From: Acidobacteriota bacterium
GTDB lineage: Bacteria; Acidobacteriota; Terriglobia; Acidiferrales; UBA7541
Assembly (NCBI GenBank): GCA_003225315.1
Contig: QHZD01000020.1
Span: forward strand, 62,001 to 126,000
Direction: 5' to 3'
Length of the DNA: 64,000 nucleotides
Position 1 is the first letter of the stretch, and each line of letters opens with the position of its first letter. The translations under genes were made by a program, and so were the position numbers. Positions 1 through 64,000 of this stretch are shown piece after piece. The notes under the pieces are model-generated. The model was not told the DNA's origin. It did no database searches and was given only the letters and a program-made list of their open reading frames with translations.

Positions 1-678
1 CAGCGCCGCTTCCTGCGCGAGCCGCGCGGGCTCGATGCCGATTCCGCCGAGCAGCTCCTTCAGCCTGGTTTCCAGTCGACGCGCGAAAGCTGGACGCAAC
101 GTCGCTGCGAGCCCGCGCACCTGGTCCACATAACCGCCGATACGCGCCAGCCGGTCGCGCAACTCCTCGACCAGATGACGGCCTTCCGTCCGGCGCATGT
201 CATCCAGCTTCGCCAGGGCATCACGCAAGCCGCTGTCCAGGAGTTTTCCAAGCCGCTCCTGCTCTTCTTCCGTCTCCGGCAAGGAGGCGGCCACACCGGT
301 AATTACTCCGGGCAATCGCAAGAGCGCGACGACGTCCATGTCCGTAGCAGCGCGCGTCTCCTGCCGCAGCGCTTCGGCGGCTTTCAGATAGGATTGCACC
401 AATTCTTTGTTCACCTGAACCGGCGCGGCTTTTCCGGGCTCGACTCCGATGGTTACTTCCACATGCCCGCGATGAATTTTTTCGCGCACGATCTGCCGCA
501 GCCGCAAATCGTAGAGATCAAACCCTTCCGGCATGCGCAGCTTGAGGTCCAGGAACCTGTGGTTCACGCTTTTGACGCTGACGCGCACGGCCCAGCCGTC
601 CTGCTCCGCTCGCGCTTGCGCGTAGCCGGTCATGGAGAAACATTCGATTTTTTTCGTTGCCGGGGTCGTTTGGCTCAT
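1..678 (-). CDS. yicC: YicC-family endoribonuclease/RNase adapter, C-terminus cut by window edge
   Basis: The minus strand is open from an ATG at 678 to the window start (226 codons, no stop). The N-terminus contains MTGYAQA and VKSVNHRFLDLKLRMPE, the hallmark of YicC proteins, which are about 290 residues long, so roughly the last 65 residues are missing. YicC proteins are soluble and have been linked to RNA turnover. The ATG overlaps the TGA of the ABC exporter upstream (ATGA at 675-678), implying translational coupling. Every plus-strand reading frame here is a shadow of this gene. Confidence 0.9.
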   Translation of the reverse strand, partial: MSQTTPATKKIECFSMTGYAQARAEQDGWAVRVSVKSVNHRFLDLKLRMPEGFDLYDLRLRQIVREKIHRGHVEVTIGVEPGKAAPVQVNKELVQSYLKAAEALRQETRAATDMDVVALLRLPGVITGVAASLPETEEEQERLGKLLDSGLRDALAKLDDMRRTEGRHLVEELRDRLARIGGYVDQVRGLAATLRPAFARRLETRLKELLGGIGIEPARLAQEAAL

Positions 679-2546
679 AAAGAGTTCGATGCGTCATTCA
701 ACTTTGCCGGTGCGGCCTGCGCGAGCATGTCGTCATCGGCAAATTGCAAATCGTGGAGACGCGCATACGTTCCGCCGCGGGCCATCAATTCCGTGTGCGT
801 TCCACTCTCGCGGATTTCTCCATCTTCCAAAACGAGAATCTTGTCTGCGCGGCGAATGGTGGCGAGACGGTGCGCGATAACGAAAGTAGTTCGCCCAACC
901 ATCAGGTTGGCGAGCGCCTTCTGCACGAACATCTCGGACTCCGCGTCGAGTTCGGAAGTGGCTTCATCGAGAATGAGAATGGGCGAATCCTTCAAAATCG
1001 CGCGCGCGATGGCGATGCGCTGCCGCTGTCCGCCACTTAAACGTGTGCCGCGTTCGCCGATCACGGTGTCATAGCCTTGCGGCAGCTCGATGATGAAATC
1101 GTGCGCCAGCGCTGCTTGCGCCGCAGCGACGATTTTTTCCTTGGGAATATTGGCCAGCCCATAACAGATGTTGTTCCGAACGGTGTCATGGAACAGGATG
1201 TTTTCCTGCGTCACCATGGCGATCTGCCCGCGCAAAGAACGAAGCTGGGCTTCCCGGACGTCGCGGCCATCCATGCGAATGGCGCCGGAAGTGACGTCAT
1301 AAAAACGAGGCAAGAGATTGACGAGCGTGGTCTTGCCCGCGCCGCTTGAACCGACAAAGGCGACCAGCTCGCCTTTGCTGGCGCTGAATCGAACGTTGCG
1401 CAGGACGGGAGTGGAATCGTAAGAGAAACCGACGTCTTCAAAGCGAATCTCGCGGGAGAAAGCGGGAAGTTCGACGGCGCCGGGAGCGTCCTGCCGTTCT
1501 TCAGCGAGATCGAGGTAGGAAAAGACCTGGGCCGTAGCTCCCTGGGCTTGCTGGAACTGCTGATACACGGCGCCAATTCGTTTGACGGGTTCGTAGGATT
1601 TGAATAGCGCGTAAACGAAGGTGATGAACATCCCCGTGGTCATCAAGTTCAGTTTGATCCTGTCGCGAGCGTACAGCAGCAGCAAGGAGATGATGATGGG
1701 TTGAAGCAGATCCATCAGCGGTGAAGTGGCCACTTGCGCTCGGACCCAGCGCATGGTCTCGCGCAAAAGCCGCCTGGAAGCTGCCTGGAAATTCGCGATT
1801 TCGAAATCTTCCATGCCAAAGGCTTTTACGATGCGGTTGCCGCCGACGGTCTCCTGAAGAATCTGCGTGAGTTCGCCAAGGCGGGTTTGGCTGGTCTCCA
1901 CCGAGTGGCGAATGCGGCGGCCTAGTTTGCCGATAGGCCAGATCGTCAAAGGAAGAAAGACAGCGCAAGCGAGCGTCATCCTCCAATCGATGTACAGCAA
2001 GATGAACAAAAAGACGGGGAACAGGAAGGTCTGGCGAAACAATTCCGCAAGATACTCGGAAATCGCCAGGCGGGCGCGCTCCACATCGTTGATGACTGCG
2101 GAGAATATTCTCCCCGCGGATTGCTGCTGAAAAAATCCAATCGGCTGGCGGATGATCTTTGCGTAGACGCTGTTCCGCAAATCGGTGATGGCGCGGTGTC
2201 CCACGTATTGAATCAACCCCACGCCGCCAAACTCGCACAAAGACTTGAACGCGAAGAGCACGAGCAGGGAAATGGAAACCACGGGCCAGACGTTGTGAAT
2301 CCGGTGCGGGAAAAGATGGTTCACGTAAAGCGGCGGTCCACCGAAGGGCACCTTGAATAGCAAGACGTTGGAGTCACTGCTGGTGGGATTGAGAACGCGA
2401 TCAAAAATGGGCACGATCAGCAGAGTCACGGCGCCTTCGGCAAGCGCGACAAACGCCAGCAACACCACGCCCGCTGAAAGCCGGAGCGAGTACGGCCGCA
2501 CGTAACTGAGCAATCGCTTCCATTGTGGTGTTAACAACAAGGCCAC
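675..2546 (-). CDS. MsbA-like ABC exporter (lipid flippase), fused permease and ATPase
   Basis: This 623-residue half-transporter has an N-terminal membrane domain (about 1-330, six predicted helices) followed by an ATPase domain. Walker A is GSSGAGKTT, the signature is LSGGQRQR and Walker B is ILILDEATS, followed by the H-loop in VIAHRL. Length and order match MsbA-type lipid A-core flippases, and the co-oriented LPS-transport genes upstream support that substrate. A different lipid or peptide substrate cannot be excluded. The start is a GTG at 2546 with GGGAG about 9 bases upstream. Its stop overlaps the yicC start. Confidence 0.85.
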   Translation of the reverse strand: MALLLTPQWKRLLSYVRPYSLRLSAGVVLLAFVALAEGAVTLLIVPIFDRVLNPTSSDSNVLLFKVPFGGPPLYVNHLFPHRIHNVWPVVSISLLVLFAFKSLCEFGGVGLIQYVGHRAITDLRNSVYAKIIRQPIGFFQQQSAGRIFSAVINDVERARLAISEYLAELFRQTFLFPVFLFILLYIDWRMTLACAVFLPLTIWPIGKLGRRIRHSVETSQTRLGELTQILQETVGGNRIVKAFGMEDFEIANFQAASRRLLRETMRWVRAQVATSPLMDLLQPIIISLLLLYARDRIKLNLMTTGMFITFVYALFKSYEPVKRIGAVYQQFQQAQGATAQVFSYLDLAEERQDAPGAVELPAFSREIRFEDVGFSYDSTPVLRNVRFSASKGELVAFVGSSGAGKTTLVNLLPRFYDVTSGAIRMDGRDVREAQLRSLRGQIAMVTQENILFHDTVRNNICYGLANIPKEKIVAAAQAALAHDFIIELPQGYDTVIGERGTRLSGGQRQRIAIARAILKDSPILILDEATSELDAESEMFVQKALANLMVGRTTFVIAHRLATIRRADKILVLEDGEIRESGTHTELMARGGTYARLHDLQFADDDMLAQAAPAKLNDASNSL

Positions 2547-2681
2547 GCTACAGGCTCCCTGATTTGTCCACTTGGTACGCTATTCGCCGCGTTGCGGCGT
2601 GTCAAGTTTCCGCGGCCCCAATAGCGGGCTAATTTCCGGTCCGACTAATCAAAATTCTATGCGCACTGTTTTGTTTCTTAC

Positions 2682-3494
2682 TTAGTCGGCTATTTTTGCC
2701 CGGCCATCAACGTTCATATCGAAGGAGATTGCATTGCTCGCTACAGATTTTTCATCGGCCTGAGGGCTGCCCCCGTACGCAAACATGAATTGATATTGTC
2801 CGGGGTAAAGTTTGAATCTAATGCGAATTCTCACGAATCGGCCCGGCGCAACTACGAAATGTGCAGGAGGTTGGGTTTTCATATCGACGGTGTAACCCCA
2901 AGAACTTCTCCGGTTTGCGGTTTTCTCATATGCCATGGAAGAGCTCTGGTCGACGCCGGTTCGAGCAATTAATGCGACCGAAATGTCATCCGACGTAGAT
3001 AATTCAGGTCTCTCAGCCTTGAATAGCAATATTCCAATTTCAGAGCGGTCTACTTTGATGGAGGATTTTCCTATATTTCGAATCTCGATCACAAACTCAG
3101 GGCGATTGCTTGGACCAAAATCGTTAACGGCGACCAATTGCAATCCGTCGATTGTGAGCCACTTTGGTTCGGGAGCGTGGCCAATAATTTTATATTTGTG
3201 AATCATCGGGTCCTCATAGCGCAATCCGGCGGGACTGACGTCGGAGGCATCAACCTGAACGGCAGTGTTTTTGTACGAGAGTAAATCGCCCTTCACATCC
3301 CCAGCAACATAGGCGATTAGGGTTCCATTAATGAGAAAACATGTATCCCAACGATTGAATACAACGACGCCGCAGTATTTTCCGGGACCGAAGAGGTAAG
3401 GCGAAGCATTAAGGGCAAGAACGCTTGCAAGTGTAGAGAGCGTTAGAAGAGAAAACGCAAGAATAGTCGATTTACGACGCTGGGCTGGACGCAT
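2682..3494 (-). CDS. Exported protein of unknown function
   Basis: The 270-residue product has a basic N-terminus and one hydrophobic segment (about 10-30, rich in Leu, Ser and Ala), consistent with a signal peptide or anchor. The remainder looks beta-rich and soluble. No family was recognised. I chose ATG 3494 because AGGAG lies about six bases upstream; a GTG at 3506 is in frame. It begins about 14 bases after the rapZ stop and is followed by the MsbA-like gene after 135 bases. Its A+T-rich codon use (many AAT, GAT, ATT codons) differs from its neighbours, which may mean it was acquired or inserted in this operon. Confidence 0.75.
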   Translation of the reverse strand: MRPAQRRKSTILAFSLLTLSTLASVLALNASPYLFGPGKYCGVVVFNRWDTCFLINGTLIAYVAGDVKGDLLSYKNTAVQVDASDVSPAGLRYEDPMIHKYKIIGHAPEPKWLTIDGLQLVAVNDFGPSNRPEFVIEIRNIGKSSIKVDRSEIGILLFKAERPELSTSDDISVALIARTGVDQSSSMAYEKTANRRSSWGYTVDMKTQPPAHFVVAPGRFVRIRIRFKLYPGQYQFMFAYGGSPQADEKSVASNAISFDMNVDGRAKIAD

Positions 3495-3508
3495 AATGCT
3501 CCTCACGC

Positions 3509-4384
3509 TTACTTTTCGATATCGCGGTGAATAACTTTGGCGGAAAACCCGCGCTTCACGAGCGATTCCTTCACCGACTCCGCGAGCATGACGGAGCGAT
3601 GCTTCCCGCCGGTGCAGCCAAACGCGATGGTCAGATAGCTTTTCCCCTCGCGGATGTAATGAGGGATCAAGTAGGTGAGCAGGCCTTCGATGCGCCGCAG
3701 GAATTCACCGGTCTGGGGAAACGAGCGGATATATTTGCGCACTTTCGCGTCCTGGCCCGTGAAAGGCCGCAAGCGCGGAACGAAATGGGGGTTGGGGAGG
3801 AACCGGACGTCGAGAACGAGGTCGGCATCCGACGGCACTCCATAGCGATAGCCGAAGCTCACGACCGAAACCAGCATCGGCCTTTTATCCGGATTCTTGA
3901 AACGCTCGGTGACGAAGTGGCGCAACTCATGCACGTTGAATTGCGTGGTATCAATGGCCACATCCGCCAGCTTGCGGATGGGCGCCATCAGCGCGCGTTC
4001 GTGCAATAGGCTTTCGCGGACGGAAAAGTTCTTTCCCAAAGGATGCGGGCGGCGCGTTTCGCTGTAACGGCGCAGGAGCGCATCTTCGTTCGCTTCAATG
4101 AAAACAAGCGTGATGGGATGATTTTTTTTTAGGTGTTTCAAAAGCGGCGGCAATTTCTGAAGTTGCAGGCCCTCGCGCGCATCCACCAGTAAGGCAGCGC
4201 GAGCGAAGTCCCCTTCACCGGCGGCGTGCAACTCCGCAAAAATCGGGATGAGCTCTACGGGAAGATTGTCCACGCAATAGAAGCCCATGTCTTCGAAAGC
4301 GTGGAGGACGGTGCTTTTTCCGGAACCGGAAAGGCCCGTGAGGATAACGAGTTGCCTGGTGTCGTGTCGCGCTTGCGGCTTCAC
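3509..4384 (-). CDS. rapZ: RapZ/YvcJ-family nucleotide-binding RNase adapter
   Basis: The 291-residue protein has the P-loop GLSGSGKST near residue 18, a second nucleotide-site segment (LVDAREG) and the conserved C-terminal GCTGGKHRSV block. Length and motifs are those of RapZ. In enterobacteria RapZ binds small RNAs and directs RNase E to control glucosamine-6-phosphate synthesis; in other phyla only nucleotide binding is well supported, so the RNA role is inference here. It follows rpoN by 11 bases, the usual rpoN-rapZ neighbourhood, but the hpf and ptsN/hprK genes often found between them are missing. Confidence 0.93.
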   Translation of the reverse strand: MKPQARHDTRQLVILTGLSGSGKSTVLHAFEDMGFYCVDNLPVELIPIFAELHAAGEGDFARAALLVDAREGLQLQKLPPLLKHLKKNHPITLVFIEANEDALLRRYSETRRPHPLGKNFSVRESLLHERALMAPIRKLADVAIDTTQFNVHELRHFVTERFKNPDKRPMLVSVVSFGYRYGVPSDADLVLDVRFLPNPHFVPRLRPFTGQDAKVRKYIRSFPQTGEFLRRIEGLLTYLIPHYIREGKSYLTIAFGCTGGKHRSVMLAESVKESLVKRGFSAKVIHRDIEK

Positions 4385-4395
4385 GTGCGAGCCGC

Positions 4396-5838
4396 TCAGC
4401 TCTTTTCCCGGCGTTGGTGGGTGCTGGGAATTCTCATGTCTTCGCGGTATTTCGCGACGGTGCGGCGGGTGACGTGAATGCCGGCGTCATCCAGCTTCTT
4501 GGCAATCTGTTCGTCGGTCAGCGGATGCGCGGCGTCTTCCTCTTCAATCATTTTCTTGACGAGGCGCTTGAGCGTCAGCAGCGACATGCCACTGCCTTCC
4601 GGCCCGTTCACGGACTCGCTGAAGAATGAGCGCAACTCCAACACGCCCTGCGACGTGTGCGCGTACTTGCTGGCCACCGCACGGCTTACCGTAGAGGGAT
4701 GCACGCCAACTTCTTCGGCGACTTCCTTGATCATCATGGGCTTTAGCGCATCCTGGCCGTGATCGAGGAATTCTCCCTGGCGCGCGATGATGGACTGGCA
4801 AACGCGCAAGATGGTGTGCTTGCGCTGTTCGATGTTCTTCATCAACTGCACGGCGGCGGTGAAACGTTCCTTCACGTAGTTGCGCACGTCGCGGTCGGCG
4901 GCATCTTTAACGAGCAGGCGGCGGTAAGTAGGACTTAGCCGGAGTTGCGGCATGTCGTCTTCATTCAGGAAGGCCTGCCACTGGTCATCCACTTTGCGGA
5001 AGTAGACATCGGGCTCGACGAGGCGTGGCTCCGTCTTGTTGTACCGCAGGCCGGGCCGGGGATCGAGCTTCTTGATCACGTCCAGCGCCCGCTTCACAAC
5101 CTCCAGTGGCCGGTTCAGCGCACGCGCCACTTCCTTCAGTTGATTGGACTGCACCTGCTTCAAGTGTTCGGAAACGATCTGCTGAGCCAGGGTGTTCTGC
5201 GGATCAAACGCTTTCAATTGCCGGAGCAAGCATTCGCGCAAATCCCGGGTGCCCACTCCGATGGGGTCGAAGTCCTGCACCACCGCCAGCGCGTCGTCCA
5301 GATCGTCCGCCGAATATTTTCCGTTCTGGGTCAGCTCTTCCGTAGAAGCTGTCAGGTAGCCGTTCTCATCAAGATTACCGATGATGCTGTCAGCGATCTC
5401 TTTTACAGCGTCCGAGCAGATCGTCACACTCAATTGCCATTGGAGATGATCGGTCAAGCCGCTCGGGGAAGAGAGGAACTTTTCGAAGGAAGGCCGTTCG
5501 GATACTTCGCGCTCTTGCGATTGTCCGCCGTCGCCGCCGGTATCCAGGTACTGGTTGAAGAAGGTTCCGACATCGAATTCGTCAAAGGGATTCGCTTCAG
5601 GTTTCTCCGGAACTTTTTCGGTTTCTGCTTTCAGGAAGGTTTCGTCGCTGTAGTTATCGGTTTGCGTGGGTTCTTCGCTCTGCTCTTCAAGGACGGGATT
5701 GGCAATCATCTCCTGGTTGATCATTTCGCGCAGCTCAAGGCGATTCAGCGCGAGGACGCTCACCATCTGTACGAGGCCGGGCGTCAGAATCTGCTTCTGC
5801 GCCACGCGGAGATTGAGTTTGAGTCCTTGCCAGGCCAT
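4396..5838 (-). CDS. rpoN: RNA polymerase sigma-54 factor RpoN
   Basis: The 480-residue protein shows all three regions of sigma-54: an N-terminal activator-interaction region with LRVAQKQILTPGLVQMV, an acidic linker with the run EEQSEEP, a core-binding domain, and the C-terminal RpoN box VTRRTVAKYRE, which reads the -24 promoter element. Sigma-54 needs AAA+ activators to open promoters; none is encoded in this window. It lies 28 bases after lptB and 11 bases before rapZ, so it is probably cotranscribed with envelope genes. Confidence 0.96.
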   Translation of the reverse strand: MAWQGLKLNLRVAQKQILTPGLVQMVSVLALNRLELREMINQEMIANPVLEEQSEEPTQTDNYSDETFLKAETEKVPEKPEANPFDEFDVGTFFNQYLDTGGDGGQSQEREVSERPSFEKFLSSPSGLTDHLQWQLSVTICSDAVKEIADSIIGNLDENGYLTASTEELTQNGKYSADDLDDALAVVQDFDPIGVGTRDLRECLLRQLKAFDPQNTLAQQIVSEHLKQVQSNQLKEVARALNRPLEVVKRALDVIKKLDPRPGLRYNKTEPRLVEPDVYFRKVDDQWQAFLNEDDMPQLRLSPTYRRLLVKDAADRDVRNYVKERFTAAVQLMKNIEQRKHTILRVCQSIIARQGEFLDHGQDALKPMMIKEVAEEVGVHPSTVSRAVASKYAHTSQGVLELRSFFSESVNGPEGSGMSLLTLKRLVKKMIEEEDAAHPLTDEQIAKKLDDAGIHVTRRTVAKYREDMRIPSTHQRREKS

Positions 5839-5866
5839 GGATGGTCCCGTGTTCCTTGTTCTAATC

Positions 5867-6601
5867 CTAGTTTAGGCGGAAATGATCGCCCAGATAGACG
5901 CGCCGGACTTCCGCATCGTTGCTTAATTCATCCGGGCGGCCCTTCCTGAATATTCTGCCACTTTTCAGGATGTATGCGCGATCCGTGACGCTGAGAGTTT
6001 CCCGGACGTTATGATCCGTAATTAGCACGCCAATTCCCGATGTCGCTAGTTCGCGAATAATTTCCTGCAGATCCTTGACGGTTAGAGGGTCGATTCCCGA
6101 AAAAGGTTCGTCGAGAAGAATAAACGAAGGCTGCAGCGTAAGAGAGCGAGCGATTTCCAGCCGGCGGCGCTCTCCGCCGGAGAGCGTGTACGCCTTGCTG
6201 GTCCTCACGGTTTCCAAGCCCATTTGCACCAGGAGCTCCTCGAGCCGGTCGCGCTGCTGTTCAGGGGTCAGGGGAAGCGTTTCCAGCACCGCGAGCAGAT
6301 TCGCTTCGCTGGTCAATTGGCGAAAGACCGAGGGTTCCTGAGGAAGGTAACTGATCCCACTGCGGGCCCGGAGGTACATGGGGAGGTCCGTGATTTCGTC
6401 GTCGTTCAGGAGCACGCGGCCGGAGTCGGGCCGGGCGAGACCTACCAGTATGTAAAACGTCGTCGTCTTGCCTGCGCCATTGGGGCCGAGCAGCCCGACG
6501 ACTTCACCCTGTCCAATCTCCAGTTCAACGTCATCAACAACCTTACGGCCACGGTACGACTTGCTTAGATCGACGGCCTCGAGCTTCAGCATACCTCTCA
6601 C
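5867..6601 (-). CDS. lptB: LPS export ABC transporter ATP-binding protein LptB
   Basis: The 244-residue ATPase carries Walker [11 protein letters not shown], signature [15 protein letters not shown] and Walker [13 protein letters not shown], followed by an H-loop (ITDHNVRE). The stretch [18 protein letters not shown] is typical of LptB. It powers LPS extraction from the inner membrane with LptF and LptG, which are not in this window. It lies 22 bases after the LptC/LptA-like gene and 28 bases before rpoN. A GTG at 6601 gives the frame shown; an ATG at 6592 is an equally possible start. Confidence 0.95.
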
Positions 6602-6623
6602 GGGCGGCCGCGGAGCAGTGGCG

Positions 6624-9017
6624 TCACTTCTCGACTCGATGCTTCGTCAACGTCCGCGATCCATTTTCTGAGTCGACGATGATCGTATCATCCGCTAAAA
6701 AGAAGGTCAATTGACGGCCGGTGGTGGTTCCTTCCGCAGCGTCATAAATCGTGGGATTTCCGCCACTCATTATGAATTTTCCGTCTGTGGCGCCGTACTC
6801 GCCGCGTTCCGCTGTGGCTTTCCTCGACCCTTGTTCCACGATCACTCCGCCCGTGCCGATGGCCCGGGCAATCTGCTGGGCTCCGGCCGCGGGATTTGCC
6901 GACGTAGAGCCGCTCGTTGCGTTCGAATTGGGCTTCTCGGCGCGCGTAAAATATAGATCTACGACGGCGGCGCGCATTTTTTGCTCGGCCGATTGCGCCA
7001 CTACGTTTTTTTCCAGGTGCGCGCGGCTCTCCGCGTCATGGTACGACAGCGTCCCCGCCGCGACATGCCACAGTCTCGCCTTCCTCGGCCCGGCTTGCAC
7101 GGCAATCGCTTGCGGCGTTGATTGACCAGGAGCCTGCGGAAAAACGGCGCGGACATTTCCGGTGGCATTCATGACCCGCGCTTCACGCAATAGCTCGATG
7201 GAATCTGCTTCCATCACCGAATCGCCCTGCCACAAACGCGCATGCCCGGTGTACACTGCTCTGCCTGCCTTCGAATTGGCCTGCATTGTGTCCGCTGAGA
7301 TATTTGCCGGGGCCGGGGCAAGCTCTGCGCCGCTTCCCTTAGCCGAAAAGTCCGTCGAGCGGACGCCTCCCTCGGCACGAATCTCCCCAGTAGTTTGCGC
7401 AAAGGTGATTCGCGGCGCTTGCGTCTCTATATTTGCGTCGCGCGCCAGCGCTTTTCCGGTGAGCAAAGCCGTTTGCGTTGTCCGAACAAACGTCGCGTGA
7501 TCGGCTTGTCCGCTCCGGTCAGCTTCTTTAAGTCTCACACTTCCTTGGAGATCCATCTGCGACCACGCACCGCTTGCCAGTAGTTGCGCCACTCCGGACT
7601 GCGCCATCGCTGTTTGCACGGGTTTGCTGCTCACGGCTCGTTCCGTCAAAACATTGCCGGTGGCTACCAACCGCCTGGCCTTGCCCTCATCCCCGAATTC
7701 CATTTCGAGCTTATCCGCTTGCAGTTTTGTGCGCGCAACATCGTTGCTCGTAGCAGGTCCGGACGCCCCGCGCTGCGCCGCCGCATCCGTCCATTCGATA
7801 CTTCCCGCCCCTAAAGTCTCCGCTCGCTTGAGCCTGCTGCCCTCGCCTTTTTTACCATCGGCGAATTCCACGAGCAATTCGCTCGTTTGCAGCATTCTCG
7901 ATTCCCCAATCGAGCCGGCCTGCGTCTTCAACTCGACGCCGCCTTTCATATTCATTTTTTTCGGCTGGTTTATCGTTGGCCACAGCTCCATCGCGCCGTA
8001 CTCCGCGCGAAAATCGTCTGTCTCCTTTCCGGTGCGCCGCGAACCGCAAACGTTCCCTGCTCCCTCGATTTTCGTCAGCCACCCTTGGGGTGCGAATTGT
8101 GCCGTGATTGTCTCCGCACCCAAGTTTGTCGAGCCATCCGCGCCCCGAAATTCCAATTCCGGGTTTTTCTTATCCGGCCCCGGCGTAACTATCAGTTTCT
8201 CGGCACGAAACGCAGCGTCCAGGGTGAGCGTCAGCTTTCCTGCGCGCAAATGCGCCGAGCGAGTTTCTGCTTCCACCGGTCCGTACAGCTGCATCGTCCG
8301 AGATTCCCGGTCAAAATCGAGGCTCTTCCCTTTCACGCGAACAGGATCTTTCGCACCTCCGCTCGCCGTCTTTTCCCCCGCGGCAGGTTTTCCCGGCGCC
8401 ATCAGGGAGAACTGCACGTTTCCCAGCAGCCGCACCGTCCCTTCTTCGGACTGATACTCAACTCCCAGGGCTTCACCCGTCCCATTCGGAAAGACAAACT
8501 TTACCGGTTGGCCCGTTCGCGCCATTCCATTGGTCCGGTTAAACACCACGCCGCGGGTTTCCACGTGTACGTTCTGCGCCGCTCTTACATTCGGATTCTT
8601 TGCCGCCCGCTCGGATTCCGCCTGGCTTTCCAGTTCAAACTGGACTTCGCCGCTGCATGTGATGCTTCCGCCCTCCTTCTCGTATTGGCAGCTTTGCGTA
8701 TGAATCGTGTCGTGCCGCTCTCCCTTTTTCCCGAAGATGGTGATCTTCACATCCTCCAGCAAACTGGCCCCTTTGTCCTTGAAATCGGTGGCCTTCGAGG
8801 CTTCCACCGTGAAAATCTTTTGATTTCCGTCCATCTTGGAAAAAGTGAGGCCGTTCGAGCTGCGCGTTACATCCTTAGGAGCCGGCGGCGGCGCTTTTTG
8901 CTGCTCCCGGTAAGCGACCCACTTGCGTTCGAGATACACGCCTATTGTCAGGCTTGCCAGCAGAAATGCTGCCAACGCCGACCAGCGCGCGTACTTCGCC
9001 GCTTCGCTTCTCTTCAT
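6624..9017 (-). CDS. lptC: LptC/LptA-like (OstA-domain) LPS transport protein, 797 residues
   Basis: A single transmembrane anchor (about residues 11-30) is followed by a periplasmic region with repeated beta-strand patterns typical of OstA/LptC/LptA folds, for example [30 protein letters not shown] and [10 protein letters not shown]. LptC is about 190 residues and LptA about 180, so at 797 residues this looks like an anchored LptC-type unit extended by further OstA-like modules that could form the periplasmic LPS bridge in one chain. It starts the lptB-rpoN-rapZ run. No separate lptA is present in the window. Confidence 0.85.
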
Positions 9018-9097
9018 GTCTTCAGTTAAGCAAAATTTCGATGGAGTGTATAGAAGAGGGAATATTCGTTTAGAGGTTCGTTAGCGGAAGGCAGAGA

Positions 9098-10216
9098 TTA
9101 CCCGGCGGATTCAGCGGTCGCCACGTTCGGCAAAATTCCGATATTCGCCGCAGCGACGCTGTCGCGCTTCGTATTCTTGACTAGGTACATGGCCTCGTCG
9201 GCGAGGTGCAGCAAGCCCTCCTTGGTCCGGGAGTCTACGGGGTACGATGCCACACCCACGCTGGGCGTCAGCTTGATGTTCAATCCTTCCGGCACCAGCC
9301 AGGTGCCCTCGCGCACCAATTTGTGCAAACGTCGCGCCACGTTCAACGCGTTTTCCTTCGAAGTTTGCGGCAGCAGGATCACAAACTCATCTCCGCCATA
9401 ACGGAACGCGAAATCGATCAGCCGGCAGTGCTCCTTCAGGGCATTTCCGATTTCGGCCAGCAGCCGCGAGCCGACCAAGTGTCCATGCGTATCGTTCACC
9501 TGTTTAAAATGGTCCAGGTCGATGAAAACGATCGAGAATTCGTAGTTGTAGCGCTGCGAGCGGTAAATCTCCGTCTCAAGAATAAAGCCCATGTGTCGCG
9601 CGTTATAGAGCGACGTGCAATCGTCGGTGATGGTCAGCTCGTGAATCTTCTTAACGTGCCGCGCATTTTCCAGCGCAATCGCCGCAAAATCCGAAAGCGC
9701 TTCAAGCAGCTTCAGGTCGCGCGGATCGAATCCATCCGGACCCATGCAATTAATCAGCTCGATAACCCCGAGGCAAGTGTCGCGGAATCTCACCGGCACA
9801 GCGACGATCGACTGCGTCTCGGTCTTGGTTTTCTCGTCCACCTTTGCAAAAAAGCGCGTGTCCTTCGTTGTATCGGGCACCACCACGGTCTCGCCGTGTT
9901 GCGCCACCCAGCCCGCTATGCCCTGCCCCATCTTGATGCGTACGTCTTTTAGCGCCTGTGAAGCTTTTCCTACTGCCAGCTCAAAGTACAATTCCTGCTT
10001 GGCCTCATCCAGCAGAAGTAGGGACCAGTTGTCTGGGCGCAGGAATTCGTCGATCTTCTCCATAATCGTGCGGAGAACCTGGTCGAGCTGCAGGGAAGAC
10101 GTCAGCGCCTTCCCCAACTCCTGGAAGACGGCAATCTCTCCCTTTACGCGTTGGTCGGAAGGCACCGCAGGATTGCGGCGCCGTTCGACGGCCGGAAACT
10201 GATTCACATCCTCCAC
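9098..10216 (-). CDS. GAF-GGDEF diguanylate cyclase
   Basis: The 372-residue protein has an N-terminal GAF sensor domain (about 35-185) and a C-terminal GGDEF domain with intact GGDEF at 274-278, preceded five residues earlier by RLID (265-268), a canonical RxxD inhibitory site. It should make cyclic di-GMP and be feedback-inhibited by it. No membrane segment is seen, so the sensor is probably cytoplasmic. PilZ proteins that could respond to the product are encoded at 21 kb and 38-40 kb. The start is a GTG with AGAGG about nine bases upstream. Confidence 0.93.
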   Translation of the reverse strand: MEDVNQFPAVERRRNPAVPSDQRVKGEIAVFQELGKALTSSLQLDQVLRTIMEKIDEFLRPDNWSLLLLDEAKQELYFELAVGKASQALKDVRIKMGQGIAGWVAQHGETVVVPDTTKDTRFFAKVDEKTKTETQSIVAVPVRFRDTCLGVIELINCMGPDGFDPRDLKLLEALSDFAAIALENARHVKKIHELTITDDCTSLYNARHMGFILETEIYRSQRYNYEFSIVFIDLDHFKQVNDTHGHLVGSRLLAEIGNALKEHCRLIDFAFRYGGDEFVILLPQTSKENALNVARRLHKLVREGTWLVPEGLNIKLTPSVGVASYPVDSRTKEGLLHLADEAMYLVKNTKRDSVAAANIGILPNVATAESAG

Positions 10217-10454
10217 TCGGTCTTTTCCTCTCGCTTACGAATAAGCCCGCTAAATGCTCGCGCCGCGTCACTAGGCATCGTACAGGCGCGAAGAAACACA
10301 AATCCGCGGGATTCTCGCGCACGTCCGCGAACCTCTGCCAGTATAGGCCCGCTGCAAAAAGGTACGCAACTCGGTCGTGGTACAGGTGTGGCTACGTCGC
10401 CATCCTGACCTGGTACGGCAGACAATGCTGAGTTCAGACAGAATAATGGAGGGT

Positions 10455-10859
10455 CTACTTGGCTGGCCACTGGAAGCACACGCTATATCCGTCAGGATCG
10501 TAGAGATACAGCTGCTTCATGCCATAGTGCGCGATCTCGGGCTCTTTCAAAGCAAGGCCGCGCCCGGACAGGTAAACGTACGCCGCAGCTACATCCGGAC
10601 ATCCGAAGTAGAGGCAAGTATCGTGGTGCGCAGCAATGCGAGCCGGATCAGGAGCCGGGGGTCGCTCGTCTTTTTCGTAGGCCGTGTTCAGCATCAACTC
10701 CACGCCTTTGAGCCGCAGCAACGCCCAATCGAAGTGTTCTCCCTGAGGCTTGGACGTAGTCACCACGTCGAACCCCAGCAGATCGCGGTAGAATGCAATG
10801 GACGCAGGCAGGTCAAACACTTGCAGTAGCGGCGCCATCCCTCGTATCTCAATGCCCAT
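10455..10859 (-). CDS. VOC-superfamily (glyoxalase/bleomycin-resistance fold) protein
   Basis: The 134-residue protein shows two beta-alpha-beta-beta-beta repeats: LLQVFDLPASIAFYRDLLG at the N-terminus and a second half ending LYLYDPDGYSVCFQW. The typical glutamate and histidine positions of the metal site are plausible (HYGM, FDW) but cannot be assigned with certainty. Such proteins range from glyoxalases to antibiotic-binding proteins, so no substrate is proposed. ATG 10859 (MGIEIRG) starts exactly at the fold; a longer form from 10877 is possible. It is divergent from the RodZ-like gene. Confidence 0.8.
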   Translation of the reverse strand: MGIEIRGMAPLLQVFDLPASIAFYRDLLGFDVVTTSKPQGEHFDWALLRLKGVELMLNTAYEKDERPPAPDPARIAAHHDTCLYFGCPDVAAAYVYLSGRGLALKEPEIAHYGMKQLYLYDPDGYSVCFQWPAK

Positions 10860-11080
10860 ATCATCCTCCGGTCGCATTCTAACGCCGTCGTTGCGCTTTC
10901 CTCGCTGTTTGACAGCGTTGGATTGCTCCGCCTATAGTGCGGTTCAGGGACCTCGAGTTCTTTTTTTTCGCGAGCGCCCGCCGTGTCAACCGCTGCGCGG
11001 TTGCTCTTGAAATTGACCTCTTTGCGGTTGCACGTGGAATTGTCCGCTCTGCTTGGATCGTCAAGGATTGGTTCTGGCTC

Positions 11081-11821
11081 ATGGCCAAGGGAAATTTTGG
11101 TGAACGTCTGAAGCGCGAGCGCGAACTGCGCGAAGTTTCGATGGAGGAACTCACCAAGGCCACGCGCATCAGCACTCGTTTTGTCCAGGCCCTCGAAAAC
11201 GAAGATTGGGCCAAGCTGCCCGGCGGCGTCTTTGGCCACGGCTTTGTGCGCACCATCGCTCGCTATCTGGGCCTCAATGAGGAAGCGCTCCTGGGCGAGT
11301 ATGATTCGGCACGCGCGGAGCACTTGCCCCCGCCCGCTTCCAAGGCCGAGGAACGTATTCCCTCGCCGCCGAAGTGGCTTCCAGCGGCGGTCGCTCTTGT
11401 CGCGCTTCTCCTGGTCGTCGGATTCTTCCTCACGATCCGTTACGTCTGGCACCGCTACGGGGCGCATCACGCCGAAAAAGAATCCACCGCCGCTTCCCTG
11501 TCGTCAGCGCAGCCGAAGCCTCAATCAGGCTCCCCTTCGCCTGGCCCAGCGGAGCAGTCTTCCACTCCAGCCCTTCTCGATCTTTCTGTCTCTACTTTTG
11601 CCGCCACTCACATCCGCATAGTCGCCGATAACAAACTTGTTTTCGACGCTGAGTTGTCTGCCTGGAAGAATCGCCACTTTTCAGCCCATCAACAATTCGA
11701 AGTGACTGCCGGGGACTCCACGGCGGTGTTGCTGCAATTGAACGGCAAGGCCATGCCGCCGCTTGGCGCGCCCGGTGCGTCCGGTACAATAGTGCTAAGC
11801 CAGAAGGATTTGAGGCCGTAA
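11081..11821 (+). CDS. RodZ-like cell-shape protein: HTH, one membrane helix, DUF4115
   Basis: The 246-residue protein has a cytoplasmic Xre-like helix-turn-helix (GERLKRERELREVSMEEL, about 5-70), one transmembrane helix (WLPAAVALVALLLVVGFFL, about 100-122), a Ser/Pro-rich periplasmic linker and a C-terminal DUF4115-type beta domain. This is the RodZ order; RodZ links MreB filaments to the membrane. The open frame extends back to 10937, but ATG 11081 opens directly onto the conserved domain. The next gene starts five bases after its stop. Confidence 0.85.
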   Translation: MAKGNFGERLKRERELREVSMEELTKATRISTRFVQALENEDWAKLPGGVFGHGFVRTIARYLGLNEEALLGEYDSARAEHLPPPASKAEERIPSPPKWLPAAVALVALLLVVGFFLTIRYVWHRYGAHHAEKESTAASLSSAQPKPQSGSPSPGPAEQSSTPALLDLSVSTFAATHIRIVADNKLVFDAELSAWKNRHFSAHQQFEVTAGDSTAVLLQLNGKAMPPLGAPGASGTIVLSQKDLRP

Positions 11822-11826
11822 ATCCA

Positions 11827-12798
11827 GTGGAAGCTCTGAGCCCTGAAGTTCTCGAAGATCTGCGCCACGGCCGCGCGACGCGCGAACGAAAAATGGCCGT
11901 GTGCACCGGAGGCGCCCATCTCTCGCCCGCGGATCGCGCGGAGATTCTTGCGGTTCTCGCAGGTGACGCCGACGAAATGGTCGCCTCTCGCGCGCAGGAT
12001 GCGATTCTCTCGCAACCCATCGAATCCTTCGTGGAGGCACTGAAACGGGAGCAGGCTATCCCCCCGCTTTTCTCTTACGCGGCAAGGAATCTCGCGGACA
12101 AGCCCGGCGTCTGTGACGCCATGGTGCAGAACAAAAACTGTTCGGCAGAATACCTCGTGCCTATTGTTCGCCACCTGTCGACGCTGGGCATCCAGGCGCT
12201 AATGGAGGAGCTCGAGAGGGTAAGCGAATCTCCCGCACTGGCCGCCGCTCTCGAGCATTCCACTTCGCTGACTGTCGATCAAAAAAATCAGCTCCATGAA
12301 CTTCACGGCCCGGGCAATCCTATCGATGAAGCCGCGCTTGCCGAGGCCGCGGCCGCAATTGAACCAGATGCTGTCAGGCGCCAGACGCTGATTCAGCGGC
12401 TGGCGAAAATGAGCGTCGCGCAGCGCGTGCAGTTCGCCATAAAGGGCGGCTCAGAAGCGCGCCGCACGCTGATCCGCGACAGCAACAAAGTTGTGCAGCG
12501 CGCCGTGCTGCAATCTCCACGCCTCACCGACCAGGAAGTCGAGGCCTTTGCTGCGATGTCCAGCCTTACCGATGAAATCCTTCGCCTCATCGCCGGCAAC
12601 CGCAATTTCCGCAAGAACTATACCGTGGTACGCAATCTCATCAACAATCCCAAGTCGCCGCTGGACGTCACCCTTCACATGCTCCCCATGCTCAACGCCG
12701 TCGACCTCAAGCGCCTCACGTCTAATAAAAACGTTCCTGAAACTCTCCGCACTACGGCCATGAAACTCCAGCGCACGCGGGCCGACCTCAAGAAATAG
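11827..12798 (+). CDS. HEAT-like helical-repeat protein of unknown function
   Basis: The 323-residue protein starts at GTG 11827, five bases after the rodZ-like stop, so the two are probably cotranscribed. It is almost entirely helical, with short repeated units such as LSPADRAEILAVLAGD, VVQRAVLQSPRLTDQEVEAF and NPKSPLDVTLHMLPML, resembling HEAT-like scaffolds. No catalytic motif, signal peptide or membrane segment is seen. A cytoplasmic scaffold linked to the envelope partner is possible but is inference from position only. Confidence 0.8.
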   Translation: MEALSPEVLEDLRHGRATRERKMAVCTGGAHLSPADRAEILAVLAGDADEMVASRAQDAILSQPIESFVEALKREQAIPPLFSYAARNLADKPGVCDAMVQNKNCSAEYLVPIVRHLSTLGIQALMEELERVSESPALAAALEHSTSLTVDQKNQLHELHGPGNPIDEAALAEAAAAIEPDAVRRQTLIQRLAKMSVAQRVQFAIKGGSEARRTLIRDSNKVVQRAVLQSPRLTDQEVEAFAAMSSLTDEILRLIAGNRNFRKNYTVVRNLINNPKSPLDVTLHMLPMLNAVDLKRLTSNKNVPETLRTTAMKLQRTRADLKK

Positions 12799-12851
12799 GC
12801 GGCAATTTCTTTGAATCCACAAATCCACTCGTCCAAGAATCGAGGCGTCTC

Positions 12852-13372
12852 TTGAGTAATTCTTTGGCGCCGGAGACAAACTGTCTCCAAGCTGTTTTTT
12901 TGGTTTCAGCCGTTGCTATTCTGTTTGCTGCATCCGGTGCCCTGGTCTCTGCTCCAGCCATCCGAGGACAGGAAAACCCACCGTCGGATCCATGGGCTGC
13001 GGCGCAAACCATCCAGCCGGCCGATCTTGCCCGTGAACTCGGGGAAAAGAACGGAACGCCGCCGCCCACCATCGTCTATGTCGGGTTCCGCGCGCTTTTC
13101 GCTGGCGGTCATATACCGGGAGCTACATTCCATGGCTCCGCTTCCACAGAGCAAGGTCTTTCCGATTTGAAAAAATGGGCGGCAGAAATTCCGCGAACAA
13201 CGAGTCTGGTCATTTACTGCAGTTGTTGTCCGTTCGAAAAAGTGTCCCAACATTCGGCCTTCGTTCATCGCACTCGACAAAATGGGATTCAAGAAATTGC
13301 GGGTCCTCGTTCTTCACAAATTTTGCGACGGACTGGGCTGACAAGGGCTATCCCATTCAGAAAGGGATGTAG
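12852..13372 (+). pseudogene. Exported rhodanese-like protein, disrupted by two frameshifts
   Basis: From a TTG at 12852 the frame encodes a signal peptide, then a rhodanese-like domain with the active-site loop IYCSCCPFEK. At about 13242, after five A residues, homology moves to the next frame (CPNIRPSFIALDKMGFKK). At about 13315 it moves again to the frame ending NFATDWADKGYPIQKGM with a stop at 13370-13372. Read through both shifts the product is a normal exported rhodanese-like protein of about 173 residues. The undisturbed first frame instead runs to 13400 with an unrelated tail. Either a young pseudogene or two assembly errors would explain this. Confidence 0.75.
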
Positions 13373-13402
13373 TCCGCCGCGGCCACGATCCGTTCGATAG
13401 GA

Positions 13403-15262
13403 TCACGACGCTGGCATCAGCTTGGGATGCTGGAGATGGAAGCCCGTGGCCTCCTGGTAGGCGCGGGCAAACGCGAGCAATTTCGCCTCGCCGTACAATT
13501 TCCCGAGAAAAGTCAGGCTGGTCGGTGTCCCCGGGCCGCCCGCGTTCTGGAAATCGTTCGGGTCGTCTGAAGGATATTTCGGCGCGTCGCTTCCGCGTAG
13601 GCCGTTCGGCAAGATTACCGCCGGGTGGCCGGTTAGATTTGTGATTACCAATTGTTGGCCGCTCGTAGGGGCCACGATCACGTCGAAATCGTCGAACACT
13701 TTAGCGACGGCATCCATGGCCATCCTGCGCGCTCGCGCGGCCTGGATGTATTCGACGGCAGGGATGAACCGCGCCGTTCGAAAAGTATTCGGCCAATCGT
13801 TGTCTTTCTGCGAAGTCAACAGTTTGTCTTTTCCGGTGCGCGTTAGCTCATCAAAGGCCGCGGCGGATTCCGCCGTCAGCATTGTCACCATGGCATCGTA
13901 AGGAAATTTTGGCATTTCGGCGGGCACAAGATTTGCTCCCATTTCGCGTAGTTTCGCGAGGGCCGCTTCGTTGTATCTTTTGTCGTACTCGGCCCGTATG
14001 CGTGCCGCCTCCTGCCGCTTCTTTCGCTCTTCGCGCTTCTTTTGCTCTTCCGGAGTCGCGGGCGGCTCTTCCTTTTCGGCTTCTTGTTGCTCGTCCGGTT
14101 TGCGTTCGAACGCGGATTTCAAATAACCCACACGCAGTTTTCGCCAATCCAGATTCGCGTCCCAATTAAAAGCCGCTGGTTGTACGGTTCGATCTTTGCC
14201 GTCGCGCCCATGAATTGCGTCCAAAACGAGCGCACAATCTTCCACGGTTCGGCAAATCGGCCCCAGCTTGTCCATGCTCCAGGACAGCGCCATCGCGCCC
14301 GTCCGCGGCACCAGACCGAACGACGGGCGGAGTCCCGTGCATCCGCAGCGCGTCGATGGCGAGGAAATCGATCCGAGCGTTTCGGATCCGATGCTGAACG
14401 CCACGCAGCCCGCAGCAGTGGCAGACGCTGGACCTGCGGAGGAACCGCTCGATCCCTGATTTGTGTTCCAAGGGTTCCGTGTCACCCCGCCGAACCACAC
14501 GTCGCCTAGAGCGAGCGCACCCAGAGTCAGCTTTGCGACCAGCACGGCGCCCGCTTCGTCGAGCCGCTTCACGACGGTCGCATCTTCATCGATCATCTGG
14601 CCTTCGAATCCGCCGGCGCCCCACGTCGTTCGATAACCCTTCGTGGCCAGCAAATCCTTCGCGCCCCACGGCAAACCGTGCAGGGGCCCTCGGTATTTTC
14701 CCGCTGAAATTTCGGCATCGGCTTTCTTGGCCTGCGCAAGCGCCCGATCTTCCGTCAGCGTCACAACAAACTTCAGCGTCGGGTCATACTTCTTTAGCCG
14801 CCCCACATACATTTCGGTAAGCGCGAGCGAGGAAACTTTTTTTGTTCGAACGAGCTCACTCAATTCGCGCGCACTCGCAAATGCCAAGTCCTCGAGATTC
14901 TTGGGCGCGCTTGCGGTCGCGGAATTTCCGGCTTTGGAAATCTTCATGGGCTTCCGCGCGGTTTCGAATTTCATCCCGGGGAGCACGGGATCAAAAATCA
15001 GCGCAGGATCAACAGAATTGGGAATGTGCAGCTTGTAAATCTCCTCGTAGCCTTTCCCATGATCGTTCAGGTTTTCGAGCATCATCTCTTTGTACTCTTC
15101 AGAAATCGGCACATCCGCGATCGCAGCAGCACTTTCAATCATTTGCTTGGTGATTTTCTTCGCGCCTTCGGCTCTTGCTTGCGCCCACAACACTCCCGGA
15201 AAGAGTGTTCCGGCCAAACCCATTCCCGAGCACGTCTTCATGAAATTTCGCCGATCCAGCAT
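13403..15262 (-). CDS. Tat-exported amidase-signature hydrolase
   Basis: The 619-residue enzyme begins with a twin-arginine signal (MLDRRNFMKTCSGMGLAG). The amidase-signature triad is visible: Lys in PWGAKDL, Ser in GSSGSSAGPAS, and the nucleophile region SIGSETLGSI. A charged insertion rich in Glu and Lys (around residues 370-400) interrupts the domain. It hydrolyses an unknown amide, probably in the periplasm; GatA function is unlikely because of export and the absence of gatB/gatC. ATG 15262 has GGGAGG about six bases upstream. Confidence 0.9.
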   Translation of the reverse strand: MLDRRNFMKTCSGMGLAGTLFPGVLWAQARAEGAKKITKQMIESAAAIADVPISEEYKEMMLENLNDHGKGYEEIYKLHIPNSVDPALIFDPVLPGMKFETARKPMKISKAGNSATASAPKNLEDLAFASARELSELVRTKKVSSLALTEMYVGRLKKYDPTLKFVVTLTEDRALAQAKKADAEISAGKYRGPLHGLPWGAKDLLATKGYRTTWGAGGFEGQMIDEDATVVKRLDEAGAVLVAKLTLGALALGDVWFGGVTRNPWNTNQGSSGSSAGPASATAAGCVAFSIGSETLGSISSPSTRCGCTGLRPSFGLVPRTGAMALSWSMDKLGPICRTVEDCALVLDAIHGRDGKDRTVQPAAFNWDANLDWRKLRVGYLKSAFERKPDEQQEAEKEEPPATPEEQKKREERKKRQEAARIRAEYDKRYNEAALAKLREMGANLVPAEMPKFPYDAMVTMLTAESAAAFDELTRTGKDKLLTSQKDNDWPNTFRTARFIPAVEYIQAARARRMAMDAVAKVFDDFDVIVAPTSGQQLVITNLTGHPAVILPNGLRGSDAPKYPSDDPNDFQNAGGPGTPTSLTFLGKLYGEAKLLAFARAYQEATGFHLQHPKLMPAS

Positions 15263-15430
15263 TCCCATCCTCCCCATTAAGCAATCCCGCAAGCGCGCGT
15301 AAGATACCACAACACTCCCTCGGCCGGTCGCGGCTCTGCTGTTCTCTTAAATGCAAGAAATCCCGATCGTTTCCTTATTCTGGGGCGAAAAGAAATGTTG
15401 TACGATGCACGCATCCCGAAAGGAGTTTCT

Positions 15431-15979
15431 ATGGCGCGCTTCGCAAAATCCTTTGTTGTGCTGTCTATATTGCTTCTGACGTTTTCCATCCGGCACCTGC
15501 AAACGGCGATGGCCGGCGATCCTTCAGCTGAAGGGAAGGAAGTTATTCTCAAGGCGGCGGATATCACTCCAAAAATTTTCCCGGAACGAGTTTTCTTCCG
15601 CGGCCAGAGCGCTCCAGTCCAGTTCCGCAACAGCGGTGGCGTGCACTTTGCCGACGATCTCTTTGTTCTCGCGGGCATGGTTGACAGTTCCGGTTACTCC
15701 ACGGCCATCAAGGAGAAATACCAAGCCTATCTCCTCAACGAAGTCACGCTCGAAATCGGCGGTCAAACCTTGAAGCCCGGTGCGTACGGCATAGGTTTCC
15801 TCAACTGCGGAAAATTTGTGGTGATGGACCTCGGAGCCAACGACGTATTACAAGCCACTTCGCAGCACGATGCTGAGATGAAGCGGCCCGTACCGCTGCA
15901 AGTCGTTGCCTCCCCAACCGCGGGAAGCTACCGGCTGTACGCGGGGCGCGATTACGTGGAGTTTCGGCGGACCCACTAG
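15431..15979 (+). CDS. Exported protein of unknown function
   Basis: The 182-residue product has a clear signal peptide (MARFAKSFVVLSILLLTFS, cleavage probably near residue 32) and a beta-rich body containing LAGMVDSSGYSTAIKEKYQA and LKPGAYGIGFLNCGKFVVMD. No family was recognised. ATG 15431 has AAAGGAG eight bases upstream; an ATG 36 bases earlier lacks one. It is divergent from the amidase gene and is followed by a strong intrinsic terminator, so it is probably monocistronic. Confidence 0.85.
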   Translation: MARFAKSFVVLSILLLTFSIRHLQTAMAGDPSAEGKEVILKAADITPKIFPERVFFRGQSAPVQFRNSGGVHFADDLFVLAGMVDSSGYSTAIKEKYQAYLLNEVTLEIGGQTLKPGAYGIGFLNCGKFVVMDLGANDVLQATSQHDAEMKRPVPLQVVASPTAGSYRLYAGRDYVEFRRTH

Positions 15980-15997
15980 TCCGAACATTCGTCCCTG

Positions 15998-16035
15998 AAA
16001 AGCTCGGGCTGAATCAGTTCAGCCCGAGCTTTTTT
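15998..16035 (+). terminator. Strong Rho-independent terminator
   Basis: Sixteen bases (15998-16013, core AAGCTCGGGCTGAA) pair perfectly with 16018-16033 around the tetraloop TCAG, and the right arm ends in a run of six T. It lies 19 bases after the stop of the exported-protein gene. Because the left arm begins with four A, it may also act weakly on the other strand. Confidence 0.92.
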
Positions 16036-16202
16036 GTTCCCTCGACGCCGATGTACTGCTGATCGCGCCGCAGGAACAGCGCTCACCGCTGGCCTCGGTA
16101 AGCCATAAGAATTCTTCCTCGCCTATTTCCTTTGCATCCCAGCTGAGTGCGTCATAGGATAGCGCCCACCGTTTCCCTCATTGCTGACTGGAGAAAACAT
16201 TC

Positions 16203-16634
16203 ATGCACCTGCAAATGCACCATTTGAATTGGATCGCGATCTTGGTAGCGGCGGTTTCCACCGTGGTAGTGGGATTTCTGTGGTATTCACCCCTGCTCTT
16301 CGCCAAAGCCTGGATGCGCGAAATGGGCTACGACGCGAATGACAAAGCTCGCATGGAAGAAATGAAGAAGAGCGCTGGCCCGGCCTACGGCGGCTCCTTC
16401 GTTGCCAGTCTGTTGTCCGCCTTTACGCTGGCGCTGATCCTTCACGGGCTTCGCGCAGAGGATCTGCACCTCGGTCTGATGACCAGCTTCCATGTGTGGC
16501 TCGGATTTGTGGCCACTGTGCAGTTTACCGGAGCGCTCTTCAGCAAGCAGACCATGAAGCTCTTCGGCATCAACACCGGCTACCAACTCGTTTGCTATCT
16601 CCTGATGGGCGTCATCCTAACCCTGTGGCGATAG
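16203..16634 (+). CDS. DUF1761-family small membrane protein
   Basis: The 143-residue protein has four predicted membrane helices, beginning NWIAILVAAVSTVVVGFLWY, with the motif WYSPLLFAKAW after the first helix. This pattern and length match DUF1761 proteins, whose function is unknown. It stands alone between a terminator and a 357-base non-coding stretch. Confidence 0.85.
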   Translation: MHLQMHHLNWIAILVAAVSTVVVGFLWYSPLLFAKAWMREMGYDANDKARMEEMKKSAGPAYGGSFVASLLSAFTLALILHGLRAEDLHLGLMTSFHVWLGFVATVQFTGALFSKQTMKLFGINTGYQLVCYLLMGVILTLWR

Positions 16635-16991
16635 CCCCGCGGCGTATATTGTTGCCAGAGTTCACTTGCTAGTAGGACGGGTGCGCCAGCCGGGGACAGG
16701 GCGCATGAGTAAGCTTGGCTCGAACACGGGCTTGCCTCCGTACCGCCGCTGGCGCACCATCCACCCCCGGCGGCATGCCAGCCTTCACTTCCGCCTTCTT
16801 TTCACTCGCACAGTTCAAATCCACCTGCGGGGATGGGGATCCAAGCCTGTTTTTCCGGCCCTGCGTGGTGAACTTCCTGGTCCAAGGGGACCTGTTGCCA
16901 AATAGGGAACACGGCCAGGTACGGCCTTGCGGCGGACAGTCCGACTCAGGATGATGGAGGTAGGCCCAGCATAACCATTTCAGGAGGGAAG
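16635..16991. other. Intergenic stretch with a long-loop inverted repeat
   Basis: No convincing gene is present. An 11-base inverted repeat, GGTGCGCCAGC at 16680-16690 and GCTGGCGCACC at 16748-16758, encloses 57 bases that themselves contain AAGC/GCTT complementarity. The last 20 bases hold the ribosome binding site (AGGAGGG) of the next gene. Open frames here are short and have no family resemblance. Confidence 0.5.
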
Positions 16992-17483
16992 ATGCGTAAA
17001 CTACTGATTCTTGGAGTATTTATCCTCGCTGTGGGGGTAGTACCAGTCAGGGCTCAGGAGTACCCCAAGGCCGAGGTATTCGGCGGCTATCAGTACATCC
17101 GGCTTAATCCCGGTGGCGCGAACTGCCAGGGCTTTGGCGGCGCGGTTACCGGCAACGTAAACAACTGGTTCGGGGCGGTCGGGGATTTTGGGTATTGTAG
17201 AGTAAGCGGCGTGAACGCGGTCAACTATCTGTTCGGGCCACGGGTTACGTACCGTTCGTATGGTTCATTGACCCCGTTCGCCCATGTGCTTTTCGGCGGA
17301 CAGCACGGTGGCAGCGCAAACTCCTTTGCGATGGCGTTGGGAGGCGGCGCTGACTACAAGCTGACGGAGCATGTTGGCCTGCGATTGATTCAAGTCGAGT
17401 ATCTCTATACTCATTTTGCAGGCACCAGACAGAATAATGCCCGGATCGAGTCGGGCATCGTCTACCGTTGGGGCGGCAGGTAA
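16992..17483 (+). CDS. Small outer-membrane beta-barrel protein
   Basis: The 163-residue product has a signal peptide ending near VRAQ, then alternating strands with frequent aromatic and glycine residues (FGGYQYIRLNPGG, NNWFGAVGDFGYCRV, HVGLRLIQVEYLYTHF) and a terminal strand IESGIVYRWGGR. This is the profile of eight-stranded OmpA/OmpW-type porin-like barrels common in acidobacteria. The ligand is unknown. AGGAGGG precedes the ATG by six bases. Confidence 0.85.
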   Translation: MRKLLILGVFILAVGVVPVRAQEYPKAEVFGGYQYIRLNPGGANCQGFGGAVTGNVNNWFGAVGDFGYCRVSGVNAVNYLFGPRVTYRSYGSLTPFAHVLFGGQHGGSANSFAMALGGGADYKLTEHVGLRLIQVEYLYTHFAGTRQNNARIESGIVYRWGGR

Positions 17484-17625
17484 CCTCGTTAACTTGGTGA
17501 AGGGCCCGGCTTTAGCAGCTGGGCCTTTCGCTAGCATTGCTCCCACGACTTCCCTTCCTCGCCTTGCCATTTCGGAAAACCAGAGCCACTACGCGAAGAA
17601 GCCGCTTGCAACATCCCATGTCGGC

Positions 17626-18891
17626 ATGGAGAATGTCCGCCAACCACACTTGTCCTCCCCAATTGACAACGAGAGCACCCCAGCTTCGCGCACCGCCAAC
17701 CGCGTGATCGCGTTGCTGGCGCTGGCCGCTCTGATCAACTACATAGATCGCGGCAATCTCTCTATCGCGTCGTCTTTGCTGAAGGACGAACTGAACTTGT
17801 CCGCCTCGCAGCTCGGCATCCTCTTGTCTTCGTTTTTCTGGACCTACTCCCTCTTCCTCCCCGTTTCCGGATGGCTGGCGGATCGCTTTGATGCCAAATG
17901 GGTGATGGCCTTTGGCTTTTTCCTCTGGTCCGGCGCAACGGCCATGACCGGCAGTTTGCACGCGTTCGTGGCATTGCTTGCCGCGCGGCTTATTCTGGGC
18001 ATGGGGGAGTCCGTCGCCTACCCTTGCTACGCAAGGACTTTGGTGCGCCACGTTCCGGAAGTGGGCCGCGGATTCGCAAACGCGCTCATCGCCGCCGGAG
18101 TGGGATGTGGCCCGGCTCTGGGAACGTTTTTCGGCGGAACTCTGATGGCGCGTTACGGCTGGCGCCCCTTCTTCATTGTCCTGGGCCTTGCCAGCATGGC
18201 CTGGCTGATTCCCTGGTTTGCTTGGATGCCGGGGGGCAAGGCGACAACTGTCTCGCCTGTGAAGGAAAGCGGCGCAGGGTTTCTCCGACTCCTGAAGCAG
18301 CGTTCCATGTGGGGAACCTGCGGTGGCCTGTTTGGCGCAAACTATGTTCTCTATTTCGAGATTACCTGGCTGCCCTACTACCTCGAGCGAGAGCGGCACT
18401 TTCCAGTGGCTACCATGGTTAAAATCGTTGGCGTCGGATATTTGTGCTATTCAGCAGGCGCCGCGATCTTCGGCTGGGTTTCCGACCGCTGGATCGCCGC
18501 CGGTGGAACGCCTACGCTGGTTCGCAAAACAATTGCTGGTGTGGGGGCGGGAAGCGCGGGACTGCTCCTCCTCGGCTGTGCTCTGGCGGGCCCAGCGACT
18601 GCCGTCATTCTGCTATTGCTGGCGTTCCTAACAGGCGGCATGTGTGGTTCGAATATCTGGGCCATCACCCAAACGATTGCGGGACCGCGAATGGCCGGCC
18701 GTTGGACTGGTTTCCAGAATTTTCTCGGCAATCTTGCGGGCATCATTGCGCCGACCATAACCGGATTCGTGGTCGACTTCACGGGACGTTTCTTCATGGC
18801 CTTTGTGATTATGGCCATCGTCGCGATGCTCGCCGCCCTCTCTTATTTCTTTGTGATCGGTCCGGTGAAGGAAATCGCCTGGGATGGATGA
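17626..18891 (+). CDS. Major facilitator superfamily transporter, ACS-like
   Basis: The 421-residue protein has 12 predicted membrane helices. The N-terminus ALINYIDRGNLSIASS and the loop GWLADRFDAKWVMA fit the anion:cation symporter branch that imports sugar acids and similar organic anions; the actual substrate is unknown. The frame stays open back to 17416, overlapping the barrel gene, but ATG 17626 begins just before the first helix and is preferred. Confidence 0.85.
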   Translation: MENVRQPHLSSPIDNESTPASRTANRVIALLALAALINYIDRGNLSIASSLLKDELNLSASQLGILLSSFFWTYSLFLPVSGWLADRFDAKWVMAFGFFLWSGATAMTGSLHAFVALLAARLILGMGESVAYPCYARTLVRHVPEVGRGFANALIAAGVGCGPALGTFFGGTLMARYGWRPFFIVLGLASMAWLIPWFAWMPGGKATTVSPVKESGAGFLRLLKQRSMWGTCGGLFGANYVLYFEITWLPYYLERERHFPVATMVKIVGVGYLCYSAGAAIFGWVSDRWIAAGGTPTLVRKTIAGVGAGSAGLLLLGCALAGPATAVILLLLAFLTGGMCGSNIWAITQTIAGPRMAGRWTGFQNFLGNLAGIIAPTITGFVVDFTGRFFMAFVIMAIVAMLAALSYFFVIGPVKEIAWDG

Positions 18892-18965
18892 CTCGTGCGC
18901 AAGGCCGCTTAACCTGCTATCTCATTCATTGAGACCGGCGTCCTCTTCGTCCTAGAATTGTGCTC

Positions 18966-19373
18966 ATGAACGTCGATCGGCTGCGTGAGGTTTGCCTTTC
19001 GTTTCCCGGTGCCACGGAACAGATCCAGTGGGGCTACGACTTGCTCTTCAAAGTCGGAGGCAAAATGTTCGCCGTGACGCCGCTGGAGCCGGCTCCAGTA
19101 TGCCTATCCTTCAAAGCCTCGCCGGAAAATTTTGCTGAACTCACGGAGCGGCCCAACATCATTCCTGCTCCTTACCTGGCTCGCGCACAATGGGTGGCTC
19201 TCGAAACCAGGGATGCCTTGTCGCCGCACGAACTCGCGCGCTTGTTGCGCGAATCGTATGACATGGTGTTCGCGAAACTTCCCAAGAAAACACGTGACGC
19301 AGTTTCCGGCGCAAAGCCGGCTAAGGCTCGCGGCAAAAATGCGGCGAAGAAGAAACGCAGAGGTAGCCGCTAA
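18966..19373 (+). CDS. MmcQ/YjbR-family protein
   Basis: The 135-residue protein contains the family pattern LREVCLSFPGATEQIQWGYDLLFKVGGKMFA and a C-terminal helix region, followed by a basic tail (KKKRRGSR). YjbR-like proteins adopt a CyaY-like fold, and a DNA-binding role has been suggested. The basic tail is a local extension that would fit nucleic-acid contact. A GTG at 18960 is in frame, but ATG 18966 is more likely. Confidence 0.85.
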   Translation: MNVDRLREVCLSFPGATEQIQWGYDLLFKVGGKMFAVTPLEPAPVCLSFKASPENFAELTERPNIIPAPYLARAQWVALETRDALSPHELARLLRESYDMVFAKLPKKTRDAVSGAKPAKARGKNAAKKKRRGSR

Positions 19374-19440
19374 CTCTGGGAGAAGTTATACTGCGCTAAG
19401 TTTCGGCGCGTTGGAAAGATATGTTTCGTCGAGGTGAATC

Positions 19441-20454
19441 ATGCTCGCACGATTGTTACTGCTTTTTGCTTTCGCGATGTTCCTGACTTCAGGGGTGCTC
19501 CGCGTCGCAAAGCCTGCGCCGCCCGCTGGCGGTCTGTTGGTCGTTGCAAATCAAAAAGAGCACACGCTGCTCCTCGTCGATCCTGAGAATCGGCGCGAAC
19601 TCGCAAAAATAGTCGTCGGAGTGAACGGCCATGAAGTCATGGCCTCGAAAGACGGCCGCTTCGCCTACGTTCCGATTTACGGAAACTCCGGCGTCGGAAG
19701 GCCTGGAACAGATGGCAGCACGATTGACGTCATCGATTTGCAAGCGCGCAAGCTCACCGCCACGATCGATTTGGGCAAACCCCTCCGGCCGCATCGCGCG
19801 GAATTCGGGCCGGACGGGCTGCTCTACGTCACGGCGGAGCTGGCGAACGCCGTCGACGTCATCGATCCTTCCACACGCAGGATCCTTGCGGAAATTCCTA
19901 CTGGCGAGCCGCAGTCTCACATGCTGGTTCTATCAAGCGACGGCAAGCGCGGTTACACCGCTAACGTCAGCGCGGGAAGCGTAAGCGTGCTGGACTTGGC
20001 CAAGCGCAGTCTCGTCACCACGATTCCCGTGGCCAGGGTCGTTCAGCGGATTTCCATTTCGCCGGATGGCCGCCGCGTTTTTACTCATGACCAAAACGAA
20101 CCTCGCATCGCCGTCATCGACGCGGCCACAAATAAAATTACGAATTGGATCGAATTGCCAGCCGTCGCCTATGCGTCGGAGTCTACTCCTGACGGTCGCG
20201 GGCTTCTGGCAGTCAGTATGACTGCGAACAAACTCTTCGTGGTCGATTTGCAATCGCTGAAAGTAACGCGTTCCTTCGAGGCTCCGGAGAGGTCGTCGGA
20301 AATCCTGATTCGTCCGGACGGAAACATTGCCTACGTCAGTGGTACCGGCGCAGGAAAGATCGGCGTGCTCGACCTGCTCTCCTGGAAATTGGAACCGCCG
20401 ATCGACCTCACTCCTGGCGTCGACGGCATGGTCTGGGTCAGCGCTTCTCGCTAA
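19441..20454 (+). CDS. Exported YncE-like beta-propeller protein
   Basis: The 337-residue protein has a signal peptide and repeats of about 42 residues typical of YVTN/YncE propellers, such as SKDGRFAYVPIYG, GPDGLLYVTAEL, SSDGKRGYTANVS, SPDGRRVFTHDQN and RPDGNIAYVSGTG. These proteins are periplasmic or secreted and act as binding platforms. GAGGTGA lies just upstream of the ATG. The gene converges on a phosphodiesterase gene 18 bases away, with no obvious terminator between. Confidence 0.87.
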   Translation: MLARLLLLFAFAMFLTSGVLRVAKPAPPAGGLLVVANQKEHTLLLVDPENRRELAKIVVGVNGHEVMASKDGRFAYVPIYGNSGVGRPGTDGSTIDVIDLQARKLTATIDLGKPLRPHRAEFGPDGLLYVTAELANAVDVIDPSTRRILAEIPTGEPQSHMLVLSSDGKRGYTANVSAGSVSVLDLAKRSLVTTIPVARVVQRISISPDGRRVFTHDQNEPRIAVIDAATNKITNWIELPAVAYASESTPDGRGLLAVSMTANKLFVVDLQSLKVTRSFEAPERSSEILIRPDGNIAYVSGTGAGKIGVLDLLSWKLEPPIDLTPGVDGMVWVSASR

Positions 20455-20472
20455 ATATCGTGGAAAGCGGCA

Positions 20473-20955
20473 CTAGGTATTACGCGCCTCAAGGCCCACG
20501 AACTCTACCTCAGGCGCGGTTCGCCCCAACTGAAGACGCGCCACCGTTACGGGCAATTGGAATCTTCGTGGCCCGGCGCTTCCCGGATTGATGTACAGCA
20601 CTCCATCGCGCTCTAGCCTTCCCGCTTTGTGGGTATGGCCGCTAACGACAATGCGAAAACCGGATGCGGCGGGATTCAAATCCAGTGCCGTCACGTCGTG
20701 AATCATATAAATCATCACTCCATTCGCTTCCGTGACCGCCGTCACCGGGAGCACGTTCGCCCATGGCTCGGCATCCACGTTGCCCCGCACCGCTACGACC
20801 GGCGCGATCTTTCTTAATTCCTCCAAAATCTCCGGCTTGCCCACGTCTCCGGCATGCAGGATCAGCTCCGACCCGCGCAAAGCTTCCACGGCCTCTTTAC
20901 GCAGCAAGCCATGAGTATCCGAAATCAGTCCGATTCGTTTTACCCCACTTGGCAT
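20473..20955 (-). CDS. YfcE/MJ0936-family metallophosphodiesterase
   Basis: The 160-residue protein shows the two-metal phosphoesterase motifs in order: IGLISDTHG (D-x-H), LILHAGDVG (G-D), AVRGNVD (G-N-x-D) and IVVSGHTHKAG (G-H-T-H). This is the compact YfcE type, which cleaves phosphodiesters in vitro; the natural substrate is not known. ATG 20955 is preferred to a TTG six bases earlier. Confidence 0.9.
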   Translation of the reverse strand: MPSGVKRIGLISDTHGLLRKEAVEALRGSELILHAGDVGKPEILEELRKIAPVVAVRGNVDAEPWANVLPVTAVTEANGVMIYMIHDVTALDLNPAASGFRIVVSGHTHKAGRLERDGVLYINPGSAGPRRFQLPVTVARLQLGRTAPEVEFVGLEARNT

Positions 20956-21010
20956 AGGCAAATCCTATCGCGGAGAAGAAAGTGGAGCGGGAGAAATACT
21001 GCGGTGGGTT

Positions 21011-21388
21011 TTATGCGCTGACTTTGTTGGGAAATATCCGGCGCAGTGGTTTTGCACCCGGAGTCGGGAACTGCATGTGCCAGAAATTCATTTCGGGTGA
21101 ATTAAACTCGACTCCGACATACTGTTTGCCATCGCGAGCCCGGTGAATCGACACAACGCGGCACTCTGTCGATTGCGAAGTGTGGTCGTTCATCAATACG
21201 ACGGTCTGCCCCATCTTTACGATCTCTTCCAGTTGAAACAATGCTCCATGCCGGTTCACGGATTGCGAAACCGTCTGCGCGCTGAACTTTTCGCCCGAGT
21301 CCGTCTTCCCATGGATCGTCAGCGGCACGGTCAGTGCTACTCGTAGCGTGCGCCGGCGCTCTTTGCAACGAAAATGAAGCAGGGACAT
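21011..21388 (-). CDS. PilZ-like protein with degenerate second motif
   Basis: The 125-residue protein has the N-terminal RRTLR (RxxxR) element of PilZ domains, but the expected D/NxSxxG motif reads SVNRHG, lacking the acidic or Asn residue and the Ser. It may therefore bind cyclic di-GMP weakly or not at all. The body (VVSIHRARDGKQYVGVEFN) matches the PilZ beta-barrel. It stands alone. Confidence 0.82.
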   Translation of the reverse strand: MSLLHFRCKERRRTLRVALTVPLTIHGKTDSGEKFSAQTVSQSVNRHGALFQLEEIVKMGQTVVLMNDHTSQSTECRVVSIHRARDGKQYVGVEFNSPEMNFWHMQFPTPGAKPLRRIFPNKVSA

Positions 21389-21775
21389 TTCGGCTTCGAC
21401 CTCAAACTCTAATTTGGGAATGCGCGGCGCTTTCGACTAGTTTCGATCGAGGAGTGTCCGCTTACTGAGTCGTGTCAGCAGGGTGCTAAAGCGAAAGAAC
21501 AGGAGAACGGAAGTGACTAGCACGAACCTTGCCCACACAGCCCCATACTGCCGTCATACTTCTCCCGGGACAATGGCAGAACGGTACCACAAAATCCTAT
21601 TCCAAAACAGTACCCTCGTACTTCCCCAGCGCCCCACCATCCAGGCTACCGAACCCGGCATCCCTCGTAATTCGGCTATCTTAAACAGCTGCAAGGACAT
21701 AGCACTCTTGGCAGCTACGCCCTTCCGGCCCCAGCCAACCTGTTCCTTCTTAGTGTCCCAGCCGACGCATTCGTT
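21389..21775. other. Intergenic stretch without recognisable content
   Basis: Neither strand shows a convincing gene. A plus-strand open frame from 21483 continues into the antisense of the M23 gene and has no family resemblance. No hairpin with a T-run, tRNA or strong promoter was seen. Confidence 0.5.
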
Positions 21776-22756
21776 TCATCTTGTTCTTCGCTTGGAGGAC
21801 TTTTTCCTTGGCGGGACCTCCAGGGAGTTCACCAACAGTTTCACAAGAATCATCGGGTTCACCCGCGCTCGTTCCACCGTCAGTCCCCAGTGCAAGTGCG
21901 GTCCCGTGACGCGCCCGGTAGCCCCAACTTTTCCCAGCAGCCCGCCCGCTTCCAGAACGTCGCCCACTTTTACGTCGATCTCCGAAAGGTGGCCGTAGAA
22001 AGTGTAAATCCCCAGTCCGTGATCCAGCACGACGGTGTTCCCTGAAAAAAACAATTCCTCCGCCAGCGCGACCTTCCCGCGCTGCGCTGCGTGCACCGTC
22101 GTTCCGGTTACGCCCGGCAGATCCGCGCCGCCATGGGGCGACCCAGGATTCCCGTTCAGAATCCGCCGCTTCCCAAAATTCGAGCCAGTCGTCACGCCGT
22201 CCAGCGGTATGCGAAATGGCCCGTCCCACAACCGCTCTGGCGTCACACTGTCAAAAATGTCGCGCAACTTCTGGCGCTCTTCATTGGCGCGCTTGACTTG
22301 TTCAGGGCTGGGCTCGACGAACTCCTTGCCCACCTGCAATCGCTCCGTCGCAAACCGGCCTTGCCTCACTGCCACCTTGACGCTGCAACTCATTTTCTCG
22401 CCGCTCGCCGTCTCTCCCGTTATCTTTAGCTCGTATTCGCCGGGTGCCTTTTCGAGATCGACCCCAACCAAGCCTCTTCGCTGCGCTTCATCTGCGCCCT
22501 CTCGCCACATCGGGACAGTCCGACCGCCCCACTCGCCCTGCACTCCCGCCAGTGGCTTTGTACTCTTCAATGCGATCAGCAGCAAACTTCCTTGGCTCGC
22601 TTCGGGTGCGCTCAAGCGCAACGTCGTTCCCCCAGTGCAAGTTCTCGCGTTGTCCGCCAACACTTCCGCGGGAGCCATCGCGGCGCCTGCTGCCAAAATC
22701 ACGATGGCAAGTCTCATCCGCCGAAGTCGAATTTCCCGCCAGCCCCGCAATTTCAT
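21776..22756 (-). CDS. M23-family (LytM) peptidoglycan peptidase
   Basis: The 326-residue exported protein has a signal peptide (residues about 14-34), an immunoglobulin-like middle region and a C-terminal LytM domain. Zinc ligands are visible in SPHGGADLPG and GPHLHWGL, with YGHLSEI between. With all ligands present it should cut peptide cross-links in the cell wall. Its ATG overlaps the stop of the upstream gene (ATGA at 22753-22756), so both are translated together. Confidence 0.92.
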   Translation of the reverse strand: MKLRGWREIRLRRMRLAIVILAAGAAMAPAEVLADNARTCTGGTTLRLSAPEASQGSLLLIALKSTKPLAGVQGEWGGRTVPMWREGADEAQRRGLVGVDLEKAPGEYELKITGETASGEKMSCSVKVAVRQGRFATERLQVGKEFVEPSPEQVKRANEERQKLRDIFDSVTPERLWDGPFRIPLDGVTTGSNFGKRRILNGNPGSPHGGADLPGVTGTTVHAAQRGKVALAEELFFSGNTVVLDHGLGIYTFYGHLSEIDVKVGDVLEAGGLLGKVGATGRVTGPHLHWGLTVERARVNPMILVKLLVNSLEVPPRKKSSKRRTR

Positions 22757-23196
22757 TTCTGCTGCCGCATCGCCGCCACACGAGCCTCCACTTTTTCAAA
22801 CTGCGCCCGCGCTAGCTTCGATCCCATGATGGCTTTCTCAATCGTCAGAAACATCTCGGGGTTCTTCATCTTCTCGCGGAGCTCCGGCAAGAACGGCGTC
22901 ACCTTTGCAAAAATGAAGTACATTTCGCCGCAAAATGACACTTGAAAGAACAGCTTTTCACTCAGCACGCCATTCAAGACAAAGGACACGGCGATTCCCC
23001 AGTACCCGCCCACTTGCCTCAGCCAGTTATTCTCTTCCGTCCCCATGGCCGTTGCCACTTTCACGAAGTCGTCCGCGCATTTGGGCCAGAACGTGGCCAC
23101 CCACCAATGCCGTGCCTTGCGCATTTCCGCCTCGCGCCGCAGGTCGTAGAGTTCCAGGATCAGCCTCGCATCATCAATCGTCGGTTTTTTCGGCAT
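22753..23196 (-). CDS. Uncharacterised protein coupled to the M23 peptidase
   Basis: The 147-residue protein is helical with two moderately hydrophobic stretches (VGGYWGIAVSFVLNGVL and FFQVSFCGEMYFIFAKV), which could be membrane-associated helices, flanked by charged helices. It recalls DUF4760-like proteins, but I could not confirm that. ATG 23196 follows a G-rich binding site; the open frame reaches back to 23310 with a basic extension. Overlap with the peptidase gene suggests an envelope role. Confidence 0.75.
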   Translation of the reverse strand: MPKKPTIDDARLILELYDLRREAEMRKARHWWVATFWPKCADDFVKVATAMGTEENNWLRQVGGYWGIAVSFVLNGVLSEKLFFQVSFCGEMYFIFAKVTPFLPELREKMKNPEMFLTIEKAIMGSKLARAQFEKVEARVAAMRQQK

Positions 23197-23488
23197 TTTT
23201 CCCCCGCAGGAATACTTGCTTTGTGATTCTACCTTCTGTGCAGGCCCTTTCGTTCCCACTTTTTTGGTCGGCCGGGCCGCCTTCCTCGCGTCTCCCGAAG
23301 TGTCCGGCAACGCGACACTTTCATCCCGCCAGTGGACGCCCCCAAGCGGGCCAACCCTCAGTCCGTCGCAAGAAGTCTTTTTGAATCTATAGTTTCCGTA
23401 CTTCCTTCACACGGCATGAAGATTGCCCCATTCTTCAGCGGGAAATCACGTCCCGGGGATCCAACCAACACTCATCTTGGAGGCTTCC

Positions 23489-23947
23489 GTGAAAAAGATT
23501 GATCGCATGCGTGAACGAGTCAGCATCCTCCCCACTTCCACTTATCTTTCCAAGATGCACGACGCTGGCTGGACCCTGATCGCCCTTGAATGGGAGCGCG
23601 AAGTGGAATCCTCGTCGGCCCCCGAGCCGGAACAGCTTCCCGCCGCCTCCGAGGAAATTCCCTTTGGCTTGCGCATTGGCTCCGACTGCCGTCACCTGGA
23701 AGATGATCCGCTCGAAATGCAAACGCTCCGCTTCGTCGCCGAAATGATCGTCCAGGACATTTCCTTCAACAGCATGGCCGACGCGCTCAACGTCCGTGAA
23801 TATCGCACCCGCGACGGCCGCCCCTGGAACGCCGCCGCAGTCTTTAAGCTCACTCCTCGCCTCATCGAAGTCGCCCCGCGCATCCTTTCCGGCGCCGAGT
23901 GGGAATCGCGTAAAAAACAGCTCACCCGCGTCACCTGGAACTCTTAA
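23489..23947 (+). CDS. Protein resembling the recombinase DNA-binding module
   Basis: The 152-residue protein starts at GTG 23489, preceded by TTGGAGG. Residues about 80-130 (VQDISFNSMADALNVREYRT, then RDGRPWNAAAVFKLTPRL) match the helix-turn-helix part of large serine recombinases, where RT.DG.PW.A..V is the family pattern. The catalytic resolvase domain is absent, so it cannot be a recombinase by itself. A DNA-binding regulator is the likeliest reading. Confidence 0.7.
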   Translation: MKKIDRMRERVSILPTSTYLSKMHDAGWTLIALEWEREVESSSAPEPEQLPAASEEIPFGLRIGSDCRHLEDDPLEMQTLRFVAEMIVQDISFNSMADALNVREYRTRDGRPWNAAAVFKLTPRLIEVAPRILSGAEWESRKKQLTRVTWNS

Positions 23948-24064
23948 CGCCCCCGGTTCCGATATCTGGGGCCGAGCGGTGTTGTTTACGGGGCATCTGC
24001 CACTATTTTAGGAATCTGCGTTATTCTCAGCAAACGCTTGACGCTGCAAGCTGACGAGCGCACG

Positions 24065-25366
24065 TCATGCAGGTAATGCGCTCTTTCGCGCCAACGATGG
24101 GCTGAACTTCTCTTCCCAGCGAATTCGTCCCGTCATCTGCATCACCACGAACAGCGTGAGGATCGAGCCAATCGTCACCGTCAATCCCGTGAACCCTTCA
24201 AAGAAAAACGCATACGAGAACAACACAAGGTAGATCAGTTGCGTCAGTCCAGCCTCCACCATGGCAAATCGCAGGTCCACTACCAGGCGCAAATAGCTGA
24301 TCACCAGCACCACGGAAACTATTGACGAAATCAGGAACGCCGCATGGATCGAAATGTGGTCCGCCAGGTACGCCAGCAGCAGATGGAACGCAAAGAACGC
24401 GCACGCCAGGAAAAAATAGTTCATCGGGTGCAGATCGTTGCCGCGCAGCGTGGACAATATGAACACCAGGAAGAAAAAGAAGAACAGCGACACGGGAGCG
24501 AAATAGCTGATTCGTCCCGCCAGCGGTCCAGGCTGCAGCTTCTGCGGCATCTTCAACGCGATGTCGAATCCAGAAACCAAATTCTGATAATTCCACTCCA
24601 GTTCCCAGCCGTTTGCCGCCTGCCGCTTTTCCGTCGGCGAAAGCGAATTGTCCGGGAAATCGAAACCCGAAAAATCCGTTTTCACTACCAGATGGAAATC
24701 GTGCGCTTGCGAAATTTCCTTGCCGCCGCCGTCCGCATTCTCGCGCGCGGTTGAACCTTCCGCATTACCGCGTGAAAACGAATATCGCCAGCTATCCAGT
24801 CCCTGCGAACGATACGCCGCGTGCAGCACGGACTTCGCGCTCGCCGCCAGGCGGGTCCGCGCCACCGCCTGCGATCCGTTGAACGTCACCGCCAGCGGCT
24901 TGTCATCCAGAAGCAGTTGCACGTTGTCGTACACCGCCTGCTGCGCGGGAAATGGCAGTTGAATCACAAACTCCGCTTCCCGCGGCATGGGATTCTGGAA
25001 CGTGTACGCTCCGTCGAAATCCACTGTGTAGGTGCTGAACCACAGCAGCCCTTTTTGCCGGTAGTCGATGTGCAAGCTCGCCGCAACCCGGCTCGCGTCA
25101 ATCTTCACCGCTTCCGAATGAGTCTGCCGCTCCGTCCGCGTGGTTTTCTTTCCCTTTTCTTCCACTTCGACTGTTTTTTCTTCTTTCCATTCGCGCGCGA
25201 TCGCCGGCGGCGCCTGCGCTTGCGCCGCTCCCCACGTCGAAGCCACGCGCCCGGATAGCCCGGACTCCGCGTTATACGTCCTGTAGAAAATGGTGGACCC
25301 CAGAATGGCCCACGCAACCGCCGTACATCCAAAGATGAACGCAATCGCCGCAATCCGGTTGAACAT
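24065..25366 (-). CDS. creD: CreD-family inner-membrane protein
   Basis: The 433-residue protein has one N-terminal helix (AAIAFIFGCTAVAWAILG), a periplasmic region of about 250 residues and six C-terminal helices. The C-terminal half contains HPMNYFFLACAFFAFHLL and FSYAFFFEGFTGLTVTIG, typical of CreD. CreD proteins respond to envelope or metabolic stress; the mechanism is unknown. A good sigma-70 promoter and an inverted repeat lie just upstream. ATG 25366 is preferred to the longer frame from 25432, which would overlap the promoter. Confidence 0.9.
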   Translation of the reverse strand: MFNRIAAIAFIFGCTAVAWAILGSTIFYRTYNAESGLSGRVASTWGAAQAQAPPAIAREWKEEKTVEVEEKGKKTTRTERQTHSEAVKIDASRVAASLHIDYRQKGLLWFSTYTVDFDGAYTFQNPMPREAEFVIQLPFPAQQAVYDNVQLLLDDKPLAVTFNGSQAVARTRLAASAKSVLHAAYRSQGLDSWRYSFSRGNAEGSTARENADGGGKEISQAHDFHLVVKTDFSGFDFPDNSLSPTEKRQAANGWELEWNYQNLVSGFDIALKMPQKLQPGPLAGRISYFAPVSLFFFFFLVFILSTLRGNDLHPMNYFFLACAFFAFHLLLAYLADHISIHAAFLISSIVSVVLVISYLRLVVDLRFAMVEAGLTQLIYLVLFSYAFFFEGFTGLTVTIGSILTLFVVMQMTGRIRWEEKFSPSLARKSALPA

Positions 25367-25403
25367 GGTGGTTTGTGCCCCGTCTCTCTCCGCCGCTACC
25401 GCC

Positions 25404-25432
25404 AATCTAGCTCGGCCACTTGGCGTTGTCAA
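25404..25432 (-). promoter_or_regulatory. Sigma-70-type promoter of creD
   Basis: On the minus strand TTGACA (25432-25427) is separated by exactly 17 bases from TAGATT (25409-25404). Transcription would begin about 30 bases before the creD ATG at 25366. The -35 box is a perfect consensus and the -10 matches four of six positions. Confidence 0.65.
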
Positions 25433-25433
25433 G

Positions 25434-25452
25434 TACTTTTTGTTACAAAGTA
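25434..25452. promoter_or_regulatory. Inverted repeat abutting the creD -35 box, probable operator
   Basis: TACTTT (25434-25439) and AAAGTA (25447-25452) form a perfect 6-base inverted repeat with a 7-base spacer whose centre, GTTAC, is itself nearly symmetric. It ends one base from the -35 hexamer, where a dimeric regulator could activate or block polymerase. No candidate regulator gene is adjacent. Confidence 0.5.
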
Positions 25453-25492
25453 AAAGTTTCCTTCATGTGGGCTCCGGGCTTCTTTTGCCTCC

Positions 25493-25698
25493 GTAGCGCC
25501 GTCCCTTCAGGGCGGCATCCTTCTTTCTTCTGTCATCCCGGTCTGTCTTATCTGTCATCCCGAGCGAAGCCGAGGGACTTGCTTTGCTCCGGTAGGGGCA
25601 CGATACATCGTGCCCTCTCTTCGCTTCTTGTCTTTGTCTTGCAGCGCCGATTCCTTTAGGGCGGCATCCCTGCGGTTGTAGTAGCAGGTCTTCAGACC
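25493..25698. repeat. Cluster of intergenic hairpin and repeat elements
   Basis: Two related copies share CGCC, a variable centre and TAGGGCGGCATCC-like ends (25493-25520 and 25641-25669) and can fold on themselves. Between them lie GTCATCCCGAGCGAAGC (from 25554), with a shorter copy GTCATCCCGG at 25532-25541, the palindrome GGGCACGAT/ATCGTGCCC (25596-25615), and GGTCT/AGACC (25687-25698). Elements of these types recur in intergenic regions of environmental bacterial genomes including acidobacteria; that is recollection, not a search. Confidence 0.6.
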
Positions 25699-25715
25699 CG
25701 TTCTTGTAGCGGAAC

Positions 25716-26036
25716 TTATGCCTCTCTGTCCTTCAGTTCCAAGTCGAGCTTAAGAGATAAACCAAGGCCATCGAGCCCGGGGAACAGCGAAGCCCGGTGG
25801 ATGTTCATTGCGCGCAGATGCCTTAGGAATTTGATTCTCAGATTGCTCTCAATTTCAAGTTTTCGTATAACAGGCCGGTGTGTCGGTTCAGGGTGCATCA
25901 TCATCGTCATCAGAATCTGTCCAAACGACGCCTTATGATAGAGTTTGCAGAGGAAGATTCCTTGTTGCGCAAACAACCGTGGATGTTGCGACACTGCGCT
26001 TTTCAGGGCGCTTTTTTTGCATTTACAGATCGCCAA
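25716..26036 (-). pseudogene. C-terminal remnant of an FRG-domain protein
   Basis: The 106-codon frame has no proper start (TTG at 26036). It contains PRLFAQQGIFLCKL and, later, LRAMNIHRASLFPGLDGLG. The first resembles the QQG element of FRG domains and the second matches their C-terminal (I/N)xxxLFPGLDGL ending. The N-terminal part of the domain is missing: upstream bases are interrupted by stops in all frames, and the nadV promoter follows. A gene that lost its 5' part is the simplest reading. Confidence 0.65.
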
Positions 26037-26091
26037 CCCGGTATACCTTCAACAGTTTCCCCATTCATTCGAATTACCCACTAAATAAACA

Positions 26092-26120
26092 TTGACAACC
26101 AGTACCTTTTTTGCTATACT
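26092..26120 (+). promoter_or_regulatory. Near-consensus sigma-70 promoter
   Basis: TTGACA (26092-26097) is followed after exactly 17 bases by TATACT (26115-26120). Eleven of twelve positions match the consensus. Transcription would begin near 26127. The first recognisable gene downstream is nadV at 26534, leaving a leader of about 400 bases. Confidence 0.75.
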
Positions 26121-26533
26121 GCTTTGGTTGTTCACCATGGCGGAGAAAGGAGTGACTTCTTTTGTCCGCTACCCCTCCATCTTCCCTACCCAATCACGAC
26201 TCGCTCCGGCCCTCCGTGTCCTCTGTGTTGAATCCGATCCCGCTTTCCTATGGCGCTAACTCCTTTCCTCTCAATCCTTTTGCCGACCCCTACCACCTAA
26301 ACTCAGTCGTGTCAATCTCTTACAAGAATAGGGTGGGGGAGGGGTATTCTCGCCGTTCCCCGGATTCTAAGTCCTTTCCTTGCCGCACTTCCGACACGCT
26401 CCAGCGGCCTTCTCTGCGATCCTCCGCGGACCCAGCGCCTCTGCGTTATCCTTTTCTCTTCTTCTGCTATTCTCTTCGCAGCGGGCTGCCATCACCGCCG
26501 ATCCGCCTTTTATCCCAAGACCCGAGGAGCCCC
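26121..26533 (+). other. Long leader of nadV, pyrimidine-rich
   Basis: The nadV frame is open back to 26162, but the encoded 124-residue extension is a Ser/Pro-rich composition unlike any NAMPT domain. The DNA contains two copies of a CTCTG-rich intergenic motif (CCTCCGTGTCCTCTGTGTTG at 26211-26230, and a relative at 26411-26450). A small frame starting at ATG 26137 encodes 41 residues without resemblance. I treat the stretch as untranslated. Confidence 0.5.
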
Positions 26534-27976
26534 ATGCAGTCGTTGCGCCTGAACCCCATCCTCAACACGGACTCCTACAAGCTCACCCACTGGTGGCAAT
26601 GTCCTCCGGAGACGCGCCACATCTATTCCTACCTCGAATCGCGCGGCGGCATGTTTGAAGAGACCATGCTCGCCATGCTCCAGTACATCGTCAAATCCAA
26701 CTTCGCCGGCCAGGTCTTCACGCTCGACGACGTCGAAGAAGCTCGCCGTATCGCTCATGCGCACTTCTCCGGCCATCCCAAATCGTTCAACTACGAGGGC
26801 TTCAAATCGCTTTACGCGAAACACAGGGGGCGATTGCCGCTGCGGATCCGTGCCGTCAAGGAAGGCACCGTCGTCAAGACGCACAACGCCCTCATCACTA
26901 TCGAAAACACCGATCCGGAATTCTACTGGCTCACCAACTGGGCGGAAACACTCCTCGTTCAGGTCTGGTATCCCATCACTGTCGCCACTCTGTCGCGCGC
27001 CATCAAGCAAATTATCGGCAAAGCCCTCGTGCGCACCGGCGATCCTTCGCTTCTTCCTTTCAAGCTGCACGACTTCGGGTTCCGCGGCGTCTCTTCCAAG
27101 GAATCCGCCGCCATCGGTGGCGCCGCGCACTTGTTGAATTTTCTCGGCACGGACACGCTTGCGGCGATTCAACTCCTCAATCAATTTTATTCCGCCGATC
27201 TCACCGCGCGGAATCCTCTCGACTGCGCCGCCTACAGCATCCCTGCATCCGAGCATTCCACCATCACCGCGTGGGGCGAAGCGCACGAACTCGACGCCTA
27301 CGCCAACATCCTCGCAAACTGCCCGGAAGGAATCGTCGCCTGTGTCAGCGATTCCTACGATATCTACAATGCCGTGCGCAATCTCTGGGGCGGTGCGCTG
27401 CGCGATAAAGTTCTTCAACGCAAAGGCGTGCTCGTGATTCGCCCGGATTCCGGCGACGCTGTCAGCGTCCTCGAGGAACTCTTCAAAATTGTCAGCGAGA
27501 AATTCGGTTACGAAGTAAACCGCAAAGGCTGGAAGACTACCGTTCCGTGCGTGCGTTTCATCCAGGGCGACGGCGTGAACTTCTACACCATTCAAAATAT
27601 TACCGCGCAGCTCACCCGTAAAGGCTGGTCACAGGATATTTGGAGCTACGGCATGGGCGGCGCGCTGCTGCAGCAAATCAACCGCGACACGCTGAAATTC
27701 GCGCTGAAATGTTCCGCCATCGACCGCAACGGCCAATGGCACAACGTTTACAAAAACCCGAAAACCGATCCGTCCAAAGCCAGCAAGGGCGGCCGCTTCA
27801 ACCTCATTCAAGACGGCAAGGAATTCGCGACCGTCGAAGTCGTGGAAGGAGCCCCCAGCCCATCCAACAATGCTCTCGAAACCATTCTCGAAGACGGCAA
27901 ACTTCTGCGCGACCAGACTCTCGCCGAAGTCCGCGCCATCGCCTCTTCATACGACACCTACAATGATTCTCCGTGA
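26534..27976 (+). CDS. nadV: Nicotinamide phosphoribosyltransferase (NAMPT/NadV)
   Basis: The 480-residue protein begins LNPILNTDSYKLTHW and carries the diagnostic segments RGVSSKESAAIGGAAHL, PASEHSTITAWG, VIRPDSGD and WSYGMGGALLQQINRDTLKF. These define bacterial and animal-type NAMPT, which joins nicotinamide to PRPP to give NMN in NAD salvage. Length agrees (about 460-490). ATG 26534 starts at the conserved N-terminus. It is followed by a palindrome and a convergent gene. Confidence 0.94.
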   Translation: MQSLRLNPILNTDSYKLTHWWQCPPETRHIYSYLESRGGMFEETMLAMLQYIVKSNFAGQVFTLDDVEEARRIAHAHFSGHPKSFNYEGFKSLYAKHRGRLPLRIRAVKEGTVVKTHNALITIENTDPEFYWLTNWAETLLVQVWYPITVATLSRAIKQIIGKALVRTGDPSLLPFKLHDFGFRGVSSKESAAIGGAAHLLNFLGTDTLAAIQLLNQFYSADLTARNPLDCAAYSIPASEHSTITAWGEAHELDAYANILANCPEGIVACVSDSYDIYNAVRNLWGGALRDKVLQRKGVLVIRPDSGDAVSVLEELFKIVSEKFGYEVNRKGWKTTVPCVRFIQGDGVNFYTIQNITAQLTRKGWSQDIWSYGMGGALLQQINRDTLKFALKCSAIDRNGQWHNVYKNPKTDPSKASKGGRFNLIQDGKEFATVEVVEGAPSPSNNALETILEDGKLLRDQTLAEVRAIASSYDTYNDSP

Positions 27977-27995
27977 AGCATTTTCCGAAAGCGTA

Positions 27996-28017
27996 CCGGC
28001 GGGCTTAAGCCCGGCGG
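27996..28017. repeat. Palindromic hairpin element between convergent genes
   Basis: The 14-base perfect palindrome CGGGCTTAAGCCCG (28000-28013) extends with one mismatch to 22 bases. It lies 20 bases after the nadV stop and 36 bases before the stop of the convergent CoA-ligase gene. It lacks a T-run, so it is either a hairpin protecting both mRNAs or another dispersed repeat. Confidence 0.6.
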
Positions 28018-28052
28018 CATTCTAGCGTGGGCATGTCTATGGACAAATTCAT

Positions 28053-29612
28053 TCACGCGCCGCGCAATTTGAAGCGCTGGATTTTTCCCGTCACGGTTTT
28101 CGGCAACTCACTGCAGAATCGCACTTCTCGCGGCACTTTGTACGATACCAGTCGTGCCTTGACATGCTCGCAAATTTCCGCCGCCAGCTTTTCCGATCCT
28201 TGCGCATTCCCGCGCAACACCACATGCGCCACGGAATACGACAGTCCCCGCTCGTCGGTCGCTCCCACAACCGCTGCTTCGGCAACATGCGGATGCCCGA
28301 GCAGCGCGTTCTCCACTTCCATCGGAGAAACCCACATGCCCGCGACTTTCAGCATGTCGTCTGCGCGCCCGCAATAATGGTAGTAGCCCTCGGAATCGCA
28401 AAAGAATTTGTCGCCCGTTACCACCCAATCATCGCGTTTCGTACGCGCCGTCAGTTCGGGAATCCGCCAATATTCAGCGAATGCGCTCGCGCCGCGCACC
28501 CACAAAGTGCCAATCTCGCCGTCACGCACCGATTCTCCCGCGTCATCCACGATTTTGACTTCGTACCCAGGCACGGGGAAACCGCAGCTACCCGGCTTGC
28601 ATTTTCCGGGAACGCTCGATATGAAAATATGCAGCATTTCCGTGGAGCCGATCCCGTCGAGGATCTCGATTCCAAATTGCCGCTTCCAGGCATTGAAAAT
28701 TTCCGCGGGCAATGTCTCGCCGGCGGAAACGCACTTGCGCACCGAAGAAAAATCCACGCGGCGCTCCGGCCGCTCCGCCTCCCGCAACACTGCGGCATAA
28801 AAAGTCGGCACCGCGAAAAAAATAGTCGGCCGGTAACGCGCCACCAGGTCAATCACATGCGGCACGCTGGTGCGCTCCGGATTCAGCATCATCCGGGCGC
28901 CGGCGGAAAGCGGGAAATACATTCCGTTTCCCAAACCGTACGCAAAGAATAATTTGGAAACGGAAAATGTCAGATCGTCCGCGCGCAAGCCAAGAACGGA
29001 TTGCGCATAATTTCTGCTGGCAACCAGCGAATCCGCATGACGATGCACCGCTGCTTTCGGCGCGCCGCCGCTGCCAGAGGTGTAGAGCATGAACGCGGCG
29101 TCGCGAGGCGAAGTGTCCGCCGCAGCGAGTTGCTCGCTGGCCGCTGCTATCCAATCGTTCCACTTGGCGCAGGACACGCCGTGCGAATCGATTGTTTCCT
29201 CGCCTACGACGACAATCGGAATTTGCGGGCGAACGCTCGAAGCCGGCAAGAATTCCGCAAGCGATTCGGAATGGACAATCGCCGCCTGCGGCTCGCTATT
29301 TTCGAGGTAATGAATGTAATCGGAGGATCGCGCGAAAGGATTTACGGGCACAGCCACTGCGCCGATTTTTGCGGCGCCAAAAAATGCGGCTATAAATTCC
29401 GCTGAATCCGGCTGCGCGATCAGGACGCGGTCGCCGTGAGAAACGCCTTGCGCGCACAGCGCGTTCCCGGCGCGATTCGCGAGCGCGGCGAGTTCGCTGT
29501 AAGTTATTTCCCGCGGTTCGCCAATGATGGCGACGCGTCCAGGGTGCAGCGCAGCCGGGGCATCCAAAAAATGAGACGCCAAATTGAAATGTTCAGGCAA
29601 TTTTCCATGCAT
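28053..29612 (-). CDS. Benzoate-CoA ligase-like acyl-CoA synthetase
   Basis: The 519-residue adenylating enzyme has the AMP-binding loop LYTSGSGGAPKAAVHRH, the motif GIGSTEMLHIF, the adenylate motif TGDKFFCDSEGYYHYCGRADDMLKVAG and the catalytic lysine near the end (PKTVTGKIQRF). GSTEMLHIFIS and AMWVSP-type features (KVAGMWVSPMEVE) fit the benzoate-CoA ligase family, which activates aromatic or short acyl acids with ATP and CoA. No ring-cleavage genes are nearby, so the substrate is open. Confidence 0.88.
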   Translation of the reverse strand: MHGKLPEHFNLASHFLDAPAALHPGRVAIIGEPREITYSELAALANRAGNALCAQGVSHGDRVLIAQPDSAEFIAAFFGAAKIGAVAVPVNPFARSSDYIHYLENSEPQAAIVHSESLAEFLPASSVRPQIPIVVVGEETIDSHGVSCAKWNDWIAAASEQLAAADTSPRDAAFMLYTSGSGGAPKAAVHRHADSLVASRNYAQSVLGLRADDLTFSVSKLFFAYGLGNGMYFPLSAGARMMLNPERTSVPHVIDLVARYRPTIFFAVPTFYAAVLREAERPERRVDFSSVRKCVSAGETLPAEIFNAWKRQFGIEILDGIGSTEMLHIFISSVPGKCKPGSCGFPVPGYEVKIVDDAGESVRDGEIGTLWVRGASAFAEYWRIPELTARTKRDDWVVTGDKFFCDSEGYYHYCGRADDMLKVAGMWVSPMEVENALLGHPHVAEAAVVGATDERGLSYSVAHVVLRGNAQGSEKLAAEICEHVKARLVSYKVPREVRFCSELPKTVTGKIQRFKLRGA

Positions 29613-29641
29613 ACATTTCTGATAGCCGCTGTGTCAAATTT

Positions 29642-30112
29642 TCAGTCCACACCGATGTCTTCGTTCCAAATTTCAGGATGGTCGGCAATATATTTTCCAA
29701 GCATCTGGATGCATTCTTCCGAATGGGCGTCAAAGACCTCGGTGTCGTTTTCGCGGAGCCAGTCAATTCCGCCAGGGAAATTCACGGATTCGCCGACGAC
29801 TACCGTGCCGATGCCGAACTGGCGTATCAGGCCGCTGCAATACCAGCAAGGTGCCAGCGTGGTCACCATGATTTTGTCGCGGTAACTTCGCTGCCGACCT
29901 GCTTTGCGAAATGCGTCTGTTTCACCGTGCGCGGAGGGATCGCCTTCCTGGACTCTGCGGTTGTGGCCGCGTCCTAAGAGCTTTCCGTCGCGATCGAATA
30001 GCGCCGCGCCGATGGGAATTCCTCCTTCTTTGAGGCCGAGACGTGCCTCTTCGATGGCAGTTTGCAGCATGGCGAGATATTTCTCGCGATTTTTTTGTTT
30101 CTCCCTTGCCAT
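29642..30112 (-). CDS. Cytosine-deaminase-like zinc deaminase
   Basis: The 156-residue protein has the zinc deaminase motifs HGETDAF (H-x-E) and TTLAPCWYCSGLI (P-C-x-x-C). The N-terminal GGIPIGAALF and the tail with WLRENDTEVF resemble the fungal-type cytosine deaminase branch rather than tRNA adenosine deaminases, though guanine or other base deamination is possible. ATG 30112 has GGAGG immediately upstream. It starts 34 bases after the membrane-protein gene, so they are probably cotranscribed. Confidence 0.85.
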   Translation of the reverse strand: MAREKQKNREKYLAMLQTAIEEARLGLKEGGIPIGAALFDRDGKLLGRGHNRRVQEGDPSAHGETDAFRKAGRQRSYRDKIMVTTLAPCWYCSGLIRQFGIGTVVVGESVNFPGGIDWLRENDTEVFDAHSEECIQMLGKYIADHPEIWNEDIGVD

Positions 30113-30146
30113 TTCCTCCGGCTCCAGGCTTCTTTGCTCCCTCAAA

Positions 30147-30758
30147 TTACCTGGCAACACTGGCCACTGGGAACAGCCAGCCCAGGACAAGATGAGTCGG
30201 CCAGTACAGCAGCACGACTGCCGTAACAAAAATCACCGCGAGGTGCGCAGGAGCGGGTCCCCAGGAGCGATGAAAGAGAGGATCTTGATAGACATAGTTC
30301 ATGTTGAAGCCGGCGGGCAAAAAGCGCGAGGCGATCAAAAGTCCCGCGGCAATCGCGGCCTGCAATGCGAGGGCACGATGGTCGTATCCAATTTTGCGCA
30401 TGGCCCAGAGCAAGGCCAGTGGGAGAGCGAGGTGAAAGGTAGAAAGCAGCCGGACCCAGACCGGTACACGCGCATCCCACATGTATTCGGTTCCGCCGAC
30501 GAGAAAGCGTCCGGTAACGAAGCGCCACCCAACATCGATGGACCAGAGGATTCCCGCCGCCACTGAGCTGACCGCCTGGCTGGAAATCAGCAAGGAACTC
30601 CCCCACCACAATCCCGCGCATCCCAGAAGCACCGCGACATCGCACAAATGCAACAGATTGGCCCAGCCCCAAAATCGAATGTAAGCGGGCAACCACACAA
30701 TGGTCCACAGCAGCCCGACCCAGCGTAGTACCGGGAACGTGTTGGCAGCGGTGATCAC
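30147..30758 (-). CDS. Polytopic membrane protein of unknown function
   Basis: The 203-residue protein has about six hydrophobic helices, with WLPAYIRFWGWANLLHLCD near the start and GWRFVTGRFLVGGTEYMWD in a loop. No known transporter or enzyme motif was recognised. GTG 30758 has GGAGAAG five bases upstream and is preferred over the longer frame from 30848. It precedes the deaminase gene on the same strand. Confidence 0.75.
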   Translation of the reverse strand: MITAANTFPVLRWVGLLWTIVWLPAYIRFWGWANLLHLCDVAVLLGCAGLWWGSSLLISSQAVSSVAAGILWSIDVGWRFVTGRFLVGGTEYMWDARVPVWVRLLSTFHLALPLALLWAMRKIGYDHRALALQAAIAAGLLIASRFLPAGFNMNYVYQDPLFHRSWGPAPAHLAVIFVTAVVLLYWPTHLVLGWLFPVASVAR

Positions 30759-30893
30759 GCATCTTCTCCGCTTGAGAGTTGCATTGCGGCAAAGCCTACC
30801 ACAGGCGCTGAATCCTAACGCAACGATTGATGCCTCGCGTGGCACCAAAATGGAGCTTGGCGTTATCCGTTTGAATTCTTAACATGCTGCGGC

Positions 30894-32132
30894 ATGACCA
30901 AACCAATGCTTAGTGCTGAGGCAAGAGGCAGCCTGCTGATGGAATGGCTCCGGCAGCGGGAGGAGGAGATGGCCGCGCTGCTGAGCGAGTTGGTCGCGAT
31001 ACCAACGGAGAATCCACCGGGGAAGAATTATCGCGCTTGCGCTGATTTTCTTGAAAAGACATTGCAGCGAGTGGGCCTGGAATGCGAGCGGCTGGAGGCG
31101 GATCAGCCAAGAGAAGGTTCCCGCGAGAAGCCCAACTGCTTGATTGCCAGCCACGGGCGGGGAGAGAGCGTTCTCTATTTTCATGGGCATTACGATGTAG
31201 TTCCGGCGCAATCTAGGGAGCAATTCCAGCCTTCGAGGAAAGACCATTTCTTGTTTGGCCGGGGATCCTGCGACATGAAGGGCGGGATTGCGGCCATGCT
31301 GTACGCCATTCTCGCGCTTAAAGAATGCGGCGCCGAACTGAACGGGCGAATTGCTTTAACGCTGGTTCCCAATGAAGAGACGGGAGGCGAGGGCGGCTCG
31401 GCGTGGCTGGCGGCGCAGGGAAGATTGGGCCGTGGCGGGATTGGGATGCTTTTGGCGGAGCCGACCAGCGGTGTGGTGTGGAACGCGAACCGCGGTGCGA
31501 TTTCGCTTCACGTCCGAGTGCTGGGGAAATCCGCGCATGTTGGTTTGCAGCACCAAGGAGAAAACTCTTTCGAAAAGATGGTTCAGGTCGTTCAGGGGTT
31601 ACAGGAACTGAAGCAACAAGTGGAGCAGAAAACTACAGGCTATAACATCGGGGCGGATCAAGCACGGCATTCCATCCTGATGCTTGGAGGACAGAGCGGC
31701 GGGGGCGCAAACTTCAACGTGGTGCCGGAGGAGTGCTGGTTCACCATCGACCGGCGAATCAATCCGGAGGAAGACATGGAGGAGGAAAAGTCAAAGATAG
31801 TCGCCGCGCTGGAAAGCTGCAAGCGCGAAGGTATTCGACTCGAATGGGAAGTCTTCCAGGAAGGACGATCCTCGGCATGCTCTGAGGAAGAGCCGCTCGG
31901 CAAAGTGCTAGCCCAAAGTGTGCAAGCCGTTACAGGCGAAGTGCCGCGGTTTGAGTTGTGTCCCGGGCTGCTGGAGACTCGTTTCTACGCCGCAGAGGGC
32001 GTGGCGGCCTATGCTTATGGTCCCGGGATGCTGTCGGTCGCACACGGCCCGAACGAATACGTCGATCTGAGAAAGATAATCGACTGCGCAGCGATCTATG
32101 CGCTAACGGCCGCGGAAATGATGCATCCTTGA
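30894..32132 (+). CDS. M20-family metallopeptidase (ArgE/DapE-like)
   Basis: The 412-residue enzyme has the M20 metal-site motifs in order: YFHGHYDVVPA, GRGSCDMKGG, PNEETGGEGG, LAEPTS and the final VAHGPNEYV. The lid domain lies between about residues 190 and 310. Such enzymes hydrolyse N-acyl amino acids or peptides in the cytoplasm. Nothing in the neighbourhood fixes the substrate. Confidence 0.92.
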   Translation: MTKPMLSAEARGSLLMEWLRQREEEMAALLSELVAIPTENPPGKNYRACADFLEKTLQRVGLECERLEADQPREGSREKPNCLIASHGRGESVLYFHGHYDVVPAQSREQFQPSRKDHFLFGRGSCDMKGGIAAMLYAILALKECGAELNGRIALTLVPNEETGGEGGSAWLAAQGRLGRGGIGMLLAEPTSGVVWNANRGAISLHVRVLGKSAHVGLQHQGENSFEKMVQVVQGLQELKQQVEQKTTGYNIGADQARHSILMLGGQSGGGANFNVVPEECWFTIDRRINPEEDMEEEKSKIVAALESCKREGIRLEWEVFQEGRSSACSEEEPLGKVLAQSVQAVTGEVPRFELCPGLLETRFYAAEGVAAYAYGPGMLSVAHGPNEYVDLRKIIDCAAIYALTAAEMMHP

Positions 32133-32207
32133 GCCCAGCTTATTCTTTTGGAACCATTGCACAGAATCAGAGTCTCGAAAATCACCGGTCACGAATTAAG
32201 GAACACT

Positions 32208-32750
32208 ATGGAGCATAACCTGGCGCACACAATATCGCTTCTCACTCGCACCCCCGCTGCACTCAATGCGCTTCTGCGTGACCTGCCGGAAGCGTGGACG
32301 TACCGAAATGAAGGTGAAAACACGTGGAGCGCGTTCGATGTCGTGGGCCATCTGATCCACGGCGAACGCACCGACTGGATGCCACGGGCGAGGATGGTGC
32401 TGCAATTCGGCGAGGCTCAGACGTTTGAGCCTTTTGACCGCTGGGGACAAGAACGGGAGAGTCTAGGTAAGTCGCTAGGGCAGTCATTGGATGAATTTGC
32501 GCGATTGCGGTCAGAGAACCTCGGCGAACTGCGGGCGTTGAACCTGCGGAAAGAGGACCTTGCGCGGCGTGGACGGCATCCATCCCTAGGGGTAGTTACG
32601 CTGTCAGAGCTGCTGGCGACCTGGGCAGCTCATGACTTAACTCATCTGCACCAAATCTCAAGGATTATGGCTCATCAATATAGGGAAACTGTCGGGCCGT
32701 GGAGTGCATACCTGGGCGTGCTGCAGTGCGCGGGCCACAGCTCTCCTTAG
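32208..32750 (+). CDS. DinB-like four-helix-bundle protein
   Basis: The 180-residue protein has the DinB_2 pattern: an N-terminal helix, WSAFDVVGHLIHGERTDW (first His), and WAAHDLTHLHQISRIM (further His residues), which together form a likely metal site. DinB-family proteins include thiol transferases and damage-induced proteins of unknown function. ATG 32208 follows AAGGA by six bases. It lies 75 bases after the M20 gene and may be cotranscribed. Confidence 0.88.
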   Translation: MEHNLAHTISLLTRTPAALNALLRDLPEAWTYRNEGENTWSAFDVVGHLIHGERTDWMPRARMVLQFGEAQTFEPFDRWGQERESLGKSLGQSLDEFARLRSENLGELRALNLRKEDLARRGRHPSLGVVTLSELLATWAAHDLTHLHQISRIMAHQYRETVGPWSAYLGVLQCAGHSSP

Positions 32751-32941
32751 ATGAACTCTCCAGAACCGACAAACACTTGGTTTAGCCCGACAAAAACGTA
32801 CGTTTCACAATTTCCGTTTGACATAAGCGCAGTTACGGCATAAATAGGGCATGAAAGGACGAGTTTACCCTGTGTGCGCTTGATGCCGAGGAATGTCACC
32901 GTCCCCCCTGCGCGGTGCATGGCTCCCATGAGTTCACTCAC
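32747..32941 (-). CDS. Possible small protein
   Basis: A 64-codon frame from GTG 32941 encodes MSELMGAMHRAGGTVTFLG followed by a beta-like body and ends overlapping the convergent DinB-like gene by four bases. The composition is protein-like, but there is no ribosome binding site and no recognised family. It could be the end of a decayed gene: the frame stays open about 17 codons further upstream. Confidence 0.25.
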   Translation of the reverse strand: MSELMGAMHRAGGTVTFLGIKRTQGKLVLSCPIYAVTALMSNGNCETYVFVGLNQVFVGSGEFI

Positions 32942-33080
32942 TTCGTTGTGAACTTCGTCGTGAAAAGCGATCAGTCGTCGCGGGTTCGCATTTTAGATTT
33001 GGTTTCGTTTGGGTCAAAATCTGCTTTCTCTGCGCCTCAACTGTGTCGTTTAGGCTCGTTCCCGCTTCGGGGAGGAAATC
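32751..33080. other. Intergenic stretch upstream of the 1049-residue gene
   Basis: Apart from the doubtful small frame on the minus strand, the stretch holds only the ribosome binding site GGGGAGGAAATC directly before the TTG start at 33081. GAACTTCGTCG and its neighbour GTGAACTTC near 32950 form a short tandem similarity. No terminator follows the DinB-like gene. Confidence 0.45.
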
Positions 33081-36000
33081 TTGAAGGCCTGCACACTCCT
33101 CTTAACCCGTTTACTGGCAGAGCGATGCGCTAAGTCTTTCTTCCGCCTTACCTGCATTTTGGGCGTCACTCTTTCCCTTGGTTGGTGCCTCGCTCCCGCC
33201 GCTCGGTGCACCGTTCCCTCAGATTCTTTGCCATCCGAGGACGCCAAGGCCTGGTCACCCGAATCGGCGAATCTTACGATCCCAGGCCCGTTGCGCTCCT
33301 TTTTACGGATGGCAGGGATCAGCCAGAAGGTTTTGCCTGAAGAAGTTATGCCTTTGCTGGCTCGCAACGTATTCATATTGGGCTATCAGGGGCAGTTTCC
33401 TAAGGGCCGGCCCTCGGAATTTCTTATTCTCTTGACCCGCTATGTGCAGCAGGCGCGAGAATTGGCAGCTATGGCAGGTCCCGATGGGGTCATTCATGTT
33501 TCTACTTGCGATGAGGCGAAACCTCTGCTGAAAATCCTGGGTTATCGAACCCGGGCCGACTGCGGGCAGCGGAGCACTTTTTTGGAAACCGCCGACCCCC
33601 AGAGAGCGTTTCTCACCATCGACTCTGGATTCCCTCTGCCGGACCTTGAAAAGAGTCTCCAAGAGGGCCGGGCTTTCACGTATTCCTTCTCGATGTCGTA
33701 CGTGCCTGCGCCGCCCGTAGGGATGGACTGGACCAAGGAAGGAAAAAAAGTTGACGCAGTTGACCTGCTCTTACGCGATCCGGAGTTGGCGCGCTTTTAC
33801 TGGGCGCTGGCGCGAATGGATGCCGAGACTTTATCTGCGTTGCAGCAATCGCACGTGCTAAAAAAAATGGTTCCACTAGCCGCAGCCTTGGATTTCTTCG
33901 GCAGCCACATCTGCGTGCGATCTGGGCGAGTGGTTGTGCCTGGAGGATCTGCTGCGGGGCCCGATTGGAAAGAATTGGTCGGAGCGAGTCCTGACTCTCC
34001 GGGAGACTTCATCCCCAAATTGTTCGCGAAGGACACCGGCTGGCTTGCGGCGTATTTTGACGACCTGTCGAGTGTACCCCCATCACAGCAAGCTCATTTC
34101 GCCGAACCTGGCCGGCTGCGTCATTTATATGAGGTGTTCCACGGAAAAGACTCTTCCGATGCTGGAAGGGGCGTGTTTCGGCGGGACGCAGGTCTGTTTC
34201 TTCTGGTGACCCATCTGCGGTGGGGGCCAAGCGGCGACCTATACATTCCTGGAAATCTCGACGTATGGAAGAAAGTCTTTCGTCAGAAGACGGATTCCAA
34301 AATTATCCGCGACTGGGGCCGCAGGGCCGCACACTGGGACAACCCAGTTCAATTGTTGGAAGCCCTGTTCGCGATTTCTCGCGAGCCCACCTACACAGGC
34401 CCTTTGCAAAGTTATTTGATGCTTAATGAACTCGACGGCAGGCGCTCTCCGGGGCATCGCCTTAGGCCTGAAACGGTGGCCCTGCTAGCCGATAAGTTCT
34501 CTGAGTTCAGCGACCAATATGTGCTCTTTTCAGAATTTCCAGATTTGGACGATGCTTCCATCGCCACCTTCCTCCAGGTTATGACTAGCCTCAACGGTAT
34601 TCCCAAGAACACTCTACGGGGCAATGCCTTCGGAACCTTTCAGGCTAGCGTGGGACTCTGGCAGATATTGGCGCGTCAATGTGAAATACCTGGCGCCGCC
34701 TTAAACGATTCTTGGCAAAAGTTGATCGGGCCATTTGGCAAGATCGGCTCTTCAACGCAGCTTTTCGAGGCAGGCCGCACCGCCCTGAAAGAGCTGCTGC
34801 TCGCGGCAACCGGCAAAGCCGATGTTTCTCAAGACAAAATCGTCAATCTGCTTGCGGGCCCACAACAGTCAGCTACGGAAGCGCAGCGCATACAGGAACG
34901 GATCGCCAACAGAATCCGGTCCGTTTTGGATGGGCAGCGCTTGGTTTCTCTCGACACGCTCTTGGCCCTGGGTGACGGCCTGCGTGAGGTCGCCCAAGGA
35001 ACCCTCTCAAACAATAGCTTACTTCCTTTGGCCGGGGAACTCAGGGAATTCGAGATGCCCCAGCCAATTTTCCGAAATAGCGAAAGAGAGGAGTGGGCCT
35101 CGGGAATTTACAATAACCGTCACACGGAATTGCAGATGCACACGAGCCTGGCGAAGATAATTAAGTCGCCGAGTTCTTCCCAACAACTGATGGAAGCCCG
35201 CGGCCAACTCGCTCCCTTTTTGCGAGACACACTCGTAGGGCTCAATTACGCCTACTATGAACCTCCCGGCGCCCAGATTCTCCACCATAATCCTCTTTTC
35301 GTTCGCTCACATGATTTTGCTGGAGAAAGCGTCATTGGCCTGGAACGACTTTGGCAAGCGCCTCAGTTGTTCGGCGCAGGCTCCCCGGCGGGCGGTGGCG
35401 CCCACCTGGTCGGATCGCTTGCCGATTTACCTTTCCTCCTTGCAACCGCGGAGCAGGACTTCATCGCGCCACAAAATGTGCAGGCGCTGATCTGGCGAGA
35501 GTTGGTACCTGGCCTTATGACCAACGCCGTCGTGCCCCGATGGTGGAACGTGAACCAAAATGAGCTTCACGCTGTCAGCCTGTATCAACAGTGCGGCGAG
35601 GAACTTTTGGCCGCTTCCGCTGACAATGACGAAGTGCGGAATAAGGTCATGAGTATTCTGTCCGATCGTATGATTCCGCAGCGCTCCGAAAGAGTGGAGC
35701 GGGGTCTGCGTTCAGGGCACTTACCCGAAGTGCTTTTGCGGCTAATGCCTGCGGACACTTTCTATCTGACGGCTGAATATCAACGAAGATTTCCGCAAGA
35801 GCCCAATTCCTTCGGACCAGCCGGTAACGAGCTGGCAACCCTCTCTAAGCGCTATCCCGACGAAGTCAGCTGGGAACGACTGTCGCGAGACTTTGGAGTG
35901 CCACACCGCGTATTGGCGCAGAGTTACGCGCGTGAGCTGCTGAATCTGCCGCCTTCCCCGGTTTTCATGGGCTACTCCAGCCGCTTGTTGGCTGAGACCT

Positions 36001-36230
36001 GGGAGTCCAACAACCTATACTGGGCCCGGCTGGCCGACGAAAAAGGTTATTCACCGGTGATGCTAAACCGCCTGGTTCCCGAACTCACGCGTCGCATGGT
36101 CGAGAAGATTTTTGCCACTGATTTTGCGGATTGGCCGGCACTGCTGCGCGCCGCTCGAGAAACCGGCGAAGAGTTCCGGCAGGGCAAAATCGTTGCCTTG
36201 TCGAGAGATGACAGTTTTTCCCAGCCCTAG
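33081..36230 (+). CDS. Large secreted protein of unknown function (1049 residues)
   Basis: The TTG start at 33081 is supported by GGAGGAAATC and by a signal peptide (hydrophobic core FRLTCILGVTLSLGWCL, cleavage near AARCT). The rest is a soluble, mainly helical protein without membrane segments, repeats or catalytic motifs that I recognise. One segment is Pro/Tyr-rich (NYAYYEPPGAQILHHNP). It is followed 64 bases later by a VWFA protein, which suggests joint function at the cell surface or in the periplasm. Confidence 0.85.
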   Translation: MKACTLLLTRLLAERCAKSFFRLTCILGVTLSLGWCLAPAARCTVPSDSLPSEDAKAWSPESANLTIPGPLRSFLRMAGISQKVLPEEVMPLLARNVFILGYQGQFPKGRPSEFLILLTRYVQQARELAAMAGPDGVIHVSTCDEAKPLLKILGYRTRADCGQRSTFLETADPQRAFLTIDSGFPLPDLEKSLQEGRAFTYSFSMSYVPAPPVGMDWTKEGKKVDAVDLLLRDPELARFYWALARMDAETLSALQQSHVLKKMVPLAAALDFFGSHICVRSGRVVVPGGSAAGPDWKELVGASPDSPGDFIPKLFAKDTGWLAAYFDDLSSVPPSQQAHFAEPGRLRHLYEVFHGKDSSDAGRGVFRRDAGLFLLVTHLRWGPSGDLYIPGNLDVWKKVFRQKTDSKIIRDWGRRAAHWDNPVQLLEALFAISREPTYTGPLQSYLMLNELDGRRSPGHRLRPETVALLADKFSEFSDQYVLFSEFPDLDDASIATFLQVMTSLNGIPKNTLRGNAFGTFQASVGLWQILARQCEIPGAALNDSWQKLIGPFGKIGSSTQLFEAGRTALKELLLAATGKADVSQDKIVNLLAGPQQSATEAQRIQERIANRIRSVLDGQRLVSLDTLLALGDGLREVAQGTLSNNSLLPLAGELREFEMPQPIFRNSEREEWASGIYNNRHTELQMHTSLAKIIKSPSSSQQLMEARGQLAPFLRDTLVGLNYAYYEPPGAQILHHNPLFVRSHDFAGESVIGLERLWQAPQLFGAGSPAGGGAHLVGSLADLPFLLATAEQDFIAPQNVQALIWRELVPGLMTNAVVPRWWNVNQNELHAVSLYQQCGEELLAASADNDEVRNKVMSILSDRMIPQRSERVERGLRSGHLPEVLLRLMPADTFYLTAEYQRRFPQEPNSFGPAGNELATLSKRYPDEVSWERLSRDFGVPHRVLAQSYARELLNLPPSPVFMGYSSRLLAETWESNNLYWARLADEKGYSPVMLNRLVPELTRRMVEKIFATDFADWPALLRAARETGEEFRQGKIVALSRDDSFSQP

Positions 36231-36294
36231 ACGAGCTCGGCTGGCTCAATTTTCACCGGACCGTTACTGCCGGCAAAAAACAATACGGTGCGAT

Positions 36295-37386
36295 ATGGCA
36301 TACAAACCTATGGAAAAACGATATCTCTTGATCTTGACAGTTCTTTTGGGACTGGTGCCTCTTTCCACGTTTCGGACCGGTGCGCAACAAGACACGACGC
36401 GCCTTCGTGTTGTGGTCAACCTGGTGCAGTTGAATGTGGCCGTGACCAACAATAAGGGCGACTATGTAAGCGGTCTTCATCCTCAGGATTTCGCGATCAC
36501 CGAAGATGGCATTCCGCAGAACATTGCCACATTTGAAGAAGGGAATGGTCCCACAACCAGATTGTTGGACGTTGCTGCGGACGTTGGCAAGAACGGTGGG
36601 GACGAGTCTGCTTTGGCGCAAGGGAGTGCTCGCATGCAAGAAAGCCCTCCCGAAACGCTCAGTTCGGCCATCGCGGGCGCCAATGTCTTCATTTTGTTCG
36701 ATACCAGCAATTACATGTACCGGGGCTTCGTCTTCGCGCAAGATGCCATCGCCGATTTTGTTCGCTCCCTGGAAAGAGTGGACAGAATAGCTTTCTATTC
36801 ATACAGCCGTGACCTTTACCGGGCCGCGGCTTTAACCTCCGATCGGTCGGAGGTGGTGCGCGGCGTGCGCACGAGCGTGGCTGGGGACGATGCGGCGCTT
36901 TATAACTCGTTGTTGTTGACGGTGCAGGACGCCGGCCAGCATCCGGGAAGAAAGGTGATTGTGGTGTTCTCGAACGGCCCAGACAATTCCAGCATGGTGC
37001 CCCCTGAGGATGTCGCCGAGCTGGCCCAATCAGCAGGCATACCTATCTACATGATTAGCACGACTGAGGCCCAGCTTGAGCCAGTTTCTACCGCTGTTTT
37101 TGACCGTATGAGCGCGGCCACCGGTGGTAAGGCCTATTTTGCCAAGAGTTGGCGGGATGAAAAGAAAGCATTTGCCTCCATCCGAGACGATTTAGCGCAT
37201 CTTTATTCGTTCAGCTATTATCCCAAGCCGAATCCCAATCGTGGATGGCGCTCGATCAAAGTACAGCTAATAGGCGAGCGCTTGAAGAAGTATCGCGTCC
37301 GGACGCGCAACGGATATCGTCCCAGACCAAGTCGGTATTCGGCAGGCAATGCGTCGGCGTCTACTTCGGAGTCCGTTCCGAACTGA
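36295..37386 (+). CDS. VWFA-related acidobacterial-type secreted protein
   Basis: The 363-residue protein has a signal peptide (LLILTVLLGLVPLS), the N-terminal strand segment VVVNLVQLNVAVTNNKGDYV typical of the acidobacterial VWFA family (TIGR03436 type), and a von Willebrand A domain (about 120-320). The metal-ion motif DxSxS reads DTSNY, so the last serine is lost and metal-dependent binding may be impaired. LYSFSYYPKPNPNRGWRSI is the typical C-terminal element. ATG 36295 is preferred to the longer frame from 36112, which overlaps the previous gene. Confidence 0.87.
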   Translation: MAYKPMEKRYLLILTVLLGLVPLSTFRTGAQQDTTRLRVVVNLVQLNVAVTNNKGDYVSGLHPQDFAITEDGIPQNIATFEEGNGPTTRLLDVAADVGKNGGDESALAQGSARMQESPPETLSSAIAGANVFILFDTSNYMYRGFVFAQDAIADFVRSLERVDRIAFYSYSRDLYRAAALTSDRSEVVRGVRTSVAGDDAALYNSLLLTVQDAGQHPGRKVIVVFSNGPDNSSMVPPEDVAELAQSAGIPIYMISTTEAQLEPVSTAVFDRMSAATGGKAYFAKSWRDEKKAFASIRDDLAHLYSFSYYPKPNPNRGWRSIKVQLIGERLKKYRVRTRNGYRPRPSRYSAGNASASTSESVPN

Positions 37387-37769
37387 TGCAATAGAATTAC
37401 ACATTGTTGGGATTGGAAGCCACCGCTTCAATATGCTATTAATGCGCACTTAATTGCACGCGTCTCAATTCTCGTTCCTGCCCCAGCCTTACCAAACAAG
37501 CCTAAGTTCCGAGCTTGGCAACATTGCCCCAAGCGCTTTGCGCCGTAAGCGGGAGTTGGAGATTGGCTTTGATATGGTTCATTTTGGGAAGCGTTCTTTT
37601 TAGTTACCTTGTGCGGAGTGCAAGGAGGAAAAAATAATTCCTTAAGTCTTTGAAAACATAGTTCCTTACTATGGGCAAGGGAACGTTTTTGAGCATCTAG
37701 TGCGAAAGCTGGACGGTGGGCCGAAAGTACTATTCCTGTTTTTCACAGATTGGCCGATGATTCCCGTGT
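37387..37769 (+). other. Intergenic stretch with a possible small membrane ORF
   Basis: The stretch is A+T-richer than its surroundings. It holds a 40-codon frame (37515-37637) and AAGGAGG at 37622-37628 not followed by a usable start. GTTCCTT (37651-37657) and AAGGGAAC (37677-37684) could form an imperfect hairpin followed by GTTTTT, a weak terminator candidate on the plus strand. Confidence 0.4.
37515..37637 (+). CDS. Possible 40-residue single-helix membrane peptide
   Basis: From TTG 37515 the frame encodes a short polar start, the hydrophobic segment LALIWFILGSVLFSYLV and the basic end RSARRKK. A membrane helix followed by a basic tail is a common layout for small membrane proteins and for sorting tails. 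There is no good ribosome binding site, so it may be chance. Confidence 0.2.
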   Translation: MATLPQALCAVSGSWRLALIWFILGSVLFSYLVRSARRKK

Positions 37770-38048
37770 ATGCCGACTCTCTACTTCTGTCAACCTCACG
37801 CCAAGAACCAAGGCATGCTTCGCGCCGTCCTGTCCATCAACGAGTGCGAGAGAGTTGTTAGCCAACACCCTGCCACATACGTAGGAGAACAGTTCCCGAA
37901 GCTGGGGAGCGAGCAAGCGGCGGCAAACGATTTTGCCGTGCTGAACCTTCCTCCCAATGAAGCTCCCGCAGGCTGGAAACCCGGCTACTACCGACTCGAT
38001 TCTGACCTGACCAAGCTCAACGAATCGCTATTGGCGCTATCGCGCTAA
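37770..38048 (+). CDS. Small hypothetical protein
   Basis: The 92-residue frame starts at ATG 37770 and has protein-like composition (CERVVSQHPATYVGEQFPKL, PAGWKPGYYRLDSDLTKLNE). It has no signal peptide or membrane segment, and no family was recognised. No clear ribosome binding site precedes it. It is the last plus-strand frame before a convergent PilZ gene. Confidence 0.5.
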   Translation: MPTLYFCQPHAKNQGMLRAVLSINECERVVSQHPATYVGEQFPKLGSEQAAANDFAVLNLPPNEAPAGWKPGYYRLDSDLTKLNESLLALSR

Positions 38049-38098
38049 TTTCAAAGGATCTCTTCCAAGGCAGGAACCATCGGAAGCTCGTCTAAGGG

Positions 38099-38389
38099 CT
38101 ATTTCCAATCACCAGTAGTTGCGAGCAGTTGCAAACCGATGGCGAACGAATTGTTGCCGACGGGCTCGCAATAAACGACTCGCGCCCGAGCCCGGAAGTC
38201 CCCCGGTAGCGACCACAGGTTCAGCCGCTCATTGAGTCTCAAAGGATCGCTTGAAACCACGCGTGCGCCGTGGGTGCTTATGTTATCCGTCAGGCCCTCG
38301 TGCGTACGATGGCGAATGTCGAGGCTGCATAGATCCACTCGAACTGTAAGGGGAGTGCGTTCTTCCAGCCGCCGCGAAACCGCTTCCAT
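38099..38389 (-). CDS. PilZ-domain protein
   Basis: The 96-residue protein is a single PilZ domain. The first motif RLEER (RxxxR) lies near residue 7 and the second NISTHG (NxSxxG) follows about 30 residues later, so both cyclic-di-GMP contacts are intact. The frame is open back to 38467, but the extra 26 residues are Cys- and Arg-rich and unlike the family. Ribosome binding site evidence is weak for either start. Confidence 0.8.
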   Translation of the reverse strand: MEAVSRRLEERTPLTVRVDLCSLDIRHRTHEGLTDNISTHGARVVSSDPLRLNERLNLWSLPGDFRARARVVYCEPVGNNSFAIGLQLLATTGDWK

Positions 38390-38678
38390 GGGACACCCGG
38401 GGGACCGTGCGCGCAAACTGAGTGACTGGGCGTCGGGGCAGGAACGACAAGGACATTGTAGCTCCAAGGGACCGGTATGGCTAGCGATTCTATATCCCTC
38501 CCATTTCGCCCGGTTCTTGATATTGGCGAACCGGATACACGATGGTACTCCCGGTCTATCGACGCGACCAAAGGCGGACGAGAGAATCAGCTCAATTCAG
38601 AGAATATGGTCCTAAGGCTCCCCCTCTCTGGAATGCTGACCCCTGGGTTTCCGGGAGCAAGATGAATCGGAGGCACCT

Positions 38679-39011
38679 GTGAAATCATTTAGTTTGTTGA
38701 GGTTACCGGTATTGTTGGCTGGATTTGGGGCCTTGCTGCTCTTCTCACCCGCCTGCAAGGCGCAATCGGAAGTGAATCCCGACCACTTCGATGGGACGGA
38801 CACTTGGGAAGTCGCAGCGCGAAAACCGGTGACTGCGCAAGGCAAAGTTGCGCAGAAATCAGGAGCTCTTCAAGCGCAGAGCCAAAAGGCCAGCGCCAGC
38901 ACGAACGTTCAGCTTGCTGCTGTACGGGGTGTGTCGAATTCCGTGCCGCGAACCGCGGTGGCTATCCAGGACAAACGCAAGCCGAGAGACCGTAAGTCCG
39001 ACGAGAAATAA
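38679..39011 (+). CDS. Small exported protein, unknown
   Basis: The 110-residue product starts at GTG 38679 and has a signal peptide (LLRLPVLLAGFGALLLFSPA) ending near a cysteine (PACKAQS), which could be a lipid-attachment site although the position -3 residue is unusual. The mature part is short, polar and basic, ending RKPRDRKSDEK. No family was recognised. GGAGGCACC precedes the start. Confidence 0.65.
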   Translation: MKSFSLLRLPVLLAGFGALLLFSPACKAQSEVNPDHFDGTDTWEVAARKPVTAQGKVAQKSGALQAQSQKASASTNVQLAAVRGVSNSVPRTAVAIQDKRKPRDRKSDEK

Positions 39012-39083
39012 CTGCCGCGACTCTTTTCGACGGCCGGGAAGTCGTCTGGGAAAGTTGCAGACGGAAATGAATAGTCGCTGGTC

Positions 39084-39395
39084 TTAGCTTGCGGCGGGAA
39101 GCCAGTTTTGCAGGACATCCTGAGATTTTGCCAGGACCTGTCCAAACACCAATCCCATCCCAAGATGGGTATGTGAATAGACGACAGTCGCGCGCGCTTC
39201 GATGACCCGTGTTTCGGTAAGAATCTTCAAGCGGACTGGTGTTCCGTCCGTCAAAGGATTGATCGTATCGACGTAACAGCCGCTGACACTAATGTCGCTG
39301 ATGCGCGCGACTAACCGCGTGCCAGCGCTTTCCGAGAGTACTTCCGCGGAAGCAACAAATTCGAATCTTGGCTCCCGCCGGCGCTCCTGTTCCAT
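39084..39395 (-). CDS. PilZ-domain protein
   Basis: The 103-residue protein starts at ATG 39395 and shows both cyclic-di-GMP motifs: RREPR within MEQERRREPRFEF and DISVSG about 30 residues later. A long frame continues upstream to 39860 but overlaps the divergent PilZ gene and lacks family resemblance. It is divergent from the two-PilZ gene with about 220 bases between starts. Confidence 0.87.
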   Translation of the reverse strand: MEQERRREPRFEFVASAEVLSESAGTRLVARISDISVSGCYVDTINPLTDGTPVRLKILTETRVIEARATVVYSHTHLGMGLVFGQVLAKSQDVLQNWLPAAS

Positions 39396-39615
39396 GGCTT
39401 CTTCCTTGGACAAAATGGAGACACATTCTACCTCAAGGCGTTTTCTCGGGCTTAAAAAATTCTTCATTTTTCGCACGCTTCCCGATATCCGTCCAGCTCC
39501 GGGCTGCACAATCGATCTAGCCGGCCTCACCTGTTGAGCAAATGAGCAGGGCGTCTTTGAAAACCAGTGCCTTCGCCGCAAAATTCCAAGTACCATCGTG
39601 CAGCGTGGGGTGGAA

Positions 39616-40506
39616 ATGCCTCCAGAAAGCGTCCGTCGCAGCAGCCGAATTGCAAAAGAGATCGCAATTCTGCTGGTGGGCAGCGACATGGAAGGCAAGA
39701 TGTTCTCCGAGCAAACCAAGACGGTCCTGCTCAGCCGCCACGGCGCCGGCATCGTTTCGCAATATGCACTCTCCGCAGAACAAGAGCTAATCCTCCGCAG
39801 GCTCGACACCAACAGAGAGGCTGAGGTTCGCGTAGTGGGCAATCTCGGCGCGCAAGGCAAAACCTACACTTACGGCGTGGCCTTCCTGAACCCTGAGACG
39901 GACCTGTGGGACATCCCGTTCCCCAGCATGACGGACTTTGAAAAAAAGGCCAGCCTGGTGATGCTCCAGTGCAGCGGCTGCAAGACACGCGAGATGGTGC
40001 AACAAAGCGATCTCGAATCGGATGTATACCGGGTCAACGAAGCCATCGTTCGCGCTTGCAAAAACTGCGGGACATCCACGTATTGGAGGCGGCCGATTGA
40101 CGGCGCCGAGAGTGGACCGGTTGGGTTGGAAACGGCCGCACCGGAATCTGAAGAAAGAGAGGAGTCCGTCGAGATTCCCCCGCCCGCTCCAGCGCATCCG
40201 GGGCCAGCGTTGCAAGCGGCGCCGCACGTCGAAAACAGACGCAAACATGTGCGCACGAAGGTGAATTTCAAGGCATGCGTCCGGAGTTATACGTTCGGCG
40301 AAGATGTCGTGACATGCGAGGACATGTCTCGCGGCGGACTGTGCTTTAAGAGCCGGAAGGAATATCCCGCGAAAACGGACATCGAAGTGGCCGCGCCGTA
40401 TTCGCCGGGTACACACGCCATATTTGTGCGCGGACAGATTGTCCACGTCGAGGAACTAAAGAAGGAAAGACGATTCCGCTGCGGAGTTTGCTACTCGAAG
40501 TCCTGA
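39616..40506 (+). CDS. Tandem PilZ protein with a central Cys4 motif
   Basis: The 296-residue protein has an N-terminal PilZ-like domain (RRSSR present, but the second motif reads LLSRHG with no Asp/Asn), a middle part with two CxxC pairs (CSGC and CKNC, about residues 118-155) that could bind zinc, a Pro/Glu-rich linker, and a C-terminal PilZ domain with complete motifs (RKHVR, DMSRGG). The C-terminal domain is the likely ligand binder. ATG 39616 is chosen; GTG codons at 39598 and 39610 are alternatives. Confidence 0.85.
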   Translation: MPPESVRRSSRIAKEIAILLVGSDMEGKMFSEQTKTVLLSRHGAGIVSQYALSAEQELILRRLDTNREAEVRVVGNLGAQGKTYTYGVAFLNPETDLWDIPFPSMTDFEKKASLVMLQCSGCKTREMVQQSDLESDVYRVNEAIVRACKNCGTSTYWRRPIDGAESGPVGLETAAPESEEREESVEIPPPAPAHPGPALQAAPHVENRRKHVRTKVNFKACVRSYTFGEDVVTCEDMSRGGLCFKSRKEYPAKTDIEVAAPYSPGTHAIFVRGQIVHVEELKKERRFRCGVCYSKS

Positions 40507-40513
40507 GAGCCCG

Positions 40514-40534
40514 GACTTCTTATCTCAAGAAGTT
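40514..40534. terminator. Possible bidirectional hairpin between convergent genes
   Basis: ACTTCTT (40515-40521) and AAGAAGT (40527-40533) pair around ATCTC. It lies between the stops of the tandem PilZ gene and the amidohydrolase gene. There is no T-run, so termination is uncertain. Confidence 0.3.
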
Positions 40535-40548
40535 CATTGCTGTTTGGC

Positions 40549-42033
40549 TTACTTCAACGAGGCCTCGACTCTGTACTTGAACTCCCTGGCCTTGGCAATC
40601 GCCGCCGGTTCGTCCACGGTGAGGAGTTTCTTATCGCGCATCACGACCCGACCGCCGATGATTACCGTCTCGACGTCGCTTCCCTTCAACGCATAGGCCA
40701 ATTGCGCATAGACATCGAACATCGGCACGGCATTGGGAGCATCGAGACCAAGTAAGACAATGTCTGCTTTCTTCCCTGCCTCGAGCGAGCCGATTTCTTT
40801 GTCCATGTGAAGCGCGCGCGCACCTTCGATAGTAGCCATGTCAACGACGGCTTTCGCGCTCAGCGCTCGCGGGTCCATTTTGGTGATTTTCTGGAGCTTC
40901 GCGGCCAGGTCCATCTCTTCCATCAAGTTCAGGTCATTGTTGCTGCCAGCCGGGCCGTCGGTGCCGAGGCCGACGGCGATGCCCGCAGCGCGCTCCTCGA
41001 TTACCGGAGCGACGCCGCTCGCCAGCATCATGTTGCTGGAGGGATTGTGCACGCACCCCACGTGCCGCTGCGCCAGGATCTTGCGGTCGGTGTCGTCAAC
41101 GAAAATGCAGTGTGCTGCGAGCACTTCCGGCCCGAGAATTCCGAGTTTGTCGAGATACTGCACCGGCGTGGTGCCGTGTTTCTCACGGCTATCGTTTAGT
41201 TCTTTCCTTGTTTCCCCGACGTGAATCAGGAGGGGGGCGTTGTACTTTCTTGCCAGCGCTGCGGTATCTTGAAGCGTCTTCTCCGAGCAGGTGTACATAG
41301 AATGGGGCGCAGCGGCGGCGTGAATCAGCGCGTCACCCTGCCAGCGCTTCAGGAATTTTTCCGTGTACTCGAGCATGGCGTCATTGTTTTTGTTATCCGG
41401 AGCGGGAAAGTCGAGGATGGTTTCGCCCAGCACGCCTCGCACACCGGCGGCTTTCGTTTCTTCGGCGACGGCATCCTCAAAATAATACATGTCCGCAAAA
41501 GTGGTGACGCCGCCGCGGATTTGCTCCGCCAAGGCGAGGCGCGTGCCCCAACGCACAAATTCCTCATTCACGTTCTTGGCTTCGGCGGGAAAAATGGATT
41601 TCGTAAGCCATTCTTCCAGAGTCACGTCATCTTTCAGGCCCCGGAGCAAAGTCATGGGGGCGTGGTTGTGGCCATTGATGAACCCCGGAAGCACCAACTT
41701 GTCCTTCGCGTCGATTAGCTGCTTTGCCCCATGCACATATTTATTGACCGCTGCGGGAGTGGAGGCCTCGACGGCAAAGATCGTGTCTCCCTGCTTCACA
41801 ACTACAATTCCGTTTTCGAGGATACGATTCGAAGGATCCATGGTTACGACCGTACCGCCCGCGATCACCAAATCCCACATGGGTTCCGGCGCTGACTTCT
41901 GTTTCGTGGGTTTCTGAGCTTGTTTATGCTTCGCCGGCGCCTGCGCCGTAACAAGGTGTTGAAACGAAAGCAACTGCAGGACAAGAATCGTGAGAACAAC
42001 CAAACTTCGCTGGCATAAGTTCTGGGACTTCAT
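40549..42033 (-). CDS. Exported amidohydrolase, MTA/SAH-deaminase type
   Basis: The 494-residue enzyme has a signal peptide (SLVVLTILVLQLLSFQHLVTA) and the metal-site motifs of the MtaD/TrzN/chlorohydrolase group: FINGHNHAPM, HVGETR, LAAHCIF and LGTDGPAGSNNDLN. Cytoplasmic relatives deaminate S-adenosylhomocysteine, methylthioadenosine or adenosine. It is the last gene of the nucleoside operon, 17 bases after cdd. ATG 42033 follows GAGGAAAC. Export would place purine deamination in the periplasm, which is unusual for this family. Confidence 0.87.
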   Translation of the reverse strand: MKSQNLCQRSLVVLTILVLQLLSFQHLVTAQAPAKHKQAQKPTKQKSAPEPMWDLVIAGGTVVTMDPSNRILENGIVVVKQGDTIFAVEASTPAAVNKYVHGAKQLIDAKDKLVLPGFINGHNHAPMTLLRGLKDDVTLEEWLTKSIFPAEAKNVNEEFVRWGTRLALAEQIRGGVTTFADMYYFEDAVAEETKAAGVRGVLGETILDFPAPDNKNNDAMLEYTEKFLKRWQGDALIHAAAAPHSMYTCSEKTLQDTAALARKYNAPLLIHVGETRKELNDSREKHGTTPVQYLDKLGILGPEVLAAHCIFVDDTDRKILAQRHVGCVHNPSSNMMLASGVAPVIEERAAGIAVGLGTDGPAGSNNDLNLMEEMDLAAKLQKITKMDPRALSAKAVVDMATIEGARALHMDKEIGSLEAGKKADIVLLGLDAPNAVPMFDVYAQLAYALKGSDVETVIIGGRVVMRDKKLLTVDEPAAIAKAREFKYRVEASLK

Positions 42034-42050
42034 CTTAGAGTTTCCTCGTC

Positions 42051-42443
42051 CTACAGGTTGGAGCAATCGAAGGGTTTGGGGAAGAGATCTTTCATCCGTA
42101 TGGTCTCGGTCTTGCCCTTGAGGTTGGCGAGGATTACAGGAACGTCGCCGCAGAATTCCCAGATGAGCTGGCGGCACGCGCCGCATGGAGGTGTCAAGGC
42201 GTCAGTGTCCGTCACCACGGCAATGGCGTCGAAGCCGCGCTCGCCTTCGCTGATTGCTTTGAAGATGGCAACGCGCTCGGCGCAGACGGTGAGGCCGTAC
42301 GTGGCGTTCTCAACGTTGCAACCGCCGAAGATTCTTCCAGAAGTCGCGCGAAGCGCAGCGCCCACGCGGAAATTCGAGTACGGGGCATGAGCATTTTCTC
42401 TCGCCTGGTTGGCGGCAGAAATCAAAGTTTCATTTTCGCTCAC
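42051..42443 (-). CDS. cdd: Cytidine deaminase
   Basis: The 130-residue enzyme has the cytidine deaminase motifs: APYSNFRVGAAL, GGCNVENATYGLTVCAERVA (with C-A-E) and PPCGACRQLIWEF (P-C-x-x-C). It converts cytidine and deoxycytidine to uridine forms, feeding the pyrimidine phosphorylase of the same operon. GTG 42443 is chosen because GGGAGG lies six bases upstream; the longer frame overlaps the phosphorylase gene. Confidence 0.95.
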   Translation of the reverse strand: MSENETLISAANQARENAHAPYSNFRVGAALRATSGRIFGGCNVENATYGLTVCAERVAIFKAISEGERGFDAIAVVTDTDALTPPCGACRQLIWEFCGDVPVILANLKGKTETIRMKDLFPKPFDCSNL

Positions 42444-42474
42444 GCAAACGCCTCCCGGTATGCCGCGGAGAATT

Positions 42475-43395
42475 CTATGCCATGGCCTCGGCAATTCGTG
42501 GAATGACTGCTTTCAGCAAGCCAATGAATTGGCCCTTGACGCGCTCGGCAGTCTCCAAGACTTCTAGATGATTGAGCGGTTGATCTAGGATTCCCGCCGC
42601 GGCATTCGTTACGCAGGAGATACCCAGCACGCGAATGCCGCTGTGCCGCGCGGCGATTACTTCCGGAACCGTGGACATGCCGACGAGGTCTGCGCCAATC
42701 GTGTGCAAGTAGCGTATCTCCGCGGGCGTCTCGTAGCTCGGCCCAAGGAGCGCTGCGTACACTCCTTCGTACATCCCAATGCCCAGGCGGTTTGATTCGC
42801 CGAAGGTCATTTCCCGGAAGCGTTTGTCGTAGGCTGCGGTCATGTCGTGGAAGCGCAGGCCGAAGCGTTCATCGTTCGATCCCGTGAGCGGATTAACGCC
42901 CTGCAAATTGATGTGATCGCTGATGACCACGAGACGGCCCTGAGAGAATTCGCGTTTGATGCCACCGGCGGCGTTGGTGAGGATCACCGCCTTCACACCC
43001 ATACGCGCGAAGACGCGGATGGGAAACGCAACCTCCTTCGCAGAATAGCCTTCGTAAAGATGTACGCGGCCCTGCATGCCCGCGACGGGAATAGCTCCGA
43101 CTTTACCGATTACGAGCTTTCCAGCGTGCCCGATGGCCGTCGACTGGGGAAAATGAGGAATCTTCGAGTACGGAATTTTCGTGGCGCCCGCAAATTCATC
43201 GGCGAATGCGCCAAGCCCGGAGCCAAGAACGAGCGCAATCCGAGGCCGAAGAGATGTTTGAGAAAAAATGAAGTCAGCGGCTTTACTCGCGCGTTCGAAC
43301 TCGCCATCCGCGCTGTTGGCGGAGGCCTTAGCCGCGATTTTCCCCGGCGACGCGGTTTTCGAAGTTTTCCTCTTGGAGCTTTTCTTTGCGCTCAC
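42475..43395 (-). CDS. punA: Purine-nucleoside phosphorylase, trimeric type
   Basis: The 306-residue enzyme has VLGSGLGAFADEF (phosphate loop), QGRVHLYEGYS, LTNAAGGI, the purine-site segment GPSYETPAEIR and the ribose-site GADLVGMSTVPEVIAARH. This is the PNP-I trimeric family, which cleaves inosine and guanosine to base and ribose-1-phosphate. It has an unusually basic N-terminal extension of about 35 residues (KKSSKRKTSK). Its ATG overlaps the transporter stop (ATGA at 43392-43395). Confidence 0.95.
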   Translation of the reverse strand: MSAKKSSKRKTSKTASPGKIAAKASANSADGEFERASKAADFIFSQTSLRPRIALVLGSGLGAFADEFAGATKIPYSKIPHFPQSTAIGHAGKLVIGKVGAIPVAGMQGRVHLYEGYSAKEVAFPIRVFARMGVKAVILTNAAGGIKREFSQGRLVVISDHINLQGVNPLTGSNDERFGLRFHDMTAAYDKRFREMTFGESNRLGIGMYEGVYAALLGPSYETPAEIRYLHTIGADLVGMSTVPEVIAARHSGIRVLGISCVTNAAAGILDQPLNHLEVLETAERVKGQFIGLLKAVIPRIAEAMA

Positions 43396-44624
43396 GAAAG
43401 AATCCCCACGATGGAAGCGGACATCAGGTTTGCCATGGTGCCAGCGAGCATGGCGCGGATGCCGAATCTTGTGAGCTGGCTACGCTGTTCCGGCGCAAGC
43501 GCTCCGATGCCGCCGATTTGGATACCGATGGAGCTAAAGTTGGCGAAGCCGCAGAGAGCGAAGGTAGCAATGGCAAAAGTGCGCGGATCCAGCGTGCCTT
43601 TCATGGGACCAAGCTGGCCAAACGCGACAAATTCATTGATCACCATGCGCGTCCCGAGCAGGTTGCCGATCTTTGCCGCGTCATGCCAGGGCACACCGAT
43701 CAGCCACGCTACCGGCGCGAAGATCCAGCCGAAAACAGTTTGCAGGCTTTCCGGGAACCAGGCCATGTGAGGCCAATTGTGAATGCCCCCCATCATGGCA
43801 TTGAGGAGCGCCAGCAAGGCGATGAAAGTGATCAGCATCGCGCCGACGTTGAGCGCGAGATGCAAACCGTCGATGGTGCCGCGAGCAATCGCGCCTAGAA
43901 GATTGGTTTCTTTTTCCATGGGCGGCATTTCGACGCGGCCAGCCGTGAGTGGCTGCTCCGTTTCCGGCACAAGCATCTTGGCCATGAGCAACGTTCCGGG
44001 CGCCGTCATGATCACCGCGGTCAAAAGATTCTTGGGATCGGCCCCGCCAACCTGGATGTAACCGGCCATCATGCCGCCGGAAATGTGCGCCATCCCGCTG
44101 GTCATGACGACCATGAGCTCGGATTTGGTGAGTTTGGGAAGGAAGGGGCGAATGGTGAGCGGCGCTTCCGTCTGGCCCATGAAGATACTTGCAGCGACGT
44201 TGAGGGATTCGGCGCCGCTGGCGCCCATGACGCGAGTCATGATCCACGCTGCTGCACGAATGATGAGTTGCATCACGCCGAGGTGATAGAGAACCGCAAA
44301 GAACGCGGCGATAAAAATGATCGTAGGAAGGACCTGGAAAGCAAACGAAAAGCCGAGGCGAGAGAGTTCTTTCGGTAGACCCAAGTCGCCGAAAACAAAT
44401 GTGGAGCCCGCGTAGGAAAAGCTCAACAGCTTGTTCGCGCCGGCGCCGAGGAATCCAAATACCGAACTGCCCACACTGGAACGTAGAACGAAAAACCCCA
44501 GCGCCAATTGGAGCCCGAGTCCCCAAGCGATGGTCTTGAGCTTAATCGCGCTGCGATTGGTGGAGAACAGCCATGCCAACCCGAGAATCACGGCCATGCC
44601 GAGCACGCCCGTCCATCTTCCCAT
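43392..44624 (-). CDS. nupC: NupC-type concentrative nucleoside transporter
   Basis: The 410-residue membrane protein has the CNT-family pattern: GLQLALGFFVLR near the N-terminus, FMGQTEAPLTIRPFLPKLTKSE (substrate site) and the final FALCGFANFSSIGIQIGG. It imports nucleosides with H+ or Na+. ATG 44624 has GGGAGG seven bases upstream; the 102 extra codons of the longest frame overlap the neighbour. It lies 22 bases after deoA and couples to punA. Confidence 0.95.
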   Translation of the reverse strand: MGRWTGVLGMAVILGLAWLFSTNRSAIKLKTIAWGLGLQLALGFFVLRSSVGSSVFGFLGAGANKLLSFSYAGSTFVFGDLGLPKELSRLGFSFAFQVLPTIIFIAAFFAVLYHLGVMQLIIRAAAWIMTRVMGASGAESLNVAASIFMGQTEAPLTIRPFLPKLTKSELMVVMTSGMAHISGGMMAGYIQVGGADPKNLLTAVIMTAPGTLLMAKMLVPETEQPLTAGRVEMPPMEKETNLLGAIARGTIDGLHLALNVGAMLITFIALLALLNAMMGGIHNWPHMAWFPESLQTVFGWIFAPVAWLIGVPWHDAAKIGNLLGTRMVINEFVAFGQLGPMKGTLDPRTFAIATFALCGFANFSSIGIQIGGIGALAPEQRSQLTRFGIRAMLAGTMANLMSASIVGILS

Positions 44625-44646
44625 GAGCCATCCTCCCGCAATCGTT

Positions 44647-45957
44647 CTACGCGCCAATGATCCGGCGCACCAGTGGTGGTTTTTCCTGCGGAGCCTTTTC
44701 GCCAATGAAATAGCTGCTGGCAACGAGTGCTTTCGCTTCGGCAAGTTTTGCGTCGCTATTGTAGTGAATCGTGGCCAACGGTTCGCCGATTTCCACGCGA
44801 TCTCCGATTCGTTTGTGGAATTCCAGGCCGACGCCATGATCGATCTTGTCTTCCTTCTTCTCGCGGCCACCGCCAAGCATGGCGAGCGCAATGCCGAATC
44901 CCTCGCAGTTGGTGCCGGTGATAAAACCACTGGCAGAACTCGTTACGTGAAAATTCAAGCACGCGATGGGCAGGCGTTCCGGCTCGTCAATGACGCGTTC
45001 ATCGCCGCCCTGCAGGCGAATCCCTTGACGGAATTTTTCGAGCGCCTGGCCGGAGGCGATCATGGTCTCGGCGAGGCGGCGGCCTTCTTCGACGGTCTTC
45101 GTTCTCTCACCGAGATAAAACATCCACGCAGAGAGGTCGAGGCTCAAGTCGCGCAGATCGGTCGGCCCGCGGCCTCTGAGGATTTCGATGGATTCAGCGA
45201 CTTCGTTCGAATGCCCGGCCATGCGGCCCAGCGTCTGATCCATGCCGGTGATCAGGGCGACGACTTTTTTGCCCATGCGCTGGCCGGTTTCAACCATGAC
45301 TTCCGCGAGGCGAATCGAATCTTCCTCTTTCTTCATGAACGCGCCGGAACCTGTCTTGACGTCCAGAACCAGTGCGTCAATACCTTCGGCGAGTTTCTTG
45401 CTCATAATTGAGGCGCAGATTAGGCCGATATTCTCTACCGTCGAAGTAACGTCGCGAAGCGCGTAAATTTTCTTGTCCGCGGGAGCAATCTCCGCAGTCT
45501 GCCCGATCAGGCCCATGCCGCATTGGCGGAGAACGCGGCGAAACTCACCGAGAGACAGGTTCACGTTGAAGCCGGGAATCGCTTCCAGTTTGTCGAGGGT
45601 GCCGCCGGTGTGGCCGAGGCCGCGGCCGCTGATCATCGGAACGGTAAGCCCACCCGCCGCTACAACCGGCGCAAGAATAAGAGACGTTTTGTCGCCGATT
45701 CCACCCGTGGAGTGCTTGTCCACTTTTTTCCCGGGGATTTCGGAATGGTTGAGGACTTCTCCGGAGTGAAGCATCACTTCGGTGAGCGCCGCCAGCTCGG
45801 AACGGTTCATACCGCGGATCCACACAGCCATCAACCATGCGGCCATCTGATAATCAGGTATGTCGCCGCGCGTATAGCCGGAAACCAGAAAATTGATTTC
45901 TTCACGGGAGAGTTCCCCGGAATCGCGTTTTTTGCGGATCAGGTCGACGGCGCGCAT
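44647..45957 (-). CDS. deoA: Pyrimidine-nucleoside (thymidine/uridine) phosphorylase
   Basis: The 436-residue enzyme has the phosphorylase signature ISGRGLGHTGGTLDKLE, the phosphate motif VDKHSTGGIGDKTSL and a full C-terminal lipoyl-like domain. The length matches pyrimidine-nucleoside phosphorylase (about 433) or thymidine phosphorylase; the exact base preference cannot be read. As first gene of the operon it produces (deoxy)ribose-1-phosphate from the nucleosides the transporter brings in. Confidence 0.94.
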   Translation of the reverse strand: MRAVDLIRKKRDSGELSREEINFLVSGYTRGDIPDYQMAAWLMAVWIRGMNRSELAALTEVMLHSGEVLNHSEIPGKKVDKHSTGGIGDKTSLILAPVVAAGGLTVPMISGRGLGHTGGTLDKLEAIPGFNVNLSLGEFRRVLRQCGMGLIGQTAEIAPADKKIYALRDVTSTVENIGLICASIMSKKLAEGIDALVLDVKTGSGAFMKKEEDSIRLAEVMVETGQRMGKKVVALITGMDQTLGRMAGHSNEVAESIEILRGRGPTDLRDLSLDLSAWMFYLGERTKTVEEGRRLAETMIASGQALEKFRQGIRLQGGDERVIDEPERLPIACLNFHVTSSASGFITGTNCEGFGIALAMLGGGREKKEDKIDHGVGLEFHKRIGDRVEIGEPLATIHYNSDAKLAEAKALVASSYFIGEKAPQEKPPLVRRIIGA

Positions 45958-45978
45958 GCGTTTGAAAAGCGAACGGCG

Positions 45979-46007
45979 AGCGTAACATCCGCTTCAGAGG
46001 GCGTCAA
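45979..46007 (-). promoter_or_regulatory. Probable promoter of the nucleoside-salvage operon
   Basis: On the minus strand TTGACG (46007-46002) and TACGCT (45984-45979) are separated by 17 bases, and the deoA ATG lies 22 bases further. The -35 matches five of six consensus positions, the -10 only three, so it may need an activator or be weak. Confidence 0.4.
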
Positions 46008-46033
46008 CGCAACGCGATGCGCGTGCAGGAATC

Positions 46034-46552
46034 CTACAGCACCTGCTGCACGTCCGGAGGCAGGTTGGTTGTGTGACCAGAAACCACATGCCAGCCCCTG
46101 GGCGTGTTGACATAAACATGTATCGCGCGAAACTGGGTGCTGAGGTGCTGTCCTTTGAGAGTGAAGCGTGTCGACCACAGGCAAGTCGCGACCGCGGTCT
46201 CCTGAAAAATCCGAACCTTGATGTCCGAGACAATGAACGATTCCCGCTTGACGCTGGGAGACTCGACTGCCGCTATCCACTGGTCCTTGTTGACCAGCTG
46301 ACCATGCGAAAGCGCGCCCGTGAAGTCATCACTGTAAATGCGATGAAAGAAAGTACCGCTGCCTAGTTGGATGGCGTGCCCGGCTTCTCTCTCGAGGCTG
46401 ACAATCTCCTGCCTCTCTCCTTCCGGATCTCCTTGCATCGGTTGAGTGACACACCGGCGAATGCAGTCATTCCGCCAGTTCTCCTGGGCCTGCCAGGATG
46501 GGGCAAGAAACAGCCCGATTGCCAATGCCACCGTACCCCTCGTTTTGATCAT
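46034..46552 (-). CDS. Exported NTF2-like (DUF4440-type) protein
   Basis: The 172-residue protein has a signal peptide (TVALAIGLFLAPSWQAQ) and an NTF2-like cone fold pattern: FFHRIYSDDFTGALSHGQLV, DQWIAAVESP, and the closing strands RAIHVYVNTPRGWHVVSGH. Such domains bind small ligands or act as hydrolases; nothing here decides. A textbook ribosome binding site (GAAGGAGG) lies about ten bases before the ATG. Confidence 0.8.
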   Translation of the reverse strand: MIKTRGTVALAIGLFLAPSWQAQENWRNDCIRRCVTQPMQGDPEGERQEIVSLEREAGHAIQLGSGTFFHRIYSDDFTGALSHGQLVNKDQWIAAVESPSVKRESFIVSDIKVRIFQETAVATCLWSTRFTLKGQHLSTQFRAIHVYVNTPRGWHVVSGHTTNLPPDVQQVL

Positions 46553-46779
46553 GTTGACGCACCTCCTTCAAGGAGCGATGGACTCTGGAGGAGCTATCGC
46601 TGACATGCTCCATGGTACGGAAAGAAGAATGCCTATATCCAATACATACATGACCGGCGTGTTGTGAATGACACGCGCTTCGTTCTGTGCGTAGATCACG
46701 GATTACTTACCGCTCTGTTACAATAATCTACTTTCAAAGAGAGTCATCACGAATGCAGCTCAATTCGATTGGAGGAGTC

Positions 46780-47922
46780 ATGCTCGACTCTACCAGAAAA
46801 GGTGATCACCAAGCGGTGAGCTTGCTGCCGCTCTCGCGGCGGAGGTTTCTCGCTAAGACCTCTTATTTCGGTGCGTTTTATGCCGCGGCGAAGCTGATTC
46901 CCTTGCCCGCGCTGGCAGCCCAGATGACGGCCGGCTCGCGCGTATCGCAGACTCCGATTGTGGACAAAGGCTTCGCCTCAGTCAGAAAAGTGGGTGAAGG
47001 ACTGTACGCAACGATATCCGATCCCTCGAAGGGCTTCCAGACACTCTGCAACGGAGGGTTCCTGGTAGGCAAGGATGGCGCACTGATGATCGAAGGGTTC
47101 GGCAGTGCGACGGGCGCCACTTTCCAGATGGACGCACTGCGGATGGTTAGCCAGGTTCCCATAAAGGCCGCGCTTGACACCCACTACCACTTCGATCATT
47201 CCATGGGAAACGGGTTTTATGCCGGCAACGGGATTCCTCTGTGGGCCCACGCGAACACGCCGAAGCGCATCGTGGAGAGCTACGGCGCAATGCAGGGAGC
47301 TGACAAGGCGGTCGCGCTGGCCCCGCTCGAAAAGGCGATCAAAGATTCCAAAACGGAGCTGGCTCGAAAACATCGCGAGGAAAATCTCGGCATGGTAACG
47401 AACATTTTCAACATTGTGAACGGCACCGTGCTGGCCTTGCCAAATCATCCGATTGATCCGGCGAAGTTACCGATGAAAATGGATTTGGGCGGATTGACAG
47501 CGGTGATCGAGAGCTACCCGGGACATTCCGGGACGGACATCATCGTGCGCGTTCCGGAACAGAGCGTGGTGTACACAGGGGATCTGCTCTTTTCTGGATT
47601 GTATCCAGTTTGCTTCGACCCACAAGCCACGGTGTCCGGCTGGAGGCAAACTCTAAAGACGTTCGCGTCCTGGGACAAGGACTCGGTCTTTGTCCCTGGA
47701 CATGGGCCTGTCTGTGGCCAAGAAGGAATCGCGCTGTTCCGTGCGCTTTTCGACGACATTGAAGAGCAGGCGCAGAAAATGCACAAAGCGGGGGTGCCTG
47801 CGACAGAGGCTGCTGATCTTTATGTTGTTCCGGAAAAACACAAGAACGTCGGCATTTTTGTCTGGGACTTTTCCATTGCGCCCGCGATTAGCAAGCTGTA
47901 TGCGGAATGGGGAGCTAAGTAG
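46780..47922 (+). CDS. Tat-exported metallo-beta-lactamase-fold hydrolase
   Basis: The 380-residue protein has a twin-arginine signal (LSRRRFLAKTSYFGAFYAA) and an MBL domain with the zinc motif THYHFDHSMG (HxHxDH), later ligands in YPGHSGTD and PGHGPVCG. The usual substrates of exported members are unknown; beta-lactamase activity is not implied. GGAGGA just before ATG 46780 decides this start over an ATG at 46753. Confidence 0.87.
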   Translation: MLDSTRKGDHQAVSLLPLSRRRFLAKTSYFGAFYAAAKLIPLPALAAQMTAGSRVSQTPIVDKGFASVRKVGEGLYATISDPSKGFQTLCNGGFLVGKDGALMIEGFGSATGATFQMDALRMVSQVPIKAALDTHYHFDHSMGNGFYAGNGIPLWAHANTPKRIVESYGAMQGADKAVALAPLEKAIKDSKTELARKHREENLGMVTNIFNIVNGTVLALPNHPIDPAKLPMKMDLGGLTAVIESYPGHSGTDIIVRVPEQSVVYTGDLLFSGLYPVCFDPQATVSGWRQTLKTFASWDKDSVFVPGHGPVCGQEGIALFRALFDDIEEQAQKMHKAGVPATEAADLYVVPEKHKNVGIFVWDFSIAPAISKLYAEWGAK

Positions 47923-47968
47923 GGCTCCGGCGGCGACGCGGCAAGCAGCACTTCGGCGGCTTGGGACT

Positions 47969-48718
47969 CTAGTCCGGAATAAGGCCGTCGAAACTGTGGA
48001 TGGCATCGCTCTGGCAGCGAGAGGAAGAAGATTCCGGATCCCGTTCGCAGAGGATAGCTTGCATTCCCGCGGATCGCGCCGCTTCGACTTCTTTCGGGGC
48101 ATCGGAAATGAACAGGAATTGCTTAGGCTCATACGAAAGTGAAGCGGCGATTTTCTTGTAGCTTTCTACTTCGGACTTGGCCCCCACGCGGGTGTCGAAG
48201 AAAGCGGTGATGTACGGCGTCAGATCGCCTGACGCGGTCGTGCGAAACAGGTTTTGCTGCGCGAGGACGCTTCCCGACGAGTAAATGCAGATCATTCTCT
48301 TTTGCCGTCGCCACCGTTCGAAGGCAATCGGGACATCCGGATACACCTCTCCGGACAATTCTCCGCCCGTGAATCCGTGCTGCCAGATTTTCCCTTGAAG
48401 CGTCTTGAGAGGCGTGCACTTGCTGTCCCGCGCGATCAGCCATTGGCCGAAGGCGACGCTCGAACGCAGCCGCGCTTCTTCGGGATGGTCCTGCCAAGCA
48501 GGCGGCTCAAGGCCATTGCGTTCATCCGCCTCGCGCTGCCCGCGTAGCTCCTGGATCGAAGACTGAATTTCAGGATCTTGGGCGTGTTCTTGAAGAAAAG
48601 ATTTCAGCTTGCGACTCGCGTAGGGGAAGAGCGTCTGATAAACGAAATTGATAGGCGTCGTTGTGCCTTCGATATCGAGGAGAATAATGCGAATCTGGGA
48701 TTCGTCGATCGGCGGCAC
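47969..48718 (-). CDS. mtnC: Enolase-phosphatase E1 (methionine salvage)
   Basis: The 249-residue HAD-family enzyme has LLDIEGTTTPINFVYQTLFPYA (nucleophile Asp and the MtnC-specific E-G-T-T-T), IYSSGSVLAQQNLF and FISDAPKEVEAAR. It converts the diketone intermediate of methylthioadenosine recycling into acireductone by combined enolase and phosphatase action. It starts at GTG 48718, five bases after the mtnD stop, so the two are coupled. Confidence 0.93.
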   Translation of the reverse strand: MPPIDESQIRIILLDIEGTTTPINFVYQTLFPYASRKLKSFLQEHAQDPEIQSSIQELRGQREADERNGLEPPAWQDHPEEARLRSSVAFGQWLIARDSKCTPLKTLQGKIWQHGFTGGELSGEVYPDVPIAFERWRRQKRMICIYSSGSVLAQQNLFRTTASGDLTPYITAFFDTRVGAKSEVESYKKIAASLSYEPKQFLFISDAPKEVEAARSAGMQAILCERDPESSSSRCQSDAIHSFDGLIPD

Positions 48719-48723
48719 GCCAG

Positions 48724-49290
48724 CTACTTCGCAGCCGTTTGCGGCGGAATGTACCTGGGACCCAGGCAAACGGGCTCGTAATTCCGATCCACGCCGCTGC
48801 TGGTGTAGTGCGGGGTCCAGCCGGACTTGTCCTGGAACAAACGGATGGCGCGAATGCAGCGGTTTCCGCACAGATCGAACCAGTGCAGCGTCCCGCGCGG
48901 AACGCGAATCAAGTCGCCGGCTTCCACTTCGATCGCGACAACGGGACCGCGTTGCGGGTGGATATGGAATAGCCCGCGCCCTGAAACGATGTAGCGGACT
49001 TCGTCCTCGTCGTGCGTATGTTCAATATTGAACTTGGCGAGCATGGCATCGAGCCCGGGAGTATCTGCGTTGACGTCGATCACATCTGCGGTGACGTAGC
49101 CACCCTCGCGCTTGAGCTTTTCGACTTGCTCGCTGTAGGCGCTCAGAACTTGCTCGGCGGAAGCATCCACAGGTAGGTCTGCTGGAGACTCCCAGCGTTC
49201 GTAGTCAATGCCAATCCCGGCGAGGTAATTGCGCACCTCGCCTTGTTCGCGGAGCGAACGGTTTTCATCAGGGACTCGAAGGACAGCCAC
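48724..49290 (-). CDS. mtnD: Acireductone dioxygenase (methionine salvage)
   Basis: The 188-residue cupin has the metal-site motif [19 protein letters not shown] (H-x-H-x4-E) and [10 protein letters not shown] with the fourth ligand. It oxidises acireductone to the methionine precursor with Fe2+, or off-pathway with Ni2+. GTG 49290 is chosen for AGGAG nine bases upstream; a TTG at 49299 is in frame. It lies 33 bases after mtnB. Confidence 0.93.
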
Positions 49291-49323
49291 GGCAATCAAC
49301 TCCTAAGTTCGGCCGGCGCGGAA

Positions 49324-50016
49324 TCACGCGCTCTGCGCGGCGCCAGAGCGAACCAGCACTTCCATCAGGAATTCCAGAATTTCAACATGGCGCTTGGCTT
49401 CCTGCAAGCCCGCTCCCCAAGTATAAAGCCCATGCTCCCTCAGAAGGAAACCGTGAATACCCGGAGTATCGCGCAGCGTTTTGGAGACGCGTTCGCCCAG
49501 CTCGATCATGTCCTGCGAATTCTCCAGAATCGGCAACCACTCGCGGTGCTTGTGGGTTCGAACGCCTTCAAGCCCTTTGAGCATTTCAAATCCTTCCAGC
49601 GCGATACCGCCCTGTGATGCATGCGAGCCCGAAAGGACCGTGCTCCAAACGGAATGCGTGTGCAGGACAGCGCCGGCATCCACGCCTCGCGCGATAGCGA
49701 GATGCAGCAGGGCCTCTGCGGAAGGGCGCCCTTCGCCACGCACGACGTTGGCCGCCTCGTCCATCTCGAGAAACTGCTGCGGCGCAAGGCCCCCCTTGTC
49801 CAATCCCGTTGAAGTAATCGCCAGGCGCAGCGGCTCGCGGGAAATCACCGCGCTGAAGTTTCCGCTCGTGCCCAAGACCCAGCCTCGCGCGTAGAAGCCC
49901 TTTCCCATCTCCACCAAGTCTGCAACAGCGTCCGAGTAAGTGCGACTATCCGTCCTCGCCGTACGAATGCCTCGTCTGGCGGACAATGGCCGGGATCTGG
50001 CTTTAGCAGTCTTCAT
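49324..50016 (-). CDS. mtnB: Methylthioribulose-1-phosphate dehydratase
   Basis: The 230-residue class II aldolase-like enzyme has [14 protein letters not shown] (phosphate site), [13 protein letters not shown] (two zinc His) and [16 protein letters not shown] (third His and catalytic region). This matches MtnB, which dehydrates methylthioribulose-1-phosphate before the MtnC step. The N-terminus is basic and a little longer than usual. The upstream steps (mtnA, mtnK) are not in the window. Confidence 0.92.
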
Positions 50017-50053
50017 GTTCGTGATTATAGTAAGCCCGGTTTGTGGTCTGCCG

Positions 50054-51379
50054 TCAGCTTCCTTTTGATCGGCGTGAATCGAAAGTGAATATCACACCGA
50101 AAGCGAGCAGGTGTTGGGACGGTGTCAAGCTATCGATTCCAGGGGAAACCTCAGCGCCACGAAAGAACCCTCCTCCCTTTCCCCGCGAATCATCGAAGCG
50201 GTATTCCAGCCTTGCAATCGTATTCGTCCACCGGTATGGGACGCGATATTCGAGCGTGGTCGTGACCGCCTTGATGGTCTGCGCGGATCCCGTCCATCGG
50301 CCATCGCGATCCCACGCAAATTCAGGACGAAGCGTCACGCTCCATGGCCCGCGGACGGTCAAGTGAATAGGCATCTGCGCAGACATCCACAAGGCACGCA
50401 GGTTTCCAACCGTGGCTAATTTTTCTGTTCCGGCTTGGTATTCGAAAGCGACCGTCACCGGGTTTCGTTTCCATTCTGCAATGCTGTCGCAAAAGAACCG
50501 CCAGAATTCGAGCGAAGTGTCCGACTGGTGTGGTCCGTAGAGGACTGTCTCTTTGAACGTGAGATGCTGTGTCGCGGTATAGGCGATCTGCCCTCCCCAG
50601 CTTGGAACATTGTTGGGATGCGCCAAATGAAAATAATCATTGATCACAAACACGGTTGCTGTGACTTTCTTGGAGAATGGATAACTGGCGTTCACGCCAA
50701 ACATCAGGTATGGCGTGTAGTCGGCTCCCCAGGGGCGCGTGTAGGTGAAATTATCCTTGGCATGCAGAGAGTCGTACCCTATCAGGCTGCTGAAGACTCC
50801 GCCTTGCACCGTAAGCCCTTTCCCGACCGGCACGAGATAGGACACATCCGCCTTGCCAATCTGTCGCAGCCAGCTAGCTCCGCCGAGATTCGGCGCCGTG
50901 GCGGAAAACCCGAAGATTTTAGAGTCCTCGCCGGCCTGCGCTTCCAATTCCATGCCCCAGCGTGAATTCGCAGTGGCATCTTTGGTGAGGTAAGCGGCCG
51001 CCATGTTCAAATCCAATTCATTTACCCGCGGCGTGGTGCCGCGATTCCGGAATAGATGACTCGAAGGGTGGTTGAAATCCAAAAGATAACCCAAATCAAA
51101 GAAGCCACCGTAATGCCATTCCGACTTTGGTTGCGGGCTTGCCGCCTGCGACTGTGGTTCTTGAGGGGAGTCGCCGGACTGTTCGTCGTGATCGACGATC
51201 AGGCGTCCGCTCCCAATTAATTCGGAAGCCGAAGAATCGCTCTCGGCTGCCGCAGACTTTGCGGGAGAATGGTTCTTCTCTTTGTTGTCGGCTACAATGC
51301 GGGTCGGAAATATGCCAGCAAAGAGCAACCCCACAAAGAGAATCCTCAGAGGTCTTCTATTCTTTTCGAACGCAGGCAT
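50054..51379 (-). CDS. BBP2/OmpL-like outer-membrane porin
   Basis: The 441-residue protein has a signal peptide, a polar Ser/Glu/Gln-rich N-terminal stretch of about 70 residues, and then a barrel of amphipathic strands ([20 protein letters not shown] at its start, [14 protein letters not shown] near the end). This is the putative beta-barrel porin-2 type found in acidobacteria. It ends 37 bases before mtnB on the same strand. ATG 51379 has GGGGAGA upstream. Confidence 0.85.
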
Positions 51380-51545
51380 TCCTGTCTCCCCACAAAGTTC
51401 ATTGCAACGGGATTGCTGCTGGATCAAGGTGCGTCTTTCGTAGGCGCAGAATGCTCCTTCGTTGCCTCGGAATGCTAACGTCTCAAACGTAAGGAAGTCG
51501 TAAGCGGAGGATAAGGATGAGATTAGTGCGCGAACCGGAACCTGT

Positions 51546-52352
51546 TCAAACACCGGCCGGGGACCTGCAGGAGATCTCCAGCGCGACGGTCCGCATTTCT
51601 TCGTGGATCAGCCCGTTGGTGGCGAGAATGACCGGGCCGCCAAGCTGATAAGGATTTCCGGCAAAATCCGTGACTTTGCCACCGGCTTCTTCGACCAGCA
51701 GAACGCCCGCGGCGGTATCCCATTTTGCGAGGCCAAATTCCCAGAAGCCGTCGAAGCGACCCGCCGCGACAGAGGCAAGGTCGAGCGCGGCGGAGCCATC
51801 GCGGCGTACGCCGTGAGAGCGTTGCGTGAAATCGCCGTAGTATTGAAGATTGGCGCTGGCTTTGCGGTTTCGCACGGGAAAACCAGTGCAGAGGAGGCTG
51901 GTCGAAAGCGTGGCGACCTTGGAGACACGAATCTTTTTGCCGTTAAACGCGGCGCCTTCGCCCCGGGCGGCTGTGAAAAGTTCGTTGTAAAAAGGATTGA
52001 AAACGACCGCGGCGAACAGCGTGTCTCGCTTCGCGAGAGCAATGGAAACGCTGAAGCAGGGATAGCCGTGCGCATAGTTGGTGGTGCCGTCAAGTGGATC
52101 AACGTGCCAGCGGAATTCCGAAGCCGAAGCGCTCTCGTGCCCCGTTCCCTCTTCCGCCGCGACGGCATGGTCGGGAAAGTATTTTGCCAGGCGTTCAACG
52201 ATAAACCGTTCCGAGCGCTTGTCCGCCTGCGTGACGAGATCGACTTCGTCTCCTTTGTAGCGAATGTCGAGCGGGCGCGACAATTCTTCGATAAGTATTT
52301 TGCCCGCCTCCTGGGCGATTTCGATCGCGGCGCTAAGATAGGAGTCGTTCAT
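51546..52352 (-). CDS. suhB: Inositol-monophosphatase-family phosphatase
   Basis: The 268-residue enzyme has the metal-dependent phosphatase motifs AAEEGTG, HVDPLDGTTNYAHGYPCFS and the C-terminal EFGLAKWDTAAGVLLVEEAGG. It removes phosphate from inositol-1-phosphate or similar small molecules; SuhB-type proteins also take part in rRNA antitermination, which cannot be judged here. ATG 52352 is preferred to the longer frame from 52406. Confidence 0.9.
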   Translation of the reverse strand: MNDSYLSAAIEIAQEAGKILIEELSRPLDIRYKGDEVDLVTQADKRSERFIVERLAKYFPDHAVAAEEGTGHESASASEFRWHVDPLDGTTNYAHGYPCFSVSIALAKRDTLFAAVVFNPFYNELFTAARGEGAAFNGKKIRVSKVATLSTSLLCTGFPVRNRKASANLQYYGDFTQRSHGVRRDGSAALDLASVAAGRFDGFWEFGLAKWDTAAGVLLVEEAGGKVTDFAGNPYQLGGPVILATNGLIHEEMRTVALEISCRSPAGV

Positions 52353-52424
52353 CCCAACAATATTACTGTGGTGGATGAAAAAAGCCGAGACAACAAACGG
52401 AATCACCGTTATTGCAGCCGATGA

Positions 52425-53528
52425 TTACTGTGGGCCAGTGAGATAGGACCTGCGGTGGCGGACTTGATAATTCGTAGGCGTGACGGTAACCACGATGGAA
52501 CGGTAGGTATTCGCGGGGCCGCGCGGGGTGGGATAGTAGGCCAGCAAATACTGAGTGCGCAGTTCGCGGTCGATGCGATCGAAGATGGCTCCCAGTTCCT
52601 GTGGCGTGTCGGGATAAAACATGGCGCCGCCGGTAGTGTCGGTCATGGTTTCCAGGGCGTGCTCCCCGGCGGTGTTCCGGCCGCTTTCGTTTTTCACCGG
52701 GCGAATGACGATGGTGTAAAGGAGCGCGTTGGAGAGGACCGCCTCCTTGCGAGCTGCGTCGAAATCGGCGCGGCTGGTGGTTTCACCCGCGTCGGTCACC
52801 AGGATGATCACGCGGCGGCGGTCATCCCCGCGGCGCCCAAGCGCGCGCGAACCGAGAAGCACGGCGTCGTAAATCGAAGTGCCAGCGCCCGGCGGAATCC
52901 TGCGGACGGCCGACTGCAGCTCGGCGACGTTGTCTGAAAACGATGCGACTTGCGTCACGTTTTCATCGAACGAAAAAACAGCCAGCCGGTCACCCGCGCG
53001 CAAAACCTGCCGAATAAAGTGGGCAGCGGCTTCTTGTTCGAAGGTGATTTCCTTGTGAGCGCTCATGCTGGAGTCGATCATGATCGCCAGGTCCAGCGGC
53101 TGCGAAGTTTCCGGCTCGAACCTGTCAATTTTCTGCTCAACGCCTTCCTCGAAAAGTTGGAAAGCCTCTCTGGGCAGGTCCGGGGCCGGGCGGTTTTTTT
53201 CGTCGAGCACGCTGACCAGCACATTGACCAGGTTTACGTTGACCCGGATGCGGCCGCGCTGTGAGGCGGCATCCTGAGATTCGTCCTTTGGAGCGCCTGG
53301 CGTGGGCTGCACGGTTTTTCCTGGCTCGCCATCCGGAGCCGGGGAGGGAGGCGTCGTAGACGTGGAAGTGCTGCTTGGCTTGGAGGTTGGGTCGCCACTC
53401 GCCGTGGACTTGCGCTTCTGCGCCCACGGAGGACGGTCCGGCTTGTCCTGGCTAAACGCTACACCGGCGAGGAGCAACGCAGAAACGACGAACAGAGTGG
53501 ACTGGGGGCGAAGGGGTGTCATCGGCAT
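52425..53528 (-). CDS. VWFA-related acidobacterial-type secreted protein
   Basis: The 367-residue protein has a signal peptide (FVVSALLLAGVAF), a Ser/Thr/Pro linker, the family strand INVNLVNVLVSVLDEKNRPA-like segment, and a VWA domain with an intact metal motif (IMIDSSMS, DxSxS). FDRIDRELRTQYLLAYYP is the family C-terminal element. Unlike the copy at 36.3 kb, it keeps the metal site. It lies between moaE and suhB on the same strand. Confidence 0.88.
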   Translation of the reverse strand: MPMTPLRPQSTLFVVSALLLAGVAFSQDKPDRPPWAQKRKSTASGDPTSKPSSTSTSTTPPSPAPDGEPGKTVQPTPGAPKDESQDAASQRGRIRVNVNLVNVLVSVLDEKNRPAPDLPREAFQLFEEGVEQKIDRFEPETSQPLDLAIMIDSSMSAHKEITFEQEAAAHFIRQVLRAGDRLAVFSFDENVTQVASFSDNVAELQSAVRRIPPGAGTSIYDAVLLGSRALGRRGDDRRRVIILVTDAGETTSRADFDAARKEAVLSNALLYTIVIRPVKNESGRNTAGEHALETMTDTTGGAMFYPDTPQELGAIFDRIDRELRTQYLLAYYPTPRGPANTYRSIVVTVTPTNYQVRHRRSYLTGPQ

Positions 53529-53534
53529 TGGGGG

Positions 53535-54011
53535 TTAAGATGCGGGTTTCGCGCGCGGCGTCGCCGCAGGCACGGGAGGGAGTTCGCCATCGGCCCAGAC
53601 TGCGCCGTCTTCAAAACACTCCTTCTTCCAGATCGGCACAGTCCTCTTGAGCGTGTCTATAGCAAACCGGCAAGCGTCAAAGGCCGCGGCACGGTGTGGC
53701 GCGCTAACGGCAATAAATACGCTAGTTTCGCCGATTTCGAGGCGCCCGAGCCGGTGGACTATGGCAACGCGATGAATGCTGTATTTCTCATGAATCTGAA
53801 GGCCGATTTCGCGCATTTTGGCGAGGGCCATGGACTCATAGGCCTCGTAATCGAGATAGAGAGTCGCGCGGTTGTGGGATTGATTACGCACGAAGCCGTC
53901 GAAGGTGACAATGGCGCCGTCCTCTGGGCCACGGACAAGCCGGATCTGCGCAGCCATATCGATGGGTTCGCGCACCAACTGGTAGATGTCATCGTGGGGG
54001 AGTGTCACCAT
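53535..54011 (-). CDS. moaE: Molybdopterin synthase catalytic subunit MoaE
   Basis: The 158-residue protein has GAIVTFDGFVRNQSHNR, LDYEAYESMALAKM, HRLGRLEIGETSVFIAVSA and the active lysine region TVPIWKKECF, all of MoaE. With thiocarboxylated MoaD it converts precursor Z to molybdopterin. The C-terminal tail (PPVPAATPRAKPAS) is an extension of low complexity. Start ATG 54011, nine bases after moaD. Confidence 0.94.
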   Translation of the reverse strand: MVTLPHDDIYQLVREPIDMAAQIRLVRGPEDGAIVTFDGFVRNQSHNRATLYLDYEAYESMALAKMREIGLQIHEKYSIHRVAIVHRLGRLEIGETSVFIAVSAPHRAAAFDACRFAIDTLKRTVPIWKKECFEDGAVWADGELPPVPAATPRAKPAS

Positions 54012-54020
54012 GTGGATGTT

Positions 54021-54287
54021 TCAGCCGCCGCTCACGGGCGGGAGAAATGCAACCTCGTCGCCGGAACGGAGTGGCGTATCCCAGGCGGCAAATTCCTGGT
54101 TGCGCGACGCAACCACCGACGAGCGGTATTTTGCGAGCTCTGGATAACGCGCCGCATAGAGAGCGAAGAGTTGCTCGATCGTCGCCGCATCGGAGAACTC
54201 GGCGGAATCCTCAGCATGGCCGGCGACGTCCTTGAGGCGGCCGAAAAAGAGGACCGTCACGCGAATCGTTTGTGAGACAGGTGGCAC
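54021..54287 (-). CDS. moaD: Molybdopterin synthase sulfur carrier MoaD
   Basis: The 88-residue ubiquitin-like protein has TVLFFGRLKDVAG at its start, SGDEVAFLPPVSGG at its end, and the terminal Gly-Gly required for thiocarboxylation. The frame is open upstream to 54497 but without resemblance. GTG 54287 has no ribosome binding site; a TACAAT box lies six bases upstream, so the message may be leaderless. Confidence 0.92.
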   Translation of the reverse strand: MPPVSQTIRVTVLFFGRLKDVAGHAEDSAEFSDAATIEQLFALYAARYPELAKYRSSVVASRNQEFAAWDTPLRSGDEVAFLPPVSGG

Positions 54288-54293
54288 AGGGGA

Positions 54294-54299
54294 ATTGTA
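54294..54299 (-). promoter_or_regulatory. Possible -10 box for a leaderless moaD transcript
   Basis: TACAAT (minus strand, 54299-54294) sits six bases before the moaD GTG, so transcription would start at about the first codon. No good -35 box is seen at 17 bases. Confidence 0.35.
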
Positions 54300-54518
54300 A
54301 CGCGCAGTGTGTGAAGGGGCTAGTAGTTGGGCTTTGCCGCGTGCGATCAAGGAACATTGCAGGACTCGATCCCTGTCAGACGGCGAATGATTCGAGCGTT
54401 CCGTACGAAAAGCAGTATTTGAAAAATTCAATCGCTTGACCGCGAAGTGTGGGATGCGTAGCGTGCAAGTGACTCGTATTTTGTCAGCGGCGGACAAAGA
54501 AGAGCGAAGAGGAACGTG

Positions 54519-55487
54519 ATGAAGATTCTGGTGACCGGCTCCTCGGGACTGGTTGGTACAGCGCTGACAAGAGCTTTGGCCTCAGCTGGGCATACCGTGT
54601 GCCGCTTGGTTCGGCCGCAGAGCGCAGGCGGTGAGGGCGCGAAAGAAGGCTTCGCTGTGGCTTGGAATCCAGCAAGCGGAGAATTGGGCGGCGCGGGCGT
54701 TGGCGCCGATGCGGTTGTGAATCTCGCCGGCGCTTCGATTGCAGGCGGGCGGTGGACCGCGGAGCGGAAAGCGCTACTGCGCTCTAGCCGAATCGATACG
54801 ACCCGCGCGCTGGTGAACGCGCTCGCGAGAATGAATGCGCGGCCGAGTGTTCTGATCTCAGCGTCCGCGATTGGGATTTACGGCAACCGCGGCGACGAAA
54901 CTCTGACCGAGGAGAGCAAGCCTGGAACGGATTTCCTCGCCAGCCTGGCAAAAGAGTGGGAAGCAGAAGCATTAAAGGCCGAGGCGCTGGGAATCCGCGT
55001 GGCGCTCGCACGGTTTGGGATTATTTTGGCTCGCGAAGGTGGCGCGCTGCCGAAGATGATGTTGCCTTTCAGGTTTGGGGCGGGTGGCCGCCTAGGCAGC
55101 GCAAAACAATGGATGTCGTGGGTGACGCTCGAAGATGTCGTGGGAATCTTGCGATTCGCCATCGAAAACGCTTCTGTGAGGGGCGCCGGAAATGTCGCCT
55201 CGGTAACGAGCGCTATTAACGCCGCCCCGGTAAGGGGCGCCATTAATATTGTCTCGCCGCAACCGCTGCAAAACGCCGAGTTCACAAGAGTGCTTGCGAA
55301 GAAGATGCACCGCCCCGCGCTCTTCCCTGCTCCCGCGTTTGCGCTGCGCCTCGCGCTGGGTGAAATGGCCGACGCGCTGCTGTTATCCAGCCAGCGCGTC
55401 GCACCGCAAGCGTTGGAAAAACTAGGCTACCGGTTTTTGCATCCGGATTTAAGTTCGGCTCTGTCAGCAATTCTTGCGAAGACTTAG
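54519..55487 (+). CDS. TIGR01777-type SDR epimerase with an internal insertion
   Basis: The 322-residue protein has the NAD(P)-binding GSSGLVGTAL at the start, VVNLAGASIAGGRWT, the family motif SASAIGIYGNRGDE and a C-terminal DUF1731-like region. The usual GPVNVVAP-like segment is expanded to NVASVTSAINAAPVRGAINI, in which VRGA.N occurs twice, about 18 residues apart. Reaction unknown. ATG 54519 follows GAGGAACG by a few bases. Confidence 0.87.
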   Translation: MKILVTGSSGLVGTALTRALASAGHTVCRLVRPQSAGGEGAKEGFAVAWNPASGELGGAGVGADAVVNLAGASIAGGRWTAERKALLRSSRIDTTRALVNALARMNARPSVLISASAIGIYGNRGDETLTEESKPGTDFLASLAKEWEAEALKAEALGIRVALARFGIILAREGGALPKMMLPFRFGAGGRLGSAKQWMSWVTLEDVVGILRFAIENASVRGAGNVASVTSAINAAPVRGAINIVSPQPLQNAEFTRVLAKKMHRPALFPAPAFALRLALGEMADALLLSSQRVAPQALEKLGYRFLHPDLSSALSAILAKT

Positions 55488-55500
55488 GCGGAATCCTGCC

Positions 55501-56064
55501 CTACTTTTGCACGTTAATCGTGACGGACACGCGAAACGTATGGCCATTGAGTGGATCCGTGGACAACAGATTCTCCGAAGTTTGCCCATCCTTCAGGATC
55601 AGGTTTTCGTCAGTTCTGAATTGGCGAACCACCGGCTGGCCACCGGGATTGGCTACGAGTCTCTCGCCCTCGGTGGACTTGTTGGGATAGAGCGCCGAAC
55701 GATCGAAGATCAAGTAAAGATGAAAGCGCCCATCGTCTTCAGTCTTTATGCCACAGTCAATATTTGAGCCGATATCCATGTAAGTCATCTTCTGGTCCTT
55801 ACCCTCCGTCTCGATGGGAACGCGGATGCCCGTACGAAGCCTCGTTGAGTAATTGCCGCCAACCTTTTCATCGCTGATAACTGTAAAAGTGTAGGGCATG
55901 CTGGAGACTTTCTTGTCGCCGTCATACTCGGTAAAAATGATTTGCACCTTGATGGGAGTAGGGACTTTGGCGCGCTCCTCGCTCTTGGGCTTTTCCTGAG
56001 CGCACAGTTGGACCACTGGATGGCAGAGTGCGCCGAGCAGAATCAAATGGAACAATTTCTTCAT
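55501..56064 (-). CDS. Exported protein of unknown function
   Basis: The 187-residue product has a signal peptide (HLILLGALCHPVVQLCAQ) and a beta-rich domain with VQIIFTEYDGDKKVSSMPYT, RTGIRVPIETEG and NVQK at the end. The pattern suggests a secretin-like or carbohydrate-binding-like beta sandwich, but no family was confirmed. ATG 56064 has GGGAGG seven bases upstream. It follows the anti-sigma gene by 56 bases. Confidence 0.75.
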   Translation of the reverse strand: MKKLFHLILLGALCHPVVQLCAQEKPKSEERAKVPTPIKVQIIFTEYDGDKKVSSMPYTFTVISDEKVGGNYSTRLRTGIRVPIETEGKDQKMTYMDIGSNIDCGIKTEDDGRFHLYLIFDRSALYPNKSTEGERLVANPGGQPVVRQFRTDENLILKDGQTSENLLSTDPLNGHTFRVSVTINVQK

Positions 56065-56120
56065 GGCATTTCCTCCCGGGCGATGCGAACGGTGTCTAAG
56101 CCGAATTGTCTCTACGGAAG

Positions 56121-56807
56121 TCACTGCGACTTCTCTTCCGCTAAGAGCTTGACGTCAAGCTCTTCAATTTGGATCGGAGCAACTTGCAGAGGCGTCAAAG
56201 TTGTAGCGTCGAACTCCTGAGCGAGAAGCAGAGGGTGCTTGTGAGCACGCCACTGCTCGGCGTATTCCGTGAGTAAGACTTCCTGATCTCTGGGGACCAG
56301 CACTTCGGGAAACGCATTGTGAGCGGACTGCACGCCCTGTTGCGGGGAGTTCGTCGACATGGAGAAACGCGGGGACGGAAGCGAACTGTCTTTTGCGGAC
56401 TGCCCGGGTCCTTGTGCAGGGGGAATCACCGGACCCGATGGATCTTCTTGCGTGGAGTTGGTCTGTGGATTTTGTGGCGCATCCGGCCGCCACACGACGC
56501 GTGCCACAAAGAACGCGGCAATAACAGCCGCGGCGCTCGCCAAAACCAGCCAGTTCGTAAGCCAAGTACGAGTGGGCGCGGCCTCTGCATGGAGGCGAGC
56601 GCGAACGCGTGGCAAAAGTGAAGCAGGCACGTCCGCGTTCGCCGTCACGCGCAGGCCACCATCAATGGAGGCGAAAAGCGCTTGTTCCTGCTCGAATGCA
56701 GCGCGGCAGGCCGCGCAACCATCGAGATGCGCGCGCAGATCCCCGTGCGGCTCGGCACCGCTTGCTGCGGCTTCGATCAACGCTTCTTTATAGTGTTCGC
56801 ATAGCAT
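56121..56807 (-). CDS. Anti-sigma factor with zinc-finger motif
   Basis: The 228-residue protein has an N-terminal zf-HC2 motif (HLDGCAACRAAF), one transmembrane helix (WLVLASAAAVIAAFFVARVV, about 82-106) and a Pro/Ser-rich outer part of about 120 residues. This is the layout of membrane anti-sigma factors that hold an ECF sigma until a signal arrives outside. The first 31 bases overlap the sigma gene, which supports a regulatory pair. Confidence 0.88.
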   Translation of the reverse strand: MLCEHYKEALIEAAASGAEPHGDLRAHLDGCAACRAAFEQEQALFASIDGGLRVTANADVPASLLPRVRARLHAEAAPTRTWLTNWLVLASAAAVIAAFFVARVVWRPDAPQNPQTNSTQEDPSGPVIPPAQGPGQSAKDSSLPSPRFSMSTNSPQQGVQSAHNAFPEVLVPRDQEVLLTEYAEQWRAHKHPLLLAQEFDATTLTPLQVAPIQIEELDVKLLAEEKSQ

Positions 56808-57397
56808 CGCAACTTCTCCGCTAACTGCTTTCGCGCATAAAAAATTCTGGACTTCACCGTGCCCGTGGAGATGCCCAACATTCCGGCAATTTCCTCAATC
56901 GTGTGGCCTTCCATGGCCGCAAGCAAAAGGACCAGCCGAAACTTCTCCGGCAATTCCGCGAGGGCATTTTCGAGACGCGCCTGGAATTCATTCGAAGCGG
57001 CTAGGTCTTCGGCGGTCGCCGTTGGAAGTTGCTGCTCCGGCTGCGACCAAAGCGTGTCGCGCAGTTCGCGCCGTTTCCCAGAACGCAAACGGTCCAGCGC
57101 CAAACGAAACGCGATTCGCACCAGCCAGGCGCGGAAGCGGCTGCGGTCGCGAAGTCGGTCGAACCGCCGATACGCTCGCAACAGAGCTTCCTGAGCTACG
57201 TCTTCTGCATCCGCGGTGTTGCGCAAGACGCCGCGGGCCACGCGGTAAGCAAGGGGGCCGCACTCGGCAAGGCGCTCCTCGAACTCGCGCCGGGTGTCAG
57301 CCTGGGCTGCCTCGTGCGCCAGCTCCCCCTCCTTGTCATGCGCGGCCGCAAGGCCGCCGGACGTGCTACCTGGTTGGACCAGAACCAGCTCCTGCAT
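56777..57397 (-). CDS. ECF RNA polymerase sigma factor
   Basis: The 206-residue protein has sigma-2 (VLRNTADAEDVAQEALLRAY, RFRAWLVRIAFRLALDRLR) and sigma-4 domains (ALAELPEKFRLVLLLAAMEG, GISTGTVKSRIFYARKQL). The regulon is unknown. ATG 57397 follows AGGATGG. Its 3' end overlaps the anti-sigma gene by 31 bases, an overlap too long for simple stop-start coupling but common in such pairs. Confidence 0.9.
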   Translation of the reverse strand: MQELVLVQPGSTSGGLAAAHDKEGELAHEAAQADTRREFEERLAECGPLAYRVARGVLRNTADAEDVAQEALLRAYRRFDRLRDRSRFRAWLVRIAFRLALDRLRSGKRRELRDTLWSQPEQQLPTATAEDLAASNEFQARLENALAELPEKFRLVLLLAAMEGHTIEEIAGMLGISTGTVKSRIFYARKQLAEKLRCYANTIKKR

Positions 57398-57512
57398 TTG
57401 CCATCCTGCGCGAGATTCGAACGTCCGCCTTCTGCCTGTAACTAGCCAGACGCCGCCGTCTGAAAATTGGTTCACTACGGAAAGGCCTTTCCAGCCATCG
57501 AAATATTCCGGG

Positions 57513-57890
57513 TCAGATCCCCAGCCGCCCGAGCAGTTCTTCCAGGTTGGATTCGTCGACAATCACTTCCCGGGCTGGCTGGCCCGCCGCCGGAGCCTGG
57601 ACGGCTCCCTCATCGAAAGCCTGAAAGAGGCGCATTTTCGCGACGGCGTATTCCTCACTGCTCGATAGCGGGCGGCCGTTCAGTTTTGCCCAGGAATCCA
57701 GCGCGGATTGCATGACGAAGATTTTGAAGGGAAACGCCGTGTGCCGGTCGGCGGTGACCACGTAAGTAAACTCGCCGCCGTGATTGCCACCCCGCTGCGC
57801 ACGGTTTCCCTCGAAAAAATAATACTGATAGACGTAGCCGTCGCCTGCAGAGTAGCTCTTGACGCGGCGTACGGCATCAGGACGAGGCAT
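57513..57890 (-). CDS. Hypothetical protein, first of the sigma-factor cluster
   Basis: The 125-residue protein has SAGDGYVYQYYFFEGNRAQR and TAFPFKIFVMQSALDSWAKLNGRPL, then an Asp/Glu-rich end (DESNLEELLGRLGI). It has no signal peptide. No family was recognised. ATG 57890 has no ribosome binding site and sits six bases after an AATAAT box, suggesting a leaderless message. The sigma gene begins 115 bases later on the same strand. Confidence 0.7.
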   Translation of the reverse strand: MPRPDAVRRVKSYSAGDGYVYQYYFFEGNRAQRGGNHGGEFTYVVTADRHTAFPFKIFVMQSALDSWAKLNGRPLSSSEEYAVAKMRLFQAFDEGAVQAPAAGQPAREVIVDESNLEELLGRLGI

Positions 57891-57896
57891 GCGCGA

Positions 57897-57925
57897 ATTA
57901 TTGAAGGGTAAGCGAGGGAAGTCAA
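57897..57925 (-). promoter_or_regulatory. Promoter placing transcription start at the first codon
   Basis: TTGACT (57925-57920) and AATAAT (57902-57897) are 17 bases apart on the minus strand. The ATG at 57890 comes six bases after the -10 box, where transcription would begin. Confidence 0.5.
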
Positions 57926-58186
57926 CGCTGGAATTTGCGCTCGCGCAATCCCGATTTGAAACAACGCTGGGCCTCTTCGGTTCCAAATCAGCACGAAACG
58001 GAACCAAACCGGTTCACTCGGAAAGGTCAAGCATCACGAAATGCGGCGCAATCGTCCGTTCCTATTCTGCGACAACATACTGATTCAAGACAGTTTCTTT
58101 GTCAGAGTTGCCGCGCACCTATTCACTAATACCTGAGCCCTCTTCCCTTCTCTCTTCGCTGGCCCTTCGGCTGCTTTTGCGAGGGC

Positions 58187-60505
58187 ATGCGGTCCCTCTC
58201 GCCAAGCAACGAAAAAAGATCCACGACCAGGACGCTTGTGTTTATCGCCCTTCTTGCGAAGGCAGCGTGGACGCTCGGTTGCACTGCAGGAAGTATTTCG
58301 CCTTCGCCGCCATCACAGTCGCCACCCCCAACGATAGCGGTCACCGTAAATCCTACGAACGCATCAGTTTTATTAGGAAACCAGGTGACATTCACAGCCA
58401 CCGTTACAAACACATCGGACACCGCCGTCAGTTGGAGCATCAATGGCGTGCCGGGCGGGAACGCCACGCTGGGAACGATCACTTCTGCCGGCGTGTACAC
58501 AGCTCCCGTTGACATGCCATCTCCCGCGACCGTGCAAGTCACGGCTACGAGCCACGCCGATGCGACAAAATCCGCCGCGGCCACCCTGGCGATTACAAGC
58601 GACATCGCGTTGACCTTGACGCCGAATCCCGCAAGCGTCGAACTCGGCGCGACGCAAGCGTTTCAAGCCGCACTAACAACCAGCGCGCACCCCGATACTT
58701 CAATCCGCTGGAGCCTTTCGGGACCTGCGTGCGCCAGCGGATGCGGTTCAGTGGACGCGACGGGAACCTACACCGCGCCGCGCATCCTCCCTTCGCCAGC
58801 AATCGCGACGATGACGGCGCAAAGCGTGGCGGACCCTTCGAAGCAGATTTCGGTGACGGTGGCCATCACCAGCAATTTTTCGTTGCAGCTTTCCGCACCA
58901 TCCAGCATGCCAACCGGAGGTACCGCAACGATTGTCGCGACTCTGACGCCGGTTCCCGGTTCGAACCCAAGCACAGCACTATCTTGGGCTCTAAGTGGTC
59001 CAGGCTGCAGCGGGAACTCTTGCGGAATCTTGAGCGCGGTGACGACGCAATCAGCAAGCGGAAATTCCGTCGCCGCTTCGGTGACGTACACGGCGCCAAG
59101 CGCGGCTCCGGGTCCGAACACGGTTACCGTGACCGTAACGCCGCAAGCGGACCCGTCGAAAACTGCCCAAGCGACATTCGCAATTCAGTCTGGAGTCGGC
59201 GTAAGCGTCTCGCCCTCAACGGCGACGCTGGCGGCGAATCATCGCGTGGTGCTGAACGCACAGGTGAATAGCACTTCGAATACCGGGGTGATGTGGAGCG
59301 TCAATGGAATCGCAGGGGGAAACACAGCGTTCGGTCAGACTTGCGCCGTGGGTTCGAATCCTTGTCAGCCGGTGACCACCGCCACAGCTTCGCAAGTGGA
59401 GTATCTTGCGCCGGGTGCAATTCCCTCAGCGAATCCGGTAAGCGCGACCGCAGTGAGCGCGGCCGATTCCACGAAAAGCGCGAGCGCGCAGATCACGGTG
59501 ATCAATCACGTGCTGGTGTCTGTGCTGCCCGGGAGCGCCACGCTGGCCCCGCTGGCGGTGCAGGGCTTCACCGCATCGGTGTTGGGAACCAGTAACCAGA
59601 ATGTTGTTTGGCAGGTGCAAGGTGCGGCGTGTTCGACCGTGGGCGTCTGCGGCACGATCGACACTAGCGGGACTTACACCGCGCCCAGCGCCGCGCCCGT
59701 TCCCAGCACGATTCAAGTTGTGGCCATCAGCAGCGACGATACTTCGCAATCCGGAATCGCGAACTTGACCATTTCCGGAGGCGCCAACATTCTCACGTTG
59801 CATCCCTCCAGCGTATACGCCGGTGCGGCGCAGGGCTTTACGCTGCGCGTGGATGGAAGTGGTTTTGTGCCATCGAGCACAGGACAGGGCTCCGCAATGC
59901 TGATCGGCGGCACAGCGCGGGTCACGACATGCATTTCTCCGTTGGAGTGCACAGCGCCTGTAACGGCGCCGGACGTTGCCGCGGCGGCCAGCGTGTCCAT
60001 ACAAATTCAGAATCCGAATGGGACGAAATCGAATGCCGTAGCGCTGATTGTTGCGACGCCAAACGTATCTGACGAAATCATTTCGCTCAGCGGCAGCGCC
60101 CCTGCCGCCACCGGGAAAGACATCGTCGTGGTTGATCCAACCACCGCAGGAGTCTCCGTGCCCGGCAATGACCTCGATCTGAACGTCGCGGCGCTGGGGC
60201 TATTTATCACGGCAAGCAATACGTGCACGCTGGGCGGCAGCGCTATTCCGCTGCAACGGCCCGCAAGCGGCACCTCGACTGCCGACATCTGCCTATTTTC
60301 TCAGAGCGGACTGGACACCAGCATGACCTACACGGTTTCAGGGCCTGGCGACGTCGCGGTGATTTCCAAACAACCTGCGGGTCTCGGAATCATCCATCTC
60401 ACGTTACAAATTCCGGCCAGCGCTGCCTTCGGGGCGCGCACGCTTTCCGTACAGAACACCAATCTTGACAAGACCGCCGCGAGCGGCGTGCTGGAGGTGT
60501 ATTGA
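58187..60505 (+). CDS. Ig-like repeat surface lipoprotein
   Basis: The 772-residue protein has a lipoprotein signal ending WTLGC, a Pro/Ser linker and five tandem Ig-like (Big_2-type) units of about 85-110 residues. Each unit shows V.V.P..A.L...Q.F.A.V and a W.(V/I)NG or W.L.G core followed by G.YTAP. A TIG/IPT-like domain follows (LTLHPSSVYAGAAQGFTLRVDG), then a last beta domain. It is probably an adhesin or structural surface protein. The next gene begins one base after its stop. Confidence 0.88.
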   Translation: MRSLSPSNEKRSTTRTLVFIALLAKAAWTLGCTAGSISPSPPSQSPPPTIAVTVNPTNASVLLGNQVTFTATVTNTSDTAVSWSINGVPGGNATLGTITSAGVYTAPVDMPSPATVQVTATSHADATKSAAATLAITSDIALTLTPNPASVELGATQAFQAALTTSAHPDTSIRWSLSGPACASGCGSVDATGTYTAPRILPSPAIATMTAQSVADPSKQISVTVAITSNFSLQLSAPSSMPTGGTATIVATLTPVPGSNPSTALSWALSGPGCSGNSCGILSAVTTQSASGNSVAASVTYTAPSAAPGPNTVTVTVTPQADPSKTAQATFAIQSGVGVSVSPSTATLAANHRVVLNAQVNSTSNTGVMWSVNGIAGGNTAFGQTCAVGSNPCQPVTTATASQVEYLAPGAIPSANPVSATAVSAADSTKSASAQITVINHVLVSVLPGSATLAPLAVQGFTASVLGTSNQNVVWQVQGAACSTVGVCGTIDTSGTYTAPSAAPVPSTIQVVAISSDDTSQSGIANLTISGGANILTLHPSSVYAGAAQGFTLRVDGSGFVPSSTGQGSAMLIGGTARVTTCISPLECTAPVTAPDVAAAASVSIQIQNPNGTKSNAVALIVATPNVSDEIISLSGSAPAATGKDIVVVDPTTAGVSVPGNDLDLNVAALGLFITASNTCTLGGSAIPLQRPASGTSTADICLFSQSGLDTSMTYTVSGPGDVAVISKQPAGLGIIHLTLQIPASAAFGARTLSVQNTNLDKTAASGVLEVY

Positions 60506-60506
60506 A

Positions 60507-61070
60507 ATGAGCTTTGTGCAACGCCGGCGGTTCTTGTGGATTTTGTTTTTGGCGGGGCTTGCGTTGCTCGCGATTGCTGCGAACGCCACAACTCTTTCGC
60601 GGGTGCGCTTCGAAGAGCTTGCGAATCAGGCGACAGCGATCGCGCGCCTCCGGTGCATCGGAGTGGAAAGCCACTGGCAAGGCGGCGAAATCTGGACGGA
60701 AACATGCTTTGAAGTTGTGGAACTGAACAAAGGGCTGCTCCCGGACGTGATCAGCATTCGAATGCTTGGCGGGAGCATCGGCAGCCTGCACTCACGAATC
60801 GAGGGTGTGCCGGCGTTTCGCGCAGGCGAAGAAGCCTACGTATTTCTCTGGGCGCGCGAAGGCGAACCGTTTCGCGTGCTGGGATGGTCGCAAGGAACGT
60901 TTCGAATCATGAAGGATTCACGAGGAATCGAGCGAGTAACCCAGGATTCGGCAGCGGCGCCGCTCTTTGATCCTCGAACACGCCGGTTTCAGCATGGCGG
61001 AATTCGCAATCTGCCGGTGGCGATTTTTCAACTGAAACTTCGGAAGGCGCTGGAAGAAAAAATGCCGTGA
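60507..61070 (+). CDS. Exported protein between Ig-repeat and protease genes
   Basis: The 187-residue product has a signal peptide (FLWILFLAGLALLAIAANA) and a beta-rich domain with TAIARLRCIGVESHWQGGEI, FEVVELNKGLLPD and FRAGEEAYVFLWAREGEP. Proteins of this pattern are, from recollection, seen next to matrixin-type proteases in related genomes; that is not checked. The start ATG 60507 follows the previous stop by one base, so translation is probably coupled. Confidence 0.8.
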   Translation: MSFVQRRRFLWILFLAGLALLAIAANATTLSRVRFEELANQATAIARLRCIGVESHWQGGEIWTETCFEVVELNKGLLPDVISIRMLGGSIGSLHSRIEGVPAFRAGEEAYVFLWAREGEPFRVLGWSQGTFRIMKDSRGIERVTQDSAAAPLFDPRTRRFQHGGIRNLPVAIFQLKLRKALEEKMP

Positions 61071-61085
61071 ATATTTGGGATCGGA

Positions 61086-62315
61086 GTGAAACAACAAATG
61101 AAATCCAAAGCTGTGCAAATTCTCGCGAGCGCCCTTGCGCTTTTCCACGGCGGATGGTTCGCACCCGCCGTGCTGGCCTATTCGTTCGGGATGATCGTGC
61201 CGGACATCCGCCTGCCAGCGTCGATTTCAGGCGGCTCGGCTTGCCCGGTGCGGACGCACCAATTGATTTCACCTGGGAGCATCGCCGTTCGATGGAGCAC
61301 TGCGCTGAATACAAATCCCGTAACTATCTTGACGCAGAACCAAACTGCCGGCGGCCGATTAACGGAAATCGAACAGGTAATTGCGCAGTCGCTGGCGGCG
61401 TGGACTGGCGTGAATGGCACGACTGTGGTTCCCGCAACACTCACTCCGTTGACGCGTACTGCGACGCAAAATGCTTGTGGCTCGGATGCCGTGAATTCCA
61501 TCTGTTTCGATCAGGCGGACATGGCCTTTACGCCCGGCGTGCTGGCTTTCACCCGAGTGATTTCGACAGACCGCCTTGGAGTTCAAGTCGGCAGTAGCGC
61601 TGTTGCAACGCAGTTTGGGCAAATTCTCGACGCGGACATTTATTTCAATCCTAGCGATTCGAGTACTACGTACGCGACCCCCCAAGCATTGGCGGCAAAT
61701 CCAAAAGCCTACGATCTGGAATCGTTGCTGACGCACGAGTTCGGACACTTTCTCGGCTTCAGCCATTCGGCAGTTTGGAGCGCGATCATGTTTCCCTTTG
61801 CGCCCGCGCCCGGCACATTCAGCGGAGCGCGGCCAACATTGCAGCAGCCCGATGCGCCGCTAGGCGACGATGACCGGACTGGATTACGCGTTCTCTATTC
61901 TGATCCCGCGGACACCGTACACCTGGGATCAATCAGCGGACGAATTTTACCGGCAAATCCGCTGGCGCTTGCGGCTTCGCCTCCGGGCGTAACGGGAGTT
62001 TTCGGCGCGCAGGTGGTCGCCGTGGACGCGGCCGGCGGAGCGGTTGTGGGAGCGACAATTGGCGGGTGGAGCTGCGCCGCTCCGGGTCCCGCGCAATTTG
62101 ACGGCACGTACGAAATCGATGGTCTGGCTGTGGGCCACAGCTACACGGTATATGCGGAAGCGCTGAATGGAGCGGTAGATCCTTCGCAGTTCGACAACGC
62201 GATTGTCTCGCTATGCCGCAACGTCGTCCCCGACGCGGGCTGGCCGCCGTTGCAAGGTTGCGTTGTCCCTGCAGTGGACGTCAGCTTCACGGCTCGGACG
62301 CGGCCCGGACCTTGA
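61086..62315 (+). CDS. Metzincin (matrixin-like) secreted metalloprotease
   Basis: The 409-residue protein has a signal peptide, a catalytic domain and a C-terminal beta domain of the carboxypeptidase-regulatory type. The zinc motif LTHEFGHFLGFSH (His217, Glu218, His221, His227) and a Met-turn (SAIMFP, Met235) are intact, so it should be an active zinc protease. GTG 61086 gives the frame; ATG 61098 is equally likely. It completes the three-gene secreted set. Confidence 0.9.
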   Translation: MKQQMKSKAVQILASALALFHGGWFAPAVLAYSFGMIVPDIRLPASISGGSACPVRTHQLISPGSIAVRWSTALNTNPVTILTQNQTAGGRLTEIEQVIAQSLAAWTGVNGTTVVPATLTPLTRTATQNACGSDAVNSICFDQADMAFTPGVLAFTRVISTDRLGVQVGSSAVATQFGQILDADIYFNPSDSSTTYATPQALAANPKAYDLESLLTHEFGHFLGFSHSAVWSAIMFPFAPAPGTFSGARPTLQQPDAPLGDDDRTGLRVLYSDPADTVHLGSISGRILPANPLALAASPPGVTGVFGAQVVAVDAAGGAVVGATIGGWSCAAPGPAQFDGTYEIDGLAVGHSYTVYAEALNGAVDPSQFDNAIVSLCRNVVPDAGWPPLQGCVVPAVDVSFTARTRPGP

Positions 62316-62352
62316 AGAGAGTTCCGAGTTTCAAATTTCGAGTTTCCATTTT
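62316..62352. repeat. Pyrimidine/T-rich direct repeats
   Basis: The gap between convergent genes consists of short repeats (GAGTTTC twice, TTTTCCATTTTC and TTTCCATTTTC). No hairpin is formed. It looks like slippage-prone filler. Confidence 0.5.
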
Positions 62353-63660
62353 CTATTTTCCATTTTCGTGAGGGGTGAGCCAGCCACCGCCGAAGAGAAG
62401 GCCAGGGCCAAGCGAAGCCAGGAAAATCGGCCTGCGATCGTCGCGCGGTTGCTTCTCAGCGATCCGCAAAGCTTCATGCAGTGCTGCGCCGCAGGTGGAT
62501 GAGCCCAGATTCCCGGAAACCCGCGCGATCGGCGGAAAAGTGCTCGGGGAAACTCCGCACTGCTTCGCGATCAGAGCAACAAGGCGGGGATTCGGTTGGT
62601 GCGTGGCAAACCCTCCGACGGAGCCGCGCGGGATGCCGCTGCGCAGCTCGACGGAAGCAAGGACCTTTTCCATGCGCGTGATCGCCGCGCGCGAAAGTGT
62701 TTCTCCGTCGAACTGCACTTCGAGGGTGCCGTCCTTCGTATCGCTGACCTGGATGGCCGCGGCGTACTGGCCCGCGCAGCCAAAGAGAAATTCGCCGAGG
62801 CGATAGGAGTTCTTGGAATCTTTATGAGCGGTGCTTCGCAAAATAAAAGCGCTGGCGCCGTCGCCGAAGAGTCCGCCGAATTCGCCCGCGACGCGGCCCG
62901 GAGTGAGCGTTCGGCTGTGCACATCGGCGGTGACGACCGCGACGGTCTTGGCCTGTCCCGATCCAATCATCGATTGCGCGACGGCAAGGGCGTTGAGCAA
63001 ACCAAGACAAGCGCCTCCGGTGTCCAGCGCGACGCAATTTTCACGGACAAGCAACCGGGAATGCAGCTGGGCCGAGAGCGAAGGATAATTGTGATGCGTT
63101 TCACTGGTCGCGACGATCCAATCCAGATGTTGCGGTCCGCAGGAGGCACCGCGCAACGCTTCCTGCGCCGCTTTCGCCGCAAGCGTCAGCTCATTTTCGT
63201 CTTCGGCAACGTAGGCGAGCGATTCGATGCCGGCGCGCTTGCGAAGTTTCCCTACCGGCATCCCAAACGCGCGATCAACTTCCTCTGACGGAATGACCCG
63301 CGAACCTACCGCAGAAGACGAGGCCGCAAGGATGGCTGTAGCGGAAGAATAATCGAGCCCGCGAGGCGAGACTGGCGGCCTGAGTGCGGCGGGGGTGGAT
63401 TTTGAATCGCGCAACGCCTTCAAGAGAGCGGCGAAGCTTGCCGAGCGTTCATTCAGGTCCGAAGCCAGGTCGGGCGCGCCATTGGCTGTCTCGACGGCGC
63501 GAAGAAAACTCACCCAGCCCATGGAATCCAAGATTCCGGCCTCCACTAGATCCACGTCATCGCCGGGAATCGGAACCGCAGAACCTGCCTCGCGGCGAAA
63601 ACAATCCTCCAGGAGTCGGCGGCGCTTATCTTCAAACTGTGGGATGGAAGACCGTGGCAT
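62353..63660 (-). CDS. Fused acyl carrier protein and ketoacyl-ACP synthase III
   Basis: The 435-residue protein begins with an acyl-carrier-like domain (about 1-85) whose attachment motif is GILDSMGW, Ser46 being the likely phosphopantetheine site. A KAS III (FabH-like) domain follows with catalytic Cys218 (LDTGGACLG), His354 (ATHQPNP) and Asn384 (SGNLGSST). It should load an acyl group and condense it with a carrier-bound extender. The ATG overlaps the TGA of the next gene upstream (TGATG at 63658-63662). FabH in primary metabolism is normally free-standing, so a specialised lipid or natural-product role is likelier. Confidence 0.9.
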   Translation of the reverse strand: MPRSSIPQFEDKRRRLLEDCFRREAGSAVPIPGDDVDLVEAGILDSMGWVSFLRAVETANGAPDLASDLNERSASFAALLKALRDSKSTPAALRPPVSPRGLDYSSATAILAASSSAVGSRVIPSEEVDRAFGMPVGKLRKRAGIESLAYVAEDENELTLAAKAAQEALRGASCGPQHLDWIVATSETHHNYPSLSAQLHSRLLVRENCVALDTGGACLGLLNALAVAQSMIGSGQAKTVAVVTADVHSRTLTPGRVAGEFGGLFGDGASAFILRSTAHKDSKNSYRLGEFLFGCAGQYAAAIQVSDTKDGTLEVQFDGETLSRAAITRMEKVLASVELRSGIPRGSVGGFATHQPNPRLVALIAKQCGVSPSTFPPIARVSGNLGSSTCGAALHEALRIAEKQPRDDRRPIFLASLGPGLLFGGGWLTPHENGK

Positions 63661-64000
63661 CAGAACTCACCGAGCCATTCAGGCCGTGGCAAGGGAAATA
63701 GCGTATCCAGCATCAGCCAGCAATAATCATGATACGGGCGAGTGAGGCCGAGACGTACGAAATGATGCGGGCAGGACATGATCTTGTAATGAAAATGGGA
63801 ATTCAGGAAGCGTTCGAGGCGAGCAACTTGGTTGGCGCCGCGGCTGGGAGCGAGGGCGGCATCCACAAAGCCGCGCCAATCGTGATCCACCACGGGAAGG
63901 TCGCGCAGAACCTCTCCCGAAGGCAGAGCCAGAGTGGCACGAAGCTCATTGGCGCAAAGTTCCAGACGCAAATTTTGTGTTTCGCATCCGCAAATCGAAC
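63660..64000 (-). CDS. Protein of unknown function, N-terminus cut by window edge
   Basis: The frame is open to the window end and ends with TGA overlapping the ACP-ketosynthase start. The visible 113 residues are soluble, with a His-rich stretch (FLNSHFHYKIMSCPHHFVRL) and the end HDYCWLMLDTLFPLPRPEWL. No family was recognised. Coupling to the fused ketosynthase points to a common pathway. Confidence 0.7.
   Translation of the reverse strand, partial: SICGCETQNLRLELCANELRATLALPSGEVLRDLPVVDHDWRGFVDAALAPSRGANQVARLERFLNSHFHYKIMSCPHHFVRLGLTRPYHDYCWLMLDTLFPLPRPEWLGEF

Follow-up and report, generated by a model that had tools for sequence, protein, structure and literature searches.

The window analysed here is a stretch of 64,000 nucleotides from an Acidobacteriota genome, and it carries two neighbouring genes that are read in the same direction behind one leader. 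The first gene, P1 (33081–36230, + strand), codes for a protein of 1049 residues that is predicted to be exported and mostly alpha-helical. The second (36295–37386, + strand) codes for a protein of 363 residues that belongs to TIGR03436 (acidobact_VWFA); its likely start is the ATG at 36295, which leaves a gap of 64 bases (36231–36294) behind P1. Upstream lie a 5' leader of about 315 bases (32766–33080, + strand), which contains the promoter-like TTGACA - 17 - TAAATA (32818–32846, + strand) recognised from sequence and alignment, and a gene for a DinB_2 protein (32208–32750, + strand). The DinB-like gene, the leader, P1 and the VWFA gene all lie within a ~5.6-kb inserted segment (32133–37707, no strand assigned).

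The P1 protein and the search for its identity

The open reading frame of P1 starts with TTG, preceded by GGGGAGGAAATC. Most of the P1 orthologues shown have hydrophobic, signal-peptide-like N-termini when read by eye, with uncertain, script-assigned start codons. The original prediction of a convincing start and a signal peptide is in line with these features. Since homologues with an open frame reach down to 37–42% identity over about 970 residues, the reading frame is not a product of chance. In an alignment of 30 sequences, which includes one fragment that begins near residue 303, the mean column identity was 56% and 76 columns were invariant; many of the invariant residues are R, D, H, Y and W at 715–822 and 972–981. 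The predicted model (pLDDT 79.5, pTM 0.80) is helical for the most part, and the stretch that distant homologues in the phylum match most often in HMM matches is residues ~196–400 (33666–34280, + strand).

Profile and structure searches of P1 gave no clear match, which agrees with the earlier statement that the large protein falls into no recognised family. Pfam and NCBIfam returned zero P1 families at E ≤ 1, and the best E value in a PDB sequence search was 0.76. Sequence matches to superoxide dismutase (E 0.76 and ~0.1) cover ~95 residues and were judged to be due to chance. With the whole P1 model against the PDB, Foldseek gave a best E of 0.31 and the VIA structural comparison a best Z of 5.5 over 189 residues at an rmsd of 6.0, and no viral structure reached a Foldseek E below 0.001. 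The window P1 had no TPR profile match, and among the 30 alignment members a single one had such a match, at E 0.037. PADLOC returned no family for the window P1 or VWFA at E ≤ 0.01; the distant homologue L057 had one weak match (E 0.00036), in its TPR region. P1 had no match in PHROGs or in phage and plasmid records, two PHROGs matches to VWFA were weak (E 0.04 and 0.091), and Pfam and NCBIfam showed no toxin or immunity domain in either protein. No description of the P1/VWFA pair was found in the available portions of the literature on acidobacterial VWFA/VWA proteins. Judged by these comparisons, P1 is a member of an undescribed family that is spread across the Acidobacteriota; the named isolate Edaphobacter aggregans DSM 19364 also carries the pair.

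Co-occurrence and probable mobility of the pair

We compared 82 non-duplicate P1 loci, of which 80 were informative because L060 and L135 have no usable 3' room. A VWFA gene follows P1 on the same strand in 78 of these 80; the count includes a fused gene (L126), a VWFA gene cut by the contig end (L045) and a locus where the second half of a split P1 lies in between (L056). At the other two loci, L057 and L058, a VWFA gene is absent from 7.5–8 kb of 3' sequence, which means that a distant P1 does not require an adjacent VWFA. Just one ORF cluster, comprising P1 and VWFA, was common to all 82 loci, and no additional cluster recurred in all of them. At the genome level, 20 of 396 phylum genomes carry a full-length P1, and exactly these 20 carry a close VWFA. 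Among 61 relatives, 21 genomes had a complete or nearly complete P1 (G029: in pieces) and 19 had VWFA, the contig ending within the VWFA gene in the remaining two. The distances of P1 and VWFA were correlated over 36 loci (r = 0.954), a result that shared inheritance without contact would also yield. The pairing is thus near-obligatory and the two genes are inherited together; at nearly all of the loci surveyed, neither occurs independently of the other, which is the outcome opposite to the one that was named as a refutation.

The fused gene is a single ORF of 1281 residues that joins TPRs, the P1 core and a TIGR03436 domain (157 bits), and it is the one case of fusion in 82 loci. A VWA-like domain ahead of the TPRs was considered for L056, L057, L058, L124 and L132; since a profile comparison put its probability under 1%, only L126 was counted as a fusion. 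TPRs were present in five of the seven distant P1 homologues scanned, compared with none in the window P1, and in three distant homologues the repeats matched the PrsT/PEP_TPR_lipo model at 54–82 bits (cut-off 312). In 10 deeper loci a further protein follows VWFA, and in the fully scanned example it consists of VWFA plus TPR. The module therefore looks larger in deeper Acidobacteriota, with N-terminal TPRs in several P1 proteins, a VWFA of canonical type and an extra protein.

Six congeners lack the ~5.6-kb segment at the same site, the pair is found at other sites within the genus, and the pair tree is at odds with housekeeping genes. On these grounds the pair probably moves horizontally, with misbinned contigs as a caveat, in keeping with the idea of an acquired unit. 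Its distribution in the genus is patchy (13 of 36 genomes), and in one congener a gene of the phage integrase family lies ~4.7 kb upstream. The repeat list contained no direct repeats that link both ends of the segment; in the closest repeat pair (33155 and 37580) the copies agree at 75% over 20 bases, the first of them falling within P1. Since the DinB_2 gene was not found at P1 loci beyond the window lineage, it stands outside the conserved pair.

The leader stays with the pair from one chromosomal site to another, with 70–85% identity between sites over ~300–400 bases. Its TTTGACA is kept in all nine aligned loci and TAAATA in six of the nine; a consensus promoter scan omitted the TTGACA/TAAATA element because it demands T as the last base. 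A regulatory RNA was considered for the leader, but no Rfam family matched it at E ≤ 1. Low coding density at both ends had been read as a mark of acquisition, and this was half right: the 3' gap lies at the edge of the inserted segment, but the 5' gap is the conserved travelling leader. The proposed comparison of codons and GC revealed a composition that is only mildly atypical, with a GC content of 0.559 for P1 and 0.544 for VWFA, and a GC3 of 0.611 and 0.609 against 0.622–0.731 in the other correctly framed genes compared.

The altered metal site of the VWFA partner

The VWFA protein scores 152 bits against the TIGR03436 cut-off of 81.25, and its residues 36–342 cover nearly the whole model (positions 2–322). 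Unlike TIGR03436 proteins at large, it falls into a distinct close set that is fixed beside P1 and has a fixed, altered metal site. Its predicted model has a VWA fold, and its many Foldseek matches include BatB and integrin I domains. In a MIDAS, loop 2 supplies a Thr and loop 3 an Asp. Motif I of a MIDAS is DxSxS, according to the portion available of a study on McaA (PMC9512821). In the window protein, DTSNY (residues 136–140; 36700–36714, + strand) replaces DxSxS, GDDA (36883–36894, + strand) replaces GxT and SNGPDN (36970–36987, + strand) replaces [T/S]DG, so that DTSNY, GDDA and SNG all depart from the MIDAS pattern. DTSN[YF] and SNG are present in every complete close partner read, with the last Ser and the loop-3 Asp changed in all of them; the loop-2 Thr is retained in five of the most divergent close partners.

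The distant partners were aligned at ≥60 bits together with the window VWFA (20 loci: L056 and L124–L143 except L135). Motif I was readable for 16 of the 20, some rows having gaps at a few positions ahead of the Asp, and all 16 have a metal site of canonical type (12 DxSxS and four DxTxS); a second partial domain of L138, which has no motifs II and III, was left out of this number. In the window genome TIGR03436 gave 17 matches, two of which share one frame, and at least two further paralogues among those with a readable motif also have an altered first motif. The altered metal site described originally is thus real and fixed in the clade, but it recurs in other paralogues, and on its own it points to no special role. 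From the changed residues, the window VWFA may no longer need metal.

A candidate exported module and its alternatives

A neighbouring, co-inherited and exported pair suggests an undescribed two-part envelope module in many soil Acidobacteriota. The reading that we somewhat prefer is a two-gene exported module in which the alpha-helical P1 and a VWFA without need of metal form a complex. It starts from the gene order, the co-occurrence, the fixed change of the metal site, the one fusion, the insertion site and the tree conflict. P1 and VWFA would be expressed from one leader and promoter, signal peptides would carry both across the inner membrane, and the two would assemble into a stable heteromer, either periplasmic or on the outside of the cell, with a possible role in binding or assembly at the envelope. 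P1 would form the large alpha-helical body; its description as a scaffold derives from predicted helices, with neither a fold match nor TPRs in the window protein. VWFA would dock on P1 or on a third partner through a contact that is independent of a MIDAS metal ion. The Terriglobia/Bryobacterales form would be a pared-down descendant of the larger module, independent of metal and passed from genome to genome as a cassette.

We weighed three other explanations. P1 might be displayed outside the cell as a surface adhesin, with VWFA as a ligand-binding module of altered specificity. The signal-like N-termini of both proteins and the resemblance of the VWFA model to many VWA domains, BatB and integrin I domains included, are compatible with this. 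However, a by-eye reading of the alignments revealed no surface anchor, sorting motif or conserved lipobox, and the metal site on which VWA adhesion commonly depends is altered in the window protein; McaA of Magnetospirillum, which requires an intact site, is periplasmic in the available part of its description (PMC9512821). We consider an adhesin improbable. The same low standing is given to a mobile competition or defence cassette that spreads between strains, in which an exported P1 acts as an effector or blocks receptors, with VWFA as a partner or guard. The patchy occurrence in the genus, the inserted segment with the tree conflict and the nearby integrase-family gene would fit, but the empty PADLOC result for the window pair, the PHROGs searches with their weak VWFA matches, the phage and plasmid records without P1, the lack of a toxin or immunity domain and the 56% mean column identity over 30 P1 rows all speak against it. 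Slightly less probable again is that P1 is an enzyme, for example one that acts on a cell-wall or extracellular polymer, with VWFA as a targeting or maturation factor. The 76 invariant columns, rich in R, D, H, Y and W, are what such an enzyme might display, yet G, P and W are also frequent among the invariant residues and can be structural, and P1 has neither an enzyme family in Pfam or NCBIfam nor a fold match.

The exported two-gene module also differs from the known systems that it resembles. BatA and BatB are VWA proteins of aerotolerance operons with a MoxR ATPase. They share the VWA fold, and BatB (3ibs) matched the VWFA model in Foldseek (E 5.3e-9), but the BatA model NF047508 gives the window VWFA only 31.2 bits against a cut-off of 380, and no further ORF cluster recurs across all 82 P1 loci. 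The PrsT/PEP_TPR_lipo model is matched by the TPRs of three distant P1 homologues, although far under its cut-off, and has no counterpart in the window P1. McaA/McaB is likewise a two-protein system around an exported VWA protein, but McaA has a transmembrane segment and an intact MIDAS that is essential for its localisation and function, as far as the accessible part of that work describes it (PMC9512821).

A broader proposal is that P1 founds a new family and fold and that the pair works as an envelope machine peculiar to the phylum Acidobacteriota, with an ancestral form of TPR-P1, canonical VWFA and VWFA-TPR that was reduced in Terriglobia/Bryobacterales to a two-gene, metal-independent, horizontally mobile cassette; this we regard as possible but rather unlikely. 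The altered site, set against the canonical-type distant sites, opens a way to study how a VWA domain can lose its need for metal. Few bacteria in soil are as common as the Acidobacteriota, and little is known of their envelope; a near-obligatory, undescribed pair that is also present in Edaphobacter aggregans DSM 19364 offers a handle on it. Neither Pfam nor NCBIfam has a model for the phylum-wide P1 family, an annotation gap that can be closed at once.

P1 and its family in Acidobacteriota

The P1 gene (33081-36230, + strand) is an ORF encoding a 1049-aa predicted exported protein, with a TTG start preceded by GGGGAGGAAATC, and its VWFA partner (363 aa, 36295-37386, + strand) starts 64 bases past its end, in a genome of 4.98 Mb in 57 contigs. 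Signal-like hydrophobic N-termini, read by eye, were seen in most of the orthologues shown. The VWFA gene matched TIGR03436 (acidobact_VWFA) with 152 bits, and the structure model of its product adopted a VWA fold. For P1, searches of Pfam and NCBIfam returned no family at E≤1, and PADLOC and PHROGs gave no match. When 30 P1 orthologues were scanned singly, five Pfam families appeared, each in one of the 30 members (best E 0.0086), and the best E against PDB sequences was 0.76 with a single sequence and 0.098 with a profile. The structure model of P1, based on 30 aligned sequences, was helical for the most part (mean pLDDT 79.5, pTM 0.80). Searched whole, it reached a best E of 0.31 in Foldseek against the PDB, a best E of 0.022 (probability 0.11) against viral structures, and a best Z of 5.5 across 189 residues with VIA; because the model was searched whole, single-domain relatives may have been missed. 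P1 is a protein without a known family.

The P1 family itself is real and wide. Its relatives in named records belonged to Acidobacteriota, the nearest (97%) being Acidobacteria bacterium 13_2_20CM_57_17, with further ones in Candidatus Acidiferrum typicum and Edaphobacter aggregans DSM 19364. The P1 query found matches in 23 of 61 relatives, including 13 of the 36 genomes from the genus. Scanning the genome collection with a pattern, which reaches close relatives only, confirmed 33 P1 loci, all with titles that we take to be acidobacterial. With the 30-row profile, matches were obtained in 43 of 396 phylum genomes. Full-length P1 (>1000 bits) occurred in 20 of the 396, all within the class of the window, and weak matches (best match 29-152 bits, mostly to residues ~130-400) in 23 genomes elsewhere in the phylum. 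We studied 20 weak-match loci from 19 of these 23 genomes, leaving out G140, G165, G270 and G342. TPRs were present in five of the seven distant homologues scanned (L056, L057, L124, L126 and L132, not L127 or L130). The second, distant P1 homologue of genome G019 (L056:7812-12874) was divided between two overlapping ORFs, which may reflect decay of the copy or an error in sequencing.

Pairing of P1 with VWFA

Of 92 loci, 10 were dropped as duplicates by their identical P1 ends, and the remaining 82 were compared. A VWFA match of at least 60 bits lay 3' of P1 on the same strand in 77 of them, including L126, where a single 1281-aa ORF combined TPRs, the P1 core and the TIGR03436 domain. In L056 the second half of the split P1 sat between its first half and VWFA, and in L045 the VWFA gene was cut by the contig end. 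L060 and L135 lacked usable 3' room and were not informative; in G029, the genome of L060, the P1 end followed by VWFA was found on another contig. The pair was thus present in 78 of 80 informative loci, which are not independent, many being close relatives. The other two, L057 and L058, had no VWFA match within 7.5-8 kb 3' of P1. Among the 396 phylum genomes, a close VWFA partner (E≤1e-60) occurred in exactly the same 20 genomes as full-length P1, scoring being limited to the top candidates of each genome (2 and 5). Among the 61 relatives, full or nearly full P1 was found in 21 genomes (in pieces in G029) and VWFA in 19; in the two exceptions, G028 and G030, the contig stopped inside the VWFA gene. 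The P1 and VWFA distance matrices were correlated (r = 0.954, 36 loci; 0 of 999 permutations as high), which fits co-inheritance and is no proof of contact.

When all ORFs were compared with one another, a single cluster was present in 82/82 loci and contained both P1 and VWFA, most likely because they are joined by the fusion. A second cluster (58 loci), lying entirely on the opposite strand around P1, looks like shadow ORFs, and a third (20 loci, both strands) was, in the example scanned, a family of outer-membrane beta-barrels. The pair was followed in 10 loci by a gene of ~970-1000 aa (L127:596-3610, L129:601-3618, L130:8120-10975 and others), and the example searched with both libraries, L127, had VWFA and TPR domains; the ancestral cluster may therefore have had three genes.

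The altered metal site and a possible role of the pair

Motif I read DTSNY or DTSNF and motif III read SNG in every complete close partner examined. Motif II was GDDA in most of them; three loci had GADA or GDSA, and the most divergent close partners (L052-L055, L089, L090 and L093) had GDDT, GDET or GDDS, two of these loci carrying Bryobacterales titles. Among distant partners, motif I was readable in 16 of 20 loci (12 DxSxS and 4 DxTxS), and all 16 had GxT and [T/S]DG. This distribution suggests an order in which the Thr went last, after the final Ser and the Asp ligand. In the window genome, TIGR03436 gave 17 matches (L190-L206; two in one frame), some with altered metal-site motifs; motif I is altered in paralogues reading DFSAM and DNSTM, among others, and intact in those reading DTSNS, DFSGS and DSSMS. 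Since some of these paralogues are altered too, the alteration as such is not special; the special feature is its fixation beside P1.

Gene order, pairing, the fixed motifs, one fusion, the insertion and the tree conflict were observed. On the proposed mechanism, P1 and VWFA would share one transcript, both would be exported and they may form a stable complex, the VWFA protein presumably acting without metal dependence. Our best guess for the role of the pair is binding or assembly in the envelope; surface adhesion, a competition cassette or an enzymatic P1 are possible alternatives. VWA proteins that work with a partner are of a known kind; searches of Pfam, NCBIfam and paper listings turned up neither the P1-type partner family nor the fixed altered site nor the mobile two-gene form.

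Insertion and probable transfer of the pair

The pair, which the original prediction had suspected of being an acquired unit, is mildly atypical in composition (GC3 0.61) and lies in an inserted segment at 32133-37707, on a 192-kb contig. In six congeners (G008, G011, G017, G023, G024 and G029), the M20-like gene of the 5' flank (30942-32110) is followed after 148-348 bases by sequence matching the window from 37708-37769 onward. Between the same flanks the window carries ~5.6 kb extra, containing a DinB-like gene, the leader, P1 and VWFA, a segment shared whole with G013 and up to the contig end with G028. Among the six empty-site congeners, P1 was present on other contigs in G011, G017 and G029, and the P1 query found no match in G008, G023 and G024. 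A PilZ-domain gene (38099-38467) just past the 3' edge of the segment also has its sequence at the empty site of the congeners.

The leader (32766-33080, + strand), ~315 bases before P1, was 70-85% similar between different sites and best conserved ~60-110 bases 5' of the start codon. It contains a promoter-like TTGACA-17-TAAATA by sequence reading, absent from the promoter scan output, and had no match in Rfam.

The clearest sign of transfer came from G019. Its housekeeping identity (two proteins joined) was 91-92% to G018/G025/G030 and 88% to G000 (the window genome) and G011, and its P1 identity was 62-64% and 86-89%, respectively; VWFA behaved like P1, with 66% to G018/G025 and 85% to G000. 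Grouping G019 P1 with the G018/G025/G030 clade was rejected by the AU test (p = 0.0034). Between G018 and G025, identity was 92% for the housekeeping proteins, 98% for P1 and 99% for VWFA. Misbinned contigs in metagenome-assembled genomes could imitate part of the transfer signal. The Edaphobacter-like loci L069, L072, L088, L092 and L145 had flanks in common, as vertical inheritance would give.

In G019, a phage-integrase-family gene (L040:1117-2319) was located ~4.7 kb upstream of the pair. Elsewhere in the window, the ORF at 61086-62315 contains HEFGHFLGFSHS, which resembles a zinc-protease motif.
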